A stretch of 64,000 bases of DNA, taken from the NCBI RefSeq assembly GCF_037081715.1, contig NZ_JAZDDH010000002.1:248001-312000 (forward strand), in the 5' to 3' direction. This document shows, one piece after another, positions 1-64,000 of this stretch. The translations under genes were made by a program, and so were the position numbers. Origin of the DNA: Halalkalicoccus sp. CG83. GTDB lineage: Archaea > Halobacteriota > Halobacteria > Halobacteriales > Halalkalicoccaceae. Under the pieces are notes generated by a model. The model was not told the DNA's origin, did not search any database, and was given only the letters and a program-made list of their open reading frames with translations. The stretch's first letter is position 1. Each line of letters opens with the position of its first letter.

Positions 1-970
1 GCTCGTCGGGGAACGACGAGAGGAGGAACGTATCGGCCGCGGGGAACATGCTGTGGATGACGTAGCCGACGACGGCGCTGAGGACGACGATCCCGAGCAG
101 GCCGTTCGTCACGGTCAGCAGGAGGACGCTCGCGACGAACGCCCCGATGACGGCGAGCAGGTAGGGGAACGTCGGCAGCCGGTCGACGAGCAGTCCGCTG
201 ATCCAGAAGGCGGGCACGCCCGCGGCGAACGCCACCGTCAGCAGGTTCCGTGCCGTGCCCGGGGAGAACCCGCGTGCGGTCTCGAGGTAGGACGGGTAGA
301 AGTTGAACAGTCCCTGCCAGAGGAAGCTCGCCGCGCCGAAGATCGCGATTCCGAGGGCGATCAGACGCCACTGAGCCCTGATTGCGCCGAGGAAGTCACG
401 GTCGGCGCCGCTCGCCGCGGGGAACTCGGTCCGTTTCGCGGTCCGGTAGAGGACGACCGTCGAGACGAGCGCGCCGGCCGCGATGGCTGCGAACACCAGC
501 CGCCAGGAGACGAACAGCGCGAGCGTCACCATCGGCGCGGCGACCACGGCAGCGAGCTGGGTCGCCGTGCCGTGGATGCCGAGCATCCGTCCGACCTGCC
601 CCGTGTAGAGCTCACTGATCAGCGGGTTCGCGGCGACGAAATACCCGCTGGTCGCGGTTCCGATCAGGAAGGCGCCGAGCGCGAGCGTGAGCACCGAGTT
701 CGCGAACGTCGCGACGAGCGAGGCGCCGCTCAGCATCGTGCCCGCCAGCAGCACCACCCGATGGCGGGGGACGATCGTCAGCAGGTAGCCGATGGGGATC
801 CTGGGGAGCGCGCTGCCGGTCCACACCAGGGTGACGATCAGTCCGATCGTGCCCGGCCCGACCGAGAACGCCGCCTGTAGCGGCTCGACCAGCGGCGCGT
901 AGACGACGCGGACGAGGTTGATCAGGAACGCCATCGAACACAGCGACGCGAACAGCCGGGTCGATGCCAC
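1..970 (-). CDS. MFS transporter, C-terminus cut off by window edge
   Basis: Open reading frame running off the left edge; about 320 residues are visible. It is a chain of hydrophobic helices with short charged loops. A Gly/Pro-rich loop (IPIGYLLTIVPRHRVV) after helix 2 sits where MFS motif A is expected, and later helices contain FLWQGLFNFYPSYLETARG and YLLAVIGAFVASVLLL. This is the layout of a 12-helix major facilitator permease missing its last helix or two. The start is either GTG at 970 or ATG at 934; GTG is preferred because it completes the first amphipathic segment. The substrate cannot be read from the sequence. No operon partner is visible, since the next gene ends at 1144 on the same strand with its own spacing. 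Confidence 0.8.
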   Translation of the reverse strand, partial: MASTRLFASLCSMAFLINLVRVVYAPLVEPLQAAFSVGPGTIGLIVTLVWTGSALPRIPIGYLLTIVPRHRVVLLAGTMLSGASLVATFANSVLTLALGAFLIGTATSGYFVAANPLISELYTGQVGRMLGIHGTATQLAAVVAAPMVTLALFVSWRLVFAAIAAGALVSTVVLYRTAKRTEFPAASGADRDFLGAIRAQWRLIALGIAIFGAASFLWQGLFNFYPSYLETARGFSPGTARNLLTVAFAAGVPAFWISGLLVDRLPTFPYLLAVIGAFVASVLLLTVTNGLLGIVVLSAVVGYVIHSMFPAADTFLLSSFPDE

Positions 971-1143
971 TGTCTCGAACGAGGCGGGGTCGGATGGCAA
1001 CCCTTTCGAAACGCGGCGGCCTTGCCGTCTACCGTCCGTCGTGTCGGACGAAAACGGTGTCCGCGTCGATCCGGGCGCTGCCGGCGAGTGCTCGACGTAT
1101 CGTCCGTACGGATCGCCGGCTTGGAGACGGCTATCGCGTCCGC

Positions 1144-1668
1144 TCAGTCGAGCGTTACGCTTCGGTCGGAGAACGCGTACGTCGCCCCACCGAGGGCGAT
1201 CCGATTTCTTCGGACGACCCTCGCCGTCCGCAGCCCGATCGAGCCGTCGACCCAGATCGTCCGCTCGTCGGCGAGCCACCCGTCCGGAAGTACGCACTCG
1301 AACGAGACCCGTCCGTCACCGGCCGGCGTGATCGACTCGAGCTCGACGTCCGCCGGCGGCGGACCGACGTCGTCGGACCAGTGGACGCGGTGAAGCGTCT
1401 TCCCTCGCCGGGTCGCCCCGATCCGCAGGTCACACCCCGTGATTTCGGCGTGCGCGTTCGTCGGACCCCGAAACCGAAGGGCGAACCGAACGCCGGCGGG
1501 GGGTTGCTCGTCGTGGATGGTCTCGATCGCCGCGAGTTCGACGTCGCGGGCCACCTCGTCGGCGGCGCGACGATGCACCCGTCGCGAGAGACGCGTCCCG
1601 AACACGGGGACGACCTTTCCGACCGCCTTCACGAGCAGGTAGTAGAGGAGGTACAGCAGCGGGATCAT
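1144..1668 (-). CDS. Hypothetical protein with N-terminal membrane anchor (174 aa)
   Basis: The protein starts with a hydrophobic segment (MIPLLYLLYYLLVKAVGKVV) that should be a single transmembrane helix or uncleaved anchor. A soluble domain of about 150 residues follows, with beta-rich character. The ATG at 1668 is chosen because it places the hydrophobic stretch at the very N-terminus; an upstream in-frame extension to 1752 is Arg/Ser-rich and overlaps the neighbouring aldo/keto reductase, so it is unlikely to be translated. I do not recognise the family. It is downstream of the aldo/keto reductase on the same strand (that gene stops at 1721), so co-transcription is possible. Confidence 0.65.
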   Translation of the reverse strand: MIPLLYLLYYLLVKAVGKVVPVFGTRLSRRVHRRAADEVARDVELAAIETIHDEQPPAGVRFALRFRGPTNAHAEITGCDLRIGATRRGKTLHRVHWSDDVGPPPADVELESITPAGDGRVSFECVLPDGWLADERTIWVDGSIGLRTARVVRRNRIALGGATYAFSDRSVTLD

Positions 1669-1720
1669 CTCGGCAGAGAGTCGCGGGGCGTCTCGGTGCC
1701 GGATGGGGCTCGATCCGGGC

Positions 1721-2809
1721 TCATTCGAACACCGAGTCGAACGCGTCGGCACCCATCGGATCGTAGCGTCCGGCGTCGAGGTTCTCCGCGACGTGGTTCC
1801 GATCGCTCATTCCGACGAGCGCGCTCGTCACGCCGGGGGCGCTTCGTGCGAAGTTGATCGCCCGCTGTGCGGACGTCTCGCCCTCCAGACGGTCGGCTAC
1901 CGCCTCGGGCAGCCCCTCGGCGAGCCGTCCCTGACCGATGCTCGCGCTCGCGAAGACGTTCAGTCCGGCGTCCCGGGCGAACCGGAGCGCGCTCTCGACC
2001 CCCTCGGAGCCCTCGTGGGCTTCGACCGTGAACGCGTCGGCCATGTGGACGTTGAACGGCAACTGGATCGCCCGGAGGTGGGTCGCGACGTTCCCGGCGG
2101 CCTTCGCCGCGCTTCGTGCTCGCGAGACGACCTCCGGGAGCGAGAGGTAGCTCGCGTGTTCCTCGTGGACCCGGAACGCCTCCCAGGTCGCCACTCCGTA
2201 GTAGCGCAGATCGCCGTCGGCGACGCGCTCCTCCAGGCGCTCGAAGGTGGCCTCCAACCGGGCGTAGACCGCCTCGCGCGAACGCTCCTGGAGCTGGCCC
2301 TCGGGGTTGTGGACGTAGTAGAGATCGATCGTCTCCACGTCGAGATTGGCAAGCGAGCGATCGAGCTGATCGTCGAGGAAGTCGGGCGCGATGCAGTGGC
2401 TCCCTCGGACCAGTTCCGAGCGGTCCACGACGCCCGAATCGACGTACTCCTCGCGGACGTACCTCCCCGGGTCGTCGGGTCGCTCGCCGTCGAACGGGAC
2501 GAAGCCCCCCTTCGTCGCCACCACGACGGCCTCCCGGTCGACGTTGGCGTCTGAGAGCGCTCTCCCCGCTACTCGCTCGCTTCGCTGGTGGCGGTAGTTG
2601 ATCGCGGTGTCGATCAGGTTACAGCCCGACTCGAGCGCCGCGGTGATCGCCTCCTCGTACCGGTCGTCGACCTCGGCCGTGGGCTCGCCGAGGTAGGTGC
2701 CGAGACCGACGCTCGAGACGACGCCGTCGCCGAATCGTCGGAAGTAGGTGCGCCCGAACTCCTCGGTGAAGCGATCCCGATACGCCCAGGTCCCCTCCTT
2801 GGTCGCCAT
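1721..2809 (-). CDS. Aldo/keto reductase (362 aa)
   Basis: NAD(P)H-dependent carbonyl reductase fold (TIM barrel). The catalytic tetrad is visible: Asp67 and Tyr72 in NLIDTAINYRHQRSE, Lys100 in VVVATKGGF, and His167 in IDLYYVHNPE. The C-terminal part retains the ALVGMSD stretch typical of the cofactor-binding end. It is slightly longer than the 300-330 residues usual for the family because of an insertion (about residues 105-140) between the Lys and His motifs. The ATG at 2809 is the only good start before the conserved N-terminus. The physiological substrate is unknown. A second, shorter aldo/keto reductase of a different subgroup lies at 26520-27344. Confidence 0.9.
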   Translation of the reverse strand: MATKEGTWAYRDRFTEEFGRTYFRRFGDGVVSSVGLGTYLGEPTAEVDDRYEEAITAALESGCNLIDTAINYRHQRSERVAGRALSDANVDREAVVVATKGGFVPFDGERPDDPGRYVREEYVDSGVVDRSELVRGSHCIAPDFLDDQLDRSLANLDVETIDLYYVHNPEGQLQERSREAVYARLEATFERLEERVADGDLRYYGVATWEAFRVHEEHASYLSLPEVVSRARSAAKAAGNVATHLRAIQLPFNVHMADAFTVEAHEGSEGVESALRFARDAGLNVFASASIGQGRLAEGLPEAVADRLEGETSAQRAINFARSAPGVTSALVGMSDRNHVAENLDAGRYDPMGADAFDSVFE

Positions 2810-2874
2810 GTCCGTTCATCGGGGCGAGCACACTAACCCTAACCGGCTCCAGCCCTCCCGCGGATCGCCTCGAA

Positions 2875-3759
2875 CTACCGGTCCCGATAGGCCGTCACTG
2901 CCTCCCGGTATCCCTCGCGGAACGTCGGGTACTCGAGTTCGTAGCCGAGCTCGCGGAGCTTCGCGTTCGAGCAGCGCTTGCTCGTGAGGATTCGCCGGCG
3001 GGCGGCCTCCGAGAGGTCGCCCTCGTCGAGGCGCTCCTCCTTCGTTCGCTTCGGCGGCGTCTCGACGCCGCACTGCTCGGCGAGCCAGTCGGCGAACGCC
3101 CACTTCTCGGCGGGTTCGTCGTCCGAGACGAGCACGGCCTCCCCGCGGGCGAGGTCCTCCTCGAGCAGGTACCGGACGGCGCCGGCCGCGTCGTCGCGAT
3201 GCACCATGTTGAGGTAGCCCGCCGTGACGGGCCCCTCGAGATACCGCTCGAGTCGGTAGCGTTCCGGGCCGTAGAGCCCGGAGAAGCGCGCGACCGTGCC
3301 GTCGATCGCGATCGACGACTCCAGTGCGATTCGTTCGGCCTCGGCGAGCACGCGCGTCTTCTCGGTGGTCGGTTCGATCGGCGTCTCCTCGTCGACCCAG
3401 TCGCCGCCGTGGTCGCCGTAGACGCCGGTACTCGAGGTGTAAACCAGCCGATCGGGCGGGTGTTCGCGCGCCGAGAACTGGTCGATCGCCGTCTCGAGAC
3501 CCTCGACGTAGACCTCGCGGGCGGCGTCGGCACCGCGGCCGCCGGAGCTCGCCGCGAAGACCAGCGCGTCGGCGTCGGGAACCGTCGAGAGCCCCTCAGG
3601 GTCGGTGACGTCCGCCCGCACCGCGTCGAATCCGGCGGCCTCGATCTCCTCCACCCCCTCCGGAGAGCGCCGGACGCCGACGACGTCGTGGCCGCGCGCG
3701 AGAAGCCGTCGGCCGAGTTCGAGGCCGACGTAGCCACAGCCCAGGATCGCGACGCGCAT
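2875..3759 (-). CDS. Atypical SDR / NAD-dependent epimerase-like protein (294 aa)
   Basis: The N-terminus MRVAILGCGYVGLELG carries the Rossmann glycine motif (Gly7, Gly9, Gly12), and YTSSTGVYGD (about residues 106-115) is the usual beta-strand with the catalytic Ser/Thr of epimerase-type SDRs. The classical Tyr-x-x-x-Lys pair is not seen; the matching position reads PTTEKTRVLAEAE, as in the YeeZ-like atypical SDRs, so dehydrogenase activity should not be assumed. The start codon overlaps the stop of the DUF5791 gene by one base (TGATG), so the two genes form a translationally coupled operon. Substrate unknown. Confidence 0.82.
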   Translation of the reverse strand: MRVAILGCGYVGLELGRRLLARGHDVVGVRRSPEGVEEIEAAGFDAVRADVTDPEGLSTVPDADALVFAASSGGRGADAAREVYVEGLETAIDQFSAREHPPDRLVYTSSTGVYGDHGGDWVDEETPIEPTTEKTRVLAEAERIALESSIAIDGTVARFSGLYGPERYRLERYLEGPVTAGYLNMVHRDDAAGAVRYLLEEDLARGEAVLVSDDEPAEKWAFADWLAEQCGVETPPKRTKEERLDEGDLSEAARRRILTSKRCSNAKLRELGYELEYPTFREGYREAVTAYRDR

Positions 3760-4187
3760 CAGTGTTTTCGCTCCGCGATGAGGTAGTGGATCTCGGCGTA
3801 CTCCGCGAGGCTCATCGATGCGCGCCCCTCGACGCGCTGGTGGACCTCCTTGCCCGAGAGGTCGCGCTCGAGGTTCGCGGCGATGGTGTCGACGTCGAGC
3901 ACCGCTGTGGTCATCCCCAACAGCAGTCGATCCTCGATCTCGGCGCGGACGATCTCCGCGTCGGGCTCCTCGGGATCGAGCGCGAGGATCGCGCTCGCCT
4001 CCTCGACGGTCAGCTCCGGCGAGTCCCCCTCGACGAGCGCACGAAGCGTCTCGGTGTCGACGCCCGTCTCCTCGGCGGCGGCCTCGATGCCGACCCCTTC
4101 GACGACCTCGGCGAGTTCCGCCTCGTACTGTTCGCGCAGGTTGTCGGGGCTCTCGGCTTCGCTGCCGTCGAGGTCGCGATAGAGCAT
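3759..4187 (-). CDS. DUF5791-like haloarchaeal protein (142 aa)
   Basis: A small acidic soluble protein. Residues 20-90 are helical and resemble a HTH-like arrangement (AAEETGVDTETLRALVEG, then TVEEASAILALDPEEPD), and the C-terminal third includes GKEVHQRVEGRASMSLAEYA. From memory this matches the haloarchaeal DUF5791 family, whose function is unknown. ATG 4187 is chosen because it starts the conserved MLYRDLDG segment; the longer in-frame extension is low-complexity Arg/Ser sequence antisense to the next gene. Its stop overlaps the start of the downstream SDR gene, so the pair is co-translated. Confidence 0.78.
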   Translation of the reverse strand: MLYRDLDGSEAESPDNLREQYEAELAEVVEGVGIEAAAEETGVDTETLRALVEGDSPELTVEEASAILALDPEEPDAEIVRAEIEDRLLLGMTTAVLDVDTIAANLERDLSGKEVHQRVEGRASMSLAEYAEIHYLIAERKH

Positions 4188-4227
4188 ACCCGGGGTTACG
4201 CGTCCCGGGGTAAAAACGCGGGGTCTC

Positions 4228-5574
4228 TCAGACCAGGCTCGCGCCGTCGAACTCGCCGCGATCGAACTCGACCTCCATGAGTTCGAGGATCGTCGGCGCG
4301 ATGTCGTAGAGGTTGGCGTCGCTGATCGAGGCGTCCGGGTCGTCGATGTGGAGCGTCGCGTTGTCGAAGCTGTGCATCCCGTTTCGGGGGCCCTTGTCGA
4401 ACACCTTCCCGTAGCCCTTGAACCCCGACTTGAGGTCGAAGCCGTGGTTCGGGATCGCCACCAGGTCGGGCGCGATGTCGTCGTGGCCGCCGCGGAAGGC
4501 GTCCTCCTTCTCGACGACACGATCGCACACCTTCCGACCGTCGGGACCCTCGAGCGCCTCGAGGTCGGCCTTGAGCTCCGCGCGTACCTCCTCGTACTCC
4601 TCCTCGGGAACGGCTCCCCGTGGCTCGCGGCCCTCGAGGTTGAGATAGAACCGACCGGGGATCAGCGAGTAGGCGCGGGCGTCGTCCGCGATGTCCGCGA
4701 GCTCCGAGTGCTCCTCGTTCTCGAACGAGAGCCAACCCTCGTCCTCGAGCCACTGGTTGAAGTGGACCTCGTGTTCGAGCGTCGTGAAGCCGTGGTCGCT
4801 CGCGATCACGAGGGTGACGTCGTCGGCGAGGCGCTCGCGCAGGTCGCCGACGTACCGGTCGAGCTTCCGGTAGAACTCCATGAACTCCTCGTAGTACTCG
4901 CCCTCCTTCTCGTAGTCCTCGAAGAGGAAGTGGTTCACTCGATCCGTCGTCATGAACACGCCGAAGAAGAGGTCCCAATCGTCGGCATCGAAGTAGTGTT
5001 TGAACGCCTCGTAGCGCGCATCGAGCGTCTCGTGGGCGTCCTCGACGAACTCGCTCTTGTCCTCCTGGTGGCCGAGCTTCGCGTTCACGTCGATCCGGTA
5101 GTCCAGACCCGAGAGCGTCTCGCGCAGTTCGTCGGGGTAGGCCGCCTTGTCGAGACCGGGTGAGAGGAAGCCCGAGACCATTCTCTGTACCGTGCGCTGG
5201 GGCGGGAACGTGACGGGAACGTTCAGTACGCTGGCGTTGCGGTTCGCGTCGGTGACGCGGTCCCAGAGGCGCTCGGCCTGGACGTCCCTGCCCATCGGGA
5301 CGTACGTCTCGTAGGAGTCGACCTCGCGGTCCTGAAAGCCGTAGACGCCGGTCTCGCCGGGGTTCTTCCCCGTCGTCAGCGACGGCCAGCACGCGCTCGA
5401 CTCCGGCGGAACGATGCTCTCGATCGCGCTCGCGGTACCCTCCTCGGCGATCGCGGCGAAGTTCGGGAACTCCTCGGGGTGTTCGGAGAGGAGCGTATGT
5501 GGCACGCCGTCGATGCCGATGAAGGCGACACGGGGCGCATCGTCGCCGCCGCGTATTCGGTCGAAGAGACCCAT
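4228..5574 (-). CDS. Alkaline phosphatase superfamily phosphodiesterase/pyrophosphatase (448 aa)
   Basis: A metal-dependent hydrolase of the type I phosphodiesterase/nucleotide pyrophosphatase group. The first metal ligand Asp22 lies in FIGIDGVPHTL, the expected nucleophile region is CWPSLTTGKNP (Thr66 likely), later metal sites include FMTTDRVNHF and IASDHGFTTLEHEVH, and the C-terminal GMHSFDNATLHI holds another His. Length and motif order fit family members that hydrolyse phosphodiester or phosphonate-like bonds; the substrate is not determined. There is no signal peptide, so it should be cytoplasmic. It stops 40 bases before the DUF5791 start, on the same strand, and could be read with it. 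Confidence 0.87.
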   Translation of the reverse strand: MGLFDRIRGGDDAPRVAFIGIDGVPHTLLSEHPEEFPNFAAIAEEGTASAIESIVPPESSACWPSLTTGKNPGETGVYGFQDREVDSYETYVPMGRDVQAERLWDRVTDANRNASVLNVPVTFPPQRTVQRMVSGFLSPGLDKAAYPDELRETLSGLDYRIDVNAKLGHQEDKSEFVEDAHETLDARYEAFKHYFDADDWDLFFGVFMTTDRVNHFLFEDYEKEGEYYEEFMEFYRKLDRYVGDLRERLADDVTLVIASDHGFTTLEHEVHFNQWLEDEGWLSFENEEHSELADIADDARAYSLIPGRFYLNLEGREPRGAVPEEEYEEVRAELKADLEALEGPDGRKVCDRVVEKEDAFRGGHDDIAPDLVAIPNHGFDLKSGFKGYGKVFDKGPRNGMHSFDNATLHIDDPDASISDANLYDIAPTILELMEVEFDRGEFDGASLV

Positions 5575-5612
5575 GGCTCCTCCTACTGTCGTCCCCTACA
5601 AGAAGTTTCGTT

Positions 5613-5741
5613 TCACCGCTCGGCGTGCGGATCGTCCCCATCCTGCGATCCGCCCTCCTGACCGTTCTCGGCGCCCTTCTCGAGGTTCGTCGGGACGATC
5701 GTCGGATGATCGATGCCGACCGCGGCTGAGTTGGTTGCCAT
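5613..5741 (-). CDS. Candidate small protein (42 aa)
   Basis: An ATG-to-TGA reading frame coding for 42 residues, beginning MATNSAAVGIDHPTIVPTNL and followed by an acidic, Gly/Gln-rich tail ending DDPHAER. Composition is haloarchaeal (acidic, few hydrophobics). A possible TATA-like stretch (TTATGGG on the minus strand, near 5775) lies about 35 nt upstream. It sits between the pyrophosphatase gene and the phosphatase-superfamily gene on the same strand, in space otherwise unexplained. There are no Cys or His clusters. It might instead be noncoding leader sequence; conservation of the IDHPTIVPTN core would decide. Confidence 0.45.
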   Translation of the reverse strand: MATNSAAVGIDHPTIVPTNLEKGAENGQEGGSQDGDDPHAER

Positions 5742-5864
5742 CGCGTCACCGTAGGGTACGACTCGACAAAAGATTACCCATAAGCATAACACATCGGTCG
5801 AGCGGGTGCTGATTACCGTCGTACATTATTCGGGAACGAGAAGGGACGGGAGCCGCCGGAACGC

Positions 5865-6398
5865 TCAGTCGAACTGCTCCTCGTAGAGCTCCTGGGCGTG
5901 TTCGATCGCGTCGTAGGCCGCCTGACGGTCCTCCCAGCCCTGGGTCTCGACCTCCTTGCCCTCCTCGAGGTTCTTGTAGGTCGAGAAGAACTCGTCGATC
6001 TCGTCGATCGTCTGCTGGGGGATGTCCTCGAGGTCCTCGATGTGGTCGTATCGGGGGTCCTCGCTGGGGACGGCGATCACCTTGTCGTCCTGCTCGCCGT
6101 CGTCGTCCATCTTCATCAGCGCGACGGGACGGGCCTCGACGACACAACCCGGGAACGTCTGGTCCTCGACGAGCACGAGCACGTCGAAGGGGTCCTCGTC
6201 GTCGTACCACGACTGCGGGATGAAACCGTAGTCCGAGGGGTAGTGGACGTTCGAGTGGAGCACCCGATCCAGCACGACGCCGGGGATGTCCTTCTCGTAT
6301 TCGTACTTGTTGCGCTCGCCCTTCAGACACTCGACCACCGCGTAGATCTCTTCCGGCGGGTTCGGGCCGGTTTCTAGGTCTTCCCAGAGGTTGGTCAT
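5865..6398 (-). CDS. ppa: Inorganic pyrophosphatase (177 aa)
   Basis: Family I soluble pyrophosphatase, hydrolysing PPi to two phosphates and pulling biosynthetic reactions forward. The signature DDEDPFDVLVLVEDQTF contains the Mg-binding aspartates, and the upstream NKYEYEKDIPG and HYPSDYGFIPQSWYDD segments carry the conserved Lys, Tyr and Glu residues. The length of about 175 residues is typical. ATG 6398 (MTNLWEDL) is chosen; an in-frame extension to 6443 is Arg/Lys-rich and not conserved-looking. It is transcribed divergently from the PadR regulator at 6619 across a 220-bp spacer. Confidence 0.97.
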   Translation of the reverse strand: MTNLWEDLETGPNPPEEIYAVVECLKGERNKYEYEKDIPGVVLDRVLHSNVHYPSDYGFIPQSWYDDEDPFDVLVLVEDQTFPGCVVEARPVALMKMDDDGEQDDKVIAVPSEDPRYDHIEDLEDIPQQTIDEIDEFFSTYKNLEEGKEVETQGWEDRQAAYDAIEHAQELYEEQFD

Positions 6399-6618
6399 CG
6401 TCACCTTCCTCTGCTTCGGGCGGGGAAAAAGTCCTTTCGACACCCCGATAGCACGTGAACGATGGTAACTAACCCCGCACGACGTCTTTCATACCCGTAC
6501 GACGAACCTCTTCGCTCCGTTCCCGTTTCACCCTCTAATAGTATTATCTGTGAGTACTTTCTTAAACAAGGCGGATGGTTGATAACTGTTAAATAGATGG
6601 ATGACATGTTCTACGGCG

Positions 6619-6996
6619 ATGTCAGAGGCACAAGAAGTTCAGGGCACCCAGCGAACGGCACACGACTTGACTGCGTTCCAGCACAACATTCTGGTGATCC
6701 TCGCCGAGGAGCCGATGTACGGGCTGGCGATCAAGCGCGAACTCGAGAGCTACTACGAGACCGAGGTGAACCACGGGCGGCTCTACCCCAATCTCGACGA
6801 CCTCGTCGAGCGCGGTCTGGTCGAGAAGAGCGAGCTCGATAAGCGGACCAACCAGTACGAACTCACCGACGACGGCTACGGAACCGTCCTCGGCCAGCTC
6901 GAGTGGGTCTTCTCGAAGCTCATCACCGACGACGAGCGCGCGGCCGACGTCCGTGAGCTCGTCGACGGCCAGGCACAGAGCTCGACGCAGAGCTAG
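6619..6996 (+). CDS. PadR family transcriptional regulator (125 aa)
   Basis: Winged-helix DNA-binding protein. The PadR pattern is clear: FQHNILVILAEEPMYGLAIK for the first helices, then VNHGRLYPNLDDLVERGLVE for the recognition helix region and KRTNQYELTDDGY for the wing. The short C-terminal helix would dimerise the protein. ATG 6619 (MSEAQEVQ) is favoured over the ATG at 6601: a TATA-like GTTAAATAG at 6587-6595 gives a start point close to 6619. The AT-rich spacer upstream could hold its own operator, as PadR proteins often autoregulate. Its last codons overlap by 4 bases the convergent rnhA-operon gene. Confidence 0.9.
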   Translation: MSEAQEVQGTQRTAHDLTAFQHNILVILAEEPMYGLAIKRELESYYETEVNHGRLYPNLDDLVERGLVEKSELDKRTNQYELTDDGYGTVLGQLEWVFSKLITDDERAADVRELVDGQAQSSTQS

Positions 6997-7541
6997 GAGC
7001 GCTCCTCCTTCGCGACCCGCTCGACGTGTTCGAGCGACAGCTCCACGACCGTCTTCTGCTCCTCGCTCGGCCACGCGTTCCGCACGAAGTACTCCGTGAG
7101 GAACTCCGCGCGTTCCCGCGGCGTCGCGGTCCCGACCCGGCGGGCGTAGTGGTTGCCCATGAAGTCCGCGAAGGCGTCGGCGTTCGCCCCGTGGACGTCG
7201 CCGTGCTCCTCGCGGACGCGCCGTGCGACCGCGCGGTTGTGCTCCTCGATGATCCCCCAGTCGTCCGGGTCCGCCGGCCCCGAGAGGTGGACCTCGATCG
7301 CCCGGTCGGTGTCGTCGATCCGTTCGGGACGGATCGTGCCGTCCTCGACCCACTCCTCGGGGTGGAGGACGAGCGTCTCGGTGGCGTCGCCCTCGCGGAC
7401 GCGGGCGGTAAAGGCGTGATCCGCGAGCAGCGTCTCGCGTCGATCGCGATAGAGCGCCGCTTCCTCGTCCGTCGGCACCTCCCGGGCGAGCCTCGTCAGC
7501 CGTTCCGCCTCCTCGATCACGTCATCGGGCAGGTCAGCCAT
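6993..7541 (-). CDS. RnhA operon protein, haloarchaeal DUF7108-like (182 aa)
   Basis: A conserved haloarchaeal protein known mainly by its position next to RNase HI; family name from memory. The N-terminal half is a helical, charged segment (EEAERLTRLAREVPTDEEAA), the middle has a beta-rich part (TLVLHPEEWVEDGTIRPE), and the C-terminal half holds FADFMGNHYARRVGTATPRE. There are no Cys clusters or membrane segments. Its ATG overlaps the stop of rnhA by 8 bases, so the two are translationally coupled and probably act in the same process (RNA-DNA hybrid removal), although its own activity is unknown. Confidence 0.82.
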   Translation of the reverse strand: MADLPDDVIEEAERLTRLAREVPTDEEAALYRDRRETLLADHAFTARVREGDATETLVLHPEEWVEDGTIRPERIDDTDRAIEVHLSGPADPDDWGIIEEHNRAVARRVREEHGDVHGANADAFADFMGNHYARRVGTATPRERAEFLTEYFVRNAWPSEEQKTVVELSLEHVERVAKEERS

Positions 7542-8127
7542 TCTCGAACGCCTCGTTCACCAGTTCGTCGGCGCGCTCGTTTATCTCCCGCGGAACGTGC
7601 GACAGCGACCACTCGTCGAACGCCTCGAGCAGCTCGCGGACTCGCACGCGTCGCTCGCGCAGGTCGGGGTCGTTCGTGTTCCACGCGCCGCGGACCTGCT
7701 TGACGATCAGTTCGGAGTCGCCACGGATCTCGAGGACGTCGAACCCGTAGTCGCGTGCCGCCTCGAGTCCCCGGATCAGCGCCTCGTACTCCGCGAGGTT
7801 GTTCGTCGCCTGCCCGATGCGTTCGCCCCCCTCGGCGACGATCCCGTCGCCGCTCACGATCACCCAGCCGATCGCGGCGGGACCGGGATTGCCGCGGCTC
7901 CCGCCATCGAAGTAGAGGTGGGCTCGGCCGCCTCCCTCGCGCAGCACCGCTTTGATGTCGGCCGGACGTTTCCCCTGTACCACCACCGTCCCGTCGTAGG
8001 CGACCGCGCTCGCCTCCCCTAGACTCGCACGCCAGCGCTCGTGGTCGGTGTTGCCCGGCGAGAGTTCCGCGCCGGCCTCGCGCAGTCGTTCGCGGGCCGT
8101 CTCCGGGTCGCAGTCGAGGCTCGGCAT
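7534..8127 (-). CDS. rnhA: Ribonuclease HI (197 aa)
   Basis: Cleaves the RNA strand of RNA-DNA hybrids. The catalytic residues are visible: Asp74 in YFDGGSRGNPG, Glu113 in NNLAEYEAL, Asp137 in IRGDSELIVKQV, and the last acidic residue Asp187 in NERADELVNEA. A haloarchaeal N-terminal domain of about 65 residues precedes the catalytic domain. ATG 8127 (MPSLDCDP) is chosen because further upstream the frame reads Ser/Arg-rich noncoding sequence through the promoter of the divergent tfb gene. It is the first gene of a two-gene operon with the RnhA operon protein. Confidence 0.95.
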   Translation of the reverse strand: MPSLDCDPETARERLREAGAELSPGNTDHERWRASLGEASAVAYDGTVVVQGKRPADIKAVLREGGGRAHLYFDGGSRGNPGPAAIGWVIVSGDGIVAEGGERIGQATNNLAEYEALIRGLEAARDYGFDVLEIRGDSELIVKQVRGAWNTNDPDLRERRVRVRELLEAFDEWSLSHVPREINERADELVNEAFENG

Positions 8128-8271
8128 TGTCCGACGCTCGCCGCCTCTCCGATAAAACCGTTCTGATACGCCCCTCGAACCGGAGACGGCCGTAGAGACG
8201 CGGCTGACGGGGGCTCGACCCTGATCGAGGGTGTTGTGTCGTCCGACGTAGGTCTCGATCTCGACCGAGGG

Positions 8272-8277
8272 TTTAAG
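8272..8277 (+). promoter_or_regulatory. TATA-like box for tfb
   Basis: TTTAAG within GGGTTTAAGTG, preceded by a purine-rich CGAGGG (BRE-like). Its centre is about 32 nt before the tfb ATG at 8307, compatible with a very short leader. Confidence 0.5.
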
Positions 8278-8306
8278 TGTTTCGGAACCACTACCACTTA
8301 AGTGCG

Positions 8307-9278
8307 ATGACACGGTCCACCCGTCAGCGGGAGCGCGAGCACGAGGCGGAGCATACAGACGAAGCCACGGACTCGGAGGGGGTCCGCACCTGTCCGGAGT
8401 GTGACTCCGAGAGCCTCGTCAAGAGTTCCGATCGGGGCGAACTCGTCTGCGATGACTGTGGTCTGGTCGTCGAGGAGGGGAACATCGATCCGGGGCCCGA
8501 GTGGCGCGCGTTCAACCACTCCGAACGCCAGAGCAAGTCCCGGGTCGGCGCGCCCACGACCCAGACGATGCACGACAAGGGACTGACCACCACCATCGAC
8601 TGGAAGGACAAGGACGCCTACGGCCGATCGATCTCCTCGAAGAAACGCAGCCAGATGCACCGACTGCGAAAGTGGCAGGAGCGCATCCGTACGAAGGACG
8701 CCGGCGAGCGCAACCTGCAGTTCGCGCTGAGCGAGATCGACCGGATGGCCTCGGCGCTCGGCGTGCCCCGCTCGGTACGCGAGGTCGCGAGCGTCATCTA
8801 CCGGCGCGCCCTGAAGGAGGACCTCATTCGCGGGCGATCGATCGAGGGCGTCGCGACCGCCGCGCTCTACGCCGCCTGTCGGAAGGAGGGGATCCCGCGC
8901 AGTCTGGAGGAGATCAGCGAGGTCTCGCGGGTCGAGCGAAAGGAGATCGGCCGCACCTATCGGTATATCTCACAGGAGCTCGGCCTCGAGATGCGTCCCG
9001 TCGACCCCAAGAAGTACGTTCCCCGATTCTGCTCCGAACTCGAACTCTCCGAAGAAGTACAGTCGAAAGCCAACGAGATCATCGAAACCACGGCCGAGGA
9101 AGGCCTCCTTTCGGGCAAATCCCCGACGGGCTACGCCGCCGCGGCGATCTACGCCGCCTCGCTTCTGTGTAACGAGAAGAAGACCCAGCGCGAGGTCGCC
9201 GACGTCGCCCAGGTGACCGAAGTGACGATTCGCAACCGCTATCAGGAACAGATCGAGGCGATGGGCATCCACAGCTAG
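8307..9278 (+). CDS. tfb: Transcription initiation factor IIB (323 aa)
   Basis: Archaeal TFB, which binds TBP at the promoter and recruits RNA polymerase. The N-terminal zinc ribbon has Cys29, Cys32, Cys48 and Cys51 (CPECDSESL ... VCDDCGLVV), followed by the B-finger region ([17 protein letters not shown]). Two cyclin-like repeats follow; the second ends with a helix-turn-helix ([20 protein letters not shown]) that reads the BRE. Full length. ATG 8307 is used because an upstream GTG at 8279 would lie at the TATA box. Haloarchaea encode many TFB paralogues; this one is monocistronic and carries a poly-T stretch just after its stop. Confidence 0.96.
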
Positions 9279-9290
9279 CTCCCGGCGCTC

Positions 9291-9295
9291 TTTTT
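9291..9295 (+). terminator. T-run after tfb
   Basis: Five consecutive T residues 12 bases after the tfb stop codon, in CGCTCTTTTTGG. Archaeal RNA polymerase terminates at such T-rich stretches without needing a hairpin. Confidence 0.5.
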
Positions 9296-9415
9296 GGTTC
9301 GGAGACGCCTCCCGTCGGTCGAGACGCTCTCGTCTTCCGTGTCTCTACGGGTTATAGCGACTCTAAGCCGTATGGTTACAGGACGTACGCAACTCCTATG
9401 GCTTCGCGAGTAGTA

Positions 9416-9439
9416 CATTATCATACGTGAAGGATAATG
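9416..9439. promoter_or_regulatory. Inverted repeat spanning the start codon of the methyltransferase gene
   Basis: CATTATC at 9416-9422 and GATAATG at 9433-9439 are perfect 7-bp inverted copies separated by 10 bp. The right arm includes the ATG start codon at 9437. It is AT-rich in a GC-rich genome, which suggests an operator or a TATA-containing regulatory site rather than chance. Confidence 0.4.
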
Positions 9440-10255
9440 GCTAACGCGGACGGATGGCAACTCACGGAGAGCGGCCCCGAGGCATACGAGCGGTATCTGG
9501 TACCGGCGCTGTTCGCGCCGTGGGCCGAACGGCTCGTCGAACACGCGACCCTCCAGGAGAGGGATCGCGTGCTCGACGTCGGCTGTGGAACCGGCGTCGT
9601 GGCGCGACGCGCGGCGTCCCGCGTCGGCGAGACGGGAGCCGTCGTCGGCCTCGACGTGAACGAGGGAATGCTCGAGGTGGCCAGAGCGACCGCCGTCGAG
9701 ATCACGACGCCAACGATCGAGTGGAAACGAGGCGACGCCACGGATCTACCGTTCCCCGACGGGGCGTTCGACGCCGTTCTCTGTCAACAGGCCCTCCAGT
9801 TCTTCGAGGAACCCTCGGTCGCGCTCCGGGAGATGCATCGCGTGCTCGCCTCGAACGGCCGGCTAGCGATCAGCGTCCTGCGGCCGCTCGCGTTCAACGG
9901 CGGATACGACGCGCTGTCGGATGCGTTGGAGCACCACGTCGGCGATGACGCCGGAACGATGATGCGTTCGCCGTTCCCCGAGTGGACCGGGGACGAGCTT
10001 CGTGCCCTCGCCGTCGATGCGGGGTTCCGCGACCCCGTCGTCACCATCGAGATCAGCTCCGTGCGCTACCCGTCGGTCGAGGAGTTCGTCCGTCGAGAGG
10101 CCGCCAGTTCGCCGCTGGCCGGTCCGCTCGGCTCGCTGGATCGGGACGTCCGAGAGACGGTGATCGGGGAGGTCGAAGACGCGCTGGATGAGTACACCGA
10201 CGACCACGGGATCGTGATTCCGCTCGAATACTACGTCGTCGTCGCACGTCGCTAG
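9437..10255 (+). CDS. Class I SAM-dependent methyltransferase (272 aa)
   Basis: The Rossmann-like methyltransferase core begins with motif I VLDVGCGTGVVARRAA, followed by the acidic loop GLDVNEGMLEVARA, motif II in RGDATDLPFPDGAFDAVLCQQALQ (split across residues about 98-121), and MHRVLASNGRLAISVL. This is the UbiE/menaquinone or small-molecule methyltransferase type, not a tRNA or DNA enzyme. The C-terminal 100 residues form a substrate-binding cap. The acceptor is unknown. It is monocistronic, between tfb and nreA on the same strand, and preceded by the inverted repeat described separately. Confidence 0.88.
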   Translation: MANADGWQLTESGPEAYERYLVPALFAPWAERLVEHATLQERDRVLDVGCGTGVVARRAASRVGETGAVVGLDVNEGMLEVARATAVEITTPTIEWKRGDATDLPFPDGAFDAVLCQQALQFFEEPSVALREMHRVLASNGRLAISVLRPLAFNGGYDALSDALEHHVGDDAGTMMRSPFPEWTGDELRALAVDAGFRDPVVTIEISSVRYPSVEEFVRREAASSPLAGPLGSLDRDVRETVIGEVEDALDEYTDDHGIVIPLEYYVVVARR

Positions 10256-10397
10256 CGACGAGCCCGTTTTCGAACCTCGCGGACGCGTTCGATGGCCGTC
10301 CTACCCGATCCGAAAGCGCGATCGGCGAACACCCGTGGTGAGCGTCCGAACGTCCGCCGACCGAACGTTCAAGCCCCTCCACCCCTTATAACGGCCG

Positions 10398-11711
10398 ATG
10401 CGACTCGACGAGTACATCGAGGGGCTCGAGCGCGACGAGGCCGCCGAACGACGGCGCCTCGCCCGCGAGAAGTCCTACGCAATCACCGAGTACCTCGAGG
10501 ACGTCGAATCCCGCTTCTCGGAGGTCGTCTCCGGCGACGCGATGGTCGGTTCGACGGCTCCCTCGATCTTCGTCGGCCACTCGAACTACCCAACGGTCTC
10601 GACGGGGCTGCTCTCGCCGGTCGGCGACGAGGAGCGCGCCGAGGAGTACGTCACCGACGCGGAGTGGTACCGAAAGGGGCTCTCGATCGACGACGTCTTC
10701 CAGCGTCGAACCGGCCTGCTGAACGCGAACCGAACGACGGACGTCACGAGCGTCGGGGAGAGTCCCGCAGGAGGGTCGACGCGAGCCGCCGAAAACGTCC
10801 ACGACGTCTGGGAGGGGTTCGTCGGCACACAGCGGGAGGTCGCCATCGCGGGCCGTCCCGTCGGCGTCGAGATCGGACTCTCGGACTCGCGGCTGGACTT
10901 CGACCTGCCGGCCGACGACACCGCCGCCCCGCGGGGCCCGCGCACTCGTGCCCGATCGGCGGACCTCACCGAGAACCCCTACGTTCCTCGACCGGTCGAG
11001 AAGACCCTCGAGGACGACGACTGGCGCGCGGAGGGTGCGATCACCTACCTCTATCGCCGGGGCTTCGACGTCTACGAGATCAACCGAATCCTCTCGGCGG
11101 GCGCGCTCGGCGAGGCGGAGAACCGCCGACTCGTCCCAACGCGCTGGTCGATCACGGCGGTCGACGACGTCCTCGGGAACTACCTCCGGGGCTCCCTGCA
11201 AAGCGCCGAGAGCGTCGACGAGACCCGCGTGTGGACCAACGAGTACATGGGAAACCGATACTGGGTGATCGTCACGCCCGGTCGGTGGGAGTACGAACTC
11301 GTCGAGATGAAGGCGCCCGGCAGCGTCTGGAACCCCGACCCCGAGGCCGGCGTCTGGATCGCGAGCGACTACGAGGGCTACGAAGGGAGGACGAAGTACG
11401 TCGACGGCGGCACCGCCGGGGCGTACTACGCGGCCCGTCTCGCCGCGCTCGAACACCTCGCCGAGCGGGGCCGGCAGGCGAAGGTGCTCGTCCTTCGGCA
11501 CGTCTCCGACGAGTACTGGGGGCCCGTCGGCGTCTGGCAGATCCGCGAGAGCGTCCGGAACGCCTTCGAGGAGGAGGGGGGCGTCTCGGAGAGCTTCCAC
11601 GACGCGGTCGGGGCGATCGAGCCCCTCCTTCCGGTCTCGACGAACGACCTGCGTCGTTCCTCCGAGATGGTCGCGGGCGTCCAGGCCTCGCTCGCGGACT
11701 TCTCCACGTGA
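10398..11711 (+). CDS. nreA: DNA repair protein NreA (437 aa)
   Basis: Full-length homologue of the archaeal Nre family, reported to act in repair of DNA damage through PCNA. The conserved N-terminal region contains SIFVGHSNYPTVSTG, and the C-terminal domain contains GNRYWVIVTPGRWEYELVE and KVLVLRHVSDEYWGPVG. The extreme C-terminus QASLADF (residues 429-435) fits a PIP box for binding the PCNA clamp. There is no N-terminal zinc finger, which separates it from NreB. The ATG at 10398 is supported by a TATA-like TTCAAG about 28 nt upstream. A small membrane protein gene follows on the same strand. Confidence 0.88.
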   Translation: MRLDEYIEGLERDEAAERRRLAREKSYAITEYLEDVESRFSEVVSGDAMVGSTAPSIFVGHSNYPTVSTGLLSPVGDEERAEEYVTDAEWYRKGLSIDDVFQRRTGLLNANRTTDVTSVGESPAGGSTRAAENVHDVWEGFVGTQREVAIAGRPVGVEIGLSDSRLDFDLPADDTAAPRGPRTRARSADLTENPYVPRPVEKTLEDDDWRAEGAITYLYRRGFDVYEINRILSAGALGEAENRRLVPTRWSITAVDDVLGNYLRGSLQSAESVDETRVWTNEYMGNRYWVIVTPGRWEYELVEMKAPGSVWNPDPEAGVWIASDYEGYEGRTKYVDGGTAGAYYAARLAALEHLAERGRQAKVLVLRHVSDEYWGPVGVWQIRESVRNAFEEEGGVSESFHDAVGAIEPLLPVSTNDLRRSSEMVAGVQASLADFST

Positions 11712-11760
11712 GACGGCGAAGAGGGGTGAAGCTTATTCGCGCCGATCCGCTTCGATCGGT

Positions 11761-11958
11761 ATGGACTCCGTCGTGCTGGTCGGATCGCTCACCGGCGTCG
11801 AACTCCTGTCGCTCGCGTCGCTGGCGCTGGCGGTCATCGCGCTCGTGGGACTCGTCGTCGGTCTCGAGCGATACGTCTTCGTGGAGAGCGACGTCGATCC
11901 CGTCGGACTCGACGACCTCGAACGCGACGAGGACGTCGACGGCGACGCCTGGCGCTAG
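11761..11958 (+). CDS. Small single-helix membrane protein (65 aa)
   Basis: Residues 1-37 are almost entirely hydrophobic (VELLSLASLALAVIALVGLV), forming one transmembrane helix. They are followed by an acidic tail (VDPVGLDDLERDEDVDGDAWR region). A TATA-like GCTTATTCG lies about 30 nt upstream of the ATG, indicating a leaderless transcript of its own. Function unknown. It follows nreA by 49 bases and converges on the DUF302 gene. Confidence 0.65.
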   Translation: MDSVVLVGSLTGVELLSLASLALAVIALVGLVVGLERYVFVESDVDPVGLDDLERDEDVDGDAWR

Positions 11959-11973
11959 CGAACTCGAACGGAA

Positions 11974-12525
11974 CTAGTTGTCCGGAGCGTCGCGTTGTGC
12001 ACCCGAACGCTTCCCCTGGCCCTCGCGCTTGCCGCCCTGACGGCCGCGCGGCTTCTCGCCGCCGGAGCTCGCCCCCTCCTCGGCGGTCTCGAGGTTTCCG
12101 AACGCCTCCTCGACCAGCCGGTTGGTCCCCTCGACGACCTCCTCCCAGTCGTCGTCGTCCGGGGCGACGCCCGACAGGCGGGCGATCTTCATGATCGAGA
12201 CGTGATACACCTGCTGGACGCCCGGCTCGATCTCCCAGACGACGACGTTACACGGGAACAGGCCGCCGATCTGGTTCGTCACGTCGAGCGCCTCGTTGGC
12301 CATCTCGGGGTGACACGCGCCGAGGACGTAGTAGGGGTCGCGATCGACGTCGATCTTCTCGCGAAGCAGTTCCGAGGGCGAGAACTCCACCGGAACGCCG
12401 AAGCCCGCCTCCACGAAGGCCTCTCGGACGTGTTCGACCGCCTCGTCGTGGCCCATGTTCAGCGTGAGCTGTCGTTCGCCGATGTCGTCCGCGGTGAGTT
12501 GCGTCGGATCGATCGGTAGGCTCAT
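11974..12525 (-). CDS. DUF302 domain protein with charged C-terminal tail (183 aa)
   Basis: Residues 15-125 match the DUF302 fold: HDEAVEHVREAFVEAGFGV, then YVLGACHPEMANEAL and FPCNVVVWEIEPG. Cys71 and Cys92 are positioned to interact but have no proven role. The last 40 residues are a basic, Gly-rich tail (KPRGRQGGKREGQGKRSG), unusual for an acidic halophile protein and suggestive of nucleic-acid contact. ATG 12525 (MSLPIDPTQL) begins the conserved part. It converges with the small membrane protein; the CPBP gene upstream stops at 12567, so the three minus-strand genes may share a transcript. Confidence 0.83.
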   Translation of the reverse strand: MSLPIDPTQLTADDIGERQLTLNMGHDEAVEHVREAFVEAGFGVPVEFSPSELLREKIDVDRDPYYVLGACHPEMANEALDVTNQIGGLFPCNVVVWEIEPGVQQVYHVSIMKIARLSGVAPDDDDWEEVVEGTNRLVEEAFGNLETAEEGASSGGEKPRGRQGGKREGQGKRSGAQRDAPDN

Positions 12526-12566
12526 GACCGACCCATCGGCCGTCGATCCCAAAAAACGTCTGCAAG

Positions 12567-13241
12567 CTACAGCGGGAGCGGTATCCACGACAGCCACCCC
12601 ACGACCGACTCGGACGAGACGATCGGATCGTGGAGCACGAGCCAGTCGAGCAACACCAGCCCGCCCCCGTGGGCGACCGTCGAGGGGAGGATCGAGTCGG
12701 CGTGGTAGTCGACCGCGCCGAACAGCACGTCGGTCGGTCCCGAGAGGACGAGTTCGACCGGCGGCTTGTTCAGGTGCAGCGCCGCGTAGACGATGGGGCT
12801 GATGAACACGCACTTGGGTCCGAGGTCCCGCACGCCCACACAGAGCAGTCCGCGGAAGTAGGTCTCGGTGGCGAGCGCGAGCACGAACAACTGGATCGCG
12901 TGGGGGACGAACGCGCCGAGTTCGGGCGTGGTCTCCCAGATCGGATAGTAGGTCCTCACCGTCGGCAGCGTCGAGCCAACGAGGTAGAACGGGAGGACGA
13001 ACGCCGACAGCAAGAGGGTGTTTCGCACCGCGAGGCGGTCGATCCGCCAGCCGATGTGTCGACCGTGGACCAGCCCCAGCGCGAGCGGGACGAACAGATA
13101 CAACAGCGTGTCGCGGACGACCCGTTCGGTGAGACCGTCGGTCCGCCAGTTCACCCAGATGACCAGTACGACTGCGGCGACCAGAATCGATCGATGGATC
13201 CAGGCGAGCCGGAGCCGGGCTCGGAGTCGCCCCGGATCCAT
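12567..13241 (-). CDS. CPBP-type intramembrane protease-like protein (224 aa)
   Basis: A membrane protein with about six helices and the three CPBP/Rce1 motifs in order: TETYFRG (residues 125-131), AALH with His156, and VAHGGGLVLLD with His191. In active members the first motif is Glu-Glu-x-x-x-Arg; here the first Glu is Thr125 while Glu126 and Arg130 remain, so catalysis is uncertain. Such proteins cleave within membranes or act as non-catalytic membrane factors. The ATG lies 6 bases after the stop of the DUF5789 gene, so both belong to one operon. Confidence 0.78.
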   Translation of the reverse strand: MDPGRLRARLRLAWIHRSILVAAVVLVIWVNWRTDGLTERVVRDTLLYLFVPLALGLVHGRHIGWRIDRLAVRNTLLLSAFVLPFYLVGSTLPTVRTYYPIWETTPELGAFVPHAIQLFVLALATETYFRGLLCVGVRDLGPKCVFISPIVYAALHLNKPPVELVLSGPTDVLFGAVDYHADSILPSTVAHGGGLVLLDWLVLHDPIVSSESVVGWLSWIPLPL

Positions 13242-13247
13242 CGCCGA

Positions 13248-13544
13248 TCACTCCGCGGTCGGAACCGGCCCGGTGCCGGTCACGTCGCGGACCGCGTTGA
13301 CGAACTCCTGGCGGCTCTGGAAGTAGGGGTTCTCGACCGCCTCGAGCAGTTCGTCGACGCGTTTCGGTCCGTCGGGCGTCCGGACGACGGTCTCGCCCTC
13401 CTTGCGGCTGACCTCGCTCTGCTGCTGGGGATAGGCGAGCCGGGAGGCGACCTGCGCGAGCGGCACGCCCTCGACGGAGACCGACTCGCCGAGTTCGACG
13501 AGCGGCTCCTCCTCCTCTTCTTGCTGGTCGTCGTCGTCGCTCAT
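13248..13544 (-). CDS. DUF5789-like protein (98 aa)
   Basis: A small acidic protein with a low-complexity Asp/Gln/Glu N-terminus (DDDDQQEEEEE) followed by a conserved core: ASRLAYPQQQSEVSRKEGET, TPDGPKRVDELLEAV, and FVNAVRDVTGTGPVP. From memory this is the haloarchaeal DUF5789 family, of unknown function. ATG 13544 is chosen; the upstream in-frame Met at 13589 adds only basic residues. It is the first gene of an operon with the CPBP protein and is divergent from the GNAT gene at 13626. Confidence 0.75.
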   Translation of the reverse strand: MSDDDDQQEEEEEPLVELGESVSVEGVPLAQVASRLAYPQQQSEVSRKEGETVVRTPDGPKRVDELLEAVENPYFQSRQEFVNAVRDVTGTGPVPTAE

Positions 13545-13625
13545 GCGCCCGGATTTGCGACCGGCGCGATTCAACCTTTCGGTCCGCATGAAAGGCTTTT
13601 ACCCCCGACGCGGTAAGGTCGGAGC

Positions 13626-14228
13626 ATGTACGTCCGGGACGCCAAGAACCGAGAGGAGGTCTGGCTTCTCGACCAGATCGAACGCCTGGAACTCGACGAG
13701 ACGGCGTTTCGTTCCCGGGACTACGTCGTCGCGCTCGACGAGGACTCGGGCGAGAAGGCCGGCTTCGGCCGGATCCGCATCCACAAGACCGACGACGGCG
13801 ACGTCTGTGAGCTCACGAGCATCGGCGTCCTCGAGCGCTGGCGGGGCCAGGGCGTCGGCGCCCACGTGATCGAGCGGCTGATCGACCACGCGGGCGATCA
13901 GGGGTTCGAGACCGTCTACACGCTGGTGGGCGTGCCGAACTACCTCGTCCAGTTCGGCTTCGAGCCGATCGAGCGCGAGGAGCTACCCGACGTCCTGGAG
14001 GCACGCCTCGAGACCAAACGCGAGACGATCGAACCCGAGGCGATCCCCATGGCCCTCGACGCCGAGGAGTTCGAGATGCCCGATCGCTTCCGGGAGGCGT
14101 TCAAGCAGGCATCGCCGACCGCCACCGAGGAGGAGGCCGCCCGCGAGGAGGTCGACCCCGCGGAGGACTTCGGGATCGACCCCGAGACGGCCACCTATAA
14201 GTACGACACCGGGGGCGGCCGCCGGTAG
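13626..14228 (+). CDS. GNAT family N-acetyltransferase (200 aa)
   Basis: The acetyl-CoA binding motif A is ELTSIGVLERWRGQGVGAHV (about residues 62-81) with the pyrophosphate loop RGQGVG, followed by LVGVPNYLVQFGFEP as motif B. The N-terminal 40 residues form the substrate side. An acidic extension of about 80 residues (EIEPEAIPM through the Tyr-rich TYKYDTGGG end) goes beyond the usual 150-residue domain. A TATA-like CTTTTAC at about 13596 is 28 nt before the ATG. The acceptor is unknown; it may be a protein or small amine. Confidence 0.88.
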   Translation: MYVRDAKNREEVWLLDQIERLELDETAFRSRDYVVALDEDSGEKAGFGRIRIHKTDDGDVCELTSIGVLERWRGQGVGAHVIERLIDHAGDQGFETVYTLVGVPNYLVQFGFEPIEREELPDVLEARLETKRETIEPEAIPMALDAEEFEMPDRFREAFKQASPTATEEEAAREEVDPAEDFGIDPETATYKYDTGGGRR

Positions 14229-14339
14229 GCGGTAACCGGCCGGTGGGCCGGCTCAGCAGTCCCTCACCCACCGTTCGTTCGCGAGTACTTCCTCTCAGGA
14301 CCGCGTACCTCTATGCCGTCCCTCGGCGTTCCGTTCGGC

Positions 14340-14837
14340 ATGGGAACGACGAACGCGAACGAACTGGAGTGGACCACGCTCGAGAGGGGCGAGACGTTCC
14401 TCAAGCGAAAACAGCTCGGCGAGGCTGCCGGCGGCGACCGGCTCGGCTGCAGCGTCTACGAGCTCCCCGCCGGACGACTGTCGTGGCCCTATCACTATCA
14501 CACGGCGAACGAGGAGGCGATCTTCGTCCTCTCCGGTACGGGACGTCTCCGGCTCGACGGGGAGCTACTGGCGCTCACGGAGGGCGATTACGTCACCCTC
14601 CCCGCCGACGAACGCGGAGCCCATCGGGTCATCAACGATTCCGACGGGTCGCTCACCTACCTGGCGGTTTCGACGATGAACGAGCCGGACGTCACGGCCT
14701 ATCCCGATTCCGAGAAGATCGGCGTTTTCGTGGGATCGCCGCCGGGAGGGCGCGGGAACCGGGAGATCCACGGCTACTACCGGATCGACGAATCCGTCGA
14801 CTACTGGACCGACGAGGAGGACGTCGAGACCGAGTAA
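14340..14837 (+). CDS. Cupin domain protein (165 aa)
   Basis: A single-domain cupin, a small beta-barrel that binds a metal. Metal ligands are visible: His52 and His54 in YHYHTANEE, Glu58 or Glu59 in the same motif, and His95 in GAHRVIND. The C-terminal GYYRIDESVDYWTDE forms an acidic tail. Start choice is uncertain: ATG 14340 (MGTTNANEL) is preferred, with an in-frame ATG at 14313 possible. Function not predictable; many such cupins are sugar isomerases, dioxygenases or storage-like proteins. Confidence 0.82.
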   Translation: MGTTNANELEWTTLERGETFLKRKQLGEAAGGDRLGCSVYELPAGRLSWPYHYHTANEEAIFVLSGTGRLRLDGELLALTEGDYVTLPADERGAHRVINDSDGSLTYLAVSTMNEPDVTAYPDSEKIGVFVGSPPGGRGNREIHGYYRIDESVDYWTDEEDVETE

Positions 14838-14909
14838 CCGGGGAACCGGCGTCCGTTCCGACGGTCACCTCCCGATCCACGCGTCGTTACCGGTCGAGGT
14901 CGGGGCCGA

Positions 14910-15167
14910 TCAGTACTCCTCGCGGTCGGTGACGAAGCCGCTCTTGAACGCGACCCAGGTCAGCACGCTCATGAAGAGGACCGGAGGGAGCATCGCGAAC
15001 ACCCAGAGCGGCTCGAGCCCCCACCCGAGCACGAGCACGACGTTCAGGACCCCGAGCGCGAGAAACGGGAGCGTGTAGAGCGCCGCCCGTCGCCGGTCGC
15101 GGTCGCCGTCGTCGGTCGGGATCGGCGGCCCCTCGTCGCTGCCGTCGGCGTCGACCGGCGTTCCCAT
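14910..15167 (-). CDS. Small membrane protein, two helices (85 aa)
   Basis: An acidic N-terminus of about 25 residues is followed by two hydrophobic helices ([20 protein letters not shown] and [20 protein letters not shown]) and a short charged tail. This fits an integral membrane protein with cytoplasmic ends. ATG 15167 (MGTPVDADG) is chosen over the upstream frame, which is antisense-like. No family recognised. It is divergent from the methylmalonyl-CoA mutase gene. Confidence 0.65.
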
Positions 15168-15236
15168 GTCCGTTCGTCGGCGTTCCAGCGCCAAAAAGGG
15201 CGTGGAGCGATCGTCCGATCGGGCGGGCGGCATGGC

Positions 15237-15243
15237 TTAAGAG
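15237..15243 (+). promoter_or_regulatory. TATA-like box for methylmalonyl-CoA mutase
   Basis: TTAAGAG in GGCTTAAGAG, centred about 26 nt before the ATG at 15266, which predicts a leaderless transcript. Confidence 0.55.
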
Positions 15244-15265
15244 TCTGCGCACGGTACGATATCGC

Positions 15266-16948
15266 ATGTTCGATCAGGACGAACTCGCGACCATCCGCGA
15301 GGAGAAGGAACGCTGGGAGGAGGAGACCCGCGGACCGACCGTCGAGCGCTTCGGCGAGCGAAAGGAGGAGTTCACCACCGACACCGCCGGCCACGAGATC
15401 CAGCCGCTCTACACGCCCGACGACGTCGCGGACCTCGACTACGACGAGGACCTCGGCTTCCCCGGAGAGGACCCGTACACGAGAGGGGTCTACTCGACGA
15501 TGCACCGCGGTCGGCTGTGGACGATGCGCCAGTACGCGGGGATGGGCACTCCCGTCGAGACCAACGAGCGCTACCGATACCTCATGGATCAGGGCCAGAC
15601 CGGCCTCTCGATGGCGTTCGACCTCCCCACGCAGATGGGCTACGACTCCGACGCCGACATGGCCGCCGGCGAGGTCGGCAAGTCCGGCGTCGCCATCGAC
15701 TCCCTGCGGGACATGGAGACCGTCTTCGACGGCATCCCGCTCGACGAGGTCTCCACGTCGATGACGATCAACGCCCCCGCGAGCGTCCTGCTCGCGATGT
15801 ACGTCGCGGTCGGCGACGAGCAGGGCGTCCCCCGCGAGGAGCTCAGGGGGACGGTCCAGAACGACCTGCTGAAGGAGTACATCGCGCGAAACACCTACAT
15901 CTACCCGCCGGAACCTTCCATGCGGATCGTCACGGACATCTTCGAGTTCTGTGCCGAGGAGGTGCCCAACTTCAACACGATCTCGATCTCGGGCTATCAC
16001 ATCCGCGAGGCCGGCGCAAGCGCGGCCCAGGAGCTCGCCTTCACCCTCGGAAACGGCATCGAATACGTCGAGGCCGCGCTCGACGCGGGCCAGGAGGTCG
16101 AGGAGTTCGCCCCGCAGCTCTCCTTCTTCTTCAACGCCCACAACGACATCTTCGAGGAGGTCGCGAAGTTCCGTGCCGCACGTCGAATGTGGGCGAAGAT
16201 CATGGAGGAGCGATTCGACGCCGAGGACGAGAAGGCCAAACAGCTGAAGTTCCACACCCAGACGGCGGGCTCGACGCTCACCGCCCAGCAGGTCGAGAAC
16301 AACGTCGTCCGCGTCGCCTACCAGGCGCTCGCGGGCGTCCTCGGCGGGACCCAGAGCCTCCACACCAACGGCAAGGACGAGGCGCTCGCGCTTCCCACGG
16401 AGAAGTCGGTTCGAACGGCGCTTCGCACCCAGCAGATCCTCGCCCACGAGTCGGGGGCGGCCGACACGATCGATCCGCTCGCGGGCAGCTACTACGTCGA
16501 GGCGCTCACCGACGACATCGAGGAGGAGGCGTTCGAGATCATCCGCGAGGTCGACGACCGTGGCGGGATGCTCCAGGCCGTCGAGGACCAGTGGGTCCAG
16601 CGCCAGATCCAGGACGTCGCCTTCGAGCGCCAGCGCGAGATCGAGGAGGGCGAGCGGGTCATCGTCGGCGTCAACGAGTACGAGGTCGACGAGGAGCCCG
16701 AGATGGACATCGAGGAGGTCACCGAGGAGGACCAGCAGCGCCAGATCGACGGCCTCGAGACCGTCCGCGCCCAGCGCGACGAGGAGACCGCCGAGGCCGC
16801 GCTGGCCGCCCTGGAGGAAGCCGCGAGCGGCGAGGAGAACGTCATGCCCCACATCGTCGACGCCGTGAAGGCCGAGGCGACCATCGGCGAGATCTGTGAC
16901 GTCCTCCGTGACGTCTTCGGCGAGTACCGTCCCGGAAGCGCCCTGTAA
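15266..16948 (+). CDS. mcmA1: Methylmalonyl-CoA mutase large subunit (560 aa)
   Basis: Catalyses interconversion of methylmalonyl-CoA and succinyl-CoA, using adenosylcobalamin on the partner subunit. This chain is the N-terminal TIM-barrel part: [58 protein letters not shown], and [20 protein letters not shown] are characteristic. It ends after about 560 residues without the B12-binding domain, as in archaea where that domain is a separate gene; no such gene is in this window. Epimerase follows 200 bp downstream, so propionate, branched-chain or methylaspartate-linked carbon is funnelled here. Confidence 0.96.
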
Positions 16949-16960
16949 CGGCCACCCACC

Positions 16961-16965
16961 TTTTT
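16961..16965 (+). terminator. T-run after mcmA1
   Basis: CCTTTTTCTC begins 12 bases after the stop codon and precedes two tandem hairpins. It is a likely intrinsic archaeal terminator. Confidence 0.5.
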
Positions 16966-16973
16966 CTCGTCCT

Positions 16974-17029
16974 GGATGCGCTCGCAGAGCGCATCCGGAG
17001 CGGAAAAACGTGGGCGAAAAATCCGCTCC
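16974..17029. repeat. Two tandem perfect hairpins between mcmA1 and mce
   Basis: The first is GGATGCGCTC-GCA-GAGCGCATCC at 16974-16996, a 10-bp stem with a 3-base loop. The second pairs GGAGCGGA at 16997-17004 with TCCGCTCC at 17022-17029, an 8-bp stem with a 17-base AAAAA-containing loop. They abut each other and lie after the T-run, so they may shape the 3' end of the mcmA1 transcript, or be a palindromic repeat family. Confidence 0.65.
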
Positions 17030-17119
17030 GTCCGTCCGGTCATTTACGCCTGATTGCGCTCCGATCGCCCCGGCAGCGTTTTCGTGCCAGCGGCGTTTCG
17101 TCGGAAGTCATCCCCGCCG

Positions 17120-17127
17120 GTTAACTA
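17120..17127 (+). promoter_or_regulatory. TATA-like box for mce
   Basis: GTTAACTA centred about 26 nt before the epimerase ATG at 17149, suggesting that this gene has its own leaderless promoter despite sitting behind mcmA1. Confidence 0.55.
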
Positions 17128-17148
17128 CTCGTCCGTCCAACGTCCGCC

Positions 17149-17535
17149 ATGTACTTCGATCACGCCGGGATCGCGACCGACGACGCGGACGCGCTCGCGG
17201 AGCTGTTCGGGGACCTGTTCGACACAGCCGTCGTCCACGAAGAGGAGTTCGACGGCATGACCGTCCGGTTTCTCGATCTCGGGAACGGCTACTTCGAGCT
17301 GCTCGAGTCACACGAGGGTGGACCGATCGCGACGTATCTCGAGCGAAACGGACCGGGCATCCACCACCTCGCGCTCGCGACCGACGACGTCGAGAGTGCG
17401 CTCGAGGACGCCCGCGAGGCGGGCGTGGACCTCATCGACGAGGAGCCCCGTCCCGGCGCGTGGGGCCACGAGGTCGCCTTCCTCCATCCGGGATCGACCG
17501 GCGGCGTCCTGATCGAGTTCGTCCAGCACGGCTGA
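17149..17535 (+). CDS. mce: Methylmalonyl-CoA epimerase (128 aa)
   Basis: Interconverts (R)- and (S)-methylmalonyl-CoA. It belongs to the vicinal oxygen chelate fold; likely metal ligands are His5 in FDHAGIATDD, Glu50 in NGYFELLE, His72 or His73 in GPGIHHLALATDD, and Glu123 in VLIEFVQ. At 128 residues it is a complete, minimal enzyme. It lies 200 bp after mcmA1 on the same strand but with its own TATA-like box, so the two genes work in the same pathway without obligatory co-transcription. Confidence 0.94.
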   Translation: MYFDHAGIATDDADALAELFGDLFDTAVVHEEEFDGMTVRFLDLGNGYFELLESHEGGPIATYLERNGPGIHHLALATDDVESALEDAREAGVDLIDEEPRPGAWGHEVAFLHPGSTGGVLIEFVQHG

Positions 17536-17691
17536 CCGGCGGCTCCCTCGTATACTCCTTCCTCGAGACCTGCGTCTCCTGGCAGGACCGATTACCGGAA
17601 ACGGGGCCCGTATTCCCCACGCCGCACGGCATCACGACGGGTTACTCCAGAATCCGATCGACACTTGTCGCTGGTTACCGCTACCCGAGAT

Positions 17692-18150
17692 ATGGCGACC
17701 CCCTCGAAAGGGCGATGGCGATGGGCGAACGTCCCGATCCCCGAACCGCACGTGTTCGGACTGTTCGTGAGCGTGGCGCTCCACACGTACAGGCCGTGGC
17801 GAATCACCGACCGCCGGGAACCCGCTCGAACCATCGGCTGGTCGGTAGTCGGAGCCAGCGTGCCGTGTCTGGCGTGGGCGGTACGAACGGCCGGCGACGC
17901 CGACGTCGAGGAGCCGGCCGCTCTCCTCACCGGCGGACCGTACGCGTTCAGCCGAAACCCGATGTACGTCGCGTGGACGGCGCTGTACGTGGGTATCGCG
18001 CTGCTCTCGAACTCCCTGTGGCCGTTCGTCCTCTCGCCCGCCGTGCTGGCCGCTACCCACGGTATCGTCCGACGGGAAGAACGCTTGTTGGCCCGCGCGT
18101 TCGGCGACGAGTATCGCACCTATCGGCGTGACGTTCCTCGATACCTGTGA
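17692..18150 (+). CDS. Isoprenylcysteine/phospholipid methyltransferase-family membrane protein (152 aa)
   Basis: A small integral membrane protein with about four hydrophobic segments and the ICMT/PEMT-type motif GGPYAFSRNPMYVAWTALYV (about residues 90-109), where the Arg-Asn-Pro-Met-Tyr core binds SAM. The C-terminal RREERLLARAFGDEYRTYR is also typical: Glu and Tyr residues close the cofactor site. In archaea these proteins methylate lipids or unknown substrates. ATG 17692 is used; a TTG at 17665 is an alternative. It converges on the flavin oxidoreductase gene at 18164. Confidence 0.8.
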   Translation: MATPSKGRWRWANVPIPEPHVFGLFVSVALHTYRPWRITDRREPARTIGWSVVGASVPCLAWAVRTAGDADVEEPAALLTGGPYAFSRNPMYVAWTALYVGIALLSNSLWPFVLSPAVLAATHGIVRREERLLARAFGDEYRTYRRDVPRYL

Positions 18151-18163
18151 ATCGGGATCGAAC

Positions 18164-18790
18164 CTATCCGAAGTTCTCGACCTTCGCGCCGTCCGGGTCG
18201 CCGCCGGCCCCCTCGAGCGCGTCGAGCGCATCGGTGACGAACTCGCCGAAGCCGTAGACGAACACCTGCTGGCCGTCGTAGTAGCTCGCGACGTGGTCCG
18301 CGAGCTCGTCGGTGACGACGACCGTCGCGCCGGCCTCGCGAAGCGCCTCCAGCCGATCCTCGTGGACGGGCTCGTCGTCGCAGTAGACGACCGTCACGTC
18401 GCCGCCGTCCTCGACGGCGCGTTCGCCGATGCCGACCGCGGGACCGACGCCGGGGCCGCCCGCGAGGATCAGCAGTTCGGACTCGTCCTCGTAGTAGGCG
18501 CTGCCGTAGGGCCCCTCGACGGTGACCGTCTCGCCCTCGCGGTCGTCGTCGGCGATCCACGGCCCGAGCGTCCCCTCGGGGTCGATTCCGATGGTGATCT
18601 CGAAGCCTCCCTCGACGTCGGGCGAGGAGAGGGTGTAGAATCGCGAGACGTGCTCGCCCTCGACCTCGGTCTCGAGCTTGACGAACTGGCCGGGCCGGGC
18701 GTCGAACTCCTCGGGCGTCTCGAGATCGACGGCGACGGTGTCGGGGCCGACCTCACGGACGGCCTCGATCGTGACCTCGGTTTTCTCCAT
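18164..18790 (-). CDS. Ferredoxin-NADP reductase-like flavin oxidoreductase (208 aa)
   Basis: A two-domain FNR-like protein: an FAD barrel with SRFYTLSSPD (Arg-x-Tyr-Thr-x-x-Ser contacts flavin) and an NAD(P) domain starting LLILAGGPGVGPAVGIGE. At 208 residues it lacks any C-terminal iron-sulphur domain, so it must pass electrons to a separate partner such as ferredoxin. ATG 18790 (MEKTEVTIE) is chosen over an upstream TTG. It is on the same strand as, and just downstream of, the 2-oxoacid dehydrogenase E1 genes (49-bp gap), and could be transcribed with them. Confidence 0.85.
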   Translation of the reverse strand: MEKTEVTIEAVREVGPDTVAVDLETPEEFDARPGQFVKLETEVEGEHVSRFYTLSSPDVEGGFEITIGIDPEGTLGPWIADDDREGETVTVEGPYGSAYYEDESELLILAGGPGVGPAVGIGERAVEDGGDVTVVYCDDEPVHEDRLEALREAGATVVVTDELADHVASYYDGQQVFVYGFGEFVTDALDALEGAGGDPDGAKVENFG

Positions 18791-18839
18791 ACGCGGAGCT
18801 ACCGCCGGTTCCGACAAAGGACTTGCCCTCTCGAGCGAA

Positions 18840-19808
18840 CTACGCCGAGAGGGCGCGCTCGATGCCGGCGGCGACGCGATCCTCGTCGGGCAGGTACTCC
18901 TCCTCGCGGGCGAACAGGGGGAACGGCACGTCGTAGCCCGTCACCCGCTCGACGGGCGCCTCGAGGTAGTAGAGCGCCTCGTCGTTGATCCGGGCGATTA
19001 TCTCCGCGGCCATCCCCGCCGTTTGCGGCGCCTCGTGGACGACGACACACCGGCCGGTCTTTCGCACCGACTCGAGGATCGTCTCCGAGTCGAGCGGGAA
19101 GATCGTCCGCGGGTCGATCACCTCGACGCTCGCGTCGACGCGTTCGGCCGCACGGGTCGCCTCGCGCACCATCGCGCCCCAGGCGACGACGGTGATATCG
19201 TCGCCCTCCTCGACGACGCGGGCCTCGCCCAGCGGCACGGTGTGATCGTCCTCCGGAACGGGTTCGCGGAACGCGCGATAGAGCCGCGTCGGTTCGAGGA
19301 AGACGACCGGATCGGGGTCGCGGATCGAGCTGGTGAGAAGCCCCTTCGTGTCGGCGGGCGTCGAGGGGACGACCACCTTCAGTCCGGGCGTGTGGGCGTA
19401 GCCCGCCTCGAAGCTCTCGGAGTGGTGTTCGAGCGCGCGGATCCCGCCGCCGTACGGCGAACGGATCGTCATCGGACACTCGTAGCTTCCGCGTGATCGA
19501 CTCCGCAGGCGCGCGGCGTGCTGCTGGAGTTGGTGGTACGCCTGGTGCATGAACCCCGAGAACTGGATCTCGGCGACCGGCCGCATCCCGTGGGCCGCCA
19601 GTCCGACGCCCAGCCCGACGATCCCGGACTCGGCGACCGGCGCGTCGTACACGCGGTCGGGGTAGCCCTCGACGAGTCCCTGGGTCGCCCTGAAGACGCC
19701 GCCGTTGACCGCGACGTCCTGTCCGTAGACGACGACCGACTCGTCGCGTGCCAGCTCCTCGCCGAGCGCGGTCCGGACCGCCTCCACCATCCGCAGCTCA
19801 TTCGCCAT
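18840..19808 (-). CDS. 2-oxoacid dehydrogenase E1 beta subunit (322 aa)
   Basis: Beta subunit of a thiamine-diphosphate-dependent pyruvate or branched-chain 2-oxoacid dehydrogenase E1. Recognisable blocks are VVYGQDVAVNGGVFRATQGL, APVAESGIVGLGVGLAAHGM, and SPYGGGIRALEHHSESFEAG; the C-terminal domain reads VIDPRTIFPLDSETILESV and VVHEAPQTAGMAAEI. ATG 19808 (MANELRMV) is clear and overlaps the last codons of the alpha gene by 11 bases, so translation is coupled. No E2 or E3 gene is adjacent, so the acyl acceptor complex must be encoded elsewhere or the enzyme acts differently. Confidence 0.93.
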   Translation of the reverse strand: MANELRMVEAVRTALGEELARDESVVVYGQDVAVNGGVFRATQGLVEGYPDRVYDAPVAESGIVGLGVGLAAHGMRPVAEIQFSGFMHQAYHQLQQHAARLRSRSRGSYECPMTIRSPYGGGIRALEHHSESFEAGYAHTPGLKVVVPSTPADTKGLLTSSIRDPDPVVFLEPTRLYRAFREPVPEDDHTVPLGEARVVEEGDDITVVAWGAMVREATRAAERVDASVEVIDPRTIFPLDSETILESVRKTGRCVVVHEAPQTAGMAAEIIARINDEALYYLEAPVERVTGYDVPFPLFAREEEYLPDEDRVAAGIERALSA

Positions 19809-20874
19809 TCTCCTCACCCCCGAAGGCCGCGCGCTGGGACTCGAGCTCCGGCGGAAGCTCCGAGAAGACGTGATCGAACATCTCCGCGGGATCGATCTCC
19901 TCGCGTCCCTCCTGTGCCCGCTCGACCGCCTCGGCCAGCTCCTCCTCGATGGCCTCCTCGATCTCCTCTCTGGTCTCGTCGTCGAGAATCCCACGCCCCT
20001 CGAGATACGTCTCGAAGCGGTCGATCGGGTCCCGTTCCTCCCATCCCTCCTCCTCCTCGCGTTCGCGATAGACTGAGGGGTCGTCCGCGGTCGTGTGCAT
20101 CGACTGACGGTAGGTCATCGCCTCGACGAGCACCGGCTCGCCCTTCCGCGCCATCTCGAGGGCCTCCTCCACCACCCGATGGACGCCGAGGACGTCGTTG
20201 CCGTCGACCTGTACCCCCGTGATCCCGGCGGCGATCGCCTTCTGGGCGATCGTCTCGGCACGGGTCTGTTTCTCGCGAGGAACCGAGATCGCGTACTGGT
20301 TGTTCTGACAGAAGAAGACGGTGTGGGCGTCGTAGACGCCGGCGCAGTTCATCCCCTCGTAGACGTCGCCCTCGCTGGTCGCGCCGTCGCCGAAGTAGCC
20401 GATGGTGGCGTGTTCCTCTCCCTTGATCGCCTGTGCCCAGCCGAGCCCGGCGGCGTGGATCGCCTGCGAGCCGACGGCGATCGACGGCGGGAGGTCGTTC
20501 TGTCCGTCGGGGATCTCCGCGCCCTCCTCCATCCCCATCGCGTACCACAGCAGTGCGTGCGGCGGCGTTCCGCGCGCGAGATACGCGGCGTTCTCGCGGA
20601 ACGACGGCACCATCCAGTCGTCCTCGGCGAGCGCCACGGCGCTTCCCACCTGGGCGGCCTCCTGGCCCAGTGCGGGGGCGATCGTGCCGCTCTCGCCGCG
20701 GCGCTGGAGTGCGATCGCACGCTCGTCGAGCCTGCGGGCGCGCTTCATTCCCCGGTAGAGCTCGAGCAGCCGTTCCTCCGATAGATCGGGATCGAGCTCC
20801 TCGTCGACGTTCCCCTCACGGTCCAGCACCTGCACGTGGTTGATGGTGAACTCGGCGGCCCGTTCGCTTGGCAT
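19798..20874 (-). CDS. 2-oxoacid dehydrogenase E1 alpha subunit (358 aa)
   Basis: The thiamine diphosphate site is GYFGDGATSEGDVYEGMN through FFCQNNQYAIS, the standard GDG-to-N motif. IAPALGQEAAQVGSAVAL and YRQSMHTTADDPSVYR (the phosphorylation-loop-like region) complete the fold. ATG 20874 (MPSERAAEF) is chosen; a longer frame upstream overlaps the divergent promoter region. It is the first gene of the E1 alpha/beta operon and is transcribed divergently from korA across 143 bp. Haloarchaea carry several such E1 copies, some without detectable classical dehydrogenase activity, so substrate assignment is open. Confidence 0.93.
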   Translation of the reverse strand: MPSERAAEFTINHVQVLDREGNVDEELDPDLSEERLLELYRGMKRARRLDERAIALQRRGESGTIAPALGQEAAQVGSAVALAEDDWMVPSFRENAAYLARGTPPHALLWYAMGMEEGAEIPDGQNDLPPSIAVGSQAIHAAGLGWAQAIKGEEHATIGYFGDGATSEGDVYEGMNCAGVYDAHTVFFCQNNQYAISVPREKQTRAETIAQKAIAAGITGVQVDGNDVLGVHRVVEEALEMARKGEPVLVEAMTYRQSMHTTADDPSVYREREEEEGWEERDPIDRFETYLEGRGILDDETREEIEEAIEEELAEAVERAQEGREEIDPAEMFDHVFSELPPELESQRAAFGGEENGE

Positions 20875-21017
20875 ACCGGCTACGTGTCTCCCCTGGTACT
20901 TATCATATGCCGACTGGCCTTCGTCCACCCCGACATCAGGTGCCTGCACCCGCAAGCGCGGCTCGTAGTACACTTACGGAAGGCTTTTTGCCCGCGGCCG
21001 GGCTACCTCTAACCCAC

Positions 21018-22769
21018 ATGCCTGAGGACCTCAACTGGGCCGTCGGCGGGGAGGCCGGCGACGGGATCGACTCCACTGGAAAGATCTTCGCCCAGGCGCT
21101 CTCACGGGCCGGACGGCACGTCTTCACATCCAAGGACTTCGCCTCGCGGATCCGCGGCGGCTACACCGCCTACAAGATCCGGACGTCGGTCGACGAGGTG
21201 AACAGCGTCGTCGATCGACTCGACGTCCTCGTCGCGCTCACCCAGCGCACCATCGACGAGAACCTCGACGAACTCCACGAGAACAGCGTGATCATCTACG
21301 ACGGCGAGCGTTCGTGGGAGGCCGACGTCCCCGACGAGATGGTCGAGCTCGACGTCCCGCTCAAGAGCCTCGCGGAGGACGCCGGCGGCGCGATCATGCA
21401 GAACGTCGTCGCGCTCGGGGCGGCCTGCGAGGTCGCGAACTTCCCGATCGAGCACCTCGACAGCGCCCTCGAGAAGCGCTTCGGCGACAAGGGGCAGAAG
21501 CTCGTCGACAACAACCAGGAGGCCGCTCGGGCCGGGCGAGACTACGTCCAGGAGAACTACGACCATGACTACGGCTACGACCTCGAGACCACGGACAACG
21601 ACTACGTCCTGCTCAACGGCGACGAGGCGATCGGGATGGGCGCGCTGGTCGCGGGTTGTCGGTTCTACGCGGGCTACCCGATCACCCCGGCGACCAACGT
21701 GATGGAGTACCTCACCGGTCGGATCGACCAGTACGGTGGCACGGTCGTCCAGGCCGAGGACGAGCTCGCCGCGATCAACATGGCGCTCGGCGCCGCACGC
21801 TCCGGCGCGCGAGCAATGACCGCCACCTCCGGGCCGGGCATCGACCTGATGACCGAGACGTTCGGCCTCATCGCCACCACGGAGACGCCGCTGGTGATCG
21901 CCGACGTGATGCGTTCGGGGCCCTCGACCGGGATGCCGACCAAACAGGAGCAGGGCGACCTGAACATGGCGCTCTACGGCGGTCACGGCGAGATCCCCCG
22001 GTTCGTCGTCGCGCCGACCACCATCTCCGAGTGTTTCTGGAAGACGATCGAGGCGTTCAACCTCGCCGAGAAGTACCAGACGCCGGTCTACGTCATCTCA
22101 GATCTGGCGATGGCGGTCACCGAACAGACGTTCTCGCCCGAGGAGTTCGACATGGACGCGGTCGAGATCGACCGCGGGAACGTCGTGAGCGAGGACGACA
22201 TCGACCAGTACCTCGACGAGCAGGGGCGCTTCCAGCCCCACTACGACGCCGCCGACGGCATCAGCCCGCGGGCGTTCCCCGGCACCGCGGAGGGCGCACA
22301 CATGACGACCGGCCTCGAGCACGACGAGCTCGGCCGGCGGACCGAGGACACCGAGGAGCGCGTCCAGCAGGTCGACAAGCGAAATCGAAAGGTCGAGACC
22401 GCCCAGCGCGAGGAGGACTGGTCGCCCCGCGAGTTCGGCAACGAGGACGCGGAGAACCTGGTGATCACGTGGGGGTCGAACGAGGGCGCGATCCTCGAGG
22501 CGATGGACGAGCTCGACGACGACGTGCGGTTCATCTCCGTCCCCTACCTCTTCCCCCGGCCCGACCTCACCGAAGCGGTCGAGAACGCGGATCGGACCGT
22601 CGTCGTCGAGTGTAACGCGACCGGCCAGTTCGCCGACCTGATCGAACGCGACACGCTTACACGAGTCGAACGCATCAACAAGTACAACGGCATCCGGTTC
22701 AACGCCGACGAACTCCGCGAGCGGATCACGGAGACGTTCGCGGCGGAACCGGAGGTTACAGCACAATGA
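21018..22769 (+). CDS. korA: 2-oxoacid:ferredoxin oxidoreductase alpha (gamma-alpha fusion) subunit (583 aa)
   Basis: Oxidises a 2-oxoacid (pyruvate or 2-oxoglutarate) to the acyl-CoA with ferredoxin as acceptor. Residues 1-180 are the gamma domain (WAVGGEAGDGIDSTGKIFAQ), fused to the alpha part with YAGYPITPATNVMEYL, VVQAEDELAAINMALGAARS, and ATSGPGIDLMTETFGL. The C-terminal domain begins ENLVITWGSNEGAILEAMD. This fused two-subunit layout is usual in haloarchaea. ATG 21018 (MPEDLNWAVGG) is used. Its stop overlaps the korB start (ATGA), so both are translated together. Confidence 0.93.
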   Translation: MPEDLNWAVGGEAGDGIDSTGKIFAQALSRAGRHVFTSKDFASRIRGGYTAYKIRTSVDEVNSVVDRLDVLVALTQRTIDENLDELHENSVIIYDGERSWEADVPDEMVELDVPLKSLAEDAGGAIMQNVVALGAACEVANFPIEHLDSALEKRFGDKGQKLVDNNQEAARAGRDYVQENYDHDYGYDLETTDNDYVLLNGDEAIGMGALVAGCRFYAGYPITPATNVMEYLTGRIDQYGGTVVQAEDELAAINMALGAARSGARAMTATSGPGIDLMTETFGLIATTETPLVIADVMRSGPSTGMPTKQEQGDLNMALYGGHGEIPRFVVAPTTISECFWKTIEAFNLAEKYQTPVYVISDLAMAVTEQTFSPEEFDMDAVEIDRGNVVSEDDIDQYLDEQGRFQPHYDAADGISPRAFPGTAEGAHMTTGLEHDELGRRTEDTEERVQQVDKRNRKVETAQREEDWSPREFGNEDAENLVITWGSNEGAILEAMDELDDDVRFISVPYLFPRPDLTEAVENADRTVVVECNATGQFADLIERDTLTRVERINKYNGIRFNADELRERITETFAAEPEVTAQ

Positions 22770-23629
22770 GTTCCCAGGCACACTTCACCGACTTCAAGAG
22801 CGACAAGCGACCCACGTGGTGTCCCGGCTGCGGCGACTTCGGGACGATGAACGGCATGATGAAGGCGCTCGCCAACACCGGCAACAGCCCCGACGACACC
22901 TTCATCTGCGCTGGCATCGGCTGTTCGGGCAAGATCGGGACGTACATGCACAGCTACGCGCTCCACGGCGTCCACGGACGCGCGCTCCCCGTCGGTACGG
23001 GCGTGAAGATGGCCAACCCCAACCTCGAAGTGATGGTCGCCGGCGGCGACGGCGACGGCTACTCGATCGGCGCGGGCCACTTCGTCCACGCGGTCCGACG
23101 TAACGTCGACATGACCTACGTCGTGATGGACAACCGCATCTACGGGCTCACGAAGGGCCAGTTCTCGCCCACCTCCCGCGAGGACTTCGAGACCTCGACC
23201 TCGCCCGAGGGGACCCAGCAGTCGCCGGTCCACCCGCTCGCGCTGGCGATGGCCGCGGGCGGCAGCTTCATCGCCCAGTCGTTCTCCTCGGACTCCCAGC
23301 GCCACACCCAGATTATCGAGGAAGCGATCGAGCACGACGGTTTCTCGCTGGTCAACACCTACAGCCCCTGTGTGACGTTCAACGACGTCGACACCTACGA
23401 CTACTTCCGCGACTCCCTGATCGACCTCGACGAGGAGAACCACGACCCCAACGACTACGACCAGGCTCGCGAGAAGATCATGGACTTCGACAACATCTAC
23501 CAGGGCGTGATCTACCAGGACGACGACAGCGTCGGCTACGAGAAGCGCCTCGGAATCGAGGAGCCGATGAACGACATCCCCGACGGCGCGCCCGAGGGCG
23601 CGATGGACCTCGTCCGCGAGTTCTACTGA
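22766..23629 (+). CDS. korB: 2-oxoacid:ferredoxin oxidoreductase beta subunit (287 aa)
   Basis: Carries the thiamine diphosphate site (VAGGDGDGYSIGAGHF to YVVMDNRIYGLT) and the cysteines for one [4Fe-4S] cluster: Cys19 and Cys22 in WCPGCGDFG, Cys53 in IGCSGKIG, and a later Cys in YSPCVTFN. With korA it makes the two-chain enzyme that feeds acetyl-CoA or succinyl-CoA while reducing the 2Fe-2S ferredoxin. Pyruvate versus 2-oxoglutarate cannot be decided from sequence alone. Start overlaps the korA stop. It converges, after a gene remnant, on the HtrA-type gene. Confidence 0.93.
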   Translation: MSSQAHFTDFKSDKRPTWCPGCGDFGTMNGMMKALANTGNSPDDTFICAGIGCSGKIGTYMHSYALHGVHGRALPVGTGVKMANPNLEVMVAGGDGDGYSIGAGHFVHAVRRNVDMTYVVMDNRIYGLTKGQFSPTSREDFETSTSPEGTQQSPVHPLALAMAAGGSFIAQSFSSDSQRHTQIIEEAIEHDGFSLVNTYSPCVTFNDVDTYDYFRDSLIDLDEENHDPNDYDQAREKIMDFDNIYQGVIYQDDDSVGYEKRLGIEEPMNDIPDGAPEGAMDLVREFY

Positions 23630-23829
23630 CGGCGGCTCATCCCTCTTCTCCTGTGTTCGAGGCGAGCAGTCACGTCGTTCTCCGCGATCGAGACCTGCGA
23701 TACCGGTCGGCGATCCCACACGAGTCCCGGCGATCGGCCGGCCGGTGACGACCCCGAGGCCCGGTCGGGTTCCTCGCCCGTGGCGCGTCGCGCCAGAGAC
23801 GTGTTGGCGGACCTACTATCCCTGGTTTC

Positions 23830-24202
23830 GTGAAGCGATCAACTGTTCCACCTCATGACTGCGAACCGCACGACGTCGTAGTGGGCGATGGCACGGCGGG
23901 TGCCCTCGTCGCCGCGACGGCTGCCGGTTTCTCGACGGTACTTCTCGAACGGAGGGGTCGGGAGGAGGCCGGAGCGGGACCTCGACGATGAATTTCACGC
24001 TGAAGCTCGAGACGCTGATCGACACGTTTGGTCGTTGGGATCTGCTCTACGAGCGCCCTCACGTCCAGAAACGCGCCACGACGCCCAAGCAGCACTACGA
24101 CGCATGCCCGAGCACGTCGGTCGTGTTCGAGGGGTGGCGAAGCGAGCGCGAGCGCGTACTCGAGGAGATCTCCGAGATCGCCGGCGCCGAGCCCGAGTAC
24201 AG
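23830..24202 (+). pseudogene. Decayed geranylgeranyl reductase-family gene with large internal deletion
   Basis: Two fragments in different frames survive. From GTG 23830, 53 codons encode DVVVGDGTAGALVAATAAG and VLLERRGREEAG, the flavin-binding Rossmann start, ending at a stop at 23989. From 23988, a second frame encodes LKLETLIDTFGRWDLLYERP and EISEIAGAEPEY. Both align with the intact reductase at 46591-47958: its N-terminal VVGAGTAGCYAAATIAS and VLVLERKDETEAG, and its last 70 residues (LKLQAAVKTFGYWGTILDFY to ETTGAEAKY). About 330 codons between them are missing, so this is a broken paralogue. Confidence 0.7.
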
Positions 24203-24231
24203 ATCCTCACCGGCGAGCGTGCGACGTCGGT

Positions 24232-25350
24232 CTACGTGCCGCCACCGCTACTGGCGTCGGCCGGCGGCCGCGTCCCCACGGTCAGGTCGACGGTCGTCTC
24301 GCTGCCGTCCCGCCGAACGGTCGCGGTCGTCGTTTCCTCGGGCGAGAGATCGAGCGCAATGGTCGAGGACAGCTCCGAGGGCGTCCCGATGCGCTGCTCG
24401 GCGAGGGAGACGAGGACGTCCCCGCCGGTCGGTACGGGCGTCCCGCTCACGGTCGTCTGCCCGGTCGAGCCCCGAAGCACGGCCGCCGCCGGGCCGTTCG
24501 GCGCGACCTGGTTTACGTAGACGCCGATCGGCTCCTCGAGCCCGTTCGCCTCCGCGATCGCGGGCGTCGTGGGGACCGCGTTCACGCCGAGATAGGGGGC
24601 GTCGTACTCGCCGTTCTCGATCAGCGCGGGCACCACGCGCCTCGCGAGCGCCGTCGAGACGGCGAAGGCGATGTTGTCGCCGCCGCCCGCGCTGATCACG
24701 CCGGCGACCGCACCCTCGAGGTTCACGAGCGGGCCGCCGCTGTTGCCGGGGTTGACGGCGGCGTCGGTCTGGATCGCGTCCGGGATCGTCACGCCCGAGG
24801 GGTTCCGCAGCGAACGATGCACACCGCTGACGATCCCGGTCGAGACCGAGGCGTTCAGCCCGAACGAGTTGCCGATCGCGACCACCTCGGTTCCGACGGC
24901 GGGATACTGCTCGAGAAACGAGAGCGACCCGGCGTAGTCGGGCGTCTCGGCGTCGAGGACGGCTAGATCCGCATAGGCGTCCTCGCCGACGAGGCTCGCC
25001 TCCTGCCAGTCGTTTCGCCTGAACTGGACGGAGACCGTCGACCGACCCTGCGTGATGTGTTGGTTGGTGATCACGTAGTCGTCGTGGACGAACCCCGTCC
25101 CCAGTCCGCCCCGCTCCTGGCCCTGCTCGCCGCTCACCCGGACGAGGACGACCGAGTCGACGGTCTCCTCGTAGACCCTCGTATACGGACTCCCGTTCTC
25201 GGAGCCGGAGGCGTTGTCGCTCTCCGTCGTCGAACCGCCGTTCTCCCCGTCGACGGCACTGAGACACCCCGCCGTCCCGGCGAGCGTGCCGGCTCCGATC
25301 GCGACGAGCAGACGGCGACGCTGCCATCCCGATCGGTGGTCCCTGGGCAT
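24232..25350 (-). CDS. Trypsin-like serine protease, HtrA/DegP type, Tat lipoprotein (372 aa)
   Basis: Envelope protease for damaged or misfolded proteins. The N-terminus has a twin-arginine signal (WQRRRLLVAIGAGTLAG) ending in a lipobox-like TAGC with Cys29 for lipid attachment, then a Ser/Thr/Asn/Gly-rich linker (residues 30-58). The catalytic triad is His98 (TNQHIT), Asp128 (AYADLAVLD) and Ser204 (PGNSGGPLVN). One C-terminal PDZ domain follows (residues about 245-360). ATG 25350 opens the signal. It is monocistronic, with a strong hairpin upstream at 25408-25433. Confidence 0.92.
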   Translation of the reverse strand: MPRDHRSGWQRRRLLVAIGAGTLAGTAGCLSAVDGENGGSTTESDNASGSENGSPYTRVYEETVDSVVLVRVSGEQGQERGGLGTGFVHDDYVITNQHITQGRSTVSVQFRRNDWQEASLVGEDAYADLAVLDAETPDYAGSLSFLEQYPAVGTEVVAIGNSFGLNASVSTGIVSGVHRSLRNPSGVTIPDAIQTDAAVNPGNSGGPLVNLEGAVAGVISAGGGDNIAFAVSTALARRVVPALIENGEYDAPYLGVNAVPTTPAIAEANGLEEPIGVYVNQVAPNGPAAAVLRGSTGQTTVSGTPVPTGGDVLVSLAEQRIGTPSELSSTIALDLSPEETTTATVRRDGSETTVDLTVGTRPPADASSGGGT

Positions 25351-25407
25351 GGCTTCTCTACCGGTCGTGTGCTAATGAATCCACTCGGAGACCGGTTCCG
25401 ACGTCGT

Positions 25408-25433
25408 TCGAGCGACCGGTGACGGTCGCTCGA
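25408..25433. repeat. Perfect 11-bp hairpin upstream of the HtrA-type gene
   Basis: TCGAGCGACCG at 25408-25418 pairs perfectly with CGGTCGCTCGA at 25423-25433 around a GTGA loop. It lies 58 bases before the protease start and about 185 bases after the end of the Bat-type gene, both on the minus strand. It may be an operator or a transcript-end structure. Confidence 0.55.
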
Positions 25434-25618
25434 GCCACGCTCGAACCCGGCGGTGACGCATCGACGCCCGGACGTACGTGACGGAAAACGCGTCAAGGGG
25501 GATCGACGTCGGGCCGTCCGCGAGAACGGTCGTCGATCGACCTTCGTGGGACCACCCTATCGTCGCCGGCTCCGCGGTGGACGTATATCGTATCGATCCG
25601 TAGCGGGGCCGGCCTCGT

Positions 25619-26338
25619 TCAGTCCTCGCTCGCCGCGATCGACCCCTCGCTTTCGGCCGCGAACGGGATCTCCGCGTCGTCGTCGTCGTCGCTCGCGCCG
25701 AGCGCGTGTTTGACGAGGTTTCCGTGGCCGCGTCGGAGCCGCTCGGAGAGCGCCTGGTGTGAGATGTCGAGCGTCTCCGCGAGGTCGGTCAGACTCGACT
25801 CGCGCGGGACGTCGTAGTAGCCGTGTTCGAGCGCCGCGAGCATCGTCTCGCGCTGCTGGCCGGTCAGTCCGAACTGCTGGTGGGAGTCGTCGTCGAACCC
25901 GTAGATCCGGTCGACCGTCATCGAGAGTCCGTGTTCCTCACAGCGCTCGTAGGTCTGCGAGAGCGACTCGCGGTCGGGAAACAGCGCCCGAAGGCGCCAC
26001 TGGTCGTCGACGGTGTTCGCCTCCAGGACCGTCGTCCCCGCCTCGAGGATGAGATCGACCGCCGTCTCGATCGACTCGATCCATCTCGTCCGATAGACCC
26101 GGCTCTCGTTCATCGCCGCGATGCACTCGACCGACTCGAGCGTCGGATCGGTCTCCAACAGTCCGTCGAGGTCGGCGAGCGCCCGTTCGTCGCCGGTCGC
26201 ACGAACCAGCGGCAGTACGCGGTCGGCATCGTGAGCGATGATTCCAACGAACTCGAAGGACGCATCCGTGATCGGCACCGTCTCCGCCAGACAAAACTCC
26301 TCCGTCGGCAGACGAAACTCCGCTACCGAGGCCACCAC
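25619..26338 (-). CDS. Bacterio-opsin-activator (Bat)-type HTH-10 regulator (239 aa)
   Basis: Haloarchaeal regulator of the Bat group. The N-terminal 150 residues are a sensor-like domain (EFRLPTEEFCLAETVP, VEAN and DQWRLRALFP segments) and the C-terminal HTH-10 domain contains QFGLTGQQRETMLAALEHGY, then LTDLAETLDISHQALSERLR, the DNA-recognition helix. The start is GTG: the sequence AAGGAGG five bases before GTG 26338 (or 26335) is a strong Shine-Dalgarno, which is unusual here and decides the start over an upstream GTG at 26365. It is divergent from the aldo/keto reductase at 26520, which may be its target. The ligand is unknown. Confidence 0.85.
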   Translation of the reverse strand: MVASVAEFRLPTEEFCLAETVPITDASFEFVGIIAHDADRVLPLVRATGDERALADLDGLLETDPTLESVECIAAMNESRVYRTRWIESIETAVDLILEAGTTVLEANTVDDQWRLRALFPDRESLSQTYERCEEHGLSMTVDRIYGFDDDSHQQFGLTGQQRETMLAALEHGYYDVPRESSLTDLAETLDISHQALSERLRRGHGNLVKHALGASDDDDDAEIPFAAESEGSIAASED

Positions 26339-26449
26339 TCTTCCCTCCTTTCTGAGCGGTGCCACTCCGCACTGCTCGGCCCGATGATATCCATACAGTA
26401 GATACGCGCTATCGTTTTAGATAAGTGAATGACGTGCATATGTAAGGCC

Positions 26450-26457
26450 TTTATATA
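26450..26457 (+). promoter_or_regulatory. TATA box for the 26520 aldo/keto reductase
   Basis: TTTATATA is a near-perfect archaeal TATA box. It predicts a start near 26480, giving a leader of about 40 nt with a GAGGGAG Shine-Dalgarno just before ATG 26520. The ATG at 26472 would lie upstream of transcription start. Confidence 0.65.
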
Positions 26458-26519
26458 CTCCTCGTCGCCGGATGGCCGCATTCCCAACATCTATCCCCGA
26501 TTCGTCCCTCGAGGGAGAC

Positions 26520-27344
26520 ATGGCACGATCCAGCAGTGACGACGTCCCGACGGCCGACGGCATGCCGATGCTGGGACTTGGGACCTGGGAGAACGAGGAC
26601 GAAGAGGAGTGCGCCGAGAGCGTTCGCACGGCGCTGGAGATGGGCTATCGCCACATCGACACCGCGCAGGCCTACGGCAACGAGGAGAGCGTCGGCGAGG
26701 GGATCGCCCGCGCGGACGTCCCCCGCGAGGACGTCTTTCTGGCGACGAAGGTCTGGATCGAGAACCTCGCGTACGACGACGTGCTCGAGTCCACCCGCGA
26801 GAGCCTCGAGAAGCTCGGGACCGACTACGTCGACCTGCTGTACGTCCACTGGCCGGCCGGCGAGTACGACCCCGTAGAGACCTTCGATGCGCTCTCGGAG
26901 CTCGTCTCCGAGGGGGCAGTCGAGCACATCGGCGTCTCGAACTTCGAGCCCGAACAGCTCGACGAAGCCAGGGAGAAAAGCGACGAGCCGATCTTCGCGA
27001 ACCAGATCGAGTGTCACCCCATGCTCCAGCAGGAGACGCTTCGTGCCTACGGCGAGGAGCACGACGTAAACATCGTGGCGTACTCCCCGCTCGCGCGCGG
27101 TTCGGTATTCGATGCGTCCGAGCTGGGCTCCATCGCGGAGAAACACGGGGTCAGCGAGGCCCAGGTCAGCCTCGCGTGGCTCCGCGAGAAGGGGATCACC
27201 GCGATCCCCAAGGCGACCGGCGAGGAGCACGTCCGCGACAACTGGGAGTCGCTCTCGCTCTCGCTCGACGCCGAGGACGTCGAGACGATCGACGGGCTCG
27301 GCCGCGGCCAGCGCGAGGTCGACCCCAGCTTCGCCCCCTGGTAG
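26520..27344 (+). CDS. Aldo/keto reductase, 2,5-diketogluconate reductase type (274 aa)
   Basis: A compact family member of about 275 residues, as in bacterial DkgA/prostaglandin-F-synthase-like enzymes. Catalytic residues: Asp and Tyr in RHIDTAQAYGNEESVG, Lys in FLATKVWIEN, His in DLLYVHWPAGEYD. The cofactor end has AIPKATGEEHVRDNWE. It starts at ATG 26520 behind a clear Shine-Dalgarno and TATA box. It is divergently transcribed from the Bat-type regulator, so co-regulation is plausible. The natural substrate (aldehydes, ketogluconates, methylglyoxal) is not fixed by sequence. Confidence 0.91.
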   Translation: MARSSSDDVPTADGMPMLGLGTWENEDEEECAESVRTALEMGYRHIDTAQAYGNEESVGEGIARADVPREDVFLATKVWIENLAYDDVLESTRESLEKLGTDYVDLLYVHWPAGEYDPVETFDALSELVSEGAVEHIGVSNFEPEQLDEAREKSDEPIFANQIECHPMLQQETLRAYGEEHDVNIVAYSPLARGSVFDASELGSIAEKHGVSEAQVSLAWLREKGITAIPKATGEEHVRDNWESLSLSLDAEDVETIDGLGRGQREVDPSFAPW

Positions 27345-27395
27345 CGATTTCATTTCTGCCATAACAGTAAAGTAATTTGATGGCGATCGGAGCGT

Positions 27396-28136
27396 ATGGC
27401 CGTGCGGTCACGTCGCTCGCCGGCGATCGAGGCGATCCGTCTCGACCTCCGGCGGTTGCACGAACACTGGATGGAACTGTTCTTCCCGCGACAGCGTGCC
27501 GCTCACTCCGTGCTCGGGAAGTGGCGGCCGAGCACGCGAGGTGGACGGATCGCCTATCGGTTCTTGGGTGCGCTCGGCACGCTCGTGGTGGCCCTGCTCT
27601 ACCCGCTCGTGCTGGTCGGCTTCGCGGCGCGGTTCCATACTCGCCGAATCGACCGAGCGGCGGCGGGCCTCGGGCTCGCCGGCGTCGTCTCGCTTACCGC
27701 GCTCGTCTGGGGGGTGCTCGCGGCCGTCGCACGCCTCCAGCTCTCGCGAGGGGGATTTTTAGCAGTCGCGGCCGCCGCCGCCGTCGCGACGGTCGCCGCC
27801 GCGCTCGCGGTTGCGTTCGCCCGGATCGGCGGTCGGGGAACGACCGTCGTGTTCGCCTACCCGGCGGCGACGACCGCACTGTTCCTGCCGCCGGTCGTCG
27901 CCGCGCTGTTCTCGACGACGGTGGGATCGGTCGTCCTGCCGGGGAGCACCGAACTCGCGATCGGCCTGCTCGACGGGCCGCTCGCGTTGGTCGGTGTGGA
28001 CGGCTACCTCCGCGAGAACTACACGCTCGAGGGCGCCGCGTACGTGGGAATGTGGCTCGCGATCGCCGTTCCGCTGGGTTGGCTGCTCGGCGGCGTGGTG
28101 ACGCTCGCGGACCTGGTCCGTCCCGACGATCAGTGA
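27396..28136 (+). CDS. Multi-helix membrane protein of unknown function (246 aa)
   Basis: The N-terminal 50 residues are charged, with a stretch LHEHWMELFFPRQRAAHSVL, followed by six or so hydrophobic segments (TLVVALLYPLVLVGFAARF, GLGLAGVVSLTALVWGVLAA, FLAVAAAAAVATVAAALAVA and others). No catalytic motif is visible and I do not recognise a family. ATG 27396 is used; another frame over the same DNA is Arg-rich and not credible. It lies 51 bases behind the aldo/keto reductase on the same strand and ends just before a small zinc-finger gene, so a short operon is possible. Confidence 0.72.
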   Translation: MAVRSRRSPAIEAIRLDLRRLHEHWMELFFPRQRAAHSVLGKWRPSTRGGRIAYRFLGALGTLVVALLYPLVLVGFAARFHTRRIDRAAAGLGLAGVVSLTALVWGVLAAVARLQLSRGGFLAVAAAAAVATVAAALAVAFARIGGRGTTVVFAYPAATTALFLPPVVAALFSTTVGSVVLPGSTELAIGLLDGPLALVGVDGYLRENYTLEGAAYVGMWLAIAVPLGWLLGGVVTLADLVRPDDQ

Positions 28137-28174
28137 TGTAAACCTTCTTGTGCCGGAAGGGACTGAACTCGTAC

Positions 28175-28324
28175 ATGATGGTCATCGACACGGTGCGGGC
28201 GTACTTCGTCGATTCTGAGCCTATCGTCTCGGAGTGTCGACGCTGCGGTACGTCGGTCGAGAACGGCACCGAACGATGCCCCGGCTGTGACTCGACGGAG
28301 ATCGTCCGCCACCACATCGCCTGA
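28175..28324 (+). CDS. Zinc-ribbon microprotein (49 aa)
   Basis: A complete small gene with two Cys-x-x-Cys knuckles: Cys21/Cys24 (ECRRCGT) and Cys35/Cys38 (RCPGCDS), 11 residues apart, enough to hold one zinc. The N-terminus is MMVIDTVRAYFVDSEPIV and the C-terminus STEIVRHHIA. Haloarchaea have many such zinc-finger mini-proteins, some with roles in biofilm or motility, but each is poorly characterised. It starts 38 bases after the membrane protein stop, on the same strand. Confidence 0.72.
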   Translation: MMVIDTVRAYFVDSEPIVSECRRCGTSVENGTERCPGCDSTEIVRHHIA

Positions 28325-28405
28325 GAATCGTCGGCGCTCGCCGGTCCGGGGCCATCGCTCGACGCCGACGGGAACCCTTATTTCTGCCGACGCAAACCGT
28401 CCGAC

Positions 28406-28597
28406 ATGAAGTTCGATCTCCCGAGGACGGCCGCGGCGTTCGTCGTCGTACTGGCGATCGGCGTCGGGGTCTCGATGGCGACGCCGATGGCGACCGGAAC
28501 CGTCCTGATGATGGTCCTCCCGTCGATGGTCGCCTTCGGACTGGCGATGCTGGCGCTCGGCGTCAAACACGGCGAGTACCGGGCGACGCGGCGGTAG
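28406..28597 (+). CDS. Small two-helix membrane protein (63 aa)
   Basis: Two hydrophobic helices (AAAFVVVLAIGVGVSMATP and VLMMVLPSMVAFGLAMLALG) follow a short charged N-terminus (MKFDLPRT) and precede a basic end (VKHGEYRATRR). From memory it resembles a conserved haloarchaeal DUF7333-like family; function unknown. A TATA-like CTTATTTC lies about 28 nt upstream of the ATG. It converges on the PAPS-reductase-like gene at 28604, only 6 bases away. Confidence 0.7.
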   Translation: MKFDLPRTAAAFVVVLAIGVGVSMATPMATGTVLMMVLPSMVAFGLAMLALGVKHGEYRATRR

Positions 28598-28603
28598 TCG
28601 TAG

Positions 28604-29560
28604 TCACATGTAGCCGAGGTCGCGCAGTCTCCCCATCAGGTCCTCCTTGTCCTGGGCGCGACCGGCACGCTCGGTAGTGCCCTCGAGGTCCTGGAGCCAC
28701 GCGGGTCGGTCGTCGCTCCTCGCCGAGCCGTGTTCGCTGCCGAGCGAGCGAAAGCCCTCGAAGTACTTCGGCGAGACGGGGAGGTCCGCCGGCGTGGTGC
28801 CCTCGGGGAGGTCGTCGTAGCCCCGGGGGACGTACCCCTCGTCGGGATACGCCGGCACCGTATCGGGCACGACGTGGTTCCACATCGCCTCCCAGACGGC
28901 GGCCTCGTCGAACTGGAGGATCGAGTGGATGCGGTCGTGCGGGGGATACCGATCGGGGTCGTGACGCGGACTGAAGAACGTCTCGTCGGCGCGCGCCTCC
29001 TGTTCGTCCCAGCGAACGCCCGAGAAGACGCCGTCGAAGCCGTGCTCGCGGACGCTCTCGTTGAACGCCACCGTCTTCAGGAGGTGGTTCCCCTCGTAGC
29101 TGTCGGCGCTGAAGCGGAGCGTCTCCCCCTCGTACTCGAGGCGCTCGCGCAGTTCGCGGCGGGTCGCCTCGCTCAGCTCCTCGATCGGGATCTCGTCGCC
29201 GGGCCGAGCGTCGAGCCGGGCGAAGTCCTCGTTTCGCGCGTGGATCAACTCGAGGCCCCACTCGTCGGCCCACCGCTCGACGAACTCGAGCACGTCGGGG
29301 AAGTGTTCGAAGTGGTCGATGAACACCGCCGGCGGCACCTCGAGTTCGTACTCCTCCGCGACCTCGAGGACGAAGTAGAGCACCAGCGTCGAGTCCTTCC
29401 CGCCGGTCCACGCCACCGCCGGGTTCCGGTACTGTTCGAGGCCGCGGCGGGTGACCTCGATGGCCTTCTCGATCTTGGCGTCGAGCGTCGGGTAGTCCTC
29501 GGGACTCTCGCCCTCGCCGTCCTCGTAGTCGACGTCGAGGTAGTCGGGGAAGCCGGTCAT
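28604..29560 (-). CDS. PAPS reductase-like PP-loop protein, copy 1 (318 aa)
   Basis: A phosphoadenylylsulphate-reductase-family protein. The PP-loop is AWTGGKDSTLVLYFV (TGGKDS at residues 52-57), the second nucleotide-binding region is VFIDHFEHFPD, and a basic loop reads SGVRWDEQEARADETFFSPRHD. The C-terminal Cys of true PAPS reductases (ECGLH) is absent, so the thiol-dependent reduction is unlikely; ATP pyrophosphatase chemistry, for example sulphur or nucleotide transfer, is more probable. ATG 29560 starts MTGFPDYLDVDYEDGEGES. A close paralogue, with the same ends, is encoded 600 bp upstream at 30160-31131. Confidence 0.87.
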   Translation of the reverse strand: MTGFPDYLDVDYEDGEGESPEDYPTLDAKIEKAIEVTRRGLEQYRNPAVAWTGGKDSTLVLYFVLEVAEEYELEVPPAVFIDHFEHFPDVLEFVERWADEWGLELIHARNEDFARLDARPGDEIPIEELSEATRRELRERLEYEGETLRFSADSYEGNHLLKTVAFNESVREHGFDGVFSGVRWDEQEARADETFFSPRHDPDRYPPHDRIHSILQFDEAAVWEAMWNHVVPDTVPAYPDEGYVPRGYDDLPEGTTPADLPVSPKYFEGFRSLGSEHGSARSDDRPAWLQDLEGTTERAGRAQDKEDLMGRLRDLGYM

Positions 29561-29664
29561 CGTCCGACACCGACGCGCCCGGCCGTAATCTATGTTGGTG
29601 CTCCCGCCGATCGGGGATGGCAGAAAACGGCCCTCGGTCCGTCGCTGGACCCCGAACCGACCGA

Positions 29665-29919
29665 CTACCGGCTCTGGATAACCGATCGGCCCGCGCTGCC
29701 GGCGGCCGCTGAGATCAGGAGGACGGCGAGATAGAGCGCTCCGAGAACGCCGAAGACCGCGGCGAACGTGGCGGGGTTGCCGTCGTCGAGCAGCAGCGTC
29801 GGGGTGACCGTCTCGATCGCGTAGATCGCCGCGCCGATGGCGAGGAGGCCGGCCGCGATCGTCACTTCGGGATCTCTGAAACGGTTCATCAGGGTCTGTG
29901 ATCGGGTCGATTGGTCCAT
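29665..29919 (-). CDS. Small two-helix membrane protein between the PAPS-reductase paralogues (84 aa)
   Basis: Residues 20-70 hold two hydrophobic helices (VTIAAGLLAIGAAIYAIETV and FAAVFGVLGALYLAVLLISA). A TATA-like TGTATTTACG (29941-29951, minus strand) is centred about 27 nt before ATG 29919, so it has its own leaderless promoter and is probably not read from the paralogue upstream. An internal Met at residue 11 is an alternative start. No family recognised; it may be unrelated to its neighbours. Confidence 0.62.
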   Translation of the reverse strand: MDQSTRSQTLMNRFRDPEVTIAAGLLAIGAAIYAIETVTPTLLLDDGNPATFAAVFGVLGALYLAVLLISAAAGSAGRSVIQSR

Positions 29920-30159
29920 ACGAGCAGTAGGGTCCCAGTTCGTAAATACATTCCTTGAAACCCGATATCACGGGTGTAGAACGCCTCTAAGCCACGTTTC
30001 ACCGTCACACACCGACGAAGGGTTCCGCGGCGCTATGAACGCTGTTCTTCCAAAGGAAGACGCCCCTCCGTCCTCGTTACCAGGTCGCGTGATACGCGGT
30101 TGAAAACGATGAAAACCGTCGACGCGACGCCGACTCGCGCGAACGGGCGTACCGACGAC

Positions 30160-31131
30160 TTACATGTAGCCGAGGTCGCGCAGGCGCTCCATCAGGTCCT
30201 CCTTGTCCTGGGCGCGGCCGGCGCGTTCGGTGGTGTTGTCGAGGTCCTGGAGCCAGGCGGGCTCCTCCTCGGATCGCTCGGTGCTGATCTCGCTGCCGAG
30301 CGAGCGGAAGCCCTCGAAGTACTTCGGCGAGATCGGGATGTCCTCCTGGCTGATGCCCTCGGGGAGGTCGTCGTAGCTCTCGGGCACGTAGCCCTCCTCG
30401 GGGTAGCCCTCGACGGTCTCGGGGACGACCACGTACCAGAACGCGTCCCAGACGGCGGCCTCGTCGAACTGGAGGATGGGCTGGATGCGGTCGTGGGGCG
30501 GGTAGATGTCGGGGTCGTGACGCGGACTGAAGAACGTCTCGTCGGCACGCGCCTCCTGTTCGTCCCAGCGAACGCCCGAGATGACGCCGTCGATGTCGTA
30601 CTCCTCGAGGGCGTTGTTCAGCGCGACCGTCTTCAGCAGGTGATTGCCGACGTAGGTGTCGAGCAGGAACGGGAAGGTGTCCTCCTCGTACTCGAGCAGG
30701 TCGCGGACGTGGTGGCGGTTCTGCTCGTTGAGCTCCTCGATCGGAACGTCGTCGCCGGGCTCGAGGCCGTGTTCCTCGACGTACTCGCCGACGTCCTCGT
30801 TGCGCGCGTAGATGACCTCGAGGTCCCACTCGTCGGCCCACTTCTCGACGAAGTCGTGGATCTCGTCGAAGTGCTGGTAGTGGTCGATGAACACCGCCGG
30901 CGGCACCTCGAGGTCGAACTGCTCCGCGACCTCCTTGATGAAGTAGAGCGTGAGCGTCGAGTCCTTCCCGCCGGTCCACATCACGGCGGGGTTCTCGTAC
31001 TGTTCGAGGCCGCGGCGGGTGACCTCGATGGCCTTCTCGATCTTGGCGTCGAGCGTCGAGTAGTCCTCGGGGTTCTCGCCCTCGCCGTCCTCGTAGTCGA
31101 CGTCGAGGTAGTCGGGGAAGTTCTGGGTCAT
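30160..31131 (-). CDS. PAPS reductase-like PP-loop protein, copy 2 (323 aa)
   Basis: Highly similar to the protein encoded at 28604-29560: same FPDYLDVDYEDGEGE start, the PP-loop MWTGGKDSTLTLYF (TGGKDS at residues 53-58), the SGVRWDEQEARADETFFSPRHD block, and identical KEDLM-RLRDLGYM end. Divergence is concentrated in the middle (residues 115-175), including an insertion EDVGEYVEEHGLEPGDD not present in copy 1. ATG 31131 is chosen over 31149 because the TATA-like CTAATTAAA overlaps the latter. Same unproven sulphur/adenylate chemistry as copy 1. Confidence 0.87.
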   Translation of the reverse strand: MTQNFPDYLDVDYEDGEGENPEDYSTLDAKIEKAIEVTRRGLEQYENPAVMWTGGKDSTLTLYFIKEVAEQFDLEVPPAVFIDHYQHFDEIHDFVEKWADEWDLEVIYARNEDVGEYVEEHGLEPGDDVPIEELNEQNRHHVRDLLEYEEDTFPFLLDTYVGNHLLKTVALNNALEEYDIDGVISGVRWDEQEARADETFFSPRHDPDIYPPHDRIQPILQFDEAAVWDAFWYVVVPETVEGYPEEGYVPESYDDLPEGISQEDIPISPKYFEGFRSLGSEISTERSEEEPAWLQDLDNTTERAGRAQDKEDLMERLRDLGYM

Positions 31132-31148
31132 GGCGTACGCTAATGACA

Positions 31149-31157
31149 TTTAATTAG
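31149..31157 (-). promoter_or_regulatory. TATA-like box for PAPS-reductase copy 2
   Basis: CTAATTAAA on the minus strand, centred about 22 nt before ATG 31131. It overlaps the alternative ATG at 31149, supporting the shorter product. Confidence 0.5.
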
Positions 31158-31220
31158 CGCGCACAAAGGGTTTACGAACCACTATGCGATGATGTGACGG
31201 ATACCACGCCCCGAGGACGA

Positions 31221-31790
31221 CTACGTGATGAACTTGTTGTCGCGCCAGTTGACGCCGCTCGGCGCGGAGTCCTCCGACCCCGGTCCCTCGACGACCTCGA
31301 CGGTGGCGGGGCGCTTCTCTCCGTCGACGATCTTCGTCGCCTCGAGCTCGCCGTCGCGCTCGGCGATCGCGGTCAGCGTTCCCTTCTCCGCGAGGGTCGC
31401 GATGTCGCAGAGCACCTCGAACATGGGGAACTGGAGCGCCGTGTTCTGGAGGACGGTCTCGCGGTCGCCCTTGAACGCCGCGAACTCGACGAGCTCGGAG
31501 GGGATCGGCTCCTCCTCCTCGCCCCACGATGGCGGCGCGCCCGGACCCGTCTCGGGCTCCTCCTCGTAGACGCGCGTCTCCGTGACGCTCGCCTTCAGTT
31601 GGGCGGTCGGCGTGTACTTGCTCACCGTTCCGTCCTGCGCGACGGACTTGATCACGAGGGTGTTGTTTCGCCTCGTGATGTCGATGTCCTTGATCTCATC
31701 GGGGAGCGTCGGGTCCGAATCGAAGTAGTCGGTGACTGTTTCGAGGGGCAGTTCCAGCGTCGAATGAAGTTGGTATACGCGCCCTGACAT
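31221..31790 (-). CDS. Conserved haloarchaeal protein, DUF7110-like (189 aa)
   Basis: A soluble acidic protein with a conserved start MSGRVYQLHSTLELPLETVT, a beta-rich domain to about residue 75 (KDIDITRRNNTLVIKSV, YTPTAQLKASVTETRVYEEE), a Pro/Gly/Glu linker, and a helical part with FKGDRETVLQNTALQFPMFE. The family name is from memory. No catalytic motif is visible. It is preceded on its own strand by the glutaredoxin gene (stop 31913), with a separate ATG at 31790. Function unknown. Confidence 0.7.
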   Translation of the reverse strand: MSGRVYQLHSTLELPLETVTDYFDSDPTLPDEIKDIDITRRNNTLVIKSVAQDGTVSKYTPTAQLKASVTETRVYEEEPETGPGAPPSWGEEEEPIPSELVEFAAFKGDRETVLQNTALQFPMFEVLCDIATLAEKGTLTAIAERDGELEATKIVDGEKRPATVEVVEGPGSEDSAPSGVNWRDNKFIT

Positions 31791-31912
31791 GGATGGTTAG
31801 GTCCTCGTTGGGCGGCGGTCGGCCCACGATCGCGCCCGTTCGTCGCTATGTAGGACCTCCATCCATATAGGGCCTCTCCTTGGCGCACGCGCGGCGGTCG
31901 TTACTTCCGGTG

Positions 31913-32257
31913 TTAGTCGTTTGCGAGCGTCGGTTCGAGTTCGCCGCGTTCGTCCATCTCCGTGAGGACGTCGCTCCCGCCGATGAACTCGCCGTTCACG
32001 TAGGTCTGAGGGGTCGTCTCCCAGCCGCTGTGTTCCGAGAGCGCCGCGCGGTACTCCTCGAGCGACTCGAGGGTGTCGACGCACTCGACGTCGTCGCGGT
32101 ACTGGGTGATCAGATCGAGCGCGCGCTGGGAGAAGCCACACTGGGGCATCATCCGGTTGCCCTTCATGAACAGTACGACCTCGTTCTCATCGATGGCGTT
32201 GTCGACGCGTTCGGTGACCTCCTCCTGCGAGAGTCCCTGGTTGGGTTGGAACGTCAT
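31913..32257 (-). CDS. Monothiol glutaredoxin, CGFS type (114 aa)
   Basis: Contains MPQCGFSQRALDLI with the single active Cys40 of the CGFS class and the cis-Pro loop WETTPQTYVNGEFIGGSDV. CGFS glutaredoxins carry [2Fe-2S] clusters with glutathione or a substitute thiol; haloarchaea use gamma-glutamylcysteine, so the ligand is an open question. ATG 32257 (MTFQPNQGL) is used. It is on the minus strand, 83 bases behind the GfcR-like gene, and may share its transcript. Confidence 0.9.
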   Translation of the reverse strand: MTFQPNQGLSQEEVTERVDNAIDENEVVLFMKGNRMMPQCGFSQRALDLITQYRDDVECVDTLESLEEYRAALSEHSGWETTPQTYVNGEFIGGSDVLTEMDERGELEPTLAND

Positions 32258-32340
32258 ACCGCGAGGTAGCCGACCGAGAGGGAAAGCCGTTGCGCTGCTC
32301 CCCGTCGTCCGATCGTTGGCTGGAACGTCGCCGACCGGTG

Positions 32341-32967
32341 CTACTCGTCGCTGCCGACGGGGATGACCTGCACCAGCGAGTAGACCGGGACGCCGTCGAT
32401 CTCCTCGACGCCCTGTTTGTCGACGAGCACGACACAGGCGACCGGCTCGCCGCCCTGCTCGCGGATCGCCTCGATCGTCTCGCGCATCGTCGTGCCGCTG
32501 GTGACGGTGTCGTCGATCACGTAACACTCGCGGTCGCGAATCGCCGCGAAGTTACGCGAGAAGCTCCCGCCGAGGCCCTCCATGTCTCCTTCCTCCCACT
32601 GGTGCTTGCGCGGGGCGTACGTACAGAGGTCGGTGTCGAGTTCGCGACCCACCATCGTCGCCATCGGCACGCCGGCCTTCTCGATGCCGACGGTGAGGTC
32701 GATCCCCTCGCCCTGCTTTCTGAGCAGGTCGGCCATCGCCCGGGCGACGTGGCCCAGGCGGGTGCTGTCGCGGCCGACCGCGCTCCAGTCGACGTGGATG
32801 TCGGCGGGTTTGCCCCGCGAGGTCGTCGGCTCGGTCCGGCCGCTACGCTCGACCAGCCAGCTCGCCGTCTCCCGCGAGACGTTGAGTTCGTCCGCGATCT
32901 CGCCCTTCGAGAGCCCCCCCTCCGCGAGCTCCGCCGCGCTCTCGATCAGGTCGTCAACGTTCTTCAT
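32341..32967 (-). CDS. gfcR: GfcR-like regulator with HTH and phosphoribosyltransferase domains (208 aa)
   Basis: The N-terminal 50 residues form a helix-turn-helix (SKGEIADELNVSRETASWLV), joined to an orotate-phosphoribosyltransferase fold with the PRPP motif YVIDDTVTSGTTMRETIEAI and VDLTVGI-type strand VGIEKAGVPMATM. This matches the haloarchaeal GfcR/OPRT-like regulators shown in Haloferax to activate glucose and fructose catabolism. It is likely a DNA-binding sensor, not a nucleotide enzyme. Sugar-acid degradation genes lie 3.5-11 kb away. A 14-bp inverted repeat sits between its TATA box and start. Confidence 0.85.
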   Translation of the reverse strand: MKNVDDLIESAAELAEGGLSKGEIADELNVSRETASWLVERSGRTEPTTSRGKPADIHVDWSAVGRDSTRLGHVARAMADLLRKQGEGIDLTVGIEKAGVPMATMVGRELDTDLCTYAPRKHQWEEGDMEGLGGSFSRNFAAIRDRECYVIDDTVTSGTTMRETIEAIREQGGEPVACVVLVDKQGVEEIDGVPVYSLVQVIPVGSDE

Positions 32968-32970
32968 ACG

Positions 32971-32996
32971 CGGGCGTTCGCCCGCCGTTTTTATAG
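32971..32996 (-). promoter_or_regulatory. gfcR promoter with inverted repeat between TATA box and start
   Basis: CTATAAAAA (minus strand, 32988-32996) is a strong TATA box about 25 nt before ATG 32967. Immediately downstream, CGGGCG-TT-CGCCCG at 32971-32984 is a perfect 6+2+6 inverted repeat, lying between TATA box and start, where a repressor or the regulator itself could block initiation. Confidence 0.6.
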
Positions 32997-33159
32997 TCGT
33001 ATCGTCATCCGCGAACGCCGCCTCGAGCCCACCGGCTCGAATTCTCGTCCCGAACGAGGCCGAAATCTCCGACGGCCTCGGCGGCTCGCATCGAGGTTCC
33101 CTCTTACGTCCGTTCCGATCGAGAGGACGGCCCGCTCTCTGCCGAGCGAGTCCCTCTGG

Positions 33160-33185
33160 GGGCGGCGCGTCCGGACGCGCCGCCC
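33160..33185. repeat. 26-bp perfect palindrome between gfcR and the HAD gene
   Basis: GGGCGGCGCGTCC at 33160-33172 is followed directly by its exact reverse complement GGACGCGCCGCCC at 33173-33185. There is no loop, so it is either a protein-binding palindrome or a cruciform-prone repeat. It lies 41 bases before the HAD start codon. Confidence 0.65.
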
Positions 33186-33226
33186 GTCACACGCACCCTT
33201 TTGACGTTCGAAGCGCCACGGGTGGT

Positions 33227-34471
33227 ATGGAACGATACGACCTGCTCTATCGCCTCTACGAGGAGTTCGAGGCGGATACGTTGCGGGCCTACCAGGACTT
33301 CGTCGAGGTGTTCCCGCCGATCGATTCGCGGGTCGCCCTCGAGCACTGGCGGACCGCGAGTGACGAACTCGCGAGGCGCAAGGACGCGATCAGCGGGGCG
33401 TTCGACCACGGTGACGTCTTCGCGGAGATCGCGGCCCACGCGACACGCGAGCAGGCGTTCAGCGCGCTCGATCTCCACTCGAAGTACGGCCGTGCCGTGA
33501 ACGTTCTCGTGCTGGACGTCGACGAGACGCTGCGTTCCGCGGGGAACACCGACAACGAGATCCCCCGCGAGACGCTGGCCCTGTTGACGGAGTTCCACGA
33601 GGGTGGCGTTCCGATCGTGATCTGCACCGGCCAGACCCTGGAGAACGTCAAGGGATTCATGATCCAGGGGCTGGGCAGCGAGATCGTCCACTCGGGCGCC
33701 TTCTCGATCGTCTACGAGGCCGGTACCGGCGTTTTCACCCCGAACCACGGCGCCGAGACCAAGCGACTGCTCTACGAGGACCTCGAGGAGTCGATCGTCT
33801 CGATCTTCGACGCGCTCCGCTCGCGCGTGCTCCGCGAGGCGCCCGAGGAGCTCCGGCGGGGCTGTCACCTCCAGGGCAACGAGTTCAACGTCACGATGAA
33901 GCCCAACTTCGAGACCGGCTCCCCGCAGGCGACCGATCTGATCGACGACGCGCTGGTCTACGAACTCGATCTGCTGGCCGAGGTGCTCGCCGACCGCACC
34001 GACGACCCGCCGGAGCGCGTTCGCGAGTGGACCCGCGCCTTCTACGCCGAGGGCGACTCCGAGATCCGCACCGTCCTCGAGGGAGCCGACGCGACGTCGG
34101 AGGTCGACCCGGACGAGGCATCCGAGTCGGTTCTCGACCTCCTCGAACGGATCGACGTCGCCTACTACGAGGGAGACGCCGCGGAGATCGGAAGCCGCGA
34201 GCTCAACAAGGTCGTCGGGATCGAGGCCGCGCTCGAGGTGCTCGGCGTCGAGGACCCGTTCGCGCTGGTGATGGGCGACTCGAAGAGCGACCTCCGGGTG
34301 ATGGAGTGGGCCGCCGACGGCCGGGGAATCGCCGCCGCCCCCGAGCACGCCTCGCAGGACGTCCTCGAGCACGTTCTCGGGACTGACGAACTGCTGTTCA
34401 ACCGCGGCCGGAGCGCCGACGTACTCCGAACGGTCTACGCGTTGAACCGGCTGACGACCGTCACCGACTGA
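33227..34471 (+). CDS. HAD-superfamily hydrolase with N-terminal helical domain (414 aa)
   Basis: Phosphatase-type HAD protein. Motif I is VLVLDVDETLRSAG (Asp97 nucleophile, Asp99 acid), motif III/IV is LVMGDSKSDLRVMEWAA, and the cap is inserted between them. About 90 residues of a separate helical N-terminal domain (ERYDLLYRLYEEFEADTLRA) precede it, a combination seen in haloarchaea. Substrate unknown; neighbours suggest a sugar phosphate or glycan precursor. ATG 33227 is used. Its stop is 196 bases before the asparagine-synthase-like gene on the same strand. Confidence 0.84.
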   Translation: MERYDLLYRLYEEFEADTLRAYQDFVEVFPPIDSRVALEHWRTASDELARRKDAISGAFDHGDVFAEIAAHATREQAFSALDLHSKYGRAVNVLVLDVDETLRSAGNTDNEIPRETLALLTEFHEGGVPIVICTGQTLENVKGFMIQGLGSEIVHSGAFSIVYEAGTGVFTPNHGAETKRLLYEDLEESIVSIFDALRSRVLREAPEELRRGCHLQGNEFNVTMKPNFETGSPQATDLIDDALVYELDLLAEVLADRTDDPPERVREWTRAFYAEGDSEIRTVLEGADATSEVDPDEASESVLDLLERIDVAYYEGDAAEIGSRELNKVVGIEAALEVLGVEDPFALVMGDSKSDLRVMEWAADGRGIAAAPEHASQDVLEHVLGTDELLFNRGRSADVLRTVYALNRLTTVTD

Positions 34472-34565
34472 CCGTCGGCGTCCCGTTCGATCCGCGAGAC
34501 CGTGGTTGGTTCGCCGCCGTTCGGCAGTGTGGCGACCGACCCGCTAGTATCGAAGTACTGGAACG

Positions 34566-34573
34566 TTTATATG
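34566..34573 (+). promoter_or_regulatory. TATA box for the asparagine-synthase-like gene
   Basis: TTTATATG predicts transcription start near 34595, leaving a leader of about 70 nt to ATG 34667. This argues against starts at 34502 or 34571. Confidence 0.55.
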
Positions 34574-34666
34574 GATCGGGCGACGACGTCCTCGAAAGAC
34601 GAGAGGGATGGGCCGGTCCGACGGCGCACCGCTCCCGCGACGCCTACGAAGGGTGGAATCCGCGTG

Positions 34667-36397
34667 ATGGAAAAGGAGCTGTTCGGCGTGTTCGATGATC
34701 GATCGGCGTTCGAGCGGGCCCGATCCCCGGAGTCGTTCGACCGGCTCTGCTCGACCGACGCCCTCACCGTCGGGATCCGCGACCCGGCTCTCGGCATCCC
34801 CGGGCGCAGCGCGGCGTACGACGGCCCTGAAGGGGCCTGCGTCATCTGGGGAGAGGCGTACCTCCCCGAGGAGGCCCAGGACGATCCGGCCCGATGGGTG
34901 CTCCGCCGCTATGCCGAGGTGGGAACCAACGCGCTCTACCGGCTCAACGGCTCTTACCTCCTCGCGATCGCTCACGACGGCGAGGCGGCCGTCTACACCG
35001 ACCCGATCCGTTCCTGGGAGTGTTTCTACACCGACGCGTCCGGCGTTCGGACGTTCGGTACCGACGCCGAGCGCGTCTGTCGGACGGTACCGACGCTATC
35101 ACTCGATCGAGAGTCGATGCTCGAGCTCGCCCACCTCAGCGTCATCCTCGACGATCGGACCCTGTTCGAGGAGGTCGAGCGCGCGCCGTTCGACGGCGTG
35201 CTCTTCGCCGACGAGACCGACTCGCTCGAACGGTTCGTCTACCGTCCTCGACGGTTCGACTACGCGACCGAACTCGCCGCACGCCTCCGTCGCGCGCTCG
35301 ATCGACGCGCCTCGCTGCCCGGTCGAAAGGGGCTCCTCCTCGGGGCGGGCTACGACTCGCGGGCGCTGCTCGCCGGGATCCCGGAAATCGAGTCCTGTTA
35401 CACCGTCGGAGCGGAATCCGCCCCGGAGGTCCGGGTCGCGCGCAAGATCAGCAACCAGTACGGTGCGAGCCACCGGCGAATCCCGATCGACGGCTCGTAC
35501 TTCGACGTCGGTGCCGATGTCGTCCGTTACACCAACGGGATCGGCGAGTCGATCCACGTCCACCAGCGCGGAGTCGAGTCCATCGCCGATGCCGACGTGG
35601 TCTACCACGGCTGGGCGATGGACTCGCTTCTGAAGGGCTTCTTCGTCCCGAAGCGCCGGGTCGGTGCGTTCGGCAAGTCGGTGAAGCTCTCCTCGCTCGA
35701 CGAGGACCCCGACGTCGTCGACTTCCTCAGTCAGAGACGCCTCGGAATCATGCCGGAGTGCGACCACCTGCTTGCGGACTGTCCGGGGGTCGACGACCCC
35801 GCGGAGTTCGTTCGCGACCGCCTCGAACACGAACTCGACCAGTGTCGCGACCGCTGTGAGCGGATCCACGACCTCCCGAACGTCCTCGGGGTCAAGAACC
35901 TCCCCTCCCGATCGTTCCGAACTCACCTCGCAGACCGGTTCATCGAGTCGTTCCTGTGTGCCGACCGGGAGCTCCTCGAGTGGCACCTCCAGACCCCGCC
36001 CGAGCACCGAACCACCGAGACGTTTCTGGACGCGGTCAGGCAGCTCGACCCCGACGTTCTCCAGTACCGCCCCCCCGACCGGCCACGGACGAACTCGGTC
36101 ATCAACCAGGTCGAGGGGTTCCTGCGGCGCAACCTCCGCGGGATGAAGGCCTTCGGCAACCCGTGGCCCAACCGACGGGACATCTACCGGCGCTACGACC
36201 TCGATAACGTGCTGTTTCCCGACTCGCCCGAGATCCACTCCTGTAGCGTCCGGTACAAGCTCCGCGTCCACGACGTCGTCACGTGGCTCGACATGCTGTC
36301 CGGCGAGCACCCGATCGAGCCCGAGGAGGTCGGCTGTCCGCCCGCGGACCGTCGGATCCATCCCGGACGGCCGTTCGAGTCCGAACGGCCGCCGTGA
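34667..36397 (+). CDS. Asparagine synthase-like protein lacking the glutaminase cysteine (576 aa)
   Basis: The layout matches asparagine synthetase B: an N-terminal Ntn-like domain (VIWGEAYLPEEAQDDP, LYRLNGSYLLAIAHDGEAAV), then an ATP-pyrophosphatase-like domain. But the chain begins MEKELFGVF, not Met-Cys-Gly, so ammonia cannot be released from glutamine by the usual Cys. The PP-loop, normally SGGxDS, reads GAGYDS at residues 226-231. Relatives act in surface-glycan or natural-product modification, or are inactive. The C-terminal 200 residues are rich in Arg and Cys (MPECDHLLADCPG). The gene stands alone, in line with the HAD gene before it. Confidence 0.75.
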   Translation: MEKELFGVFDDRSAFERARSPESFDRLCSTDALTVGIRDPALGIPGRSAAYDGPEGACVIWGEAYLPEEAQDDPARWVLRRYAEVGTNALYRLNGSYLLAIAHDGEAAVYTDPIRSWECFYTDASGVRTFGTDAERVCRTVPTLSLDRESMLELAHLSVILDDRTLFEEVERAPFDGVLFADETDSLERFVYRPRRFDYATELAARLRRALDRRASLPGRKGLLLGAGYDSRALLAGIPEIESCYTVGAESAPEVRVARKISNQYGASHRRIPIDGSYFDVGADVVRYTNGIGESIHVHQRGVESIADADVVYHGWAMDSLLKGFFVPKRRVGAFGKSVKLSSLDEDPDVVDFLSQRRLGIMPECDHLLADCPGVDDPAEFVRDRLEHELDQCRDRCERIHDLPNVLGVKNLPSRSFRTHLADRFIESFLCADRELLEWHLQTPPEHRTTETFLDAVRQLDPDVLQYRPPDRPRTNSVINQVEGFLRRNLRGMKAFGNPWPNRRDIYRRYDLDNVLFPDSPEIHSCSVRYKLRVHDVVTWLDMLSGEHPIEPEEVGCPPADRRIHPGRPFESERPP

Positions 36398-36444
36398 CTC
36401 CCGCACCGCCAGTCATTAAGGCGTCGGCGTGCGAGCACCCGAGC

Positions 36445-37344
36445 ATGCAAGAGACAGGCTCTGCCGACCCGTTCTCCCTCTCGGGCGTGATTCCGCCGAC
36501 GATCACCGCCTTCGACGAGGACGAGGCCGTCGACTACGACCGGACCGCGGCCCACGCGCGCTACGTCGTCGACGGGGGCGCCCACGGCGTGTTCCCGCTC
36601 GGCACCAACGGCGAGTTCCCGCTGCTCTCGGGCGAGGAGCGCGACGGCGTGGTCGAGGCGGTCGTCGAGGAGATCGACGACGTGCCCGTGATCGCCGGCG
36701 TCGGCGCGCCGAGTACACACCAGACGGTGAGGCATGCCGAACACGCCGAGTCCGTCGGCGCCGACGGGATCGTCGTCGTCACGCCCTACTACTATCCGCT
36801 GGACCACGACGCCGCCCTCGAGCACTACCGGACGGTCGCCGAGTCGGTCGACCTCCCGCTCTACGTCTATCACATCCCGAGCAAGACCGGCAACGCGCTC
36901 TCGCTCGACACCCTCGACGCGCTCGCCGACATCGAGAACCTCGTCGGGGTCAAGGACTCGAGCAAGGACGTCCCGTGGCTCGCCCAGGCGATCGACGCCC
37001 ACCCCGACCTCACCTTCCTGGCCGGCTCGGACTCGCTGCTCTTCCCGGGCCTCGAGATCGGCTGTTCGGGCATGGTCAGCGCCGTCGCCAACGTCTTCCC
37101 CGAGCTCGTCGTCGACCTCTTCGAGGCCTACGAGGAGGGCGACGAGGACCGCGCTCGTGACCTCCAGAGCGAGGTCTACGACGTGCGCGACGCGATCAAG
37201 TACGGCTCGTACATGGCGGGCGTGAAGAGCGCGCTGCCCCACGCCGGCTTCGATGCCGGCCCGCTTCGCAGCCCCCTTCGGCTGATGGATGAGGAGGACG
37301 AGGAGGCGATGGTGGCGGATCTCGAGGCGCTCGACCTGCTGTAG
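36445..37344 (+). CDS. Dihydrodipicolinate synthase family / 2-keto-3-deoxygluconate aldolase (299 aa)
   Basis: TIM-barrel class I aldolase. The Schiff-base lysine is Lys170 in NLVGVKDSSKDVPW, and Tyr142 in LPLYVYHIPSKTGN helps catalysis. The active-site loop reads GTNGEFPLLSG in place of the GTTGE of true DapA, as in KDG aldolases of haloarchaea. The usual reaction would be splitting 2-keto-3-deoxygluconate (or its phosphate) to pyruvate and glyceraldehyde (phosphate). The GfcR-like regulator and the gluconate dehydratase in the same window support that role. ATG 36445 begins MQETGSADPFSL. Confidence 0.85.
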   Translation: MQETGSADPFSLSGVIPPTITAFDEDEAVDYDRTAAHARYVVDGGAHGVFPLGTNGEFPLLSGEERDGVVEAVVEEIDDVPVIAGVGAPSTHQTVRHAEHAESVGADGIVVVTPYYYPLDHDAALEHYRTVAESVDLPLYVYHIPSKTGNALSLDTLDALADIENLVGVKDSSKDVPWLAQAIDAHPDLTFLAGSDSLLFPGLEIGCSGMVSAVANVFPELVVDLFEAYEEGDEDRARDLQSEVYDVRDAIKYGSYMAGVKSALPHAGFDAGPLRSPLRLMDEEDEEAMVADLEALDLL

Positions 37345-37579
37345 CGCGCCGCTCGTCGCGTCGAATCTCCGGCGTCGATCCGTCCCTCGACTCCGCGCCC
37401 CGGACCGCATCGATCCCGGCCGACGCGTTCTGCGTCCGGAGTTCGGCGACCTCTTCGGGTACCTCGTGTTCTATCGCGGTCATTCCCACCTGGGCGCCGG
37501 CGCCGGAACGAGCTACGACCGCGACGCTGTAGCGGCGAAACGTTATTCGAGGAGGCCGTTACACTAGATACCACCTCAC

Positions 37580-38872
37580 ATGAGGTCGCCGATCACTACC
37601 GCCCGGTCGCTGGCGGACTACGAAGCGGTAACGCCGGACGATCAGATGGCGGCCCTGTACTCGACCGCGGATGACCTCGGCGACGTTCGAGTCCTGCACC
37701 TCAACTCGACGGCCACCGGAGGCGGCGTCGCGGAGATCCTCCACTCGCTCGTCCCCCTGTCGAACGACCTCGGGATCGACACCGACTGGCAGGTGATGGA
37801 CGCCGAGGAGTCGTTCTTCGAGGTGACCAAAGCGATGCACAACGCCCTGCAGGGCCAGGACGTCACGTTCACCGAGGAGATGGAGGCGACGTATCGCCGG
37901 GTCACCGAGCGAAACGCGACGGCGCTCGACGGGCAGTACGACGTCGTCGTCCTCCACGACCCCCAGACGCTGGGCATGGCGAGGGAGCTGAAGGATCGGT
38001 TTCCCGATACGCGGATCGTGTGGCGATGTCACATCGATCTCACCGACGCGAACGAACGGTATCTGCAGGCCGTAGTGGACGACGTCCGCCGGGTCGACCA
38101 CGCGGTGTTCAGCCGTCCCGAGTACGGCCGAGGCGTCGACGTTCCTACGAGCATCATCCACCCCTCGATCGATCCGCTGACCGACAAGAACCGCCCGCTG
38201 GACCGAGAGGAGCTCGCGGTCGAACGCGATCGGCTGTTCCCGATCGAGTTCGGCGACGACTCGCCGGTGATAACCCAGGTATCGCGGTTCGATCCCTGGA
38301 AGGACCAGTTCGGGACGATCGAGATGTATCGTCGGATCAAGGACGCCGTCCCGGGCGCACAACTGGTTCTCGCGGGCGGGATGGCGGACGACGATCCGGA
38401 GGGCAGGGAGGTGTACGAGGAGGTCGTCGCCGCGACGGCCGACGATCCGGACGTGCACTTGCTGACGAACCAGCCCGATACGACGATCGACTTCCTGCAA
38501 CGCGAGTCGGCGGTCGTCGTCCAGAAGTCGCTTCGCGAGGGGTTCGGACTCGTCGTCTCCGAGGCGCTCTGGAAACGAACCCCCGTCATCGGTTCGACCG
38601 TCGGCGGCATCCCCCTCCAGATCGAGGACGGGAAGAACGGCTATCTCGTCGACCCCGACGACGTTGACGGCGCCGCGGCTCGACTCGAACGCCTCCTCGC
38701 CGACGACGACCTTCGTCGTCAGTTGGGCGAACGCGGTCGCGAGACCGTCAGAGAGCGGTTCCTCCTCCCGCGTCACCTGTTGGACTACACCGAACTGTTC
38801 CTCGGGGTTCGTGACGGGGCGAACGACCCGAACGAGCCGAGGGCGTCCCGTACGGATGCGGATCGATCGTAG
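37580..38872 (+). CDS. treT: GT4 glycosyltransferase, TreT-like trehalose synthase (430 aa)
   Basis: A retaining GT-B glycosyltransferase. The N-terminal half contains VRVLHLNSTATGGGVAEILH and VWRCHIDLTDANERY; the nucleotide-sugar half contains ITQVSRFDPWKDQFGTIE and the family 4 signature SLREGFGLVVSEALWK with the conserved acid. This is the pattern of trehalose glycosyltransferring synthase (NDP-glucose plus glucose to trehalose), a likely compatible-solute route in a halophile. An acidic tail of about 20 residues ends the protein. ATG 37580 is used. TreT versus another GT4 enzyme cannot be settled by sequence. Confidence 0.83.
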   Translation: MRSPITTARSLADYEAVTPDDQMAALYSTADDLGDVRVLHLNSTATGGGVAEILHSLVPLSNDLGIDTDWQVMDAEESFFEVTKAMHNALQGQDVTFTEEMEATYRRVTERNATALDGQYDVVVLHDPQTLGMARELKDRFPDTRIVWRCHIDLTDANERYLQAVVDDVRRVDHAVFSRPEYGRGVDVPTSIIHPSIDPLTDKNRPLDREELAVERDRLFPIEFGDDSPVITQVSRFDPWKDQFGTIEMYRRIKDAVPGAQLVLAGGMADDDPEGREVYEEVVAATADDPDVHLLTNQPDTTIDFLQRESAVVVQKSLREGFGLVVSEALWKRTPVIGSTVGGIPLQIEDGKNGYLVDPDDVDGAAARLERLLADDDLRRQLGERGRETVRERFLLPRHLLDYTELFLGVRDGANDPNEPRASRTDADRS

Positions 38873-39076
38873 TTTCCACGTCCTCCTACACGGCTCTCCT
38901 CTACGAACGGTTCCCAGATCGCCCTTTCAGGGGGAGCCGACGACCCCCCCACGGACAGCCGTTGTCGGCAGAGGCACCTCCATCCCTGGTTCCTGGCTAT
39001 TGCCGCTACCCACACGGTTCGAGGCGATGAATCAGCCATAGCCACCCACTGGTTTATTGAGACTCTCGAGAAACTA

Positions 39077-40024
39077 GTGCAGCAGGTAGAAGGACTGATC
39101 ACCCCGATGTTCGACCGATCGTCCGTGCGATTGCTCCTCGATAGATATCGGCTGATCCGGCTTCGACAGACGATCGACCGTGAGGTGGACGACTTCGTCG
39201 TCGACGTCGAGGCCGACCCCGAGCGTGCATCGCTCGTTGACGATCCGTTCGTCTCGATGGAAGACGCCCGTGATCGCTTGGAACGGTTAGAAACCACGTT
39301 GCTCGAGCAGTCCGACCGACGAGCGGTGTTTCTTACCGTCTACACCGAGATGACAGCGGAGACCATACGGGAAATCGACGCGGGTGAATTCATCGATTCG
39401 GCGTGGATGGAACGATATCTCGTTCGCTTCGCGGAGTACTACAGACGAGCCTTCCGCAACTACGAGCGTGGTGCGATCGCCGAGGTACCCGATCCGTGGA
39501 TCGTCGCCTTCGGAGCCGCAATCCGCGGCGATGCTCTCGCTCTGCAGGACGCGTTCTTAGGGATCAATGCTCACATCAACTACGATCTCGCGTTGACGCT
39601 CTCGGACATCGGTCTGGATCCCGACCGTTCCGATAAGTACGTTGATCACGCCCGTATTAACGGGATACTTCATCGACTGGTGAGCGTTCAACAGGAACTC
39701 CTCTCAGAACTGTACGCTCCGGGTCTGTCACGAGTCGGCGACCAGTTCGGCGAGTTGGATGACATGGTAGTGGCTCTGAGTCTCCACACGGCCCGGAAAA
39801 AGGCGTGGCAGGTGGCCGTGGTTCGATCCGATGCGAGGTGGACGCCGGTCGAGAAGTCTACCGAGTGGTTGCTGAGCCGAACTGCGACGGGTGGTGCGTA
39901 TCTCCTGTTATCCCCGGAGACGAGTCCAGCGACGATGCAGGTGCTTCGAAAGATCGAAGCGGACCAGCTCGACCTGTTGTCCTATGCTCAGGACTTCCAT
40001 AACCGTGCAGAAACGGTTTTGTGA
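39077..40024 (+). CDS. DUF5995 family protein (315 aa)
   Basis: The defining segment FLGINAHINYDLALTLSDIG (residues about 162-181) with its His is present, along with AEYYRRAFRNYERGA and helical N- and C-termini. DUF5995 proteins are helical and of unknown role. GTG 39077 lies about 26 nt behind the TATA-like TTTATTG (39052-39058), which supports a leaderless GTG start; ATG 39107 (MFDRSSVRL) is the alternative. Codon usage looks slightly richer in A and T than neighbouring genes, which could mean later acquisition. Confidence 0.78.
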   Translation: MQQVEGLITPMFDRSSVRLLLDRYRLIRLRQTIDREVDDFVVDVEADPERASLVDDPFVSMEDARDRLERLETTLLEQSDRRAVFLTVYTEMTAETIREIDAGEFIDSAWMERYLVRFAEYYRRAFRNYERGAIAEVPDPWIVAFGAAIRGDALALQDAFLGINAHINYDLALTLSDIGLDPDRSDKYVDHARINGILHRLVSVQQELLSELYAPGLSRVGDQFGELDDMVVALSLHTARKKAWQVAVVRSDARWTPVEKSTEWLLSRTATGGAYLLLSPETSPATMQVLRKIEADQLDLLSYAQDFHNRAETVL

Positions 40025-40279
40025 GGGCCCTGATCCATCGATCCTCCTCTGATCTGGTGTCGGCCGCATCGAGGTCCGGGATCCCCTGCTTTCCGAGACC
40101 CGCAGGACGGCCGGTATCCCGAGCGACGGTTCGCACGGAACGGTCCCTGCCGGAGGATGCACCGCCTCCGGCCGTCGACGCCGGACTAGAGAACCGAAAC
40201 ACGATCCGCTCGACGATGCGGCGTTCCACCCAGTCGGTCACCCGTATCGACGGAGCGCTATCGAACCCTCGAGAGGTCC

Positions 40280-40732
40280 TCACGGTGGTCCCGGCGCGTA
40301 GGACTGGTCGCGCGCGACGACGGTCTCCGGTTCGAACCTGACGAGCCGATACCGATCGGATCGGTCGAAGACGGCGTGGAATCGCCGGTCCCACCGCTCC
40401 GCGGGGCCGAGATACCGTCGGAACAGCCGCCGGGTTCGATCGGGATCGAACGCCTCGAGGCTGGCACGGCCGCGCATCCCGACGTGCTGGACCAGTCCCC
40501 GGCGGGCATCGAAGTCGACGACCGCGAGCGCGGTCCGCGGGTCGTCCTCGATCCGTCCGGGGTAGCTCTTCGTCTCCGGGTTGACGGCGATCCAGAGCGC
40601 CCCCTCCTCCCAGAGGTACCACAGCGGCGAGACGCGGGGGCCGTCGGGCGAGGCGGTCGCGAGAAAGCAGAACAGCGGGCGTGCGAGGAACGTCTCCAGG
40701 TCGATCCCCAACGTGTCTTCGACGATCTCCAT
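40280..40732 (-). CDS. Pyridoxamine 5'-phosphate oxidase-family protein (150 aa)
   Basis: A small flavin-binding split-barrel fold. FCFLATASPDGPRVSPLWYL and ALWIAVNPETKSYPGRIEDD match the PNPOx-like proteins that bind FMN or F420. The C-terminal half (RFHAVFDRSDRYRLVRFEPE) completes the barrel. Such proteins reduce or bind many ligands; vitamin B6 synthesis is not implied. The start is ATG 40732. It is followed after 47 bases, on the opposite side of the window order, by the enolase-superfamily gene that ends at 40780. Confidence 0.83.
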   Translation of the reverse strand: MEIVEDTLGIDLETFLARPLFCFLATASPDGPRVSPLWYLWEEGALWIAVNPETKSYPGRIEDDPRTALAVVDFDARRGLVQHVGMRGRASLEAFDPDRTRRLFRRYLGPAERWDRRFHAVFDRSDRYRLVRFEPETVVARDQSYAPGPP

Positions 40733-40779
40733 ACGGTCGATTCGATCGATTTCGCCTTGAAAGTGTGACCCGGAGACCG

Positions 40780-41931
40780 CTAGGGTCGCTTGAGCGCGCC
40801 CTCGGCGTCGAAGAGGCTGTGGCTGTCCTTGGGTTCGCCGGGGTGATCACGGGCGGCCTCGGCGTCGAACTCGACGCCCAGTCCCGGCTCGTCGGGAACT
40901 GCGAGGGTCCCGTTCTCGACCTCGAAGTCGTGCTTGACGATCTCGTCGCCCCAGGGAACGTCCCGGCTCATGTGTTCGAGCACCTCGAGGTTCTCGATGC
41001 CGGCACAGAGGTGTAGCGCCGCCGCTGTCGAGACGCCCGCGTTGGGGTTGTGTGGCGCGAACGTCATGTAACGGGATTTGGCCATCGCGGCGGCGTGCTG
41101 GAGCTTCTGAATGCTTCCGTAGTTCGTCACGTCGGGCTGGATGACGTCACACGCCTGCGTGCGGATCAGGTCGGCCATCGTCTCGTTGTTGTAGATTCGT
41201 TCGCCGGTCGCGACGGGCATGTTCACCCGCCTGGTGATCTCGGCCATCACCTGTCGGTCCTCGAGCTCGACCGGTTCCTCGAGGAACATGATGTCGTACT
41301 CCTCGAGGGCGTTCGCGACCTCGATCGCCCCGCGCCTGGAGAACCGGCCGTGACAGTCGAGCGCGATGCCGACGTCCCAGCCCACGGCCTCCCGCACCGC
41401 TTCGAGCAGGTCGGCGACCTCCTCGATCTGGTCGTTATCGAGGGAGTACTCGTAGTGGGCGAACGGATCGCACTTCAGCGCGGGGTACTCCTGTTCCTCG
41501 ACGGCTTTCTCGGCGTGATGCGCGTAGTTCTCGGGGGTTCGCTCGCCGATGTGCCAACCGTTGGCGTAGACGGGGATCTCGTCGTGGATCTTCCCGCCGA
41601 GCAGCTTCCAGACCGGCTCGCCGTAGTGCTTGCCCGCGATGTCCAGCAGCGCGATGTCGAAGGCGTTGGCGACGGCGTTGATCAGCTTGCCCGCGCGCCA
41701 CGCGAACGGGTCGCGCGTGAGTCGGCGGTTGATCGCCTTTCGGTTCAGCGGGTCCTCGCCGATGAGGTAGTGTTTGTGCGCGTCGGCGGTCGCCTCGAGC
41801 GCGGCGGTCAGCCCCTCGCCCGAGAGCGCCTCCCCGACGCCGCTGATCCCCGCGTCGGTGTGGACCTGTACGAAGAACCAGTTTCGCCAGTCGGCGTCGA
41901 CGACGAACGTCTCGACTTCAGTGATCTCCAT
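40780..41931 (-). CDS. Enolase-superfamily sugar-acid dehydratase (mandelate racemase-like, 383 aa)
   Basis: Capping domain plus modified TIM barrel of the mandelate racemase/galactonate dehydratase group. Metal ligands are in GIALDCHGRFSRRG (Asp), FLEEPVELEDRQVM (Glu) and PVATGERIYNNE (Glu), with a catalytic His in FAPHNPNAGVSTAA. This set fits a D-galactonate, gluconate or related aldonate dehydratase giving a 2-keto-3-deoxy acid. It is divergent from the gluconate-dehydratase-like gene at 42008, 76 bases away, sharing a promoter region. It is only distantly related to that neighbour, so substrates probably differ. Confidence 0.85.
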   Translation of the reverse strand: MEITEVETFVVDADWRNWFFVQVHTDAGISGVGEALSGEGLTAALEATADAHKHYLIGEDPLNRKAINRRLTRDPFAWRAGKLINAVANAFDIALLDIAGKHYGEPVWKLLGGKIHDEIPVYANGWHIGERTPENYAHHAEKAVEEQEYPALKCDPFAHYEYSLDNDQIEEVADLLEAVREAVGWDVGIALDCHGRFSRRGAIEVANALEEYDIMFLEEPVELEDRQVMAEITRRVNMPVATGERIYNNETMADLIRTQACDVIQPDVTNYGSIQKLQHAAAMAKSRYMTFAPHNPNAGVSTAAALHLCAGIENLEVLEHMSRDVPWGDEIVKHDFEVENGTLAVPDEPGLGVEFDAEAARDHPGEPKDSHSLFDAEGALKRP

Positions 41932-42007
41932 GGCTGGGGGTCCATACGAACCCTCATACCGTTTTCGAACCCCCCACTGTTTTGGCGGTGAGGGGGCCAC
42001 TCGAAGT

Positions 42008-43246
42008 ATGGTTCGTGACTATCGACAGCTGCATGATCCCAACGCGGAGTACACCATGCGGGAGCTCTCCGCGGACACGATGGGCCTCAGCGCCAAGCGC
42101 GAGGGCGGACGCGACGTGAAGATCACGGACGTCCAGACGACGATGATCGACGGGAACTTCCCGTGGACGCTCGTGAGAATCTACACCGACGCGGGCGTCG
42201 TCGGTACCGGCGAGGCCTACTGGGGGGCGGGGATCCCCGAACTCATCGACCGAATGACGCCGTTTCTCGTCGGGGAGAACCCGCTCGACGTCGATCGACT
42301 GTTCGAGCACCTGATCCAGAAGATGTCGGGCGAGGGTTCGATCGGGGGCGTGACCGTCTCCGCCGTCTCCGGGATCGAGGTCGCGCTACACGACCTCGCT
42401 GGGAGAATCCTCGACGTGCCCGCCTACCAGCTTCTCGGCGGGAAGTACCGCGACGAGGTCCGCGTCTACTGTGACTGTCACGCCGGCGACGAGAGCGAGG
42501 CCGAATCCAACGCGGCGGAGGCCGAACGCGTCGTCGAGGAACTCGGCTACGACGCGTTGAAGTTCGACCTCGACGTGCCCAGCGGCCACGAGAAGGACCG
42601 CGCGAACCGCCACCTGAGCGACCGCGAGATCGACCACAAGGTCGAGATCGTCGAAGCGGTCACGGACGCCGTCGGCGACCGCGCTGACGTCGCCTTCGAC
42701 TGTCACTGGTCGTTCACAGGCGGGAGCGCCAAGCGTCTGGCGACGCGCCTCGAGGAGTATCCCATTTGGTGGCTCGAGGACCCCGTCCCGCCCGAGAACC
42801 ACGACATTCAGCGCGAGGTCACCCACGCGTCCTCGACGCCGATCGCCGCCGGCGAGAACGTCTACCGAAAGCATGGCCACCGATCGCTCGTCGACCAGCA
42901 GGCCGTCGACATCCTCGCGCCGGACATGCCAAAGGTGGGCGGCATGCGAGAGACGCGCAAGATCGCCGACTTCGCCGACACCTACTACATGCCGATCGCG
43001 ATGCACAACGTCTCCTCGCCCGTCGCGACGATGGGGAGCGCGCACGTCGCCACCGCGATTCCCAACTCGCTGGCGGTCGAGTACCACTCCTACCAGCTCG
43101 GCTGGTGGGAGGACCTCGTCGAGGAGGACGTGATCGAGGACGGCTACATCGAGATCCCCGAGAAACCCGGACTCGGCCTCACCCTCGATCTCGACGTCGT
43201 CGAGGAGCACATGGTCGAGGGCGAGGAGCTGTTCGATGAGGCGTGA
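42008..43246 (+). CDS. gnaD: Gluconate dehydratase, enolase superfamily (412 aa)
   Basis: Converts gluconate to 2-keto-3-deoxygluconate, the entry step of the haloarchaeal semiphosphorylative Entner-Doudoroff path. The N-terminal start MVRDYRQLHDPNAEYTMREL and KITDVQTTMIDGNFPWTLVR match haloarchaeal GnaD from memory. Metal ligands are DVAFDCHWSFTGG (Asp), WWLEDPVPPENH (Glu) and IAAGENVYRKHGH (Glu); a later His is in MPIAMHNVSSPVA. Its last codons (GluLeuPheAspGluAla) lie in the first unit of the downstream hairpin array. Confidence 0.87.
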   Translation: MVRDYRQLHDPNAEYTMRELSADTMGLSAKREGGRDVKITDVQTTMIDGNFPWTLVRIYTDAGVVGTGEAYWGAGIPELIDRMTPFLVGENPLDVDRLFEHLIQKMSGEGSIGGVTVSAVSGIEVALHDLAGRILDVPAYQLLGGKYRDEVRVYCDCHAGDESEAESNAAEAERVVEELGYDALKFDLDVPSGHEKDRANRHLSDREIDHKVEIVEAVTDAVGDRADVAFDCHWSFTGGSAKRLATRLEEYPIWWLEDPVPPENHDIQREVTHASSTPIAAGENVYRKHGHRSLVDQQAVDILAPDMPKVGGMRETRKIADFADTYYMPIAMHNVSSPVATMGSAHVATAIPNSLAVEYHSYQLGWWEDLVEEDVIEDGYIEIPEKPGLGLTLDLDVVEEHMVEGEELFDEA

Positions 43247-43395
43247 GCTTCATCGAGTTCGCTGAGCAGAGCTCAGCGGTGTTTGACGAAGCGTAGGCCT
43301 CGTCAAGCCAACGGATCTTCGATCCGTGCTGTTCGATGAGGCGTAGCCTCAGCGAGCCAGCAAACCGAAGGTTTGTGCTGTTCGATGAAACCGGC
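43228..43395. repeat. Array of short hairpins with a repeated GCTGTTCGATGAGGCGT unit
   Basis: GCTGTTCGATGAGGCGT occurs at 43228-43244, inside the gnaD end, and at 43328-43344, with partial copies at 43279-43295 and 43377-43388. Between them are hairpins: CGCTGAGC-AGA-GCTCAGCG (43260-43278), TTGACGA...TCGTCAA (43283-43306), ACGGATC-TTC-GATCCGT (43311-43327), GAGGC-GTA-GCCTC (43338-43350), CAAACC-GAA-GGTTTG (43361-43375). Three of the loops are GAA, AGA or TTC, and stems are near perfect. The order suggests repeat amplification. Confidence 0.75.
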
Positions 43396-43623
43396 GAGGA
43401 CGAGCCGATGTACGCGACGACGGGCATCAGCGACGACCTGATGGAGGCGACGAGGAAGGCGGTCCGACACATGATCGAGCACCTCGTGAGCGAGCGCGAC
43501 CTCACCCGTGAGGAGGCGTACATCCTCTGTTCGGCGGCGGTCGACCTGAAGCTCAGCGAGGTCGTCGACGCGCCGAACTGGACCGTCACCGCGTTCGTTC
43601 CCGAGAGCGTCTTCCCCGAGTAA
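43376..43623 (+). pseudogene. C-terminal remnant of an acetamidase/formamidase gene
   Basis: The frame reads MYATTGISDDLMEATRKAVR, then LTREEAYILCSAAVDLKLSE and NWTVTAFVPESVFPE. This is the C-terminal end of haloarchaeal acetamidase/formamidase-family enzymes, about 70 of roughly 320 residues. The rest is gone: upstream lies the hairpin array and gnaD, with no further match. An ATG exists at 43336 and 43408, so a small protein could be made, but it cannot be a working amidase. The sequence immediately before resembles the last repeat unit, so the deletion junction is in or near the array. Confidence 0.72.
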
Positions 43624-43625
43624 GG

Positions 43626-44135
43626 CTACAGTCCCAGTCGGTCAGCGATCCTCCGGCCCATCGTCCGCGCGTCGGGTTCGAGCACCTCGATCGCATCGTC
43701 GACCGCGATCGTTCCGGGCTCGACGACCGACGCACAGACCCCGCCGCGCTTGTTCTTCAGTGCGCGAGCGACCCCCTTCTCGCCGGCGACCTGCTCGACG
43801 TGGGCACACGGCGGACGCGGACGCGTTCCCCGCAGCACGCTCTCGCCGACCGAGAAGGTAGCGCCCAGCAGGTCGTGGACCGCGACGCCACGGGTGACGA
43901 CGTTCCGGCGGTGGCGGCCGTCTGAGAGGTCGATGTCGAACTCCTCGCGTATCTCCTCGATCGCCTCCGTCTCGATCAGCGTCACCTCACAGACGTCGAA
44001 CGGCGAGTAATAGCCATCTCCCGTCCGATATCGGTCGCCCTCTAGCCCGCCCTCGAGGGCCTCGACCGACTCGAGCGACTCCATCGGCGCGGAGTCCTCG
44101 CGTGCGATGAACAGCTGTTCGACGATTCCGTCCAT
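43626..44135 (-). CDS. MOSC domain protein (169 aa)
   Basis: MOSC domains bind molybdenum cofactor or move sulphur from a Cys. The core is VEALEGGLEGDRYRTGDG, SDGRHRRNVVTRGVAVHDLL (residues about 71-90) and TRPRPPCAHVEQVAGEKGVA, where Cys110 sits in the usual GxxRxPC-like loop and is the candidate active residue. ATG 44135 (MDGIVEQLFIARED) is used. It is the last of three closely spaced minus-strand genes with the Cys-Cys membrane protein and DUF3179, suggesting joint work in sulphur or metal handling. Confidence 0.87.
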   Translation of the reverse strand: MDGIVEQLFIAREDSAPMESLESVEALEGGLEGDRYRTGDGYYSPFDVCEVTLIETEAIEEIREEFDIDLSDGRHRRNVVTRGVAVHDLLGATFSVGESVLRGTRPRPPCAHVEQVAGEKGVARALKNKRGGVCASVVEPGTIAVDDAIEVLEPDARTMGRRIADRLGL

Positions 44136-44180
44136 GTCGACTGATACGTTCGTCGCGTCGATAACGCTTCGGACCCGCTC

Positions 44181-44819
44181 TCACACCGGCGACGTGGTGT
44201 CGTCATCGAGGACCGTCGGATCGATTCGTGTAGCGACGTAGAGCAGGCTGACGAGCAGCGCTACGACGCCGATCGGCAGCAGCCAGACGAACAGCGAGAG
44301 CACCAGTGCGCTCGCCTGGATTCCGAGCACGATCAGGACCACCGGGGCACAGCAGGCCGTCCCCGACAGTAGCGCCGGCACCGACGCCAGCAGTCCGGTC
44401 CCGGCGCCGATCCCGCAGGATCTCGGTTGTGTCACCGCTAGATACGACAGCGCGAGGTTGAGCCCGACCAACGACGACAGGCCCAGACCGAGCAGGAGGT
44501 TCACCGGCGAAAAGAGGTAGCGGGTGACTCCGAGGTCGACGATGGCGACTCCCTCGTAGGCGAACGGCCCCGGTCCCGGCTCGAACGCACGCGAGAGGGG
44601 CTCCTCGACGACGACCAGCCCCGTCCCGATACCGGGCCGTATCGCCAGATCACCGATGGCGTACAGGAAGCCCACCAGGTAGACGAGGGTCACGACGCCG
44701 AAGACGGTCGCCGCGTCGCGACGCCGCAGCGCGCCGCGGCTCGCCATACCGGTCTGCCGAACCCAGCCGCCGAGTCGCGAGGTCGCCGCCATCAGTACGC
44801 TCGTCGGTTTGACGCTCAT
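44181..44819 (-). CDS. Membrane protein with a MerT-like Cys-Cys segment (212 aa)
   Basis: Five or so transmembrane helices. The conserved-looking region GLLASVPALLSGTACCAPVV (about residues 142-161) with adjacent Cys155 and Cys156 in a helix resembles the CC motif of MerT-type or related thiol-metal transporters, though overall similarity is not shown. A further Cys is at QPRSCGIGA. The start ATG 44819 lies one base after the DUF3179 gene ends, and the MOSC gene follows 45 bases later. Function unknown, maybe passage of a metal or sulphur species. Confidence 0.72.
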   Translation of the reverse strand: MSVKPTSVLMAATSRLGGWVRQTGMASRGALRRRDAATVFGVVTLVYLVGFLYAIGDLAIRPGIGTGLVVVEEPLSRAFEPGPGPFAYEGVAIVDLGVTRYLFSPVNLLLGLGLSSLVGLNLALSYLAVTQPRSCGIGAGTGLLASVPALLSGTACCAPVVLIVLGIQASALVLSLFVWLLPIGVVALLVSLLYVATRIDPTVLDDDTTSPV

Positions 44820-44820
44820 T

Positions 44821-45963
44821 TCAGGCCTGGAGTGCGCTATCGGGGTAGAAGCCCGCCCACGCGAACCACATCGCGTCGAAGGCGTTCACCCGCTCGAGCG
44901 GGAATCCGTCCGGATCGTACCGTTCGTCGCCGACGGCGTAGCTCCCCTCCCCGTCGATCGAGACGTCCCCGTCGTCGGGGTTCCGGTAGACGTAGCCCGT
45001 ATCCAGGGTCGGATCGTGGGCGATCAGGTACGGCGTCCCACCGACGTCGCCCTCGATCAACCCCTCGCTGCGGAGGCGTTCCTTTCCGAACGCGATCGGG
45101 CCGTCAGCCCCCCGCATCCCGATCACGACCTCCTTCGGATCGAGGCGATCGTCCTCGTTCATCACGCCGAACATCGAGTCGCCGTCGGCGTAGTAGCCCG
45201 ATCGGGGACCGTACGAGCCGTAGGGGTCGTTGCCGTAGTCACGGGCGTAGCCGGTCCGCTCGGTCACCGCCGTCGTCCCCGGATGGGCCTCCCTCCAGCG
45301 ACCCCAGGTGGTCCACGTGATCGGAAACTCCCGGAGCGCTCTCCCTTCGAGCGGGCCGTCGATCGCGGTCCTGAGCACCTGCGGCCACCGGCTCTCCGTC
45401 CCGCGGTCGTACATGATCAGGTTGCTGTTGACGAGGTCGCCGGAGACGCCGAACGTGGTCGATCCGCGCTCGTATCCGATCGCCGTACCGGTCAGCGGAC
45501 AGTAGGTCACCGAGATCGGCGTCCCGCCCAGCTCGTCGTTGACGATCTCGTGCCAAACGAGGACGTGCTGTGGGTAGGCGCGGGCCTTCCCGTCGAGTTC
45601 GACGCCGAAGACGACGTCACCTGGCTCCATCAGGCCGTCCCCGCCTTCGGCGTCATCGATCGCGGGATCGTCGATCGCGGGGATCCCGTCCTGGTCGACG
45701 CCGCTGGAGCGTGCGTTTCGCTCGAAGGCCGCCAGCTCGTCCGCGAGTTCGACCTTCGGCTCGCGGGTGGGCGGCTCGCCCTCGGTGCCCGGCAACTCCT
45801 CGTCCGTGTCGGAGGGATCTCCGTTCGCGGCCCCGTCCCCGTCGGCGTCACGTGGCTCGTCCCTCGTTCCGCCGCTGCCGGTACAGCCGGCAAGTGCCGC
45901 GATGCCGACCCCGGCGAGGAATCGACGGCGGTCGAGCCGGCGATTCGGGATACGATCGCTCAT
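44821..45963 (-). CDS. DUF3179 domain lipoprotein (380 aa)
   Basis: The N-terminus is a Tat lipoprotein signal (NRRLDRRRFLAGVGIAAL) with the lipobox LAGC and Cys27, so it should face the outside of the cell. After an Asp/Gly/Pro-rich linker comes the DUF3179 domain: EPGDVVFGVELDGKARAYP, VLVWHEIVNDELGGTPISV, TYCPLTGTAIGYERG, with Cys in the last motif. The domain is widespread but has no proven biochemistry. It is the first gene of the operon-like trio with the CC membrane protein and MOSC. Confidence 0.87.
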   Translation of the reverse strand: MSDRIPNRRLDRRRFLAGVGIAALAGCTGSGGTRDEPRDADGDGAANGDPSDTDEELPGTEGEPPTREPKVELADELAAFERNARSSGVDQDGIPAIDDPAIDDAEGGDGLMEPGDVVFGVELDGKARAYPQHVLVWHEIVNDELGGTPISVTYCPLTGTAIGYERGSTTFGVSGDLVNSNLIMYDRGTESRWPQVLRTAIDGPLEGRALREFPITWTTWGRWREAHPGTTAVTERTGYARDYGNDPYGSYGPRSGYYADGDSMFGVMNEDDRLDPKEVVIGMRGADGPIAFGKERLRSEGLIEGDVGGTPYLIAHDPTLDTGYVYRNPDDGDVSIDGEGSYAVGDERYDPDGFPLERVNAFDAMWFAWAGFYPDSALQA

Positions 45964-46143
45964 ACCGTCAACTACGGCAGGACGTACGGTTATGGCTACG
46001 TCGGCTGTGTGTCACCGATACACGACCCGCTGGACCGTCGCTGAGAACGTCCTGCGGTCGGACGGTGTGATCCGTCCGAGTGGACACAAGGCCGGGATGG
46101 AACGGATCGGTCGTCCCGACGTCCCCGTCGACGATCGGGCCGA

Positions 46144-46479
46144 TCAGTCGTCGCCGGCGCTCCTGCTGACGGTGTGGGTCGCGTTCTCGTCGACCGTGAT
46201 GCTCGGCGGGTATTTGCCACGATCGAGTTTGAGATCCGACTGTGGCCGGGCCATGCAGGTGAGCGCGAACCGCTCCGACTCCTCGTCGGTCAGTCCTCGC
46301 GCGGCGGGTTGGGTCACCTCGCCCTCGAGGATCTCGGCCGAGCAGGCGAGACACATCCCCACGCGACAGGAGTACTCCTGGGCGATTCCCTCCTCGATGC
46401 ACCGCGAAAGGACGGTCCGTTTCTCGGAGACCTCGATGGTCTCGCCCGTGCCGACGAACTCGACGGTGTAGGTGGCCAT
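46144..46479 (-). CDS. [2Fe-2S] ferredoxin (111 aa)
   Basis: Plant-type ferredoxin with the cluster cysteines Cys38, Cys43, Cys46 and Cys75 (YSCRVGMCLACSAEI and FALTCMARPQSD). It is short and lacks the acidic N-terminal domain of the major haloarchaeal ferredoxin. ATG 46479 (MATYTVEFVG) is used. It is divergently transcribed from the geranylgeranyl reductase gene (112-bp spacer with TATA-like boxes for both), which points to a role as its electron donor. Confidence 0.91.
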   Translation of the reverse strand: MATYTVEFVGTGETIEVSEKRTVLSRCIEEGIAQEYSCRVGMCLACSAEILEGEVTQPAARGLTDEESERFALTCMARPQSDLKLDRGKYPPSITVDENATHTVSRSAGDD

Positions 46480-46590
46480 GGCATGGCCTACGGGGAATCG
46501 ACGCAAAACCTTTTATCTCCCGTCGTGTCGGGGACGAGACGACCGGATTCGACCTAAAGCGTTTTGGCCGTACGCCCGACACGAACGAAC
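46480..46590. promoter_or_regulatory. Divergent promoter region, ferredoxin and geranylgeranyl reductase
   Basis: GATAAAAGG on the minus strand (46509-46517) is a TATA box for the ferredoxin, about 34 nt before its ATG. On the plus strand, CGTTTTGGC (46560-46568) is a TATA-like box 26 nt before the reductase ATG at 46591. They share one intergenic region, allowing coordinated expression. Confidence 0.55.
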
Positions 46591-47958
46591 ATGACCACAC
46601 GCGAAGTCGACGTCGCCGTCGTTGGAGCCGGGACGGCGGGCTGTTACGCCGCCGCGACGATCGCGAGCGCGGGGTACGAGGTGCTCGTGCTCGAACGGAA
46701 GGACGAGACTGAGGCGGGCCACATCGCTTGCGGGGACGCGCTGAAGGGCGCGGACCAGTTTCCCGAGTCGATCCCCCGCTCGAAGCTCGACGCCTCGATG
46801 ACGAACACCGAGGTGGACCACGGCCGGTTCGAACTCCCCCAGCACGACACCGTCCTCGAGATCCCCGTCCCGGGAGAGCTCGCGGTGATCGACCGCTGGG
46901 AGTACGGCCAGGCGATCATCGAGGGGGCCGAGGAGGCCGGCGCGGAGTTCAGCTACGACACCGTCGTCCAGGACGTGCTTCAGGAGGAGGGACGGGTCAC
47001 CGGCGTCCGGGGGCGGCGCAAGGGCGACCCGATCACCGTCGAGGCGGCGGTGACGATCGACGCGGCGGGCGCGCTCTCGCTCCTTCAGGACAAGGCGGAC
47101 CTCGAGGAGGCGACGTTCGACACCAACGTCAGCTACTCGCAGTTCTGTTCCGCGTATCGGGAGATCGTCCACGTCGAGGAGGAGGTCGAGTGGAAGGACG
47201 CGCTGGTCTTCAAGCCGACCAAGCGCGCCGCGGGCTACCTCTGGTACTTCCCCCGAACGGGCACGGAGATCAACGCCGGCGTGGGCTTCCAGATGAGCGA
47301 GGAGCCGATGAAGCTCGTCGACGACCTCAAACGCGACCTCCGGAACCGTCCCGAGTTCGAGAACGCGACCGTGGCGGACAAGCTCGGTGCGGCGTTGCCC
47401 ACCCGCCGGCCGTACGACTCGGGGGTCGCCCCGGGGTTGATCGCCGCCGGCGACGCGGCGGGCCACATCAACCCCACGACCGGCGGCGGGATCGCCGGCG
47501 CGGCCTACGCCGGCGAGTACGCCGGCGAGCAGACAATCCGCGCGATCGAGACCGGCAGTACGGACGAGGACGCCCTCTGGCACTACAACGAGCGCGTGAT
47601 GGACCACTTCGGCGCTCGCTACGCCGCCCTCGACGTCTACAACGTGATGGCGACGGCGGTCGACGTCGACGAACTCACCAACCTGCTGGTCTCGCTCCCC
47701 GGCGAGAACCTCGCCGAGGCGCTCTACTCCGGCAGCACGGAGATCGGCTGGAAGCTCAAGCTCCAGGCCGCGGTGAAGACCTTCGGCTACTGGGGGACGA
47801 TCCTGGACTTCTACAAGACGAAGCGGCTCGCCGACGAACTGCTCGAACACTACGAGGGCTACCCCGACCGTCCCGCGAGCCTCGAACCCTGGCAGCGCGA
47901 GCGTGACGAGATCATGGAGCGGATCTACGAGACGACCGGCGCCGAGGCGAAGTACTGA
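46591..47958 (+). CDS. Geranylgeranyl reductase family protein (455 aa)
   Basis: FAD-dependent reductase of isoprenoid double bonds; the archaeal type saturates the geranylgeranyl chains of membrane lipids. The Rossmann motif is DVAVVGAGTAGCYAAATIAS, the family Cys is in HIACGDALKGADQ, and the C-terminal FAD site is LIAAGDAAGHINPTTGGGIA. Full length at 455 residues. ATG 46591 (MTTREVDVA) is used. The divergent [2Fe-2S] ferredoxin probably supplies electrons. A decayed paralogue lies at 23830-24202. Confidence 0.92.
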   Translation: MTTREVDVAVVGAGTAGCYAAATIASAGYEVLVLERKDETEAGHIACGDALKGADQFPESIPRSKLDASMTNTEVDHGRFELPQHDTVLEIPVPGELAVIDRWEYGQAIIEGAEEAGAEFSYDTVVQDVLQEEGRVTGVRGRRKGDPITVEAAVTIDAAGALSLLQDKADLEEATFDTNVSYSQFCSAYREIVHVEEEVEWKDALVFKPTKRAAGYLWYFPRTGTEINAGVGFQMSEEPMKLVDDLKRDLRNRPEFENATVADKLGAALPTRRPYDSGVAPGLIAAGDAAGHINPTTGGGIAGAAYAGEYAGEQTIRAIETGSTDEDALWHYNERVMDHFGARYAALDVYNVMATAVDVDELTNLLVSLPGENLAEALYSGSTEIGWKLKLQAAVKTFGYWGTILDFYKTKRLADELLEHYEGYPDRPASLEPWQRERDEIMERIYETTGAEAKY

Positions 47959-48181
47959 GCCCTCGCCACGCCGTCGAGGTTCGTCCGTCCGCTCCGTCGC
48001 CTCGCCGAACGTGGACCGAACGCGCTCGGTCCCGTATCGCCGCCGAAGTCGGTGTGTCGATCCTGTGAACGAGATCACGTGTGTACATTCCTACCAGTCG
48101 GAAGGCGACGGATGCGTGCGGTTAGGGGGAGAAGAGGTCCCCTCGTCTAGGTGGTTTGTAGCCGCTCAACGCAGCGCTGGA

Positions 48182-48189
48182 GTTTATAC
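48182..48189 (+). promoter_or_regulatory. TATA box for the DoxX-like gene pair
   Basis: GTTTATAC, centred about 30 nt before ATG 48216, so the first gene of the pair has a leader of only a few nucleotides. The 257 bp before it show no gene. Confidence 0.6.
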
Positions 48190-48215
48190 CTGTCTCGCCG
48201 TCTGTCCACTCGACC

Positions 48216-48716
48216 ATGAGCGCAGATCCGACTGACGGTGGCTCTACGGGCCCGTTACAGGGGGCCGCCACCGGTATACGCGACGACCTCACACGGCTGG
48301 ATAGCGCGTTCGAATCGTGGCTCTCGCGCCACGGCGTCCCGGTCCTCAGATACGCCCTCGCGGCCGTGTTCTTCTGGTTCGGGATCGTCAAGCCGCTCGG
48401 CATCAGCCCGGCGAACCCCGTCGTCTACCACGGCGTCTTCTTCCTCCCGTTCGACCTCTTCTTCCCCATCCTGGGCTGGTGGGAGGCGCTCGTCGGCGTC
48501 GGACTGCTGTTCGACCGCACGGTCCGCTACGCGGTCTACCTGATGGTGTTCCAGATGCTCGGGACGATGATCCCCCTGTTCACCACGCCCTGGATGACGT
48601 TCGTCGACTGGCCGTTCGTCCCCTCCGAGGTGGGCGCCTACATCATCAAGAACTGGGTGCTCCTGAGCGGCGGACTCGTCGTGCTGAGCATAGTCGACCT
48701 AGAGGAGGAGCGATGA
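48216..48716 (+). CDS. DoxX-like membrane protein, copy 1 (166 aa)
   Basis: A small four-helix membrane protein resembling DoxX/DoxD and DUF417-like proteins, linked to quinone or thiosulphate oxidation in some archaea but often of unknown role. A conserved-looking first helix is LRYALAAVFFWFGIVKPLG, then FDLFFPILGWWEALVGVGLL and the loop EVGAYIIKNWVLLSGGL. The next gene starts inside its stop codon (ATGA at 48713), so the two copies are co-translated and may form a heterodimer. Confidence 0.8.
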   Translation: MSADPTDGGSTGPLQGAATGIRDDLTRLDSAFESWLSRHGVPVLRYALAAVFFWFGIVKPLGISPANPVVYHGVFFLPFDLFFPILGWWEALVGVGLLFDRTVRYAVYLMVFQMLGTMIPLFTTPWMTFVDWPFVPSEVGAYIIKNWVLLSGGLVVLSIVDLEEER

Positions 48717-49183
48717 GCCGTGCGCGTCCACGGCGGCTCGAGTCCTCGCTCGCGTCGGCACGCGAGGTCGAGCAGTGGTTCCTCTCGTTCGTCCAGGACC
48801 ACAGCCTCGCCTTCCTCCGGTACTCGATGGTGATCGTCTTCGTCTGGTTCGGGCTGTTGACCGCGGCGGGCGTCAGCGAGACGGCGGGGCTGGTCGCCAC
48901 GGCGTTCGGATCCGTCCCGTCCGACCTCTTCCTCATCGGGCTGGGCGGCTGGGAGGTCGCGATCGGGCTGGCGCTGCTGTGGCGGCGAACGGTGCGGCTC
49001 GCGGTCGCGCTGCTGATGATACACGCGAGCGTGATGATGCTGCCGCTGGCGCTGTTCCCACACGAGACGTTCACCCACTTCCCGTACGCCCCGTCGTTCG
49101 AGGGGGTGTACATCATCAAGGACTGGGTAGTGCTCGGGAGCGCGATGGTCGTCGGCGGGCGCCTCGACGAGACGACGGACTGA
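48713..49183 (+). CDS. DoxX-like membrane protein, copy 2 (156 aa)
   Basis: A paralogue of the preceding protein: LRYSMVIVFVWFGLLTAAG, then FLIGLGGWEVAIGLALLWRR and EGVYIIKDWVVLGSAMVV, matching the first copy helix by helix (IIK-W and G-W-E residues shared). Start ATG 48713 overlaps the previous stop, and the predicted hypothetical protein follows 12 bases later. Tandem pairs of such proteins suggest a two-chain complex. Confidence 0.78.
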   Translation: MSRARPRRLESSLASAREVEQWFLSFVQDHSLAFLRYSMVIVFVWFGLLTAAGVSETAGLVATAFGSVPSDLFLIGLGGWEVAIGLALLWRRTVRLAVALLMIHASVMMLPLALFPHETFTHFPYAPSFEGVYIIKDWVVLGSAMVVGGRLDETTD

Positions 49184-49195
49184 GCACACACGATC

Positions 49196-49729
49196 ATGAC
49201 CGACCCAGAGAGCACAGCTCGCGGCGATCGACTTCGTGAGCGCATCCACGACTGGAACCGGCCTACCGACGCCGCCGATACCGACATCGAACGGCAGATC
49301 GACGAGACCGGCCGTATCACCTACCGGTGCGTCGACGCGAGTAACGACTCCGGGGACCGTCGTTCGACGGACGTCCCCCGTCCCGCGGTGTCCGACGAGG
49401 AGCTGGATGCGTGGCGGAGCGGGACGACCGGGCTGTCGCCCGAGGACGCCGACCGGCTGTGGCAGTGGTACAACGACGTCTACGAGACGGCCCTCGTCAA
49501 CGGCAACCGAACGCGTGGCGTTCGGGCGTTCTTCGAGCGAAGCGCGCTGTTCCCCTGGCGGACAGCGACGCGTGGAAGACACCGATACGACAGCGCGAGA
49601 TCCACGCTGCCCTCCGAGTGGGCGGAGTGGGTGATCGACGTCACCGTCACCCAATCCGACGTGAACCGGGACGACCTGCTGGTCGAACGGCAGGGGCCGG
49701 CGGACGTCCCCCGTCCCACGACTCGGTGA
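49196..49729 (+). CDS. Hypothetical protein downstream of the DoxX pair (177 aa)
   Basis: An acidic, Arg-containing soluble protein with no recognised domain. Segments such as LSPEDADRLWQWYNDVYETA (residues about 80-99) are helical, and the C-terminus EWAEWVIDVTVTQSDVNRDD is mixed. Translation starts at ATG 49196, 12 bases behind the second DoxX gene, so it is probably co-transcribed. It may be a partner of the pair or unrelated. It is not low complexity, and its codon usage looks like its neighbours. Confidence 0.6.
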   Translation: MTDPESTARGDRLRERIHDWNRPTDAADTDIERQIDETGRITYRCVDASNDSGDRRSTDVPRPAVSDEELDAWRSGTTGLSPEDADRLWQWYNDVYETALVNGNRTRGVRAFFERSALFPWRTATRGRHRYDSARSTLPSEWAEWVIDVTVTQSDVNRDDLLVERQGPADVPRPTTR

Positions 49730-49961
49730 CGGTCCGATCGAGCCGTCGAACGCCGGTCCGTCGCGCTCAGCACGATCGACGCGGTTCCACATGACCGACG
49801 ATCGTCATCGGCGCTCGATCGGTCCGTAGCGATACAAGTATTTCCTGATAGTTGACTAATTATAAGTGGTTGACGTGTGTTTCGGGGAACGCCGACGGGG
49901 ATCGGCGTCCGTACGTACCGAGCAGGGCCGTACCGGAGAGACGTCTCCGTCGGAACAACCC

Positions 49962-50726
49962 ATGACCAACGAGAACCACGATCCATCGACGACCGAGCAC
50001 GAATCGAAGCGAAAGACACCTGAGACCTCCTCGCGCGGCGCGGGCGGCCTCCTGCCGTCCCGCCGGCGCATGTTACAGGCGATCGGTGGCGTCGGCGCGT
50101 CGCTCGCGATGACCGGGCACGCCGCGAGCGCGGGCTGTGACGACGATCACGACCATCACGACGATCACGACGATGCTCATACGGGCGACCGAAAGGACGG
50201 ACGCGACGAGTCGGCCGTCACTAGCGAAGCGTACAGTCGTTTCTCGGATCAGGTCACCGACGGAACGTACACCGTCATCGACGAGATAAACATCACGACG
50301 GAGGAGGGCGGGTTCGCGTCGATCCACATCGCCCGTCCGGAGGAGGGCGTCGCGGACGTCGGCTTCATCAACCCGGAGAACGGGGAACCACAGAACGCGG
50401 CCGCGACGATCATCGGCTATTCGGAGTGGCTCGAACCGGGCCTCCACGAGAACGTCGAGGTTCCGCTGTTCCAGGACGAGGAGCTCGATGCCGTCTCCGA
50501 ACTGGACCGACTGGAGGAGCCCACCGTACTGGTCTCGCTCGCCCACATCGACAGCAACGAGAACCAGGAGTGGGACTTCTTCGACGAGAGCGACGAGGAT
50601 CCCGCGTACAACGGCGCGGCCGAGAACACCGAGAACCAGTTCGCGCCGCCGTCCGCCCGCCCGACCGACATCGCGGCGGTCGTCCCGCTCGAGGAGAACG
50701 CAGACGAGTTCGAGATCTCGCGCTAG
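49962..50726 (+). CDS. Secreted DUF7282 protein with His/Asp-rich N-terminus (254 aa)
   Basis: A Tat signal (PSRRRMLQAIGGVGASLAMT) leads to export with cleavage near AASAG. The mature N-terminus CDDDHDHHDDHDDAHTGD (about residues 59-76) is a striking His/Asp cluster able to bind divalent metals. The rest is a DUF7282 domain (FASIHIARPEEGVADVGFI; YSEWLEPGLHENVEVPLFQ), a beta-sandwich seen in haloarchaeal surface proteins. ATG 49962 (MTNENHD) is used. A TATA-like AATTATAAG near 49858 gives a 75-nt leader. Confidence 0.82.
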   Translation: MTNENHDPSTTEHESKRKTPETSSRGAGGLLPSRRRMLQAIGGVGASLAMTGHAASAGCDDDHDHHDDHDDAHTGDRKDGRDESAVTSEAYSRFSDQVTDGTYTVIDEINITTEEGGFASIHIARPEEGVADVGFINPENGEPQNAAATIIGYSEWLEPGLHENVEVPLFQDEELDAVSELDRLEEPTVLVSLAHIDSNENQEWDFFDESDEDPAYNGAAENTENQFAPPSARPTDIAAVVPLEENADEFEISR

Positions 50727-50921
50727 CGGATCTTCGCCTCCAGTTTTCGCACCGCTTTCTTCCCGATCCGTGAGGACTCCCCGTGTCGATGGGTCTCGGA
50801 GGGTATCGACCGTCTCCCGGCGATATGGTCCGGTCTCCTCGTCCGATGGTCGGACTCGCTCGTGATCGAACCGATTCTCGTGACGGCGCGCGTATCGGTC
50901 GAGCCGGACCGCTCTCGAGGT

Positions 50922-51986
50922 CTACCTCTCGTTCGGGTTCGAGGAGGTCATCCCCGCGTGGTCGTCCCGCTTCTGAACGTCGTGTGCCTTCTCGCGAATC
51001 GCCTCGGAGACGGCCGGTACGTCGAACTCGCTCGGGGTCTCCCCGGCTTCGATCTCCTCGCTCGGGACCGGGAAGGTCCGTAGCTCGTGATGTAGCGCGA
51101 GGCCGGCTCTCGCGCCGTCGCCCATCGCGATCGGGGTCTGGTTCTGGCCGTGGGTGAGGTCGCCGACGGCGTACACCCCCTCGACCGAGGTGCGGCCCTC
51201 GTCGTCGACCTGGACGGCACCCTCGTCGTCGAGCTCGCAGCCGAGCCCCTTCGCGAGCCGGTTGTTGTACGAGGTGCCGTACTTCGCGAAACCGCCGACG
51301 TACTCCCGGATCGTTCCGTCGGCGAACTCGATCGCTCCGATCTCGGGGCGGCCGGCCTCGCTGTCCCGGGGATGGACGGTGACGGCCTCCTCCTCGCGAA
51401 CCCCGACCGGGTGAGCACGAAGCTGATCGTCGGTTCCCTCGTCCCACTCGGGCTCCGCGCCGTGGAGCAACAGCTCGACGTCGGCGGTGAAGTTGAGCAT
51501 CATCATCGCCATCTCCGCGGCGCTCTCGGTGTGACCGAACACGTAGACGGGCTCGTCGATCAGCGAGTAGGCGTCACAGTGCAGACAGTAGTGGAGCCCG
51601 TGGCCGGTGTACCGCGTCAGCTCCGGGAACGACGGCGGTGCGTCCTTGAATCCGGTCGCGAGCACTACTCGCTCGGCGAGCACGGTCCGATCGTGTGCCT
51701 CGACGCGGAACTGCCCTCCGTCACGGGTACGGGCAACGTTCTGGACGGTGTCGGCGTGGCAGTCGGCGCCGTACTCCTCGAGCTGGTCGAGCGCGAGCGC
51801 AGTGATCTCCCGGCCGGTCGTCTCCTCGGAGATCCCGATCACGTTGTGGACGTGTTCGACCGTCGTGTACCGGCCGCCCTCGCGGTTGATGAGCGCCGTC
51901 TCGTGGCCGAGCCGGGTCGTGTAGAGGGCGGTCGTCAGGCCGCCGGGACCGCCGCCGACGACGACGACCTCGTACTCCGCGGGCAT
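50922..51986 (-). CDS. Thioredoxin reductase-like NAD(P)/FAD oxidoreductase (354 aa)
   Basis: FAD site VVVVGGGPGGLTTALYTTRL at the N-terminus, redox-active Cys134-x-x-Cys137 in HYCLHCDAY, NAD(P) site VYVFGHTESAAEMAMMML, and FAD site 2 in GVYAVGDLTHGQNQTPIAMG. The CxxC spacing matches low-molecular-weight thioredoxin reductases. A C-terminal extension of about 45 residues is charged. ATG 51986 (MPAEYEVVVV) is used; a GTG 12 bases earlier is possible. It reduces a thioredoxin or other disulphide that is not nearby. Confidence 0.9.
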   Translation of the reverse strand: MPAEYEVVVVGGGPGGLTTALYTTRLGHETALINREGGRYTTVEHVHNVIGISEETTGREITALALDQLEEYGADCHADTVQNVARTRDGGQFRVEAHDRTVLAERVVLATGFKDAPPSFPELTRYTGHGLHYCLHCDAYSLIDEPVYVFGHTESAAEMAMMMLNFTADVELLLHGAEPEWDEGTDDQLRAHPVGVREEEAVTVHPRDSEAGRPEIGAIEFADGTIREYVGGFAKYGTSYNNRLAKGLGCELDDEGAVQVDDEGRTSVEGVYAVGDLTHGQNQTPIAMGDGARAGLALHHELRTFPVPSEEIEAGETPSEFDVPAVSEAIREKAHDVQKRDDHAGMTSSNPNER

Positions 51987-52043
51987 GGAAACACCCACGG
52001 ACGCCGGACGGTTCAGTCGACGGCTTGCAGGGGTGGGCGTCGA

Positions 52044-53510
52044 TCAGTCGTCGCCCACGGTCGGCTCGGCGCCGATCCCGGCGTCGGCTTCGATTCCGTC
52101 GACGTAGCTGATCCCCCAGCCCGTCAGTCCCATGACGAAGAGGATCGCCGGCGAGAGGAAGCCGAGGAAGTAGTAGGGGGCGTACGCCAGCGGCGACACG
52201 CCGAGCGTGGCGGTCATGAACGCCCCGCCCGCGTTCCACGGGATCAGCACGCTGGTCGTAGTGCCGGCGGCCTCCACGGCCCGTGAGAGGTTCCGGCTCT
52301 CGAGGCCGAACTCCTCGTAGACGCCCTGGAAGGTCATCGACGGGATGACGATACTCATGTACTGCTGACCCGCGAGCCCGTTCATCGCGAAGGCAGACAC
52401 GCCGGTGGCCACGGTCAACCCCGCGACGCTGTGGATGAACCGTTCCAGTCCGTGGGCGAGTGCGGCGAGCGTCCCCGTCCGTTCGAGCAGGCCGCCCAGC
52501 GAGAGCGCGACGACGACGATCGAGACCGTCCACGCCGAGCCCTCGAGGCCGTCGCTCGCGAGCAGTTCGTCGACCAGGTCCGTGCCGGTGGCGGGCGAGG
52601 TGCCGGCCTGGGCGATCTCCCAGGCGCTCGTGAAGCCGACGCCCTGGACAGCGAGCATCGTCGCCACGCCCGCGAACACCCCGCCGACCAGCGTCGGCAG
52701 GGCGGGGTAGCCGGCGAGCGCGAGCCCGAAGGTGACCGCCAGCGGGAGGAACACGAGGGGGTTGATCTCGTAGTTCGCGAGCAGCGCGGACTGGATGGTC
52801 TCGATCCGCTCTACAGGGATCTCACCGGTGATCTGTAGGCCGAGATAGGCGTAGGCGACCAGCGCGATGGCCAGCGCGAGGCCGGTCCCGACCCGCATGG
52901 TGTTGACGTGCTCCATCAGGTCGGTGTTCGTCACTGCGGCGGCGAGATTCGTTGTGTCCGACAGCGGCGTGATCTTGTCACCGGTGTACGCGCCCGTCAG
53001 CACTGCACCGGCGGTCATCGGCGCGGGGACGCCGAGCCCCCCGCCGATCCCCATCAGGGCGACGCCCAGCGTGGCGGCGGTGGTCCACGACGAGCCGATC
53101 GCGAACGCCGAGACCGTGGCGATCAGCGCCGTCGCGGGCAGGAAGACCACGGGCGAGAGCAGCCCCAGCCCGTAGTAGATCAGCCCCGGAATCGTTCCGG
53201 CACCGATCCAGGCGGGGATCAGCATGTAGATCACGAACAGGATCAGAAGCGCCTGCATCCCCATCCGCAGGCTGTCGGCGACGCCGTCGAACAGTTCGTC
53301 CCAGGTGATCCCGAGCCAGTAGCGCCCAACCAGTCCGGTCAGTACGCAGCCCCACAGCAGCGGCATGTGCGGATCCAGCCCGAGCACAACCGCGCCGACG
53401 GTCAGGAACGCGATCATCCCCACGATCGGCACCAGCGCCTGTCCCATCGAGGGCCGTCGCTCCTCCGGGATCTCCTCGTAGGATCTCGTCGCGAATCCGA
53501 GTTCAGCCAT
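52044..53510 (-). CDS. nhaC: Na+/H+ antiporter, NhaC family (488 aa)
   Basis: Secondary transporter with about 12 membrane helices. The family core TAGAVLTGAYTGDKITPLSD (about residues 170-190) and SFAIGSSWTTAATLGVALM-like ATVSAFAIGSSWTTAATLG are present, plus MNGLAGQQYMSIVIPSMTFQ in the second half. In halophiles such proteins export Na+ and control pH. ATG 53510 (MAELGFATRSYEE) is used. It follows, on the same strand, no close gene; a 166-bp gap with the PfpI gene separates opposite strands. Confidence 0.92.
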   Translation of the reverse strand: MAELGFATRSYEEIPEERRPSMGQALVPIVGMIAFLTVGAVVLGLDPHMPLLWGCVLTGLVGRYWLGITWDELFDGVADSLRMGMQALLILFVIYMLIPAWIGAGTIPGLIYYGLGLLSPVVFLPATALIATVSAFAIGSSWTTAATLGVALMGIGGGLGVPAPMTAGAVLTGAYTGDKITPLSDTTNLAAAVTNTDLMEHVNTMRVGTGLALAIALVAYAYLGLQITGEIPVERIETIQSALLANYEINPLVFLPLAVTFGLALAGYPALPTLVGGVFAGVATMLAVQGVGFTSAWEIAQAGTSPATGTDLVDELLASDGLEGSAWTVSIVVVALSLGGLLERTGTLAALAHGLERFIHSVAGLTVATGVSAFAMNGLAGQQYMSIVIPSMTFQGVYEEFGLESRNLSRAVEAAGTTTSVLIPWNAGGAFMTATLGVSPLAYAPYYFLGFLSPAILFVMGLTGWGISYVDGIEADAGIGAEPTVGDD

Positions 53511-53676
53511 CACGAGCGTTATGTCCTCAGGGCATATACGTCTGTTCGAAAATGATCGACGGTGATACTGAGGCGTGCGAACGCGCGACCCGGTGGCGTG
53601 CCTCGAGGGCCGTATAAACGCCCCGCGACTGCTGCGGTGGACGTTTACGGGCCTGGAGTCCCTACGAACGATCGCT

Positions 53677-54210
53677 ATGAAGGCACTCATCGTCACCACC
53701 GACGGGTTCGAGGACAGCGAACTCACCTATCCCTACTACCGGCTGCAGGAGGCGGGTATCGACGTCGCACTCGCCACGCCCGACGGCGAGAGCGTGACGG
53801 GCAAGATCGGCGAGGAGATGGACGCCGACCTCGCCATCAGCGAGGCCAGCGAGGACGAGTACGACCTGCTGGTCGTGCCGGGCGGCAACGCCCCCGAGGA
53901 CCTCCGGCTCGAGGCCGAGGAGGCGATCACGCTGGTCCAGGAGTTCGACGACAGCGGAAAGCCCATCGCGTCGGTCTGTCACGGCGCCCAGCTCCTGATC
54001 AGTGCCGACGTCCTGGAGGGTCGCGAGGCCACCGGTTTCTGGGCGATCCAGGTCGACATGAAGAACGCCGGCGCGACGTTCGTCGACGAGGAGTGCGTCG
54101 TCGACGACAACCTGATCACCGCGCGCTACCCCGCCGACCTGCCCGCGTGGCTCTCCGGGCTGTTCGAACAGCTCGACGAGGTCGAAGCCCAGCCCGTCGC
54201 GGCCGACTAA
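53677..54210 (+). CDS. DJ-1/PfpI family protein (177 aa)
   Basis: Flavodoxin-like fold of the DJ-1/PfpI group. Catalytic Cys101 and His102 lie in PIASVCHGAQLLIS on the nucleophile elbow, and Glu12 is in TTDGFEDSEL, the third member of the site. Family members include proteases, glyoxalase/deglycase enzymes and chaperone-like proteins; which applies here is not clear. ATG 53677 (MKALIVTTDG) is used; TATA-like CGTTTACG is about 30 nt before. It converges on the GNAT gene, 6 bases away. Confidence 0.9.
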   Translation: MKALIVTTDGFEDSELTYPYYRLQEAGIDVALATPDGESVTGKIGEEMDADLAISEASEDEYDLLVVPGGNAPEDLRLEAEEAITLVQEFDDSGKPIASVCHGAQLLISADVLEGREATGFWAIQVDMKNAGATFVDEECVVDDNLITARYPADLPAWLSGLFEQLDEVEAQPVAAD

Positions 54211-54216
54211 GTTCGA

Positions 54217-54810
54217 CTACTTCCGACCGACCGCCTCGCGGTACTGCGTTTCGGTGATCGTATAGCGGTAGACGTCGGCGACCTCGCCGCGATACGGCGT
54301 CCAGTTTCTCAACACGCCGTCGCGCTGTCCGCCGAAGCGCTCGATGATCCGTTCGATCGACCGCCGTGCGTTCTCGTTGTCGACGTTGTGGGTGAACGCG
54401 ACGAGCTCGAGGTCCAGCCCGTCGAACGCGAGCTCCAACAGCGCCGCCGTCTGTTCGCCCGCGTACCCCCGACCCCAGAAGGGCTTTCGAAGCCAGGCGC
54501 CCGGCCTGGCGGTTCGGCGCCGCCAGTCGAGGTCGAGGATGGCGTTGCCCGCGAACTCGCCGGCGCGCGGCTCGCCCTCGCGGGGCCGGATCGCGTAGGT
54601 GGCCCGGTCGTGGTCGTTCCAGCGCCGCTCGATCCGTTCGACGAATTCGTAGGTCTCCTCGATCGTCGCGTGACGGTCCCACGGCATGAACTGTGCGACC
54701 CGCTCCGTCTCGTCGGCCGAGAGGACGCGATACAGCTTCTGGAGGTCGACTGTGTCGTGGCCGAAGCGAACGAGCGAGAGCCGCTCGGTCTCGAGGCGCT
54801 CGGGAAACAT
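54217..54810 (-). CDS. GNAT family acetyltransferase, RimJ/RimL-like (197 aa)
   Basis: Acetyltransferase of the ribosomal-protein-alanine-acetyltransferase subgroup. The acetyl-CoA loop region is GAWLRKPFWGRGYAGEQTAA (about residues 104-123), with VAFTHNVDNENARRSIERII after it, where the Asn-x-x-Asn-x-x-Ser helix binds the cofactor. The N-terminus LETERLSLVRFGHDTVDLQK is the standard opening. The acceptor is unknown. It starts from ATG 54810, divergent from the dehydrogenase at 54892, sharing an 81-bp spacer. Confidence 0.88.
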   Translation of the reverse strand: MFPERLETERLSLVRFGHDTVDLQKLYRVLSADETERVAQFMPWDRHATIEETYEFVERIERRWNDHDRATYAIRPREGEPRAGEFAGNAILDLDWRRRTARPGAWLRKPFWGRGYAGEQTAALLELAFDGLDLELVAFTHNVDNENARRSIERIIERFGGQRDGVLRNWTPYRGEVADVYRYTITETQYREAVGRK

Positions 54811-54891
54811 CCTCTCGATCGATGGAGCGGCGGAGTAAGAAAGGAATCGTTCGGGCGAAGGGCTAACCGTCCCGCCCGAGACCGGACGGAC

Positions 54892-55860
54892 GTGACACAC
54901 CGGATCGTCGTCAGCGACGCGAAGGCGGAGGAGTCGGACCTGGAGATCCACCGCGAAGTGCTCTCGCGGGTCGACGCGGAGGTCGTCGCCAGCGAGCTTC
55001 GAACCGAGGAGGAGGTCCGCGAGGCCGCGACCGACGCGACGGCGTTGATCGTCGATACGCGGACGCCCGTCACGGCCGCGGTCCTCGAGGAGAACGACGG
55101 GCTGCAGGTCGTCGGCCGCGCGGGGATCGGCGTCGACAACGTCGCGATCGACGCCGCGAAGGAGGCCGGCGTCACGGTCGTCAACGCGCCGACGTACTGT
55201 CTCGACGAGGTCGCGACCCACGCGCTCTCGCTGTTGCTCGCCTGCCTGCGGAGCCTCCCGAGCTACGACCGCGAGGTCCGCAAGGGCGGCTGGGACTGGC
55301 GCGCCGGCGAACCGGCCGTCCGGCTTCGGGAGGCGACGCTGGGACTCGCCGGCTTCGGACGGATCCCGCGCCGGCTCGCGACCATGGTCCAGGGCTTCGG
55401 CTGCGAACTGCTCGTCCACGACCCCTACATCCCGGACGGCGAGATAGCGACCTACAACGCCGAGTCGGTCGAGTTCGACGCGCTGCTCGAACGCTCCGAC
55501 CTCCTCTCGGTTCACCTCCCGCTCACCGACGACACCGAGGGGACGTTCGACCGGGAGGCGTTCGAGCGGATGCCGGATCACGCGATCCTCGCGAACACCG
55601 CCCGCGGCGGCGTGATCGACGAGGCCGACCTCGCGAATGCGCTCGAGGCCGGAGAGATCGAGGCAGCGGGCCTCGACGTATTGTGCGAGGAGCCGCCGGA
55701 GGAGTCGCCGCTGCTCGAGCGTGATGACGTGCTGTTCAGCCCGCACGCGGGCTGGTACTCCGAGTCCGCCCGCGAGGACCTCGCTCGCGAGGTCGCGGGC
55801 GACGTCGCACGGGTGCTCGCCGGCGAGGAGCCGCGCAACCCGGTGACTGACGACTGGTAG
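54892..55860 (+). CDS. D-2-hydroxyacid dehydrogenase, CtBP-like (322 aa)
   Basis: NAD-dependent dehydrogenase of the D-isomer-specific family. The Rossmann motif is LGLAGFGRIPRRLATMV, the catalytic Arg is in ILANTARGGVIDEADL, Glu is in CEEPPEESPLLE, and His is in FSPHAGWYSESA, which suits the C-terminal-binding-protein subgroup. It begins with GTG at 54892 (VTHRIVVSDAKAEE), chosen because the frame upstream belongs to the divergent GNAT gene. Substrate unknown. It is the only gene here to start with GTG apart from the Bat-type one and possibly DUF5995. Confidence 0.88.
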   Translation: MTHRIVVSDAKAEESDLEIHREVLSRVDAEVVASELRTEEEVREAATDATALIVDTRTPVTAAVLEENDGLQVVGRAGIGVDNVAIDAAKEAGVTVVNAPTYCLDEVATHALSLLLACLRSLPSYDREVRKGGWDWRAGEPAVRLREATLGLAGFGRIPRRLATMVQGFGCELLVHDPYIPDGEIATYNAESVEFDALLERSDLLSVHLPLTDDTEGTFDREAFERMPDHAILANTARGGVIDEADLANALEAGEIEAAGLDVLCEEPPEESPLLERDDVLFSPHAGWYSESAREDLAREVAGDVARVLAGEEPRNPVTDDW

Positions 55861-55921
55861 CTACGGGACCGACGTCGTCGAAAAAGGTCGCGGGTCCCGT
55901 CGTGGTCCCTATCGGGGGCGG

Positions 55922-56539
55922 TCAGGGGGCCCGGAACACTCGTATCGTATCCCGGGAAGTGGGCTCGCGGATTAGTTGGACCAACCCCCTGTCGGCGAAC
56001 ACCCGCTTCCAGTGGCGGTGGTACAGCGGGAACTCGCCGTCAACGTAGCTGACGGCGGCGTCCCCCCGGCCACGTTCGGGACTGTTCCCCTCGTTCTCGG
56101 CGGTCACGAGCAGGTCACCGGTGACGCGTGCGAGTTCGTCGAACACCCACTCGTCGTCCGGGTGGATGTGTTGGAGGGTCTCCACCGAGTAGACGACGTC
56201 GAACGCGCCGTCATCGAACTCCGAGACGAGCTCCTCGACGGCGTCAGCGTGGAACGTCCCCGAATCGGCAAGCCCCGGGTACTGCTCGACCATCACGTCG
56301 AACGACTCGTCGTTGATGTCGATCCCGGTGAGGTTCCCGAAGCCCCGTTCGCGGAGGTACGCGAGATGGCGCCCGGAGCCACAGCCCACCTCGAGGATCG
56401 CCGCTGCGTCGTCGACGTAGTGTTCAAGCACGTTAGCGAGCGTCTCGCTCACTTCGTTGGGCCCGATCCGGGCGTAGTACGCCGGCGAGAACTTCCCTGA
56501 ACGCTCGGCCCAGTCCCGGCGAACGTCGTCCGGCTGCAT
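55922..56539 (-). CDS. Class I SAM-dependent methyltransferase (205 aa)
   Basis: Motif I is ILEVGCGSGRHLAYLRERG, the acidic strand is LTGIDINDESFDVM, and motif II-like AFDVVYSVETLQHIHPDDEW follows. It belongs to the small-molecule (UbiE/COQ5-like) type, short at 205 residues. ATG 56539 (MQPDDVRRDW) is chosen since a TATA box in the palindrome at 56561-56572 lies about 26 nt upstream; the longer frame would start inside that box. Acceptor unknown. Confidence 0.84.
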   Translation of the reverse strand: MQPDDVRRDWAERSGKFSPAYYARIGPNEVSETLANVLEHYVDDAAAILEVGCGSGRHLAYLRERGFGNLTGIDINDESFDVMVEQYPGLADSGTFHADAVEELVSEFDDGAFDVVYSVETLQHIHPDDEWVFDELARVTGDLLVTAENEGNSPERGRGDAAVSYVDGEFPLYHRHWKRVFADRGLVQLIREPTSRDTIRVFRAP

Positions 56540-56560
56540 ATCCCCTCGAACGTGAGTGAG

Positions 56561-56572
56561 CAGTATATACTG
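56561..56572 (-). promoter_or_regulatory. 12-bp perfect palindrome containing the TATA box of the methyltransferase gene
   Basis: CAGTATATACTG reads the same on both strands and contains TATATA, centred about 27 nt before ATG 56539. A dimeric repressor bound here would cover the TATA box. Confidence 0.55.
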
Positions 56573-56785
56573 TGCGGAACCCGCCAGAGATCCGTACTGG
56601 AGGACGTCAGAAGGACGATGACGGCAAAAACGCCGAACGAGGGTGCCCCCGTGATCACGCTTCGCGATGGACACCTATCCGACGCGTCTTCGTCTCTGTT
56701 CGGGAAGCTATATCGGCCGTACACCCATCCGTCTCGTGATTCGAGAAGGGAGCGAAACGGGCGGGATTCGGTGAAATCTCGACGG

Positions 56786-58066
56786 CTACTCGGGTCGAGT
56801 CGCCGCGATCTCGCGGATCGCCCCGCTGATCACGTCGATGCCGATGGGGATGCTCCGCTCGTCGACGTCGAACGTCGCGGTGTGGTGGCCGCCGGGGTGG
56901 TCGGTGCCGATGCCGACGTAGGCGGCGTAGCCGCCGTTCCTCTGGACCTCTCTCATCAGGTAGGTCGCGTCCTCGCTACCGCCGAGCGTGTCTCGGTCGA
57001 GGACGCTATCGACGCCCTCGACGCCGCCCGCCACCGCGGAGACGATCTCCGCGAGCTGTGCGTCGCTGCGCGCGCTGGGAGCCCGCCCCCTCGTCTCGAT
57101 CTCGACCTCGCAGCCGTGCATCTCCGCCGCGCCGTGGAGCACGCGCTCGGCGCGTTCTCGCATGTACTCCATGAGTTCGGTGGTCTCGCCGCGGACCTCC
57201 GCCTCGATGTAGGCGGACTCGGGAACGATGTTCGAGGCGGTGCCGCCGCCGACCTGCCCGGCGTTGACGCGGGTCGCGCCGTCCTGGTGACGGGGGATCG
57301 CGTAGAGGTTCCCTACGGCCGTGGCCATCGCCTGGACGGCGTTCTCGCCCTCGTTCGGGGCGGCGCCGGCGTGGGCTGGCTCGCCGCTGAACTCGACGTG
57401 GAGGTGCGCAACTGCCAGAAAACCGTCGATGCCCGCGACCACCTCGCCGGTGGGGTGGTCGAGCCCGAGATGCAGCGCGAGCAGGTAGTCGACGTCCGCG
57501 AGGTGGCTGCTCTTGGCTATCGCCCTCCCGCCGGCGATCATCTCCTCGCCGGGCTGGAAGAACACCTTGAGGGTTCCCTCGAAATCGCTCTCCTTGATCG
57601 CCTCGAGTACGCCCAGACCGATCGTCGCGTGGCCGTCGTGGCCGCAGGCGTGCATCGCCCCCTCGTGTTCGGAGCGAAAGCCCTCGGCGACGGGGGCGTG
57701 CTCGTCGGCCCTGGACTCCTCTCGCAGCAGGCCGTCGATGTCGACCCGCAGCCCGACGGTCGGCCCCTCACCCTGCCGGAGGACGGCGACGCAGCCGGTG
57801 TAGCCGCCGTCGAGTCGGTCGAGGACGTCCTCCTTTGCGCCCGCCTCACGCGCCCGGGCGAACCACTCGACCAGCTCACTGGAGTCGGGGACGGCCATCC
57901 GTTCGTCGGGATCGATCGCCTCGCGGCCGACGTAGATGTCGGTGACGCCGATGCGCTCGAGCTCCTCGACGATGCGGCAGGTGGTGTAGAACTCGCGCCA
58001 CGCGGGCTCGGGGTGGCGATGGAGGTCGCGTCGCAGCTCGATCAGGTGGTCGCCGGTCGTGCTCAT
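56786..58066 (-). CDS. M20-family amidohydrolase, AbgA-like (426 aa)
   Basis: Di-zinc-type M20 peptidase family member, with the first metal loop GAMHACGHDGHATIGLGVLE (about residues 136-155), the FFQPGEEMIAGGR acid motif (catalytic Glu), and SGEPAHAGAAPNEGENAVQA in the dimerisation domain. These fit aminobenzoyl-glutamate/indole-acetyl amino acid hydrolases. ATG 58066 (MSTTGDHLIEL) is used. No other folate-catabolism gene is next to it, so the substrate is not certain. It stops with an intergenic region of about 250 bp before the methyltransferase. Confidence 0.87.
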   Translation of the reverse strand: MSTTGDHLIELRRDLHRHPEPAWREFYTTCRIVEELERIGVTDIYVGREAIDPDERMAVPDSSELVEWFARAREAGAKEDVLDRLDGGYTGCVAVLRQGEGPTVGLRVDIDGLLREESRADEHAPVAEGFRSEHEGAMHACGHDGHATIGLGVLEAIKESDFEGTLKVFFQPGEEMIAGGRAIAKSSHLADVDYLLALHLGLDHPTGEVVAGIDGFLAVAHLHVEFSGEPAHAGAAPNEGENAVQAMATAVGNLYAIPRHQDGATRVNAGQVGGGTASNIVPESAYIEAEVRGETTELMEYMRERAERVLHGAAEMHGCEVEIETRGRAPSARSDAQLAEIVSAVAGGVEGVDSVLDRDTLGGSEDATYLMREVQRNGGYAAYVGIGTDHPGGHHTATFDVDERSIPIGIDVISGAIREIAATRPE

Positions 58067-58104
58067 ACCCGTCCGGAGGAGCGGGGGCCACTTAGGTTGC
58101 GTCG

Positions 58105-58434
58105 TCAGGCCGACCCCATCGGCCGGATCTGTTCGAGTTCGACCTCGATGTGAACGCCATCGGGGAGCGACCGCTGGGCCACCTGGCGGGCGACGTCGTC
58201 GTGGCCGACGATCTCGAGCGTCCGGGTGTAGACGGTGTAGCGCCACGACGAGAAGCCGTCGCCCTCGCCGGTCGTCCGTTTGTACTGCGGGACGCCGAGT
58301 GTCCGCGGCGGCTTCGGGTGCGGCCCCTTCAGCTCCGCGCCCTTTCGCTCGACGAACGTCGAGATCGACGAGACGACGTCGTCGAGCACCGCTCGATCCC
58401 CGCTCTGGAGCGTGAGTTTCGTGACGAAGGTCAT
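58105..58434 (-). CDS. Ribosomal protein uS10-like paralogue (109 aa)
   Basis: Shows the S10 fold: a starting strand MTFVTKLTLQSGDRAVLDDV, then the loop KGPHPKPPRTLGVPQYKRTT, similar to the PLPTK-type loop of uS10, and a final strand VHIEVELEQIRP. It lies outside any ribosomal operon, next to amidohydrolase and ATP-grasp genes. Haloarchaea appear to carry a second, divergent S10-like gene of this kind; whether it enters the ribosome or has another role is not known. It is on the same strand as both neighbours with 38- and 43-bp gaps. Confidence 0.75.
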   Translation of the reverse strand: MTFVTKLTLQSGDRAVLDDVVSSISTFVERKGAELKGPHPKPPRTLGVPQYKRTTGEGDGFSSWRYTVYTRTLEIVGHDDVARQVAQRSLPDGVHIEVELEQIRPMGSA

Positions 58435-58477
58435 GGCTGTCCGTACCGTCGCGCGCCGGAATCAAAAGTCGTCCGAC

Positions 58478-59557
58478 TTACCGCACGTCGTGCTCGCGGT
58501 AGAAGCGCTCGACCCGCTCGTCGACACACAGTGGCCCGTGAACCTGCAGCGACTTCACGCCGGGGTAGTTGTTCGCCTCGATGATCTCGAACTCGCCCTC
58601 GTTCGTCACCACTAGATCCCACCCGGCATAGGGCAGGTACGGGACCGAGTCCGCCACCTCGAGCAGCCCCTCGAGCACCCGCCCCCAGCCGGGGATCTCG
58701 ACCCCCTCGATTCTCGCCCCGGTGTCGGGATGGGTCTCGCGCCACGTGAGTTCGCCGTCGAACGGGTAGATCACGGCCTCGCCGATTCGCCCCTGCTCGT
58801 CGACGAGCGCGCTGAGCCCGCCCTGCGACCAGTTGTCCATCGGCTTCGTCTCGTCCGTTCCGATCCGGTGGATCGCCCGCGCGAGGAACGGTTCGTCCCG
58901 CTCTGTGTCCCACATCGTCACCGCCCGGACGGTGTTGGTCGCCTCGGGGTAGATCGACTCGGCGTACTCGGCCTGTCGGGTGAAGTCGGTGACGACGTAG
59001 TCCTCGAGGTCAGCGAGGCGCTCGCGCAGGTCGGCCCGAGAGACGGGCTCGCCGTCGAGCCGGTAGCCCTCGTCAGTTCGGGTACACAGCAGGACGTTGT
59101 GGCCGCCGCCGCCGATCACCCACTTCATCACGACCGTTTCGCCCGCGTCGAGGTCCTCGACCCACTCGATGGCGGGTCGGGTCGGTCCGCGGTCTCCCTC
59201 CGAGGAGATCGAGCGGAACGTGCCGTCGGTGATGATCCCGTGAAGCTCGGGTAAGCGATCGGAGAAGCGGCTCAGGACGCCGTAGAGCATGAGCTTGTTG
59301 TCGAGCGCGTAGCCGAACCGACCGTTGATCCCCTGCGTCTTCACGAAGCGCTCGTAGTCGGTGAGGTAGTCCCGCGAGTCGTAGCGATCGAAGTCGTAGA
59401 GCACCGCTGCATGGCTCAGGAACCCTCGTCGCCAGTAGTCGATCCGCTCCGTGGGCGAGAGCGAGGTGTACTCCCAGGAGCGTCGTTCCTCCTCGGCCAG
59501 CGTCCGTAGCTGTCGTATTCCGTGATAGATCTCCTTCGGTGTCAGGTTCACGTTCAT
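58478..59557 (-). CDS. ATP-grasp protein, sugar-transfer-associated type (359 aa)
   Basis: An ATP-grasp ligase: ATP-binding VVMKWVIGGGGHNVLLCTR region (about residues 141-160), an acidic metal site PYAGWDLVVTNEGEFEIIEANN, and the final NYPGVKSLQVHG. N-terminal residues 1-125 are helical (EIYHGIRQLRTLAEEERRSW). It resembles the sugar-transfer-associated ATP-grasp family that adds amino acids or acids to glycan intermediates. ATG 59557 (MNVNLTPKE) is used. It is divergent from the Nudix gene at 59671. Confidence 0.82.
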   Translation of the reverse strand: MNVNLTPKEIYHGIRQLRTLAEEERRSWEYTSLSPTERIDYWRRGFLSHAAVLYDFDRYDSRDYLTDYERFVKTQGINGRFGYALDNKLMLYGVLSRFSDRLPELHGIITDGTFRSISSEGDRGPTRPAIEWVEDLDAGETVVMKWVIGGGGHNVLLCTRTDEGYRLDGEPVSRADLRERLADLEDYVVTDFTRQAEYAESIYPEATNTVRAVTMWDTERDEPFLARAIHRIGTDETKPMDNWSQGGLSALVDEQGRIGEAVIYPFDGELTWRETHPDTGARIEGVEIPGWGRVLEGLLEVADSVPYLPYAGWDLVVTNEGEFEIIEANNYPGVKSLQVHGPLCVDERVERFYREHDVR

Positions 59558-59670
59558 GTCTCGTTACCTGATGTGTTATGTGTTGTTGCCCGTTCTCGCC
59601 CCCGTCGGTTCACCCACCCGACGGCTCCGAACTCCGATATTCTCTTAACGACCGGTGGGCTAGCGAACGT

Positions 59671-60096
59671 ATGACTGTCGAGGCGACAAGCGCCGGCGCG
59701 ATCCTCTTTCGGGATACGCGTGGTCGGCGCGAGTATCTCCTCCTCAAGAGTCGCCCGGGGGACTGGGAGTTCCCCAAGGGCGGCGTCGAGGACGGAGAGG
59801 AACTCCAGCAGACCGCGATTCGCGAGGTGAAGGAGGAGGCCGGCATCGAGGACTTCCGTCTGATCGACGGCTTCCGGGACGAGTACAACTACGTCTTCCA
59901 GGCCGACGGCCAGACGATCCACAAGACCGTTCACCTGTTCATCGCCGAGTCGTTCGAGGCGAGCGCCGAGCTCTCGACCGAGCATCGCGACCTCCAGTGG
60001 CGCGACTACGAGCAGGCGATCAACACCATCACGCAGGACGGTCCCCGGGAGATCCTCGAAGACGCCGAGGAGTTCCTCGACGAGAACGGCTACTGA
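59671..60096 (+). CDS. Nudix hydrolase, Ap4A-hydrolase-like (141 aa)
   Basis: The Nudix box GGVEDGEELQQTAIREVKEE (residues about 37-56), followed by AGI, has the conserved Glu residues for Mg2+ binding. EFPKGGV before it and a domain of about 140 residues fit the bis(5'-nucleosyl)-tetraphosphatase group, which removes Ap4A. ATG 59671 (MTVEATSAGAIL) is preferred, with a TATA-like TCTCTTAAC about 26 nt before. The divergent ATP-grasp gene shares the 113-bp spacer, but no functional link is established. Confidence 0.91.
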   Translation: MTVEATSAGAILFRDTRGRREYLLLKSRPGDWEFPKGGVEDGEELQQTAIREVKEEAGIEDFRLIDGFRDEYNYVFQADGQTIHKTVHLFIAESFEASAELSTEHRDLQWRDYEQAINTITQDGPREILEDAEEFLDENGY

Positions 60097-60219
60097 GCCG
60101 GTCCGTCGGGCTCATCGGAACCGGTCCCTGGATCCGAAGCGACCTTCGATCGCGGGACGAGGACTGAAACGTCCGGACGTCGTACCGACTGGTATGACGT
60201 CTCCTCGGCGGTCGATCCG

Positions 60220-60831
60220 ATGACCGCCCGCACCGATTCCGGAACGACTCTCGCGGCGATCACGAACCGAGCCCGCGGCTTCTGGACGTACTACCGGCGG
60301 TACACGAACACCGCGATCCACGCGGCGGCCACGGCGGCGCTGACGGCGTTCGGCCTGTTGATCTTCATCGACCCCTCGTTCGCGTGGCTGGCGATCGCCT
60401 CCTACCTCCTGCCGCCGGTGGTGCTCTACGCCATCGGGAGCGACGCCGGGTCCGACCGGTCCGCCGACGTCGAGCCGACCGACGGACCCGTCCGGACCCG
60501 AGACGATCGAACGACCCTCGTCGACGGCGGCCCGGACTCCGGCGCCGGCTCCGGTGGCACTGATACGGACGGCGACGCGGACCACGATGGCCCCGATACC
60601 GACGCCGACGGGACGGACGTCGATCGTGACGGCTCCGATGCCGATAGTGACGGTTCGGACGGCGACGCCGACGGTCGGGATCTCGATTACGACGGCCCCG
60701 ACCTGGATCACGACGGCCCCGATCGGGACGCCGACGGGACCGACTCGGACTCCGACTCCGACGGCCGGGACGCGGACGCCGACGGCGCCGACGTCGACCG
60801 CGACGGTCCGGACCTCGATCGTGACGGGTAA
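60220..60831 (+). CDS. Membrane protein with a repetitive Asp/Gly tail (203 aa)
   Basis: Residues 1-25 are charged, then a hydrophobic segment TAALTAFGLLIFIDPSFAWL and a second AIASYLLPPVVLYAIG (a hairpin of two helices), then an almost pure acidic repeat of about 100 residues (DADHDGPDTDADGTDVDRDG is one stretch). Its DxDxDG pattern resembles calcium-binding thrombospondin-type or dockerin-like repeats. It could be a surface or cytoplasmic calcium buffer. ATG 60220 is preceded by a nine-codon frame whose stop overlaps it. Confidence 0.68.
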   Translation: MTARTDSGTTLAAITNRARGFWTYYRRYTNTAIHAAATAALTAFGLLIFIDPSFAWLAIASYLLPPVVLYAIGSDAGSDRSADVEPTDGPVRTRDDRTTLVDGGPDSGAGSGGTDTDGDADHDGPDTDADGTDVDRDGSDADSDGSDGDADGRDLDYDGPDLDHDGPDRDADGTDSDSDSDGRDADADGADVDRDGPDLDRDG

Positions 60832-60897
60832 CCGCCGCCCCCGCGAGCGCAGCGGACCTCCGAACGACTTAGGCCGATCGCGAACGGACCGTCGCGT

Positions 60898-61932
60898 ATG
60901 GCGCGCGAGCGGACCGACCACGAGTTCGGATTCGAGCTCCGGGTCTGCCGGTGGGTCGAACGGGCCTGGGAGCCCGTAGACGAGGCGGCCGTCCTCGTCT
61001 CCCGCCAGCTCGGCACCCGCGAGCGGCGCTGGGACACGATCGTCGTCGAGGTCGACCCCGAGGGACTGACCGAACGCGAAAAGTTCGGGCGCGAGCGCCT
61101 CGATTCGGACCTGCTCTTCGTCGTCCGAAACGCGCCAGCCGACTGGGCGTGGTATCGCGACGCGCTGCCGGATCCCGGCTACCCGTGGCGCTACGTCCGC
61201 GAGTCGATCCACGAGGCGAACGATCGAGGGATCCTCGACGTCCGTCGGAGCGGCAATCGGATCGAGATCCGTCGACGGTGGGAGTACCCCGATTGGGTCG
61301 GGCGGATCGTCGCCATCGAGAACAAACCCGACCTGGACGCCAGCGCCGCGAACGCGCTGGCCGACCAGATCGAACGCGACGTCGCGCTCTCGCTGGCCGA
61401 CGAGGTGTGGGTCGCCACCCGGCGGACGGGCGAGCGGGTCGAACCCGCCCTGTTCGAGGACCTACCCGTCGAGGCCGGGATCCTCGCGTTCGACCCCGAG
61501 GGCGGCGACGCCGACGTCGTCTGGCATCCCCGGACGCTCGATCCCGCCTCCCCCGGGACCCGGATCATCGACCGGCCGGACGCGGGCGCTCACGACCGTT
61601 CGGCGGCGCGCTTCGAGTACCTCCCGCCCGAGGAGAAGGCGAAGACGCGCCTCGCGATCGCGGAGCGTGCCTACGAGCGGGGCTGGCGGTCGTACGTCGA
61701 CACCATGCGCCCCGACTGCCGGCACTTCGAGGGACGGTTCGCGTCGGGAGCGTTGCTCCCGTGGTGTGTCGCGAAGGACCGCGAACAGAGCGCCGCCGAG
61801 TGCTCGGGATCGTGTGGCGAGTTCGAACCCGAACCGCCCGCCTGGCGGACCCGCGGCCCGCCGATCGAGGGCGGACCCGGCGCGGGGATCCGACGCCTGC
61901 TCGACCGCCGGCGCGAGCGAACGCGTCCCTAG
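60898..61932 (+). CDS. DUF5787 family protein, probable PD-(D/E)XK plus Cys-cluster nuclease-like (344 aa)
   Basis: Visible features: FELRVCRWVERAWEPV N-terminus, Asp46 in RRWDTIVVEVDPEG, then GRIVAIENKPDLDASAANAL with Glu141-x-Lys143, then ADQIERDVALSLADEVWVAT, which follows the pattern D...ExK...Q of RecB/Cas4-type nuclease domains. Four C-terminal Cys (Cys274, 290, 302, 306: PDCRHFEG, LPWCVAKD, AECSGSCGE) could hold an iron-sulphur or zinc centre. The DUF5787 name is from memory. The last four bases overlap the convergent DUF5797 gene. Confidence 0.72.
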   Translation: MARERTDHEFGFELRVCRWVERAWEPVDEAAVLVSRQLGTRERRWDTIVVEVDPEGLTEREKFGRERLDSDLLFVVRNAPADWAWYRDALPDPGYPWRYVRESIHEANDRGILDVRRSGNRIEIRRRWEYPDWVGRIVAIENKPDLDASAANALADQIERDVALSLADEVWVATRRTGERVEPALFEDLPVEAGILAFDPEGGDADVVWHPRTLDPASPGTRIIDRPDAGAHDRSAARFEYLPPEEKAKTRLAIAERAYERGWRSYVDTMRPDCRHFEGRFASGALLPWCVAKDREQSAAECSGSCGEFEPEPPAWRTRGPPIEGGPGAGIRRLLDRRRERTRP

Positions 61933-62426
61933 TCTTCCTCGCGAGCCTCGACCCGGACGTCGTCGCGGGCGGCAGCCCGCCGAAACGTCGGAACGCTCCG
62001 GTACTCGACCTCGACGACGCCCTTTCGCTTGAGGCTCTGGAGCGCGGAGCGGACCTCCTCGGCCGCGGGGTCGACGTCGTACGCCTCGCGCAGGTCGTGA
62101 AGCACCGAAACGACGCTCTGTGAGCGCTCCTCGGGCCCGGCGAGCACCTCGAACGCCTGGCGCTCGAGTCCCGAGACGCGGATCACCGTCTCGCCGTCGC
62201 CGCCCTCGACACCCGGCTCGACGTCGACGAGCTCCGCGGCCTCGGGGGTCGCGCGGATCAGGCTGTTCTCGTCGCGGTAGTAGTACTCCGAGAGCTCCTC
62301 CTCGAGATAGCCGTGGACCTCGCTCCCGCTCTCGAGCCCCCAGCGTTCCTGCAGCTCCGAGTTCTTCGTCGGCTGCAGCTCGACCACGTCCGCGAGGCGC
62401 GCTCTAGCCTCCTCCGAGAGGGTCAT
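61929..62426 (-). CDS. DUF5797 family winged-helix-like protein (165 aa)
   Basis: A haloarchaeal protein with two helix-turn-helix-like modules: ARLADVVELQPTKNSELQER (residues 9-28) and SVLHDLREAYDVDPAAEEVR, then LKRKGVVEVEYRSVPTFRRA, a wing. It is probably a DNA-binding or adaptor protein, function unknown; family name from memory. ATG 62426 (MTLSEEARAR) is used. It converges with DUF5787, overlapping by 4 bases, and the two families are named as neighbours only by position here. Confidence 0.72.
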   Translation of the reverse strand: MTLSEEARARLADVVELQPTKNSELQERWGLESGSEVHGYLEEELSEYYYRDENSLIRATPEAAELVDVEPGVEGGDGETVIRVSGLERQAFEVLAGPEERSQSVVSVLHDLREAYDVDPAAEEVRSALQSLKRKGVVEVEYRSVPTFRRAAARDDVRVEAREED

Positions 62427-62668
62427 TTGCCAGGCGTACGAAGGGCCGCCACCTTACTCATTCGCTCTCGACACGGAGACCGATCCGGTCGGGACCTCGG
62501 ACACTCCACTAGGATCGGTCGATCCGCGACTCCGGTTCCGGGCCGGCGATCCCCGCTCGTCCCCGTTCCGCGACCCGATGCTCGGCCGCGTGACTGGCTC
62601 GCGTCTCGAACGGGGAGAGGCGATCCGGGGGGCGAACGTTTAGGACGCCGGCACTCGTGGTCCACGCC

Positions 62669-63433
62669 ATGTCCGAGAACGTGACGATCGAGCGACGAGG
62701 CGGCGTCGCCACCATTACGATCGATCGCCCCGACAACCTCAACGCGCTCAACACCAACACGCTCCACGCGCTCGAGAACGTCCTCGACGAGACCGACGAC
62801 GCCCGCACGGTCGTGCTCACGGGTGCCGGCGACGACGCGTTCGTCGCCGGCGCGGACATCGGCTACATGCAGGACCTCTCGACCGAGGAGGCACTCGAGT
62901 ACGCCGAACTCGGCCACCGCATCTGCGACCGTCTCGAGACCCATACCGCACCCGTGATCGCCGCGATCAACGGCTACGCGTTCGGCGGCGGCTGTGAGCT
63001 GGCGCTGGCGGCCGACCTGCGGGTCGCGAGCGAGAACGCCGTCCTCGGCCAGACCGAGATCGACCTCGGCATCGTTCCCGGCTGGGGCGGCACCCAGCGC
63101 CTGCCCCGGCTGATCGGCGATCAGGCCGCCCGACGGATGATCTTCCTCGGCGAGCGACTCGATGCCGAAGCGGCGGCGGAGGTCGGCCTCGTCGGCGAGG
63201 TCGTCCCCCAGGAGGAGCTCGATACGGTCGTCGAGGAGATGGCCCAGGAGCTCGCCTCGAAGCCCCGATTCGCGCTCGCGGCGGCGAAGGAGGCGCTCAA
63301 CCAGGTCCACGAGGGGCCGCGATCGGAAGGACTCGCCTTCGAGCGTCGGCTCTGGAGCGGGCTGTTCGGTACCCACGACCAGCGCGAGGGGATGGAGGCG
63401 TTCGTCGAGAAGCGCGACCCCGAGTTCGAGTAA
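62669..63433 (+). CDS. Enoyl-CoA hydratase/isomerase (254 aa)
   Basis: Crotonase fold. The oxyanion-hole loop is DAFVAGADIGYMQDL, the active-site acids are in AFGGGCELALAADLRVA and GQTEIDLGIVPGWGGTQRLP (Glu in each), and the C-terminus ends RREGMEAFVEKRDPEFE-like QREGMEAFVEKRDPEF. Both catalytic acids are kept, so true hydratase activity is expected, in fatty acid or amino acid degradation, linking with the acyl-CoA genes at 15-17 kb. ATG 62669 (MSENVTIERRGG) is used. It converges on the MFS gene, two bases apart. Confidence 0.94.
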   Translation: MSENVTIERRGGVATITIDRPDNLNALNTNTLHALENVLDETDDARTVVLTGAGDDAFVAGADIGYMQDLSTEEALEYAELGHRICDRLETHTAPVIAAINGYAFGGGCELALAADLRVASENAVLGQTEIDLGIVPGWGGTQRLPRLIGDQAARRMIFLGERLDAEAAAEVGLVGEVVPQEELDTVVEEMAQELASKPRFALAAAKEALNQVHEGPRSEGLAFERRLWSGLFGTHDQREGMEAFVEKRDPEFE

Positions 63434-63435
63434 CC

Positions 63436-64000
63436 TCAGTCCTGCGGCGCGCTCTCCGAGCGGGCCACGGGCGCCTCGCGACCGACGGTCTCCTCGACCT
63501 GCGTGTAGACGAGCACGAGACCACAGATCGCGAGCGCCGCCCCGAAGGCGAACGGGACGAGAAAGCCCAAACTGACGAGGAAGCCCGCGCTGAGCGGGCC
63601 GAGCGCAACGCCGAGGCCGAACGCCATCGTCAGCACCGACAGTTTGGTTCCGGAGTCGCCGCCGGTCGCGAGATCGCCCGCCAGCGCGAGCGCGGGGGCG
63701 AACACCATCGCGCCCGCGACGCCCTGGAGGAACCGCGCGAGCAGCATCAGCTCGGAGCTCAGGATCACGCCCTGGACGAACGTCGAGGGCGCCAGCAGGA
63801 CCAGCCCCCAGAGGATGAACGGCTTTCGACCCCAGCGGTCGCTCCCCCGGCCGATGGGGACCTGCAGGAAGACCTGTGCGATGATGAACGCCGCGAACTG
63901 GACGCCGAACCAGCTCGAACCCTGATCGAGCCGGGCGTTGACCTCGGGCTGGAGGGTGGCGAACAGCGCGATCCCGATCGCCATGAACAGCGAGGCGACG
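63436..64000 (-). CDS. MFS transporter, N-terminus beyond the window edge
   Basis: About 187 C-terminal residues are visible: six helices with the loop GRGSDRWGRKPFILWGLVLL (motif A type), ARFLQGVAGAMVFAPALALA and TMAFGLGVALGPLSAGFLVS. These motifs usually mark an N-terminal half, but here the protein ends after six helices with a short acidic tail, so either it repeats them in both halves or its halves are arranged unusually. The remainder lies past 64000. Substrate unknown. It converges on the enoyl-CoA hydratase gene. Confidence 0.85.
   Translation of the reverse strand, partial: VASLFMAIGIALFATLQPEVNARLDQGSSWFGVQFAAFIIAQVFLQVPIGRGSDRWGRKPFILWGLVLLAPSTFVQGVILSSELMLLARFLQGVAGAMVFAPALALAGDLATGGDSGTKLSVLTMAFGLGVALGPLSAGFLVSLGFLVPFAFGAALAICGLVLVYTQVEETVGREAPVARSESAPQD

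Follow-up and report, generated by a model that had tools for sequence, protein, structure and literature searches.

Hairpin modules that repeat gene 3' ends in Halobacteria: an array between a gnaD-type gene and an amidase stump in Halalkalicoccus

Background

A cluster of hairpins that begins inside the last codons of an intact gene and stops exactly where the stump of another gene starts raises the questions of what the cluster is, how it came to lie there and whether it took part in the loss of the missing gene portion. Such a cluster is found in a Halalkalicoccus genome, behind a gnaD-type gene and in front of an acetamidase/formamidase fragment. The first-pass annotation of this DNA, based on its letters alone, had proposed that the array mediated the deletion by recombination between its repeated units or else that it is a mobile palindromic repeat.

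The array belongs to a recurring family of hairpin modules at gene ends, of which no earlier account in haloarchaea was found in the literature searched (titles and abstract starts of open-licence papers; an account elsewhere is possible). The favoured reading, to which a probability of roughly 55% is given, is that these modules form a family of non-autonomous units at protein and tRNA genes of Halobacteria, which are gained and lost as whole modules.

Methods

The window, that is the whole stretch of 64,000 nucleotides analysed here, corresponds to positions 248001-312000 of contig C2 in the 3.64 Mb Halalkalicoccus genome (G000), and coordinates without a locus number refer to it. Loci and genomes from the comparison are cited by L and G numbers. 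The name gnaD for the 412-aa enolase-superfamily gene was taken over from the earlier annotation. Seventy-eight gnaD loci (the best among 300 relatives, from a scan of 84,980 species genomes) were collected together with flanks of as much as 10 kb in either direction, 1.55 Mb in total.

A covariance model, R1, was built from an alignment of 18 modules selected for having two hairpins; module extraction from the loci gave 17, with two long-loop modules, one each in L045 and L066, left out. The further loci searched with R1, including those of tRNA-Leu, dockerin-type, DnaK, NarH and tnpB genes, had been preselected for the presence of the second hairpin.

Results and discussion

The array behind the gnaD-type gene

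The gnaD-type gene lies on the forward strand at 42008-43246 and encodes a protein of 412 aa that ends in MVEGEELFDEA; the assignment rests on the Pfam domains MR_MLE_N and MR_MLE_C and on orthologues, with Halalkalicoccus paucihalophilus as the closest named relative (91% protein identity). The 17-nt unit GCTGTTCGATGAGGCGT begins at 43228, within the 3' coding end of the gene (whose stop codon TGA is at 43244-43246), as had been claimed. A second exact copy is found at 43328 and copies of 76% identity at 43278 and 43377, giving spacings of 50, 50 and 49 nt. These two are the only exact occurrences in the window, where 0.39 matches are expected at up to three mismatches; a match with two mismatches at 12102 is unrelated. 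Thus, the recurrence of the unit was confirmed with four copies, while the real repeat turned out to be a 50-nt module with two hairpins and not the 17-nt unit.

Three such modules at 43232-43380, followed by nine bases of a fourth, make up the array, all on the forward strand, and the described hairpin array beside an acetamidase stump is therefore real. In every module the left arm of the first hairpin has the last-codon sequence of gnaD, and the stop codon falls within the loop or next to it; the second hairpin is a triloop hairpin. Module 1 (43232-43281, 50 nt) starts within the last codons of gnaD itself, which form the left arm of the first hairpin; its stop-codon hairpin (TTCGATGAGGCGTGAGCTTCATCGA) is followed by the triloop hairpin CGCTGAGC-AGA-GCTCAGCG at 43260-43278 (R1 E-value 2e-13). 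Module 2 (43282-43331, 50 nt) carries the stop-codon hairpin TTTGACGAAGCGTAGGCCTCGTCAA and the triloop hairpin ACGGATC-TTC-GATCCGT at 43311-43327 (E 7.5e-14), and module 3 (43332-43380, 49 nt) the stop-codon hairpin TTCGATGAGGCGTAGCCTCAGCGAG and the hairpin AAACC-GAA-GGTTT (E 5.2e-12); all three are themselves training sequences of R1. The fourth module is represented by its first nine bases (TTCGATGAA, 43381-43389), cut by the deletion as judged by comparing the junction with intact relatives. The unit had been reported inside the gene, in the spacer and at the fragment start; the copies in the gene and the spacer stand, and the one at the fragment start is this truncated module.

Six hairpins are predicted in 43228-43395, with folding energies of -45.8 as DNA (z -5.84) and -83.4 as RNA (z -5.86), and none of 200 shuffled sequences folded as well in either form. 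The arrays in L001, L149, L175, L182 and L227 gave no match in Rfam 15 at E-values up to 0.1; in L211 a match to sot0042 lies upstream of the module. In the own genome, the gnaD array is the sole strong R1 match over the window and 400 kb of further stretches, and a BLAST search with the array recovered the array itself and one tRNA-Pro array.

The amidase stump and the deletion

The fragment that follows, at 43390-43623 on the forward strand, is a C-terminal piece of an acetamidase/formamidase (FmdA_AmdA), as had been recognised earlier, since the alignment of 43387-43620 to PF03069 is restricted to positions 311-371 of 373, the last 61 positions aligned. It is the only FmdA match in the own genome at E-values up to 1e-6. 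A complete amidase once adjoined gnaD, as anticipated: full-length FmdA open frames of 359-379 aa lie directly downstream of gnaD and its array, on the same strand, in the congeners G002, G003 and G005, and in G004, of the same genus, the amidase lies about 3.7 kb from gnaD. The gnaD stop and the base homologous to 43390 are separated by about 1105 nt in G002, by about 956 nt in the case of G003 and by 144 nt in the window, so that some 0.8-1.0 kb has been lost here.

All three intact congeneric loci align from exactly 43390 onwards, where the junction reads TTTACCGCC|ACCGGCGAGGAC in the intact amidases and TTCGATGAA|ACCGGCGAGGAC in the window. The bases before 43390 belong to an array module in the window and to plain amidase code in the relatives; thus, the deletion appears to have begun in a hairpin arm of module 4 and to have ended in plain coding sequence at 43390, without a shared unit. 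Recombination between two array units, to which the array unit at the junction might point, is very improbable as the cause, because the matching place in the intact amidases of the congeners examined carries no such unit, and the proposal of an array-mediated deletion by this route is not supported. Being a single event, the deletion lends no statistical weight to the array as its cause.

Modules at gnaD ends across haloarchaea

A BLAST search of 59 relatives with the array, as had been suggested for the unit, matched 15 genomes, including members of other families, and most of the better matches lie at the 3' ends of gnaD orthologues. In the 78 gnaD loci these ends carry arrays of zero to several modules. 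A position-blind scan for hairpin clusters over the 1.55 Mb found 12 clusters as against none in a Markov control, six of them at gnaD ends and three at the end of the Spt5 gene (NGN and KOW domains).

In the alignment of 18 modules, 96.1% of the cells pair and both partners change in 12 of 17 pairs; the covariation score reaches 0.475, compared with 0.177 for shuffled and at most 0.088 for slid controls, values that are inflated by the choice of modules with two hairpins. At E-values up to 0.01, R1 matched the gnaD gene end in 42 of the 78 loci (12 of these 42 had supplied training modules) and gave no match in the other 36, all figures applying to the best 78 of 300 relatives. The matches usually begin exactly at the TTC of FDEA. 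Beyond the gnaD ends, the same threshold over the 1.55 Mb yielded only L106:9490 (E 2.7e-10), behind a gene ending in VFDGA, and L084:20176 (E 0.005). A gnaD paralogue in L019 is also matched (E 4e-10). A match at L305:10959 (E 2e-4) looked like coding sequence and was dropped.

A strong hairpin was found at 45 of 198 TTYGA sites in gnaD 3' regions, compared with 1 of 165 such sites in upstream coding DNA, 2 of 72 further downstream and none of 28 in reversed sequence. Short FD.. ends with an in-frame stop are encoded by 41 of 46 such copies. The stop is kept in frame in 16 of 20 array copies outside the gene, which is the appearance expected of former gene ends. Counting 10/12 gene-end copies, a noisy test, gave 19 of 78 gnaD loci as against 16 of 301 control windows.

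Other protein genes and tRNAs as hosts

The same layout, in which the gene end is followed by an inverted copy, a hairpin and the gene end again, recurs behind the genes for Spt5, aspartyl- and valyl-tRNA synthetases (AspRS, ValRS), NarH, DnaK and an HTH regulator, and behind eight types of tRNA. Copies of the host's own end are found at AspRS (L178, L182, L201, L214), ValRS (L034), the HTH regulator (L017) and a nitrate-reductase-type beta subunit (L134, L149; assigned as NarH from its sequence), as well as, read by eye, at DnaK (L236, L238; identified from the C-terminus), an acyl-CoA dehydrogenase (L170; an assignment made in this analysis) and a dockerin-like gene ending in ALFERL (L235). 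The repeat in L178 and L182 had been read as a protein end RETVSV in the wrong frame; the gene is AspRS, ending in VLFPRDRQRLSP. The stop codon lies in the hairpin loop at gnaD, AspRS and further genes. Five modules follow the HTH gene in G005 (R1 E-values 6e-13 to 4e-7), and R1 also matches at tRNA-Leu (L226, E 4e-10; L231, E 2e-9), at the dockerin-type gene in L235, at DnaK in L236 and L238 and at NarH in L134 and L149. An HTH homologue in L352 ends in LFDEE without an array; thus, the TTCGA end exists before or without modules.

A strict pattern for the second hairpin (H_B, AGCRAATCYYYGATTYGC) occurs in 61 of 286 genomes of the order, the reversed pattern in none. Its 93 matches comprise 26 behind gnaD, 23 that follow a tRNA on its own strand, a single one close to a tRNA but on the opposite strand, and 43 at other places. 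The tRNAs concerned are those for Leu, Gly, Ala, Phe, Glu, Thr, Pro and Arg, and at many tRNAs the repeat, 17-23 nt long, starts at the T-loop (GTTCAAATC) and ends with the final tRNA base.

These hosts appear to be few. When 1201 non-gnaD gene ends were compared with 1278 swapped pairs, repeats matching at 14 or more of 16 positions numbered 8 and 7, respectively; this lack of a general excess indicates that only a few genes are hosts, and the idea of gene-end repeats as a general haloarchaeal gene feature was rejected. Among tRNAs in unbiased flanks and the window, only 2 of 18 have an end repeat. A generic repeat detector returned mostly repeats within coding sequence, the real cases being L307 (tRNA-Glu) and L048 (Spt5).

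Several individual arrays deserve description. The own genome carries two tandem 127-bp copies with the 3' end of tRNA-Pro(CGG) (L002, 1501-1670; C1:1031525-1031692), and the junction GAGCCAGC...GTGCTGTTCGA of this array is identical to that of the gnaD array; a tRNA-Glu(TTC) 3' end of this genome is similarly repeated in L307 (11643-11763). Seven, six and four tandem hairpins lie at the Spt5 ends of L048 (15617-15877), L072 (15781-15941) and L077 (15223-15360), respectively, with two distinct second hairpins alternating with the Spt5-end copies. In L149 (1470-1660) three identical 57-bp modules stand between genes with an ATGA overlap, and every copy restores the stop and the overlapping start. 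An array of six hairpins with unrelated stems lies about 90 bp behind a predicted gene end in L107 (6417-6615).

Differences by whole modules between relatives

Haloferax larsenii and Haloferax elongans align over 2.7 kb with 92.9% identity, and the 54 gap positions correspond to about one exact module of 53 nt flanked by TTCGACGA repeats; gnaD ends in FDEA in one species and in FDEE in the other. At tRNA-Phe in 15 genomes of one genus, one module is present in five, and an extra module of 112 nt adjoins the tRNA in three; G293, G277 and G297 have one 112-nt module more than G300. Both comparisons are unpolarised and therefore do not tell gain from loss. Exact tandem copies, namely three units of 50 nt in L075 and L186 and three of 57 nt in L149, indicate recent duplication. 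Module number and sequence thus vary within a genus, and the earlier notion of a mobile palindromic repeat is largely borne out, in that modules occur widely at the 3' ends of genes and appear and disappear as complete units.

The second hairpin and candidate enzymes

The cores AATC-YYY-GATT and GAGC-YYY-GCTC recur in the second hairpins of unlinked genes, with 3 and 1 matches, respectively, in 369 kb of other noncoding sequence; since the AATC stem is no more enriched outside gnaD than other stems, the rarity of these cores is modest evidence. The second hairpin is also present in dispersed repeats and IS ends that have no gene-end copies, and the occurrence of the same core behind tnpB, in dispersed multi-hairpin repeats and at IS ends weakens a common second hairpin as proof of mobility. 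Six dispersed copies of a multi-hairpin repeat (TGTCGTTCGAGAGAGC...GCTCTCTCGTGACTG-hairpin-GAGGTCCGCGAGACC...) were seen within one family, in L222-L224, L227, L228 and L237, with no obvious tie to gene-end copies.

Among eight genomes searched for enzymes, the Y1 transposase (PF01797) is present in six and gave no match in the own genome and G277, and the integron integrase (TIGR02249) is above the cut-off in none; the own genome does have TnpB genes. By-eye inspection of open reading frames of at least 100 aa in the two longer tRNA-Phe inserts revealed nothing integrase-like. A viral source of the modules was rejected after a search of viral contigs with one pattern gave no match.

Origin of the modules

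The location and architecture of the modules, the covariation in their stems, their presence or absence as wholes in close species, their exact tandem duplication and the truncation of the amidase are established. A module consists of a copy of the gene 3' end, a partial inverted copy of it and a triloop hairpin, after which the next gene-end copy follows; the copied end starts at a TTC close to the end of the gene and includes the stop codon, while at tRNAs it starts at the T-loop and extends as far as the mature 3' terminus. Modules may be gained next to the gene, each newcomer supplying the current gene end and pushing older ends downstream as fossils, and recombination between the repeated gene ends could account for loss and tandem expansion. 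The sequences themselves lead to this account of loss and expansion, but not to one of how a new module originates. The second hairpin at unlinked genes speaks for a mobile or exchanged unit and the gene-end parts, which are always local, for copying at the site. A simple mobile element does not account for the many sites at which the left hairpin is made from sequence of the host gene itself, and this counts against the mobile reading. A bolder and more tentative version of the favoured reading is an undescribed gene-end cassette system in Halobacteria. Here, a putative activity for recombining or copying single strands would insert hairpin modules at a TTC close to the 3' terminus of tRNA or protein genes; each module would carry in, or copy, the terminus and stop codon of its host, and the array would thus preserve former ends in layers and provide C-terminal variation.

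A local origin, in which template switching or dumbbell-type copying gives the zig-zag and slippage and homologous recombination expand it, would need no mobile unit at all. Template switching that homogenises inverted repeats has been described in yeast, in the excerpt of the source used here (PMC8604942), and a correction of quasi-palindromes would likewise yield paired changes in the stems. Both the gene-end copy and its inverted copy are locus-specific at every site, and in the NarH pair an arm of the second hairpin duplicates the bases directly before the TTC (CTGGAGGTG). At gnaD and most tRNAs, however, the second hairpin is no copy of neighbouring sequence, and the recurrence at unlinked genes of cores that are rare in other noncoding sequence also makes a purely local origin rather doubtful. 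Selection on the transcript is a possible, though not a leading, explanation: the hairpins would protect or terminate the transcript and selection would keep the stems paired, as the two-sided changes and the excess of covariation over shuffled alignments, the stop codons in hairpin loops and the location of 23 tRNA-linked matches 3' of the tRNA as against one on the opposite strand would all suggest. Yet the pairing counts are inflated by the two-hairpin selection, a large minority of the gnaD loci gave no R1 match, number and sequence of the modules differ within a genus, and a hairpin does not require the duplication of a complete tRNA 3' end. A 3' UTR role of this kind is compatible with everything seen, is best regarded as a candidate role, and it and the favoured module reading are not mutually exclusive.

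The palindrome-associated transposable elements (PATEs) and small mobile repeats of Haloquadratum walsbyi (PMC3119063) are the nearest described elements. According to the portion of that report used here, they are short, transposase-free, palindrome-based haloarchaeal repeats, as the modules are, of about 52 or 110 bp (PATEs shrink to 52 bp), with IS605-like palindromes near the termini and related hairpins at IS605-type ends; they do not duplicate their targets, which are other mobile elements, whereas the modules are located where host genes end and have the gene end repeated on both sides (17-23 nt at many tRNAs, TTCGACGA at gnaD). A descent of the modules from IS200/IS605 ends or PATEs, as remnants or derivatives moved in trans, is therefore unlikely. 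In its favour, R1 matches lie just behind tnpB in L211 and L330 (the same locus; E 5e-7 and 3e-7) and in L212 and L316 (E 3e-6 and 2e-6) and beside an IS200 tnpA in L205 (E 4e-5), and a perfect triloop hairpin with a stem of at least 6 lies within 260 nt of the script-called stop in 9 of 30 tnpB loci. The R1 matches concern a minority of the 30 tnpB loci, though, at loci chosen for containing the second hairpin, tnpB may be just another host gene, and the own genome has TnpB genes but no match to the Y1 transposase. The favoured module reading accordingly takes the modules as related to haloarchaeal PATEs and IS605 ends without matching them.

If modules are gained at gene ends, they would illustrate how a host gene can take up foreign DNA within its final codons, or within the T-arm of a tRNA, and still function, and the arrays would offer a readable record of changing gene termini. 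Given the conserved presence at one metabolic gene, gnaD, and the recurrence at Spt5, two aminoacyl-tRNA synthetases, DnaK and tRNAs, this can be tested by comparison of strains of cultured Haloferax and Halalkalicoccus species. The modules also account for puzzling short repeats beside truncated genes, as in the window.

Comparison with other known systems

Three further systems share some of these features. REP/BIME elements with RAYT transposases, as portrayed in the excerpt of PMC2817692 used here, likewise form extragenic clusters of alternating palindromes behind genes; they are, however, one family dispersed genome-wide in many copies, whereas the module repeats are gene-specific, and the RAYT (Y1) gene has no match in the own genome. 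Archaeal tyrosine-recombinase elements integrate into tRNA 3' ends, in the excerpt of PMC8371274 used here, with a target from the T-arm to the 3' end and restoration of that end by the repeat, as seen with the modules, but the modules measure only about 50-200 bp, carry no integrase and also target protein genes.

Integron cassette arrays have attC sites with the core consensus GTTRRRY. They resemble the module arrays in their head-to-tail arrangement, with a folded imperfect hairpin (gene-end copy and its inverted copy around the loop) at a junction that starts with GTT. They differ in that the modules carry no gene and no integron integrase passes the cut-off in the eight genomes, and the module cores GTTCGAY, GTTCAAA and GTTCCCG do not fit the attC consensus.

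Some hairpins lie close to transposase genes. Tandem triloop hairpins stand directly behind the tnpB stop, six in L333 (after 1821) and three in L330 (after 1830), and a pair of triloop hairpins near position 1500 of L168, on the reverse strand, appears to break the frame of an IS200-type tnpA.

Follow-up and report, generated by a model that had tools for sequence, protein, structure and literature searches.

Cas4/AddB/Dna2-type iron-staple nucleases and the PD-(D/E)XK superfamily, including NucS/EndoMS and Hjc, are the described systems closest to the gene analyzed here. In Cas4 and AddB the cluster is bound by one N-terminal and three C-terminal cysteines, all of which are required (PMC3466216). 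Nucleases of the PD-(D/E)XK superfamily present, in order, a Glu in helix A, an Asp that opens a strand, a hydrophobic strand carrying (D/E)-x-K, and a helix carrying Gln. The DUF5787 family (PF19100) has the same order in common with them, but differs in having no detectable sequence or profile similarity to them, a probable winged helix between its Asp strand and its ExK strand, and an additional C-terminal four-cysteine (Cys4) element. With the iron-staple nucleases it shares the ExK-Q core motifs and a C-terminal cysteine cluster; unlike them it has no Pfam match and no helicase or CRISPR genes among its conserved neighbours. Pfam assigns no function to PF19100, a literature search found no paper naming DUF5787 or its neighbour DUF5797, and no PADLOC or NCBIfam model matched DUF5787.

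The gene lies at 60898..61932 on the plus strand of the window, a 64,000-nucleotide stretch of Halalkalicoccus sp. CG83 DNA, and encodes a 344-aa putative PD-(D/E)XK-type nuclease referred to here as DUF5787 paralogue A. Its product matched PF19100 at E=3.9e-121 with 404.4 bits against a gathering cut-off of 25, covering positions 1-278 of the 278-position model. Both this protein and its paralogue B are full-length members far above the cut-off. Because the Pfam model begins at residue 33, helix A and its Glu9, Glu13, and Cys17 fall outside it. Convergent with this gene is a DUF5797 gene of 165 aa (61929..62426, minus strand), which matched PF19110 at E=7.2e-78 (260.4 bits, cut-off 25). The tail-to-tail overlap of the two genes described in the first-pass annotation was found to span 4 bases, 61929-61932.

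The proposal of a nuclease in that annotation was built on Asp46, Glu141, Lys143, and Gln157, together with cysteines 274, 290, 302, and 306, and all eight residues were located at exactly these numbers. Conservation was assessed first in an alignment that joined 39 A-type with 28 B-type sequences (67 in all, the B types having 31-37% identity to the window protein) and then in a larger collection, drawn from all loci, of 111 distinct DUF5787 sequences besides the window protein. Residues E9, E13, R36, Q37, G39, R43, D46, E141, N142, K143, P144, and Q157 were invariant in the 67-sequence alignment, as were C274, C290, C302, and C306. Twelve residues were tested in the wider set (E9, E13, R36, Q37, D46, E141, K143, Q157, C274, C290, C302, and C306) and every one was invariant in all 111 sequences. 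Conservation of the Glu-x-Lys pair and of the cysteines was absolute across both paralogous families, which leaves this part of the annotation standing. Three further conserved residues had been missed, namely Glu9 and Glu13 together with Cys17, which fall in a predicted helix A segment (60922..60948, plus strand) delineated from the alignments and from a helix at residues 8-23 in a low-confidence model. Downstream on the same strand follow the candidate catalytic Asp46 at a strand start (R-R-W-D-T-I-V-V-E; 61033..61035, plus), the candidate (D/E)-x-K of Glu141-Asn142-Lys143 (61318..61326, plus), and Gln157 in the next helix (61366..61368, plus).

A pattern composed of an invariant Glu, an invariant Asp before a strand, a hydrophobic strand ending in (D/E)xK, and a Gln 8-22 residues later was present in DUF5787 and in 0 of 17 neighbouring haloarchaeal families, a small control that carries no P-value. 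Of the nuclease alignments, that of NucS, the positive control, displayed the entire pattern, Hjc all of it except the Gln, and Cas4 and PDDEXK_1 less than all of it. Asp132, which sits in the YPDW just before the strand, was considered as the catalytic Asp and rejected because several homologues have Glu at this position, whereas Asp46 never varies.

AlphaFold models were of low confidence for both the full-length protein (23 sequences; pLDDT 44.3, pTM 0.28) and the core alone (residues 1-215; pLDDT 43.8, pTM 0.36), paralogue B having been left out of the sequence input. The full-length model contains a helix at residues 8-23, strands at 32-40 and 43-52, helices and a hairpin up to residue 126, a strand at 134-141, and a helix at 148-163. 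This predicted order of helix-strand-strand-insert-strand-helix, of low confidence and only suggestive, would fit the alpha-beta-beta-beta-alpha-beta core of PD-(D/E)XK enzymes, its second and third strands being separated by an insert. A Foldseek search of the core model against the PDB returned nothing at E<=0.001 and some weak winged-helix matches that were not counted towards the nuclease core, a PDB profile search was empty, and a profile search with consensus sequences from which the insert had been cut out found nothing. Furthermore, hhalign gave no signal against Cas4, PDDEXK_1, Hjc, and NucS; the same test overlooks established PD-(D/E)XK pairings, for example Hjc with NucS, and its negatives therefore carry little weight. 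Motif order and conservation favour the nuclease proposal of the first-pass annotation, while none of the profile searches led to a known nuclease and the AlphaFold models were poor. A PD-(D/E)XK nuclease is likely but unproven.

The insert between the two candidate catalytic strands (residues 78-131; 61129..61290, plus strand) reads as helical segments leading into a hairpin with the sequence RGILDVRRSGNRIEIRR, and in the low-confidence models it comprises a helix at 97-109 and strands at 113-118 and 121-126. The segment alone gave a weak match to PaaX (0.062), and DUF5797 was the best of 17 profiles aligned to the insert profile (hhalign E=7e-4). Together, these two results make it likely that the insert is a winged helix. 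The DUF5797 family (PF19110) differs from DUF5787 in having no catalytic motif, and the window copy of DUF5797 is without cysteine.

The best explanation, to which a probability of about 0.6 is assigned, is that the DUF5787 proteins are metal-dependent phosphodiesterases of the PD-(D/E)XK kind and form a family specific to haloarchaea, held in two copies and probably serving a housekeeping function. For the catalysis, metal, and substrate of such an enzyme we infer an arrangement in which Glu9/Glu13 of helix A, Asp46, and Glu141 would bind one or two Mg2+/Mn2+ ions and Lys143 and Gln157 would position the attacking water and the phosphate. The winged-helix domain between the two catalytic strands would grip nucleic acid, and the four C-terminal cysteines would hold a structural Zn2+ or an Fe-S centre. 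Paralogues A and B would both perform housekeeping on nucleic acid, either DNA or RNA, and not act in defence; DNA maintenance is the most likely task, slightly favoured over RNA-end processing because of the winged helix. A part in DNA repair, as raised in the first-pass annotation, is possible. Alternatively, the protein may be no nuclease at all, being instead a DNA-binding regulator or another metal enzyme with a convergent acidic/Lys motif, its Cys4 element a zinc finger. This alternative is consistent with the lack of a profile or structural match to any nuclease, and a regulator would suit the winged-helix and Cys4 parts. However, E, D, ExK, and Q are absolutely conserved in both paralogues, where they follow the order of a nuclease and adjoin the matching predicted secondary structures, and they would be unnecessary in a pure regulator, which renders a non-nuclease function unlikely.

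Among the genomes sampled, DUF5787 occurs in nearly all haloarchaea and nowhere else. Of the 292 genomes examined from the class, 289 carried it, all but three of the 289 listing at least two matches; among genomes with three matches, G026 includes a gene split in two pieces. A sample of the phylum yielded DUF5787 in 32 of 33 genomes of the same order and in 0 of 164 genomes outside the class, and of 14 control genomes Haloferax volcanii alone contained it. The three class genomes without either DUF5787 paralogue (G021, G217, and G285), all of the same order, also lacked DUF5797 and any close Nudix homologue. They may belong to lineages that branched away earlier than the origin of the locus, or their assemblies may be incomplete.

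Paralogues A (the window type) and B are about 35% identical and both retain all motif residues; the second member in the window's own genome (L002) is about 36% identical to the window protein. According to a tree of the 39 A and 28 B sequences, the two types are split with 100/100 support. Both were found across the sampled families, indicating a duplication older than those families, and the A/B pattern suggests vertical inheritance. Since nearly all haloarchaea have kept two copies whose separation predates the divergence of the sampled families, A and B probably do housekeeping work. A search of viral contigs and phages found no relatives of DUF5787, and the single plasmid copy, on NZ_CP031306.1, an 828-kb replicon from Natronorubrum bangense, carries no annotation beyond 'DUF5787 family protein'. 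Nearly all haloarchaea, the tractable Haloferax volcanii among them, have retained the pair, which is absent elsewhere in the sampled phylum and combines the full residue set of an active nuclease with no known role. If confirmed, it would provide a further core enzyme for haloarchaeal DNA/RNA maintenance (high salt, high ploidy, strong UV), and the residue list (E9, E13, D46, E141, K143, Q157, and the four cysteines) makes the question directly open to mutation.

Gene neighbourhoods were compared across 75 loci of paralogue A. In 66 of them A is preceded on its own strand by a Nudix gene, sometimes separated by gaps of 20-60 bases. Six of the nine absences have less than 1.5 kb of upstream sequence (giving 66 of about 69 resolvable loci), and the real absences are L038, L208, and L217; two genomes (G002 and G033) carry the Nudix gene elsewhere. 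In the window this gene (59671..60096, plus strand) encodes an Ap4A-hydrolase-like Nudix hydrolase with 82-90% identity across the class. The protein matched PF00293 at 8.4e-20, its best solved relative was the Ap4A hydrolase 3i7u (6.4e-16), and matches to Dcp2 and RppH were weaker. Paralogue B is flanked by an aIF2-gamma cluster (divergent; 29 loci) and by a PhnP-like metallo-hydrolase (convergent; 34 loci).

These neighbours are consistent with a role in RNA-end or cap processing, whereby the Nudix enzyme would remove a nucleotide cap (Ap4A-, NAD- or ADPR-type), DUF5787-A would trim or degrade the RNA, and B would perform a related job beside the aIF2-gamma/RNA polymerase cluster. Support comes from the same-strand position of the Nudix gene, from its Ap4A hydrolase relatives, from the genes adjoining B, and from the NAD-capped RNA reported in Haloferax volcanii (PMC10663502). 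The case is, however, one of gene neighbourhood, in which the Nudix gene is unlinked in the two genomes named above and the genes adjoining B are divergent or convergent, not co-directional with it. Winged helices more often bind duplex DNA, which also counts against RNA as the substrate, and on balance an RNA-processing role is considered unlikely but a serious alternative. The Nudix gene is a more suggestive partner of DUF5787 A than DUF5797. A speculative extension of the nuclease reading, to which little probability is given, is that DUF5787-A and -B would be core nucleases dating from the base of the crown haloarchaea, with a winged helix in the PD-(D/E)XK core and a new Cys4 element, and that A and the Ap4A-type Nudix enzyme would together make up a haloarchaeal pathway devoted to processing nucleic-acid ends that are capped or damaged.

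DUF5797 is convergent downstream of A in 64 of the 75 loci, and 6 of the 11 absences are attributable to short flanks (64 of about 69 resolvable). The gaps between the two genes are variable, and Halorubrum and a few others have no DUF5797 in the flank downstream of A, so it is not required beside DUF5787. The pairing of the two genes put forward in the first-pass annotation therefore survives as a conserved convergent arrangement that is probably positional, whereas the variable gaps and the downstream absence in Halorubrum make a functional pair weak. The winged-helix character that had been attributed to DUF5797 finds support in sub-threshold PqqD/GntR/TrmB matches at residues 99-147, which give the protein a winged-helix-like C-terminal half.

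Other genes near paralogue A in the window were also compared. A gene with a ribosomal S10 domain is found upstream of A on the opposite strand in 56 of the 75 loci; in the window it occupies 58105-58434 (minus strand), and its product scored 54.8 versus 96.25 bits, far below true uS10 models. This gene, conserved beside the Nudix gene in those 56 loci, is an S10 paralogue. A sugar-transfer-associated ATP-grasp protein encoded at 58478-59557 (minus strand) was present in 0 of 75 other A loci examined and is probably a lineage-specific insertion. Between the Nudix and DUF5787 genes lies a gene for a membrane/Asp-Gly-rich protein of 203 aa (60220..60831, plus strand) that is hydrophobic in its N-terminal part and contains long Asp-Gly-rich repeats; a tblastn search with its N-terminus matched loci of this genus only (L227-L230).

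The C-terminal element, Cys274-x15-Cys290-x11-Cys302-x3-Cys306 (61717..61815, plus strand), is a probable Zn/Fe-S site whose four cysteines are all among the residues invariant in 111 sequences. The first-pass annotation had likened it to the Cas4/AddB cluster, and with Cys17 of helix A a formal 1+3 set does exist in 109 of the 111 sequences. In two B members (L083 and L203), however, Cys17 is replaced by Ala, showing that the N-terminal cysteine is dispensable in DUF5787, while the four strictly invariant cysteines are all C-terminal. Furthermore, none of the 67 DUF5787 members matched PF01930 or PF12705 at E up to 10, and a search of the window's own genome gave no match to either model. Despite the ExK and Q that follow the hydrophobic strand, this departure from one N-terminal plus three C-terminal cysteines, along with the missing Pfam matches and hhalign signal, led to rejection of the comparison, and membership in or close relationship to the Cas4/AddB/RecB group with its iron-sulphur staple is very improbable. 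The conserved cysteines are most simply read as a self-contained Cys4 site that would hold Zn or Fe-S. Within 61717-61815 (plus strand), the initial portion of the cysteine region also gave a weak match to DUF7140, a 42-aa domain (best 0.0015 among members), suggesting that the element may be a wider haloarchaeal module.

The notion that DUF5787 is an anti-phage defence nuclease regulated by DUF5797, which takes up the defence role raised in the first-pass annotation and is in keeping with a haloarchaea-specific candidate nuclease and with a DUF5797 N-terminal domain inside a giant helicase/REase protein matching defence models, was rejected on distribution and is scarcely credible, since a near-universal, vertically inherited pair fixed at two copies in almost the whole class, with conserved synteny, no PADLOC match, no viral or phage relatives, and one plasmid copy, is unlike a defence gene. 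The giant protein itself is encoded by open frames in two other haloarchaeal genomes, L234:2110-11988 (minus strand, 3293 aa) and L235:1949-11299 (minus strand, 3117 aa), which are alike where compared. Pfam domains of the L234 frame include a type III restriction helicase, the DUF5797 N-terminal domain (residues 790-869), HNH_repeat, DUF4011, an AAA helicase, and the MTES_1575 nuclease, and the frame gave strong PADLOC matches to PDC-S37 and Hhe, indicating that the first half of DUF5797 is also a module of a likely defence protein.
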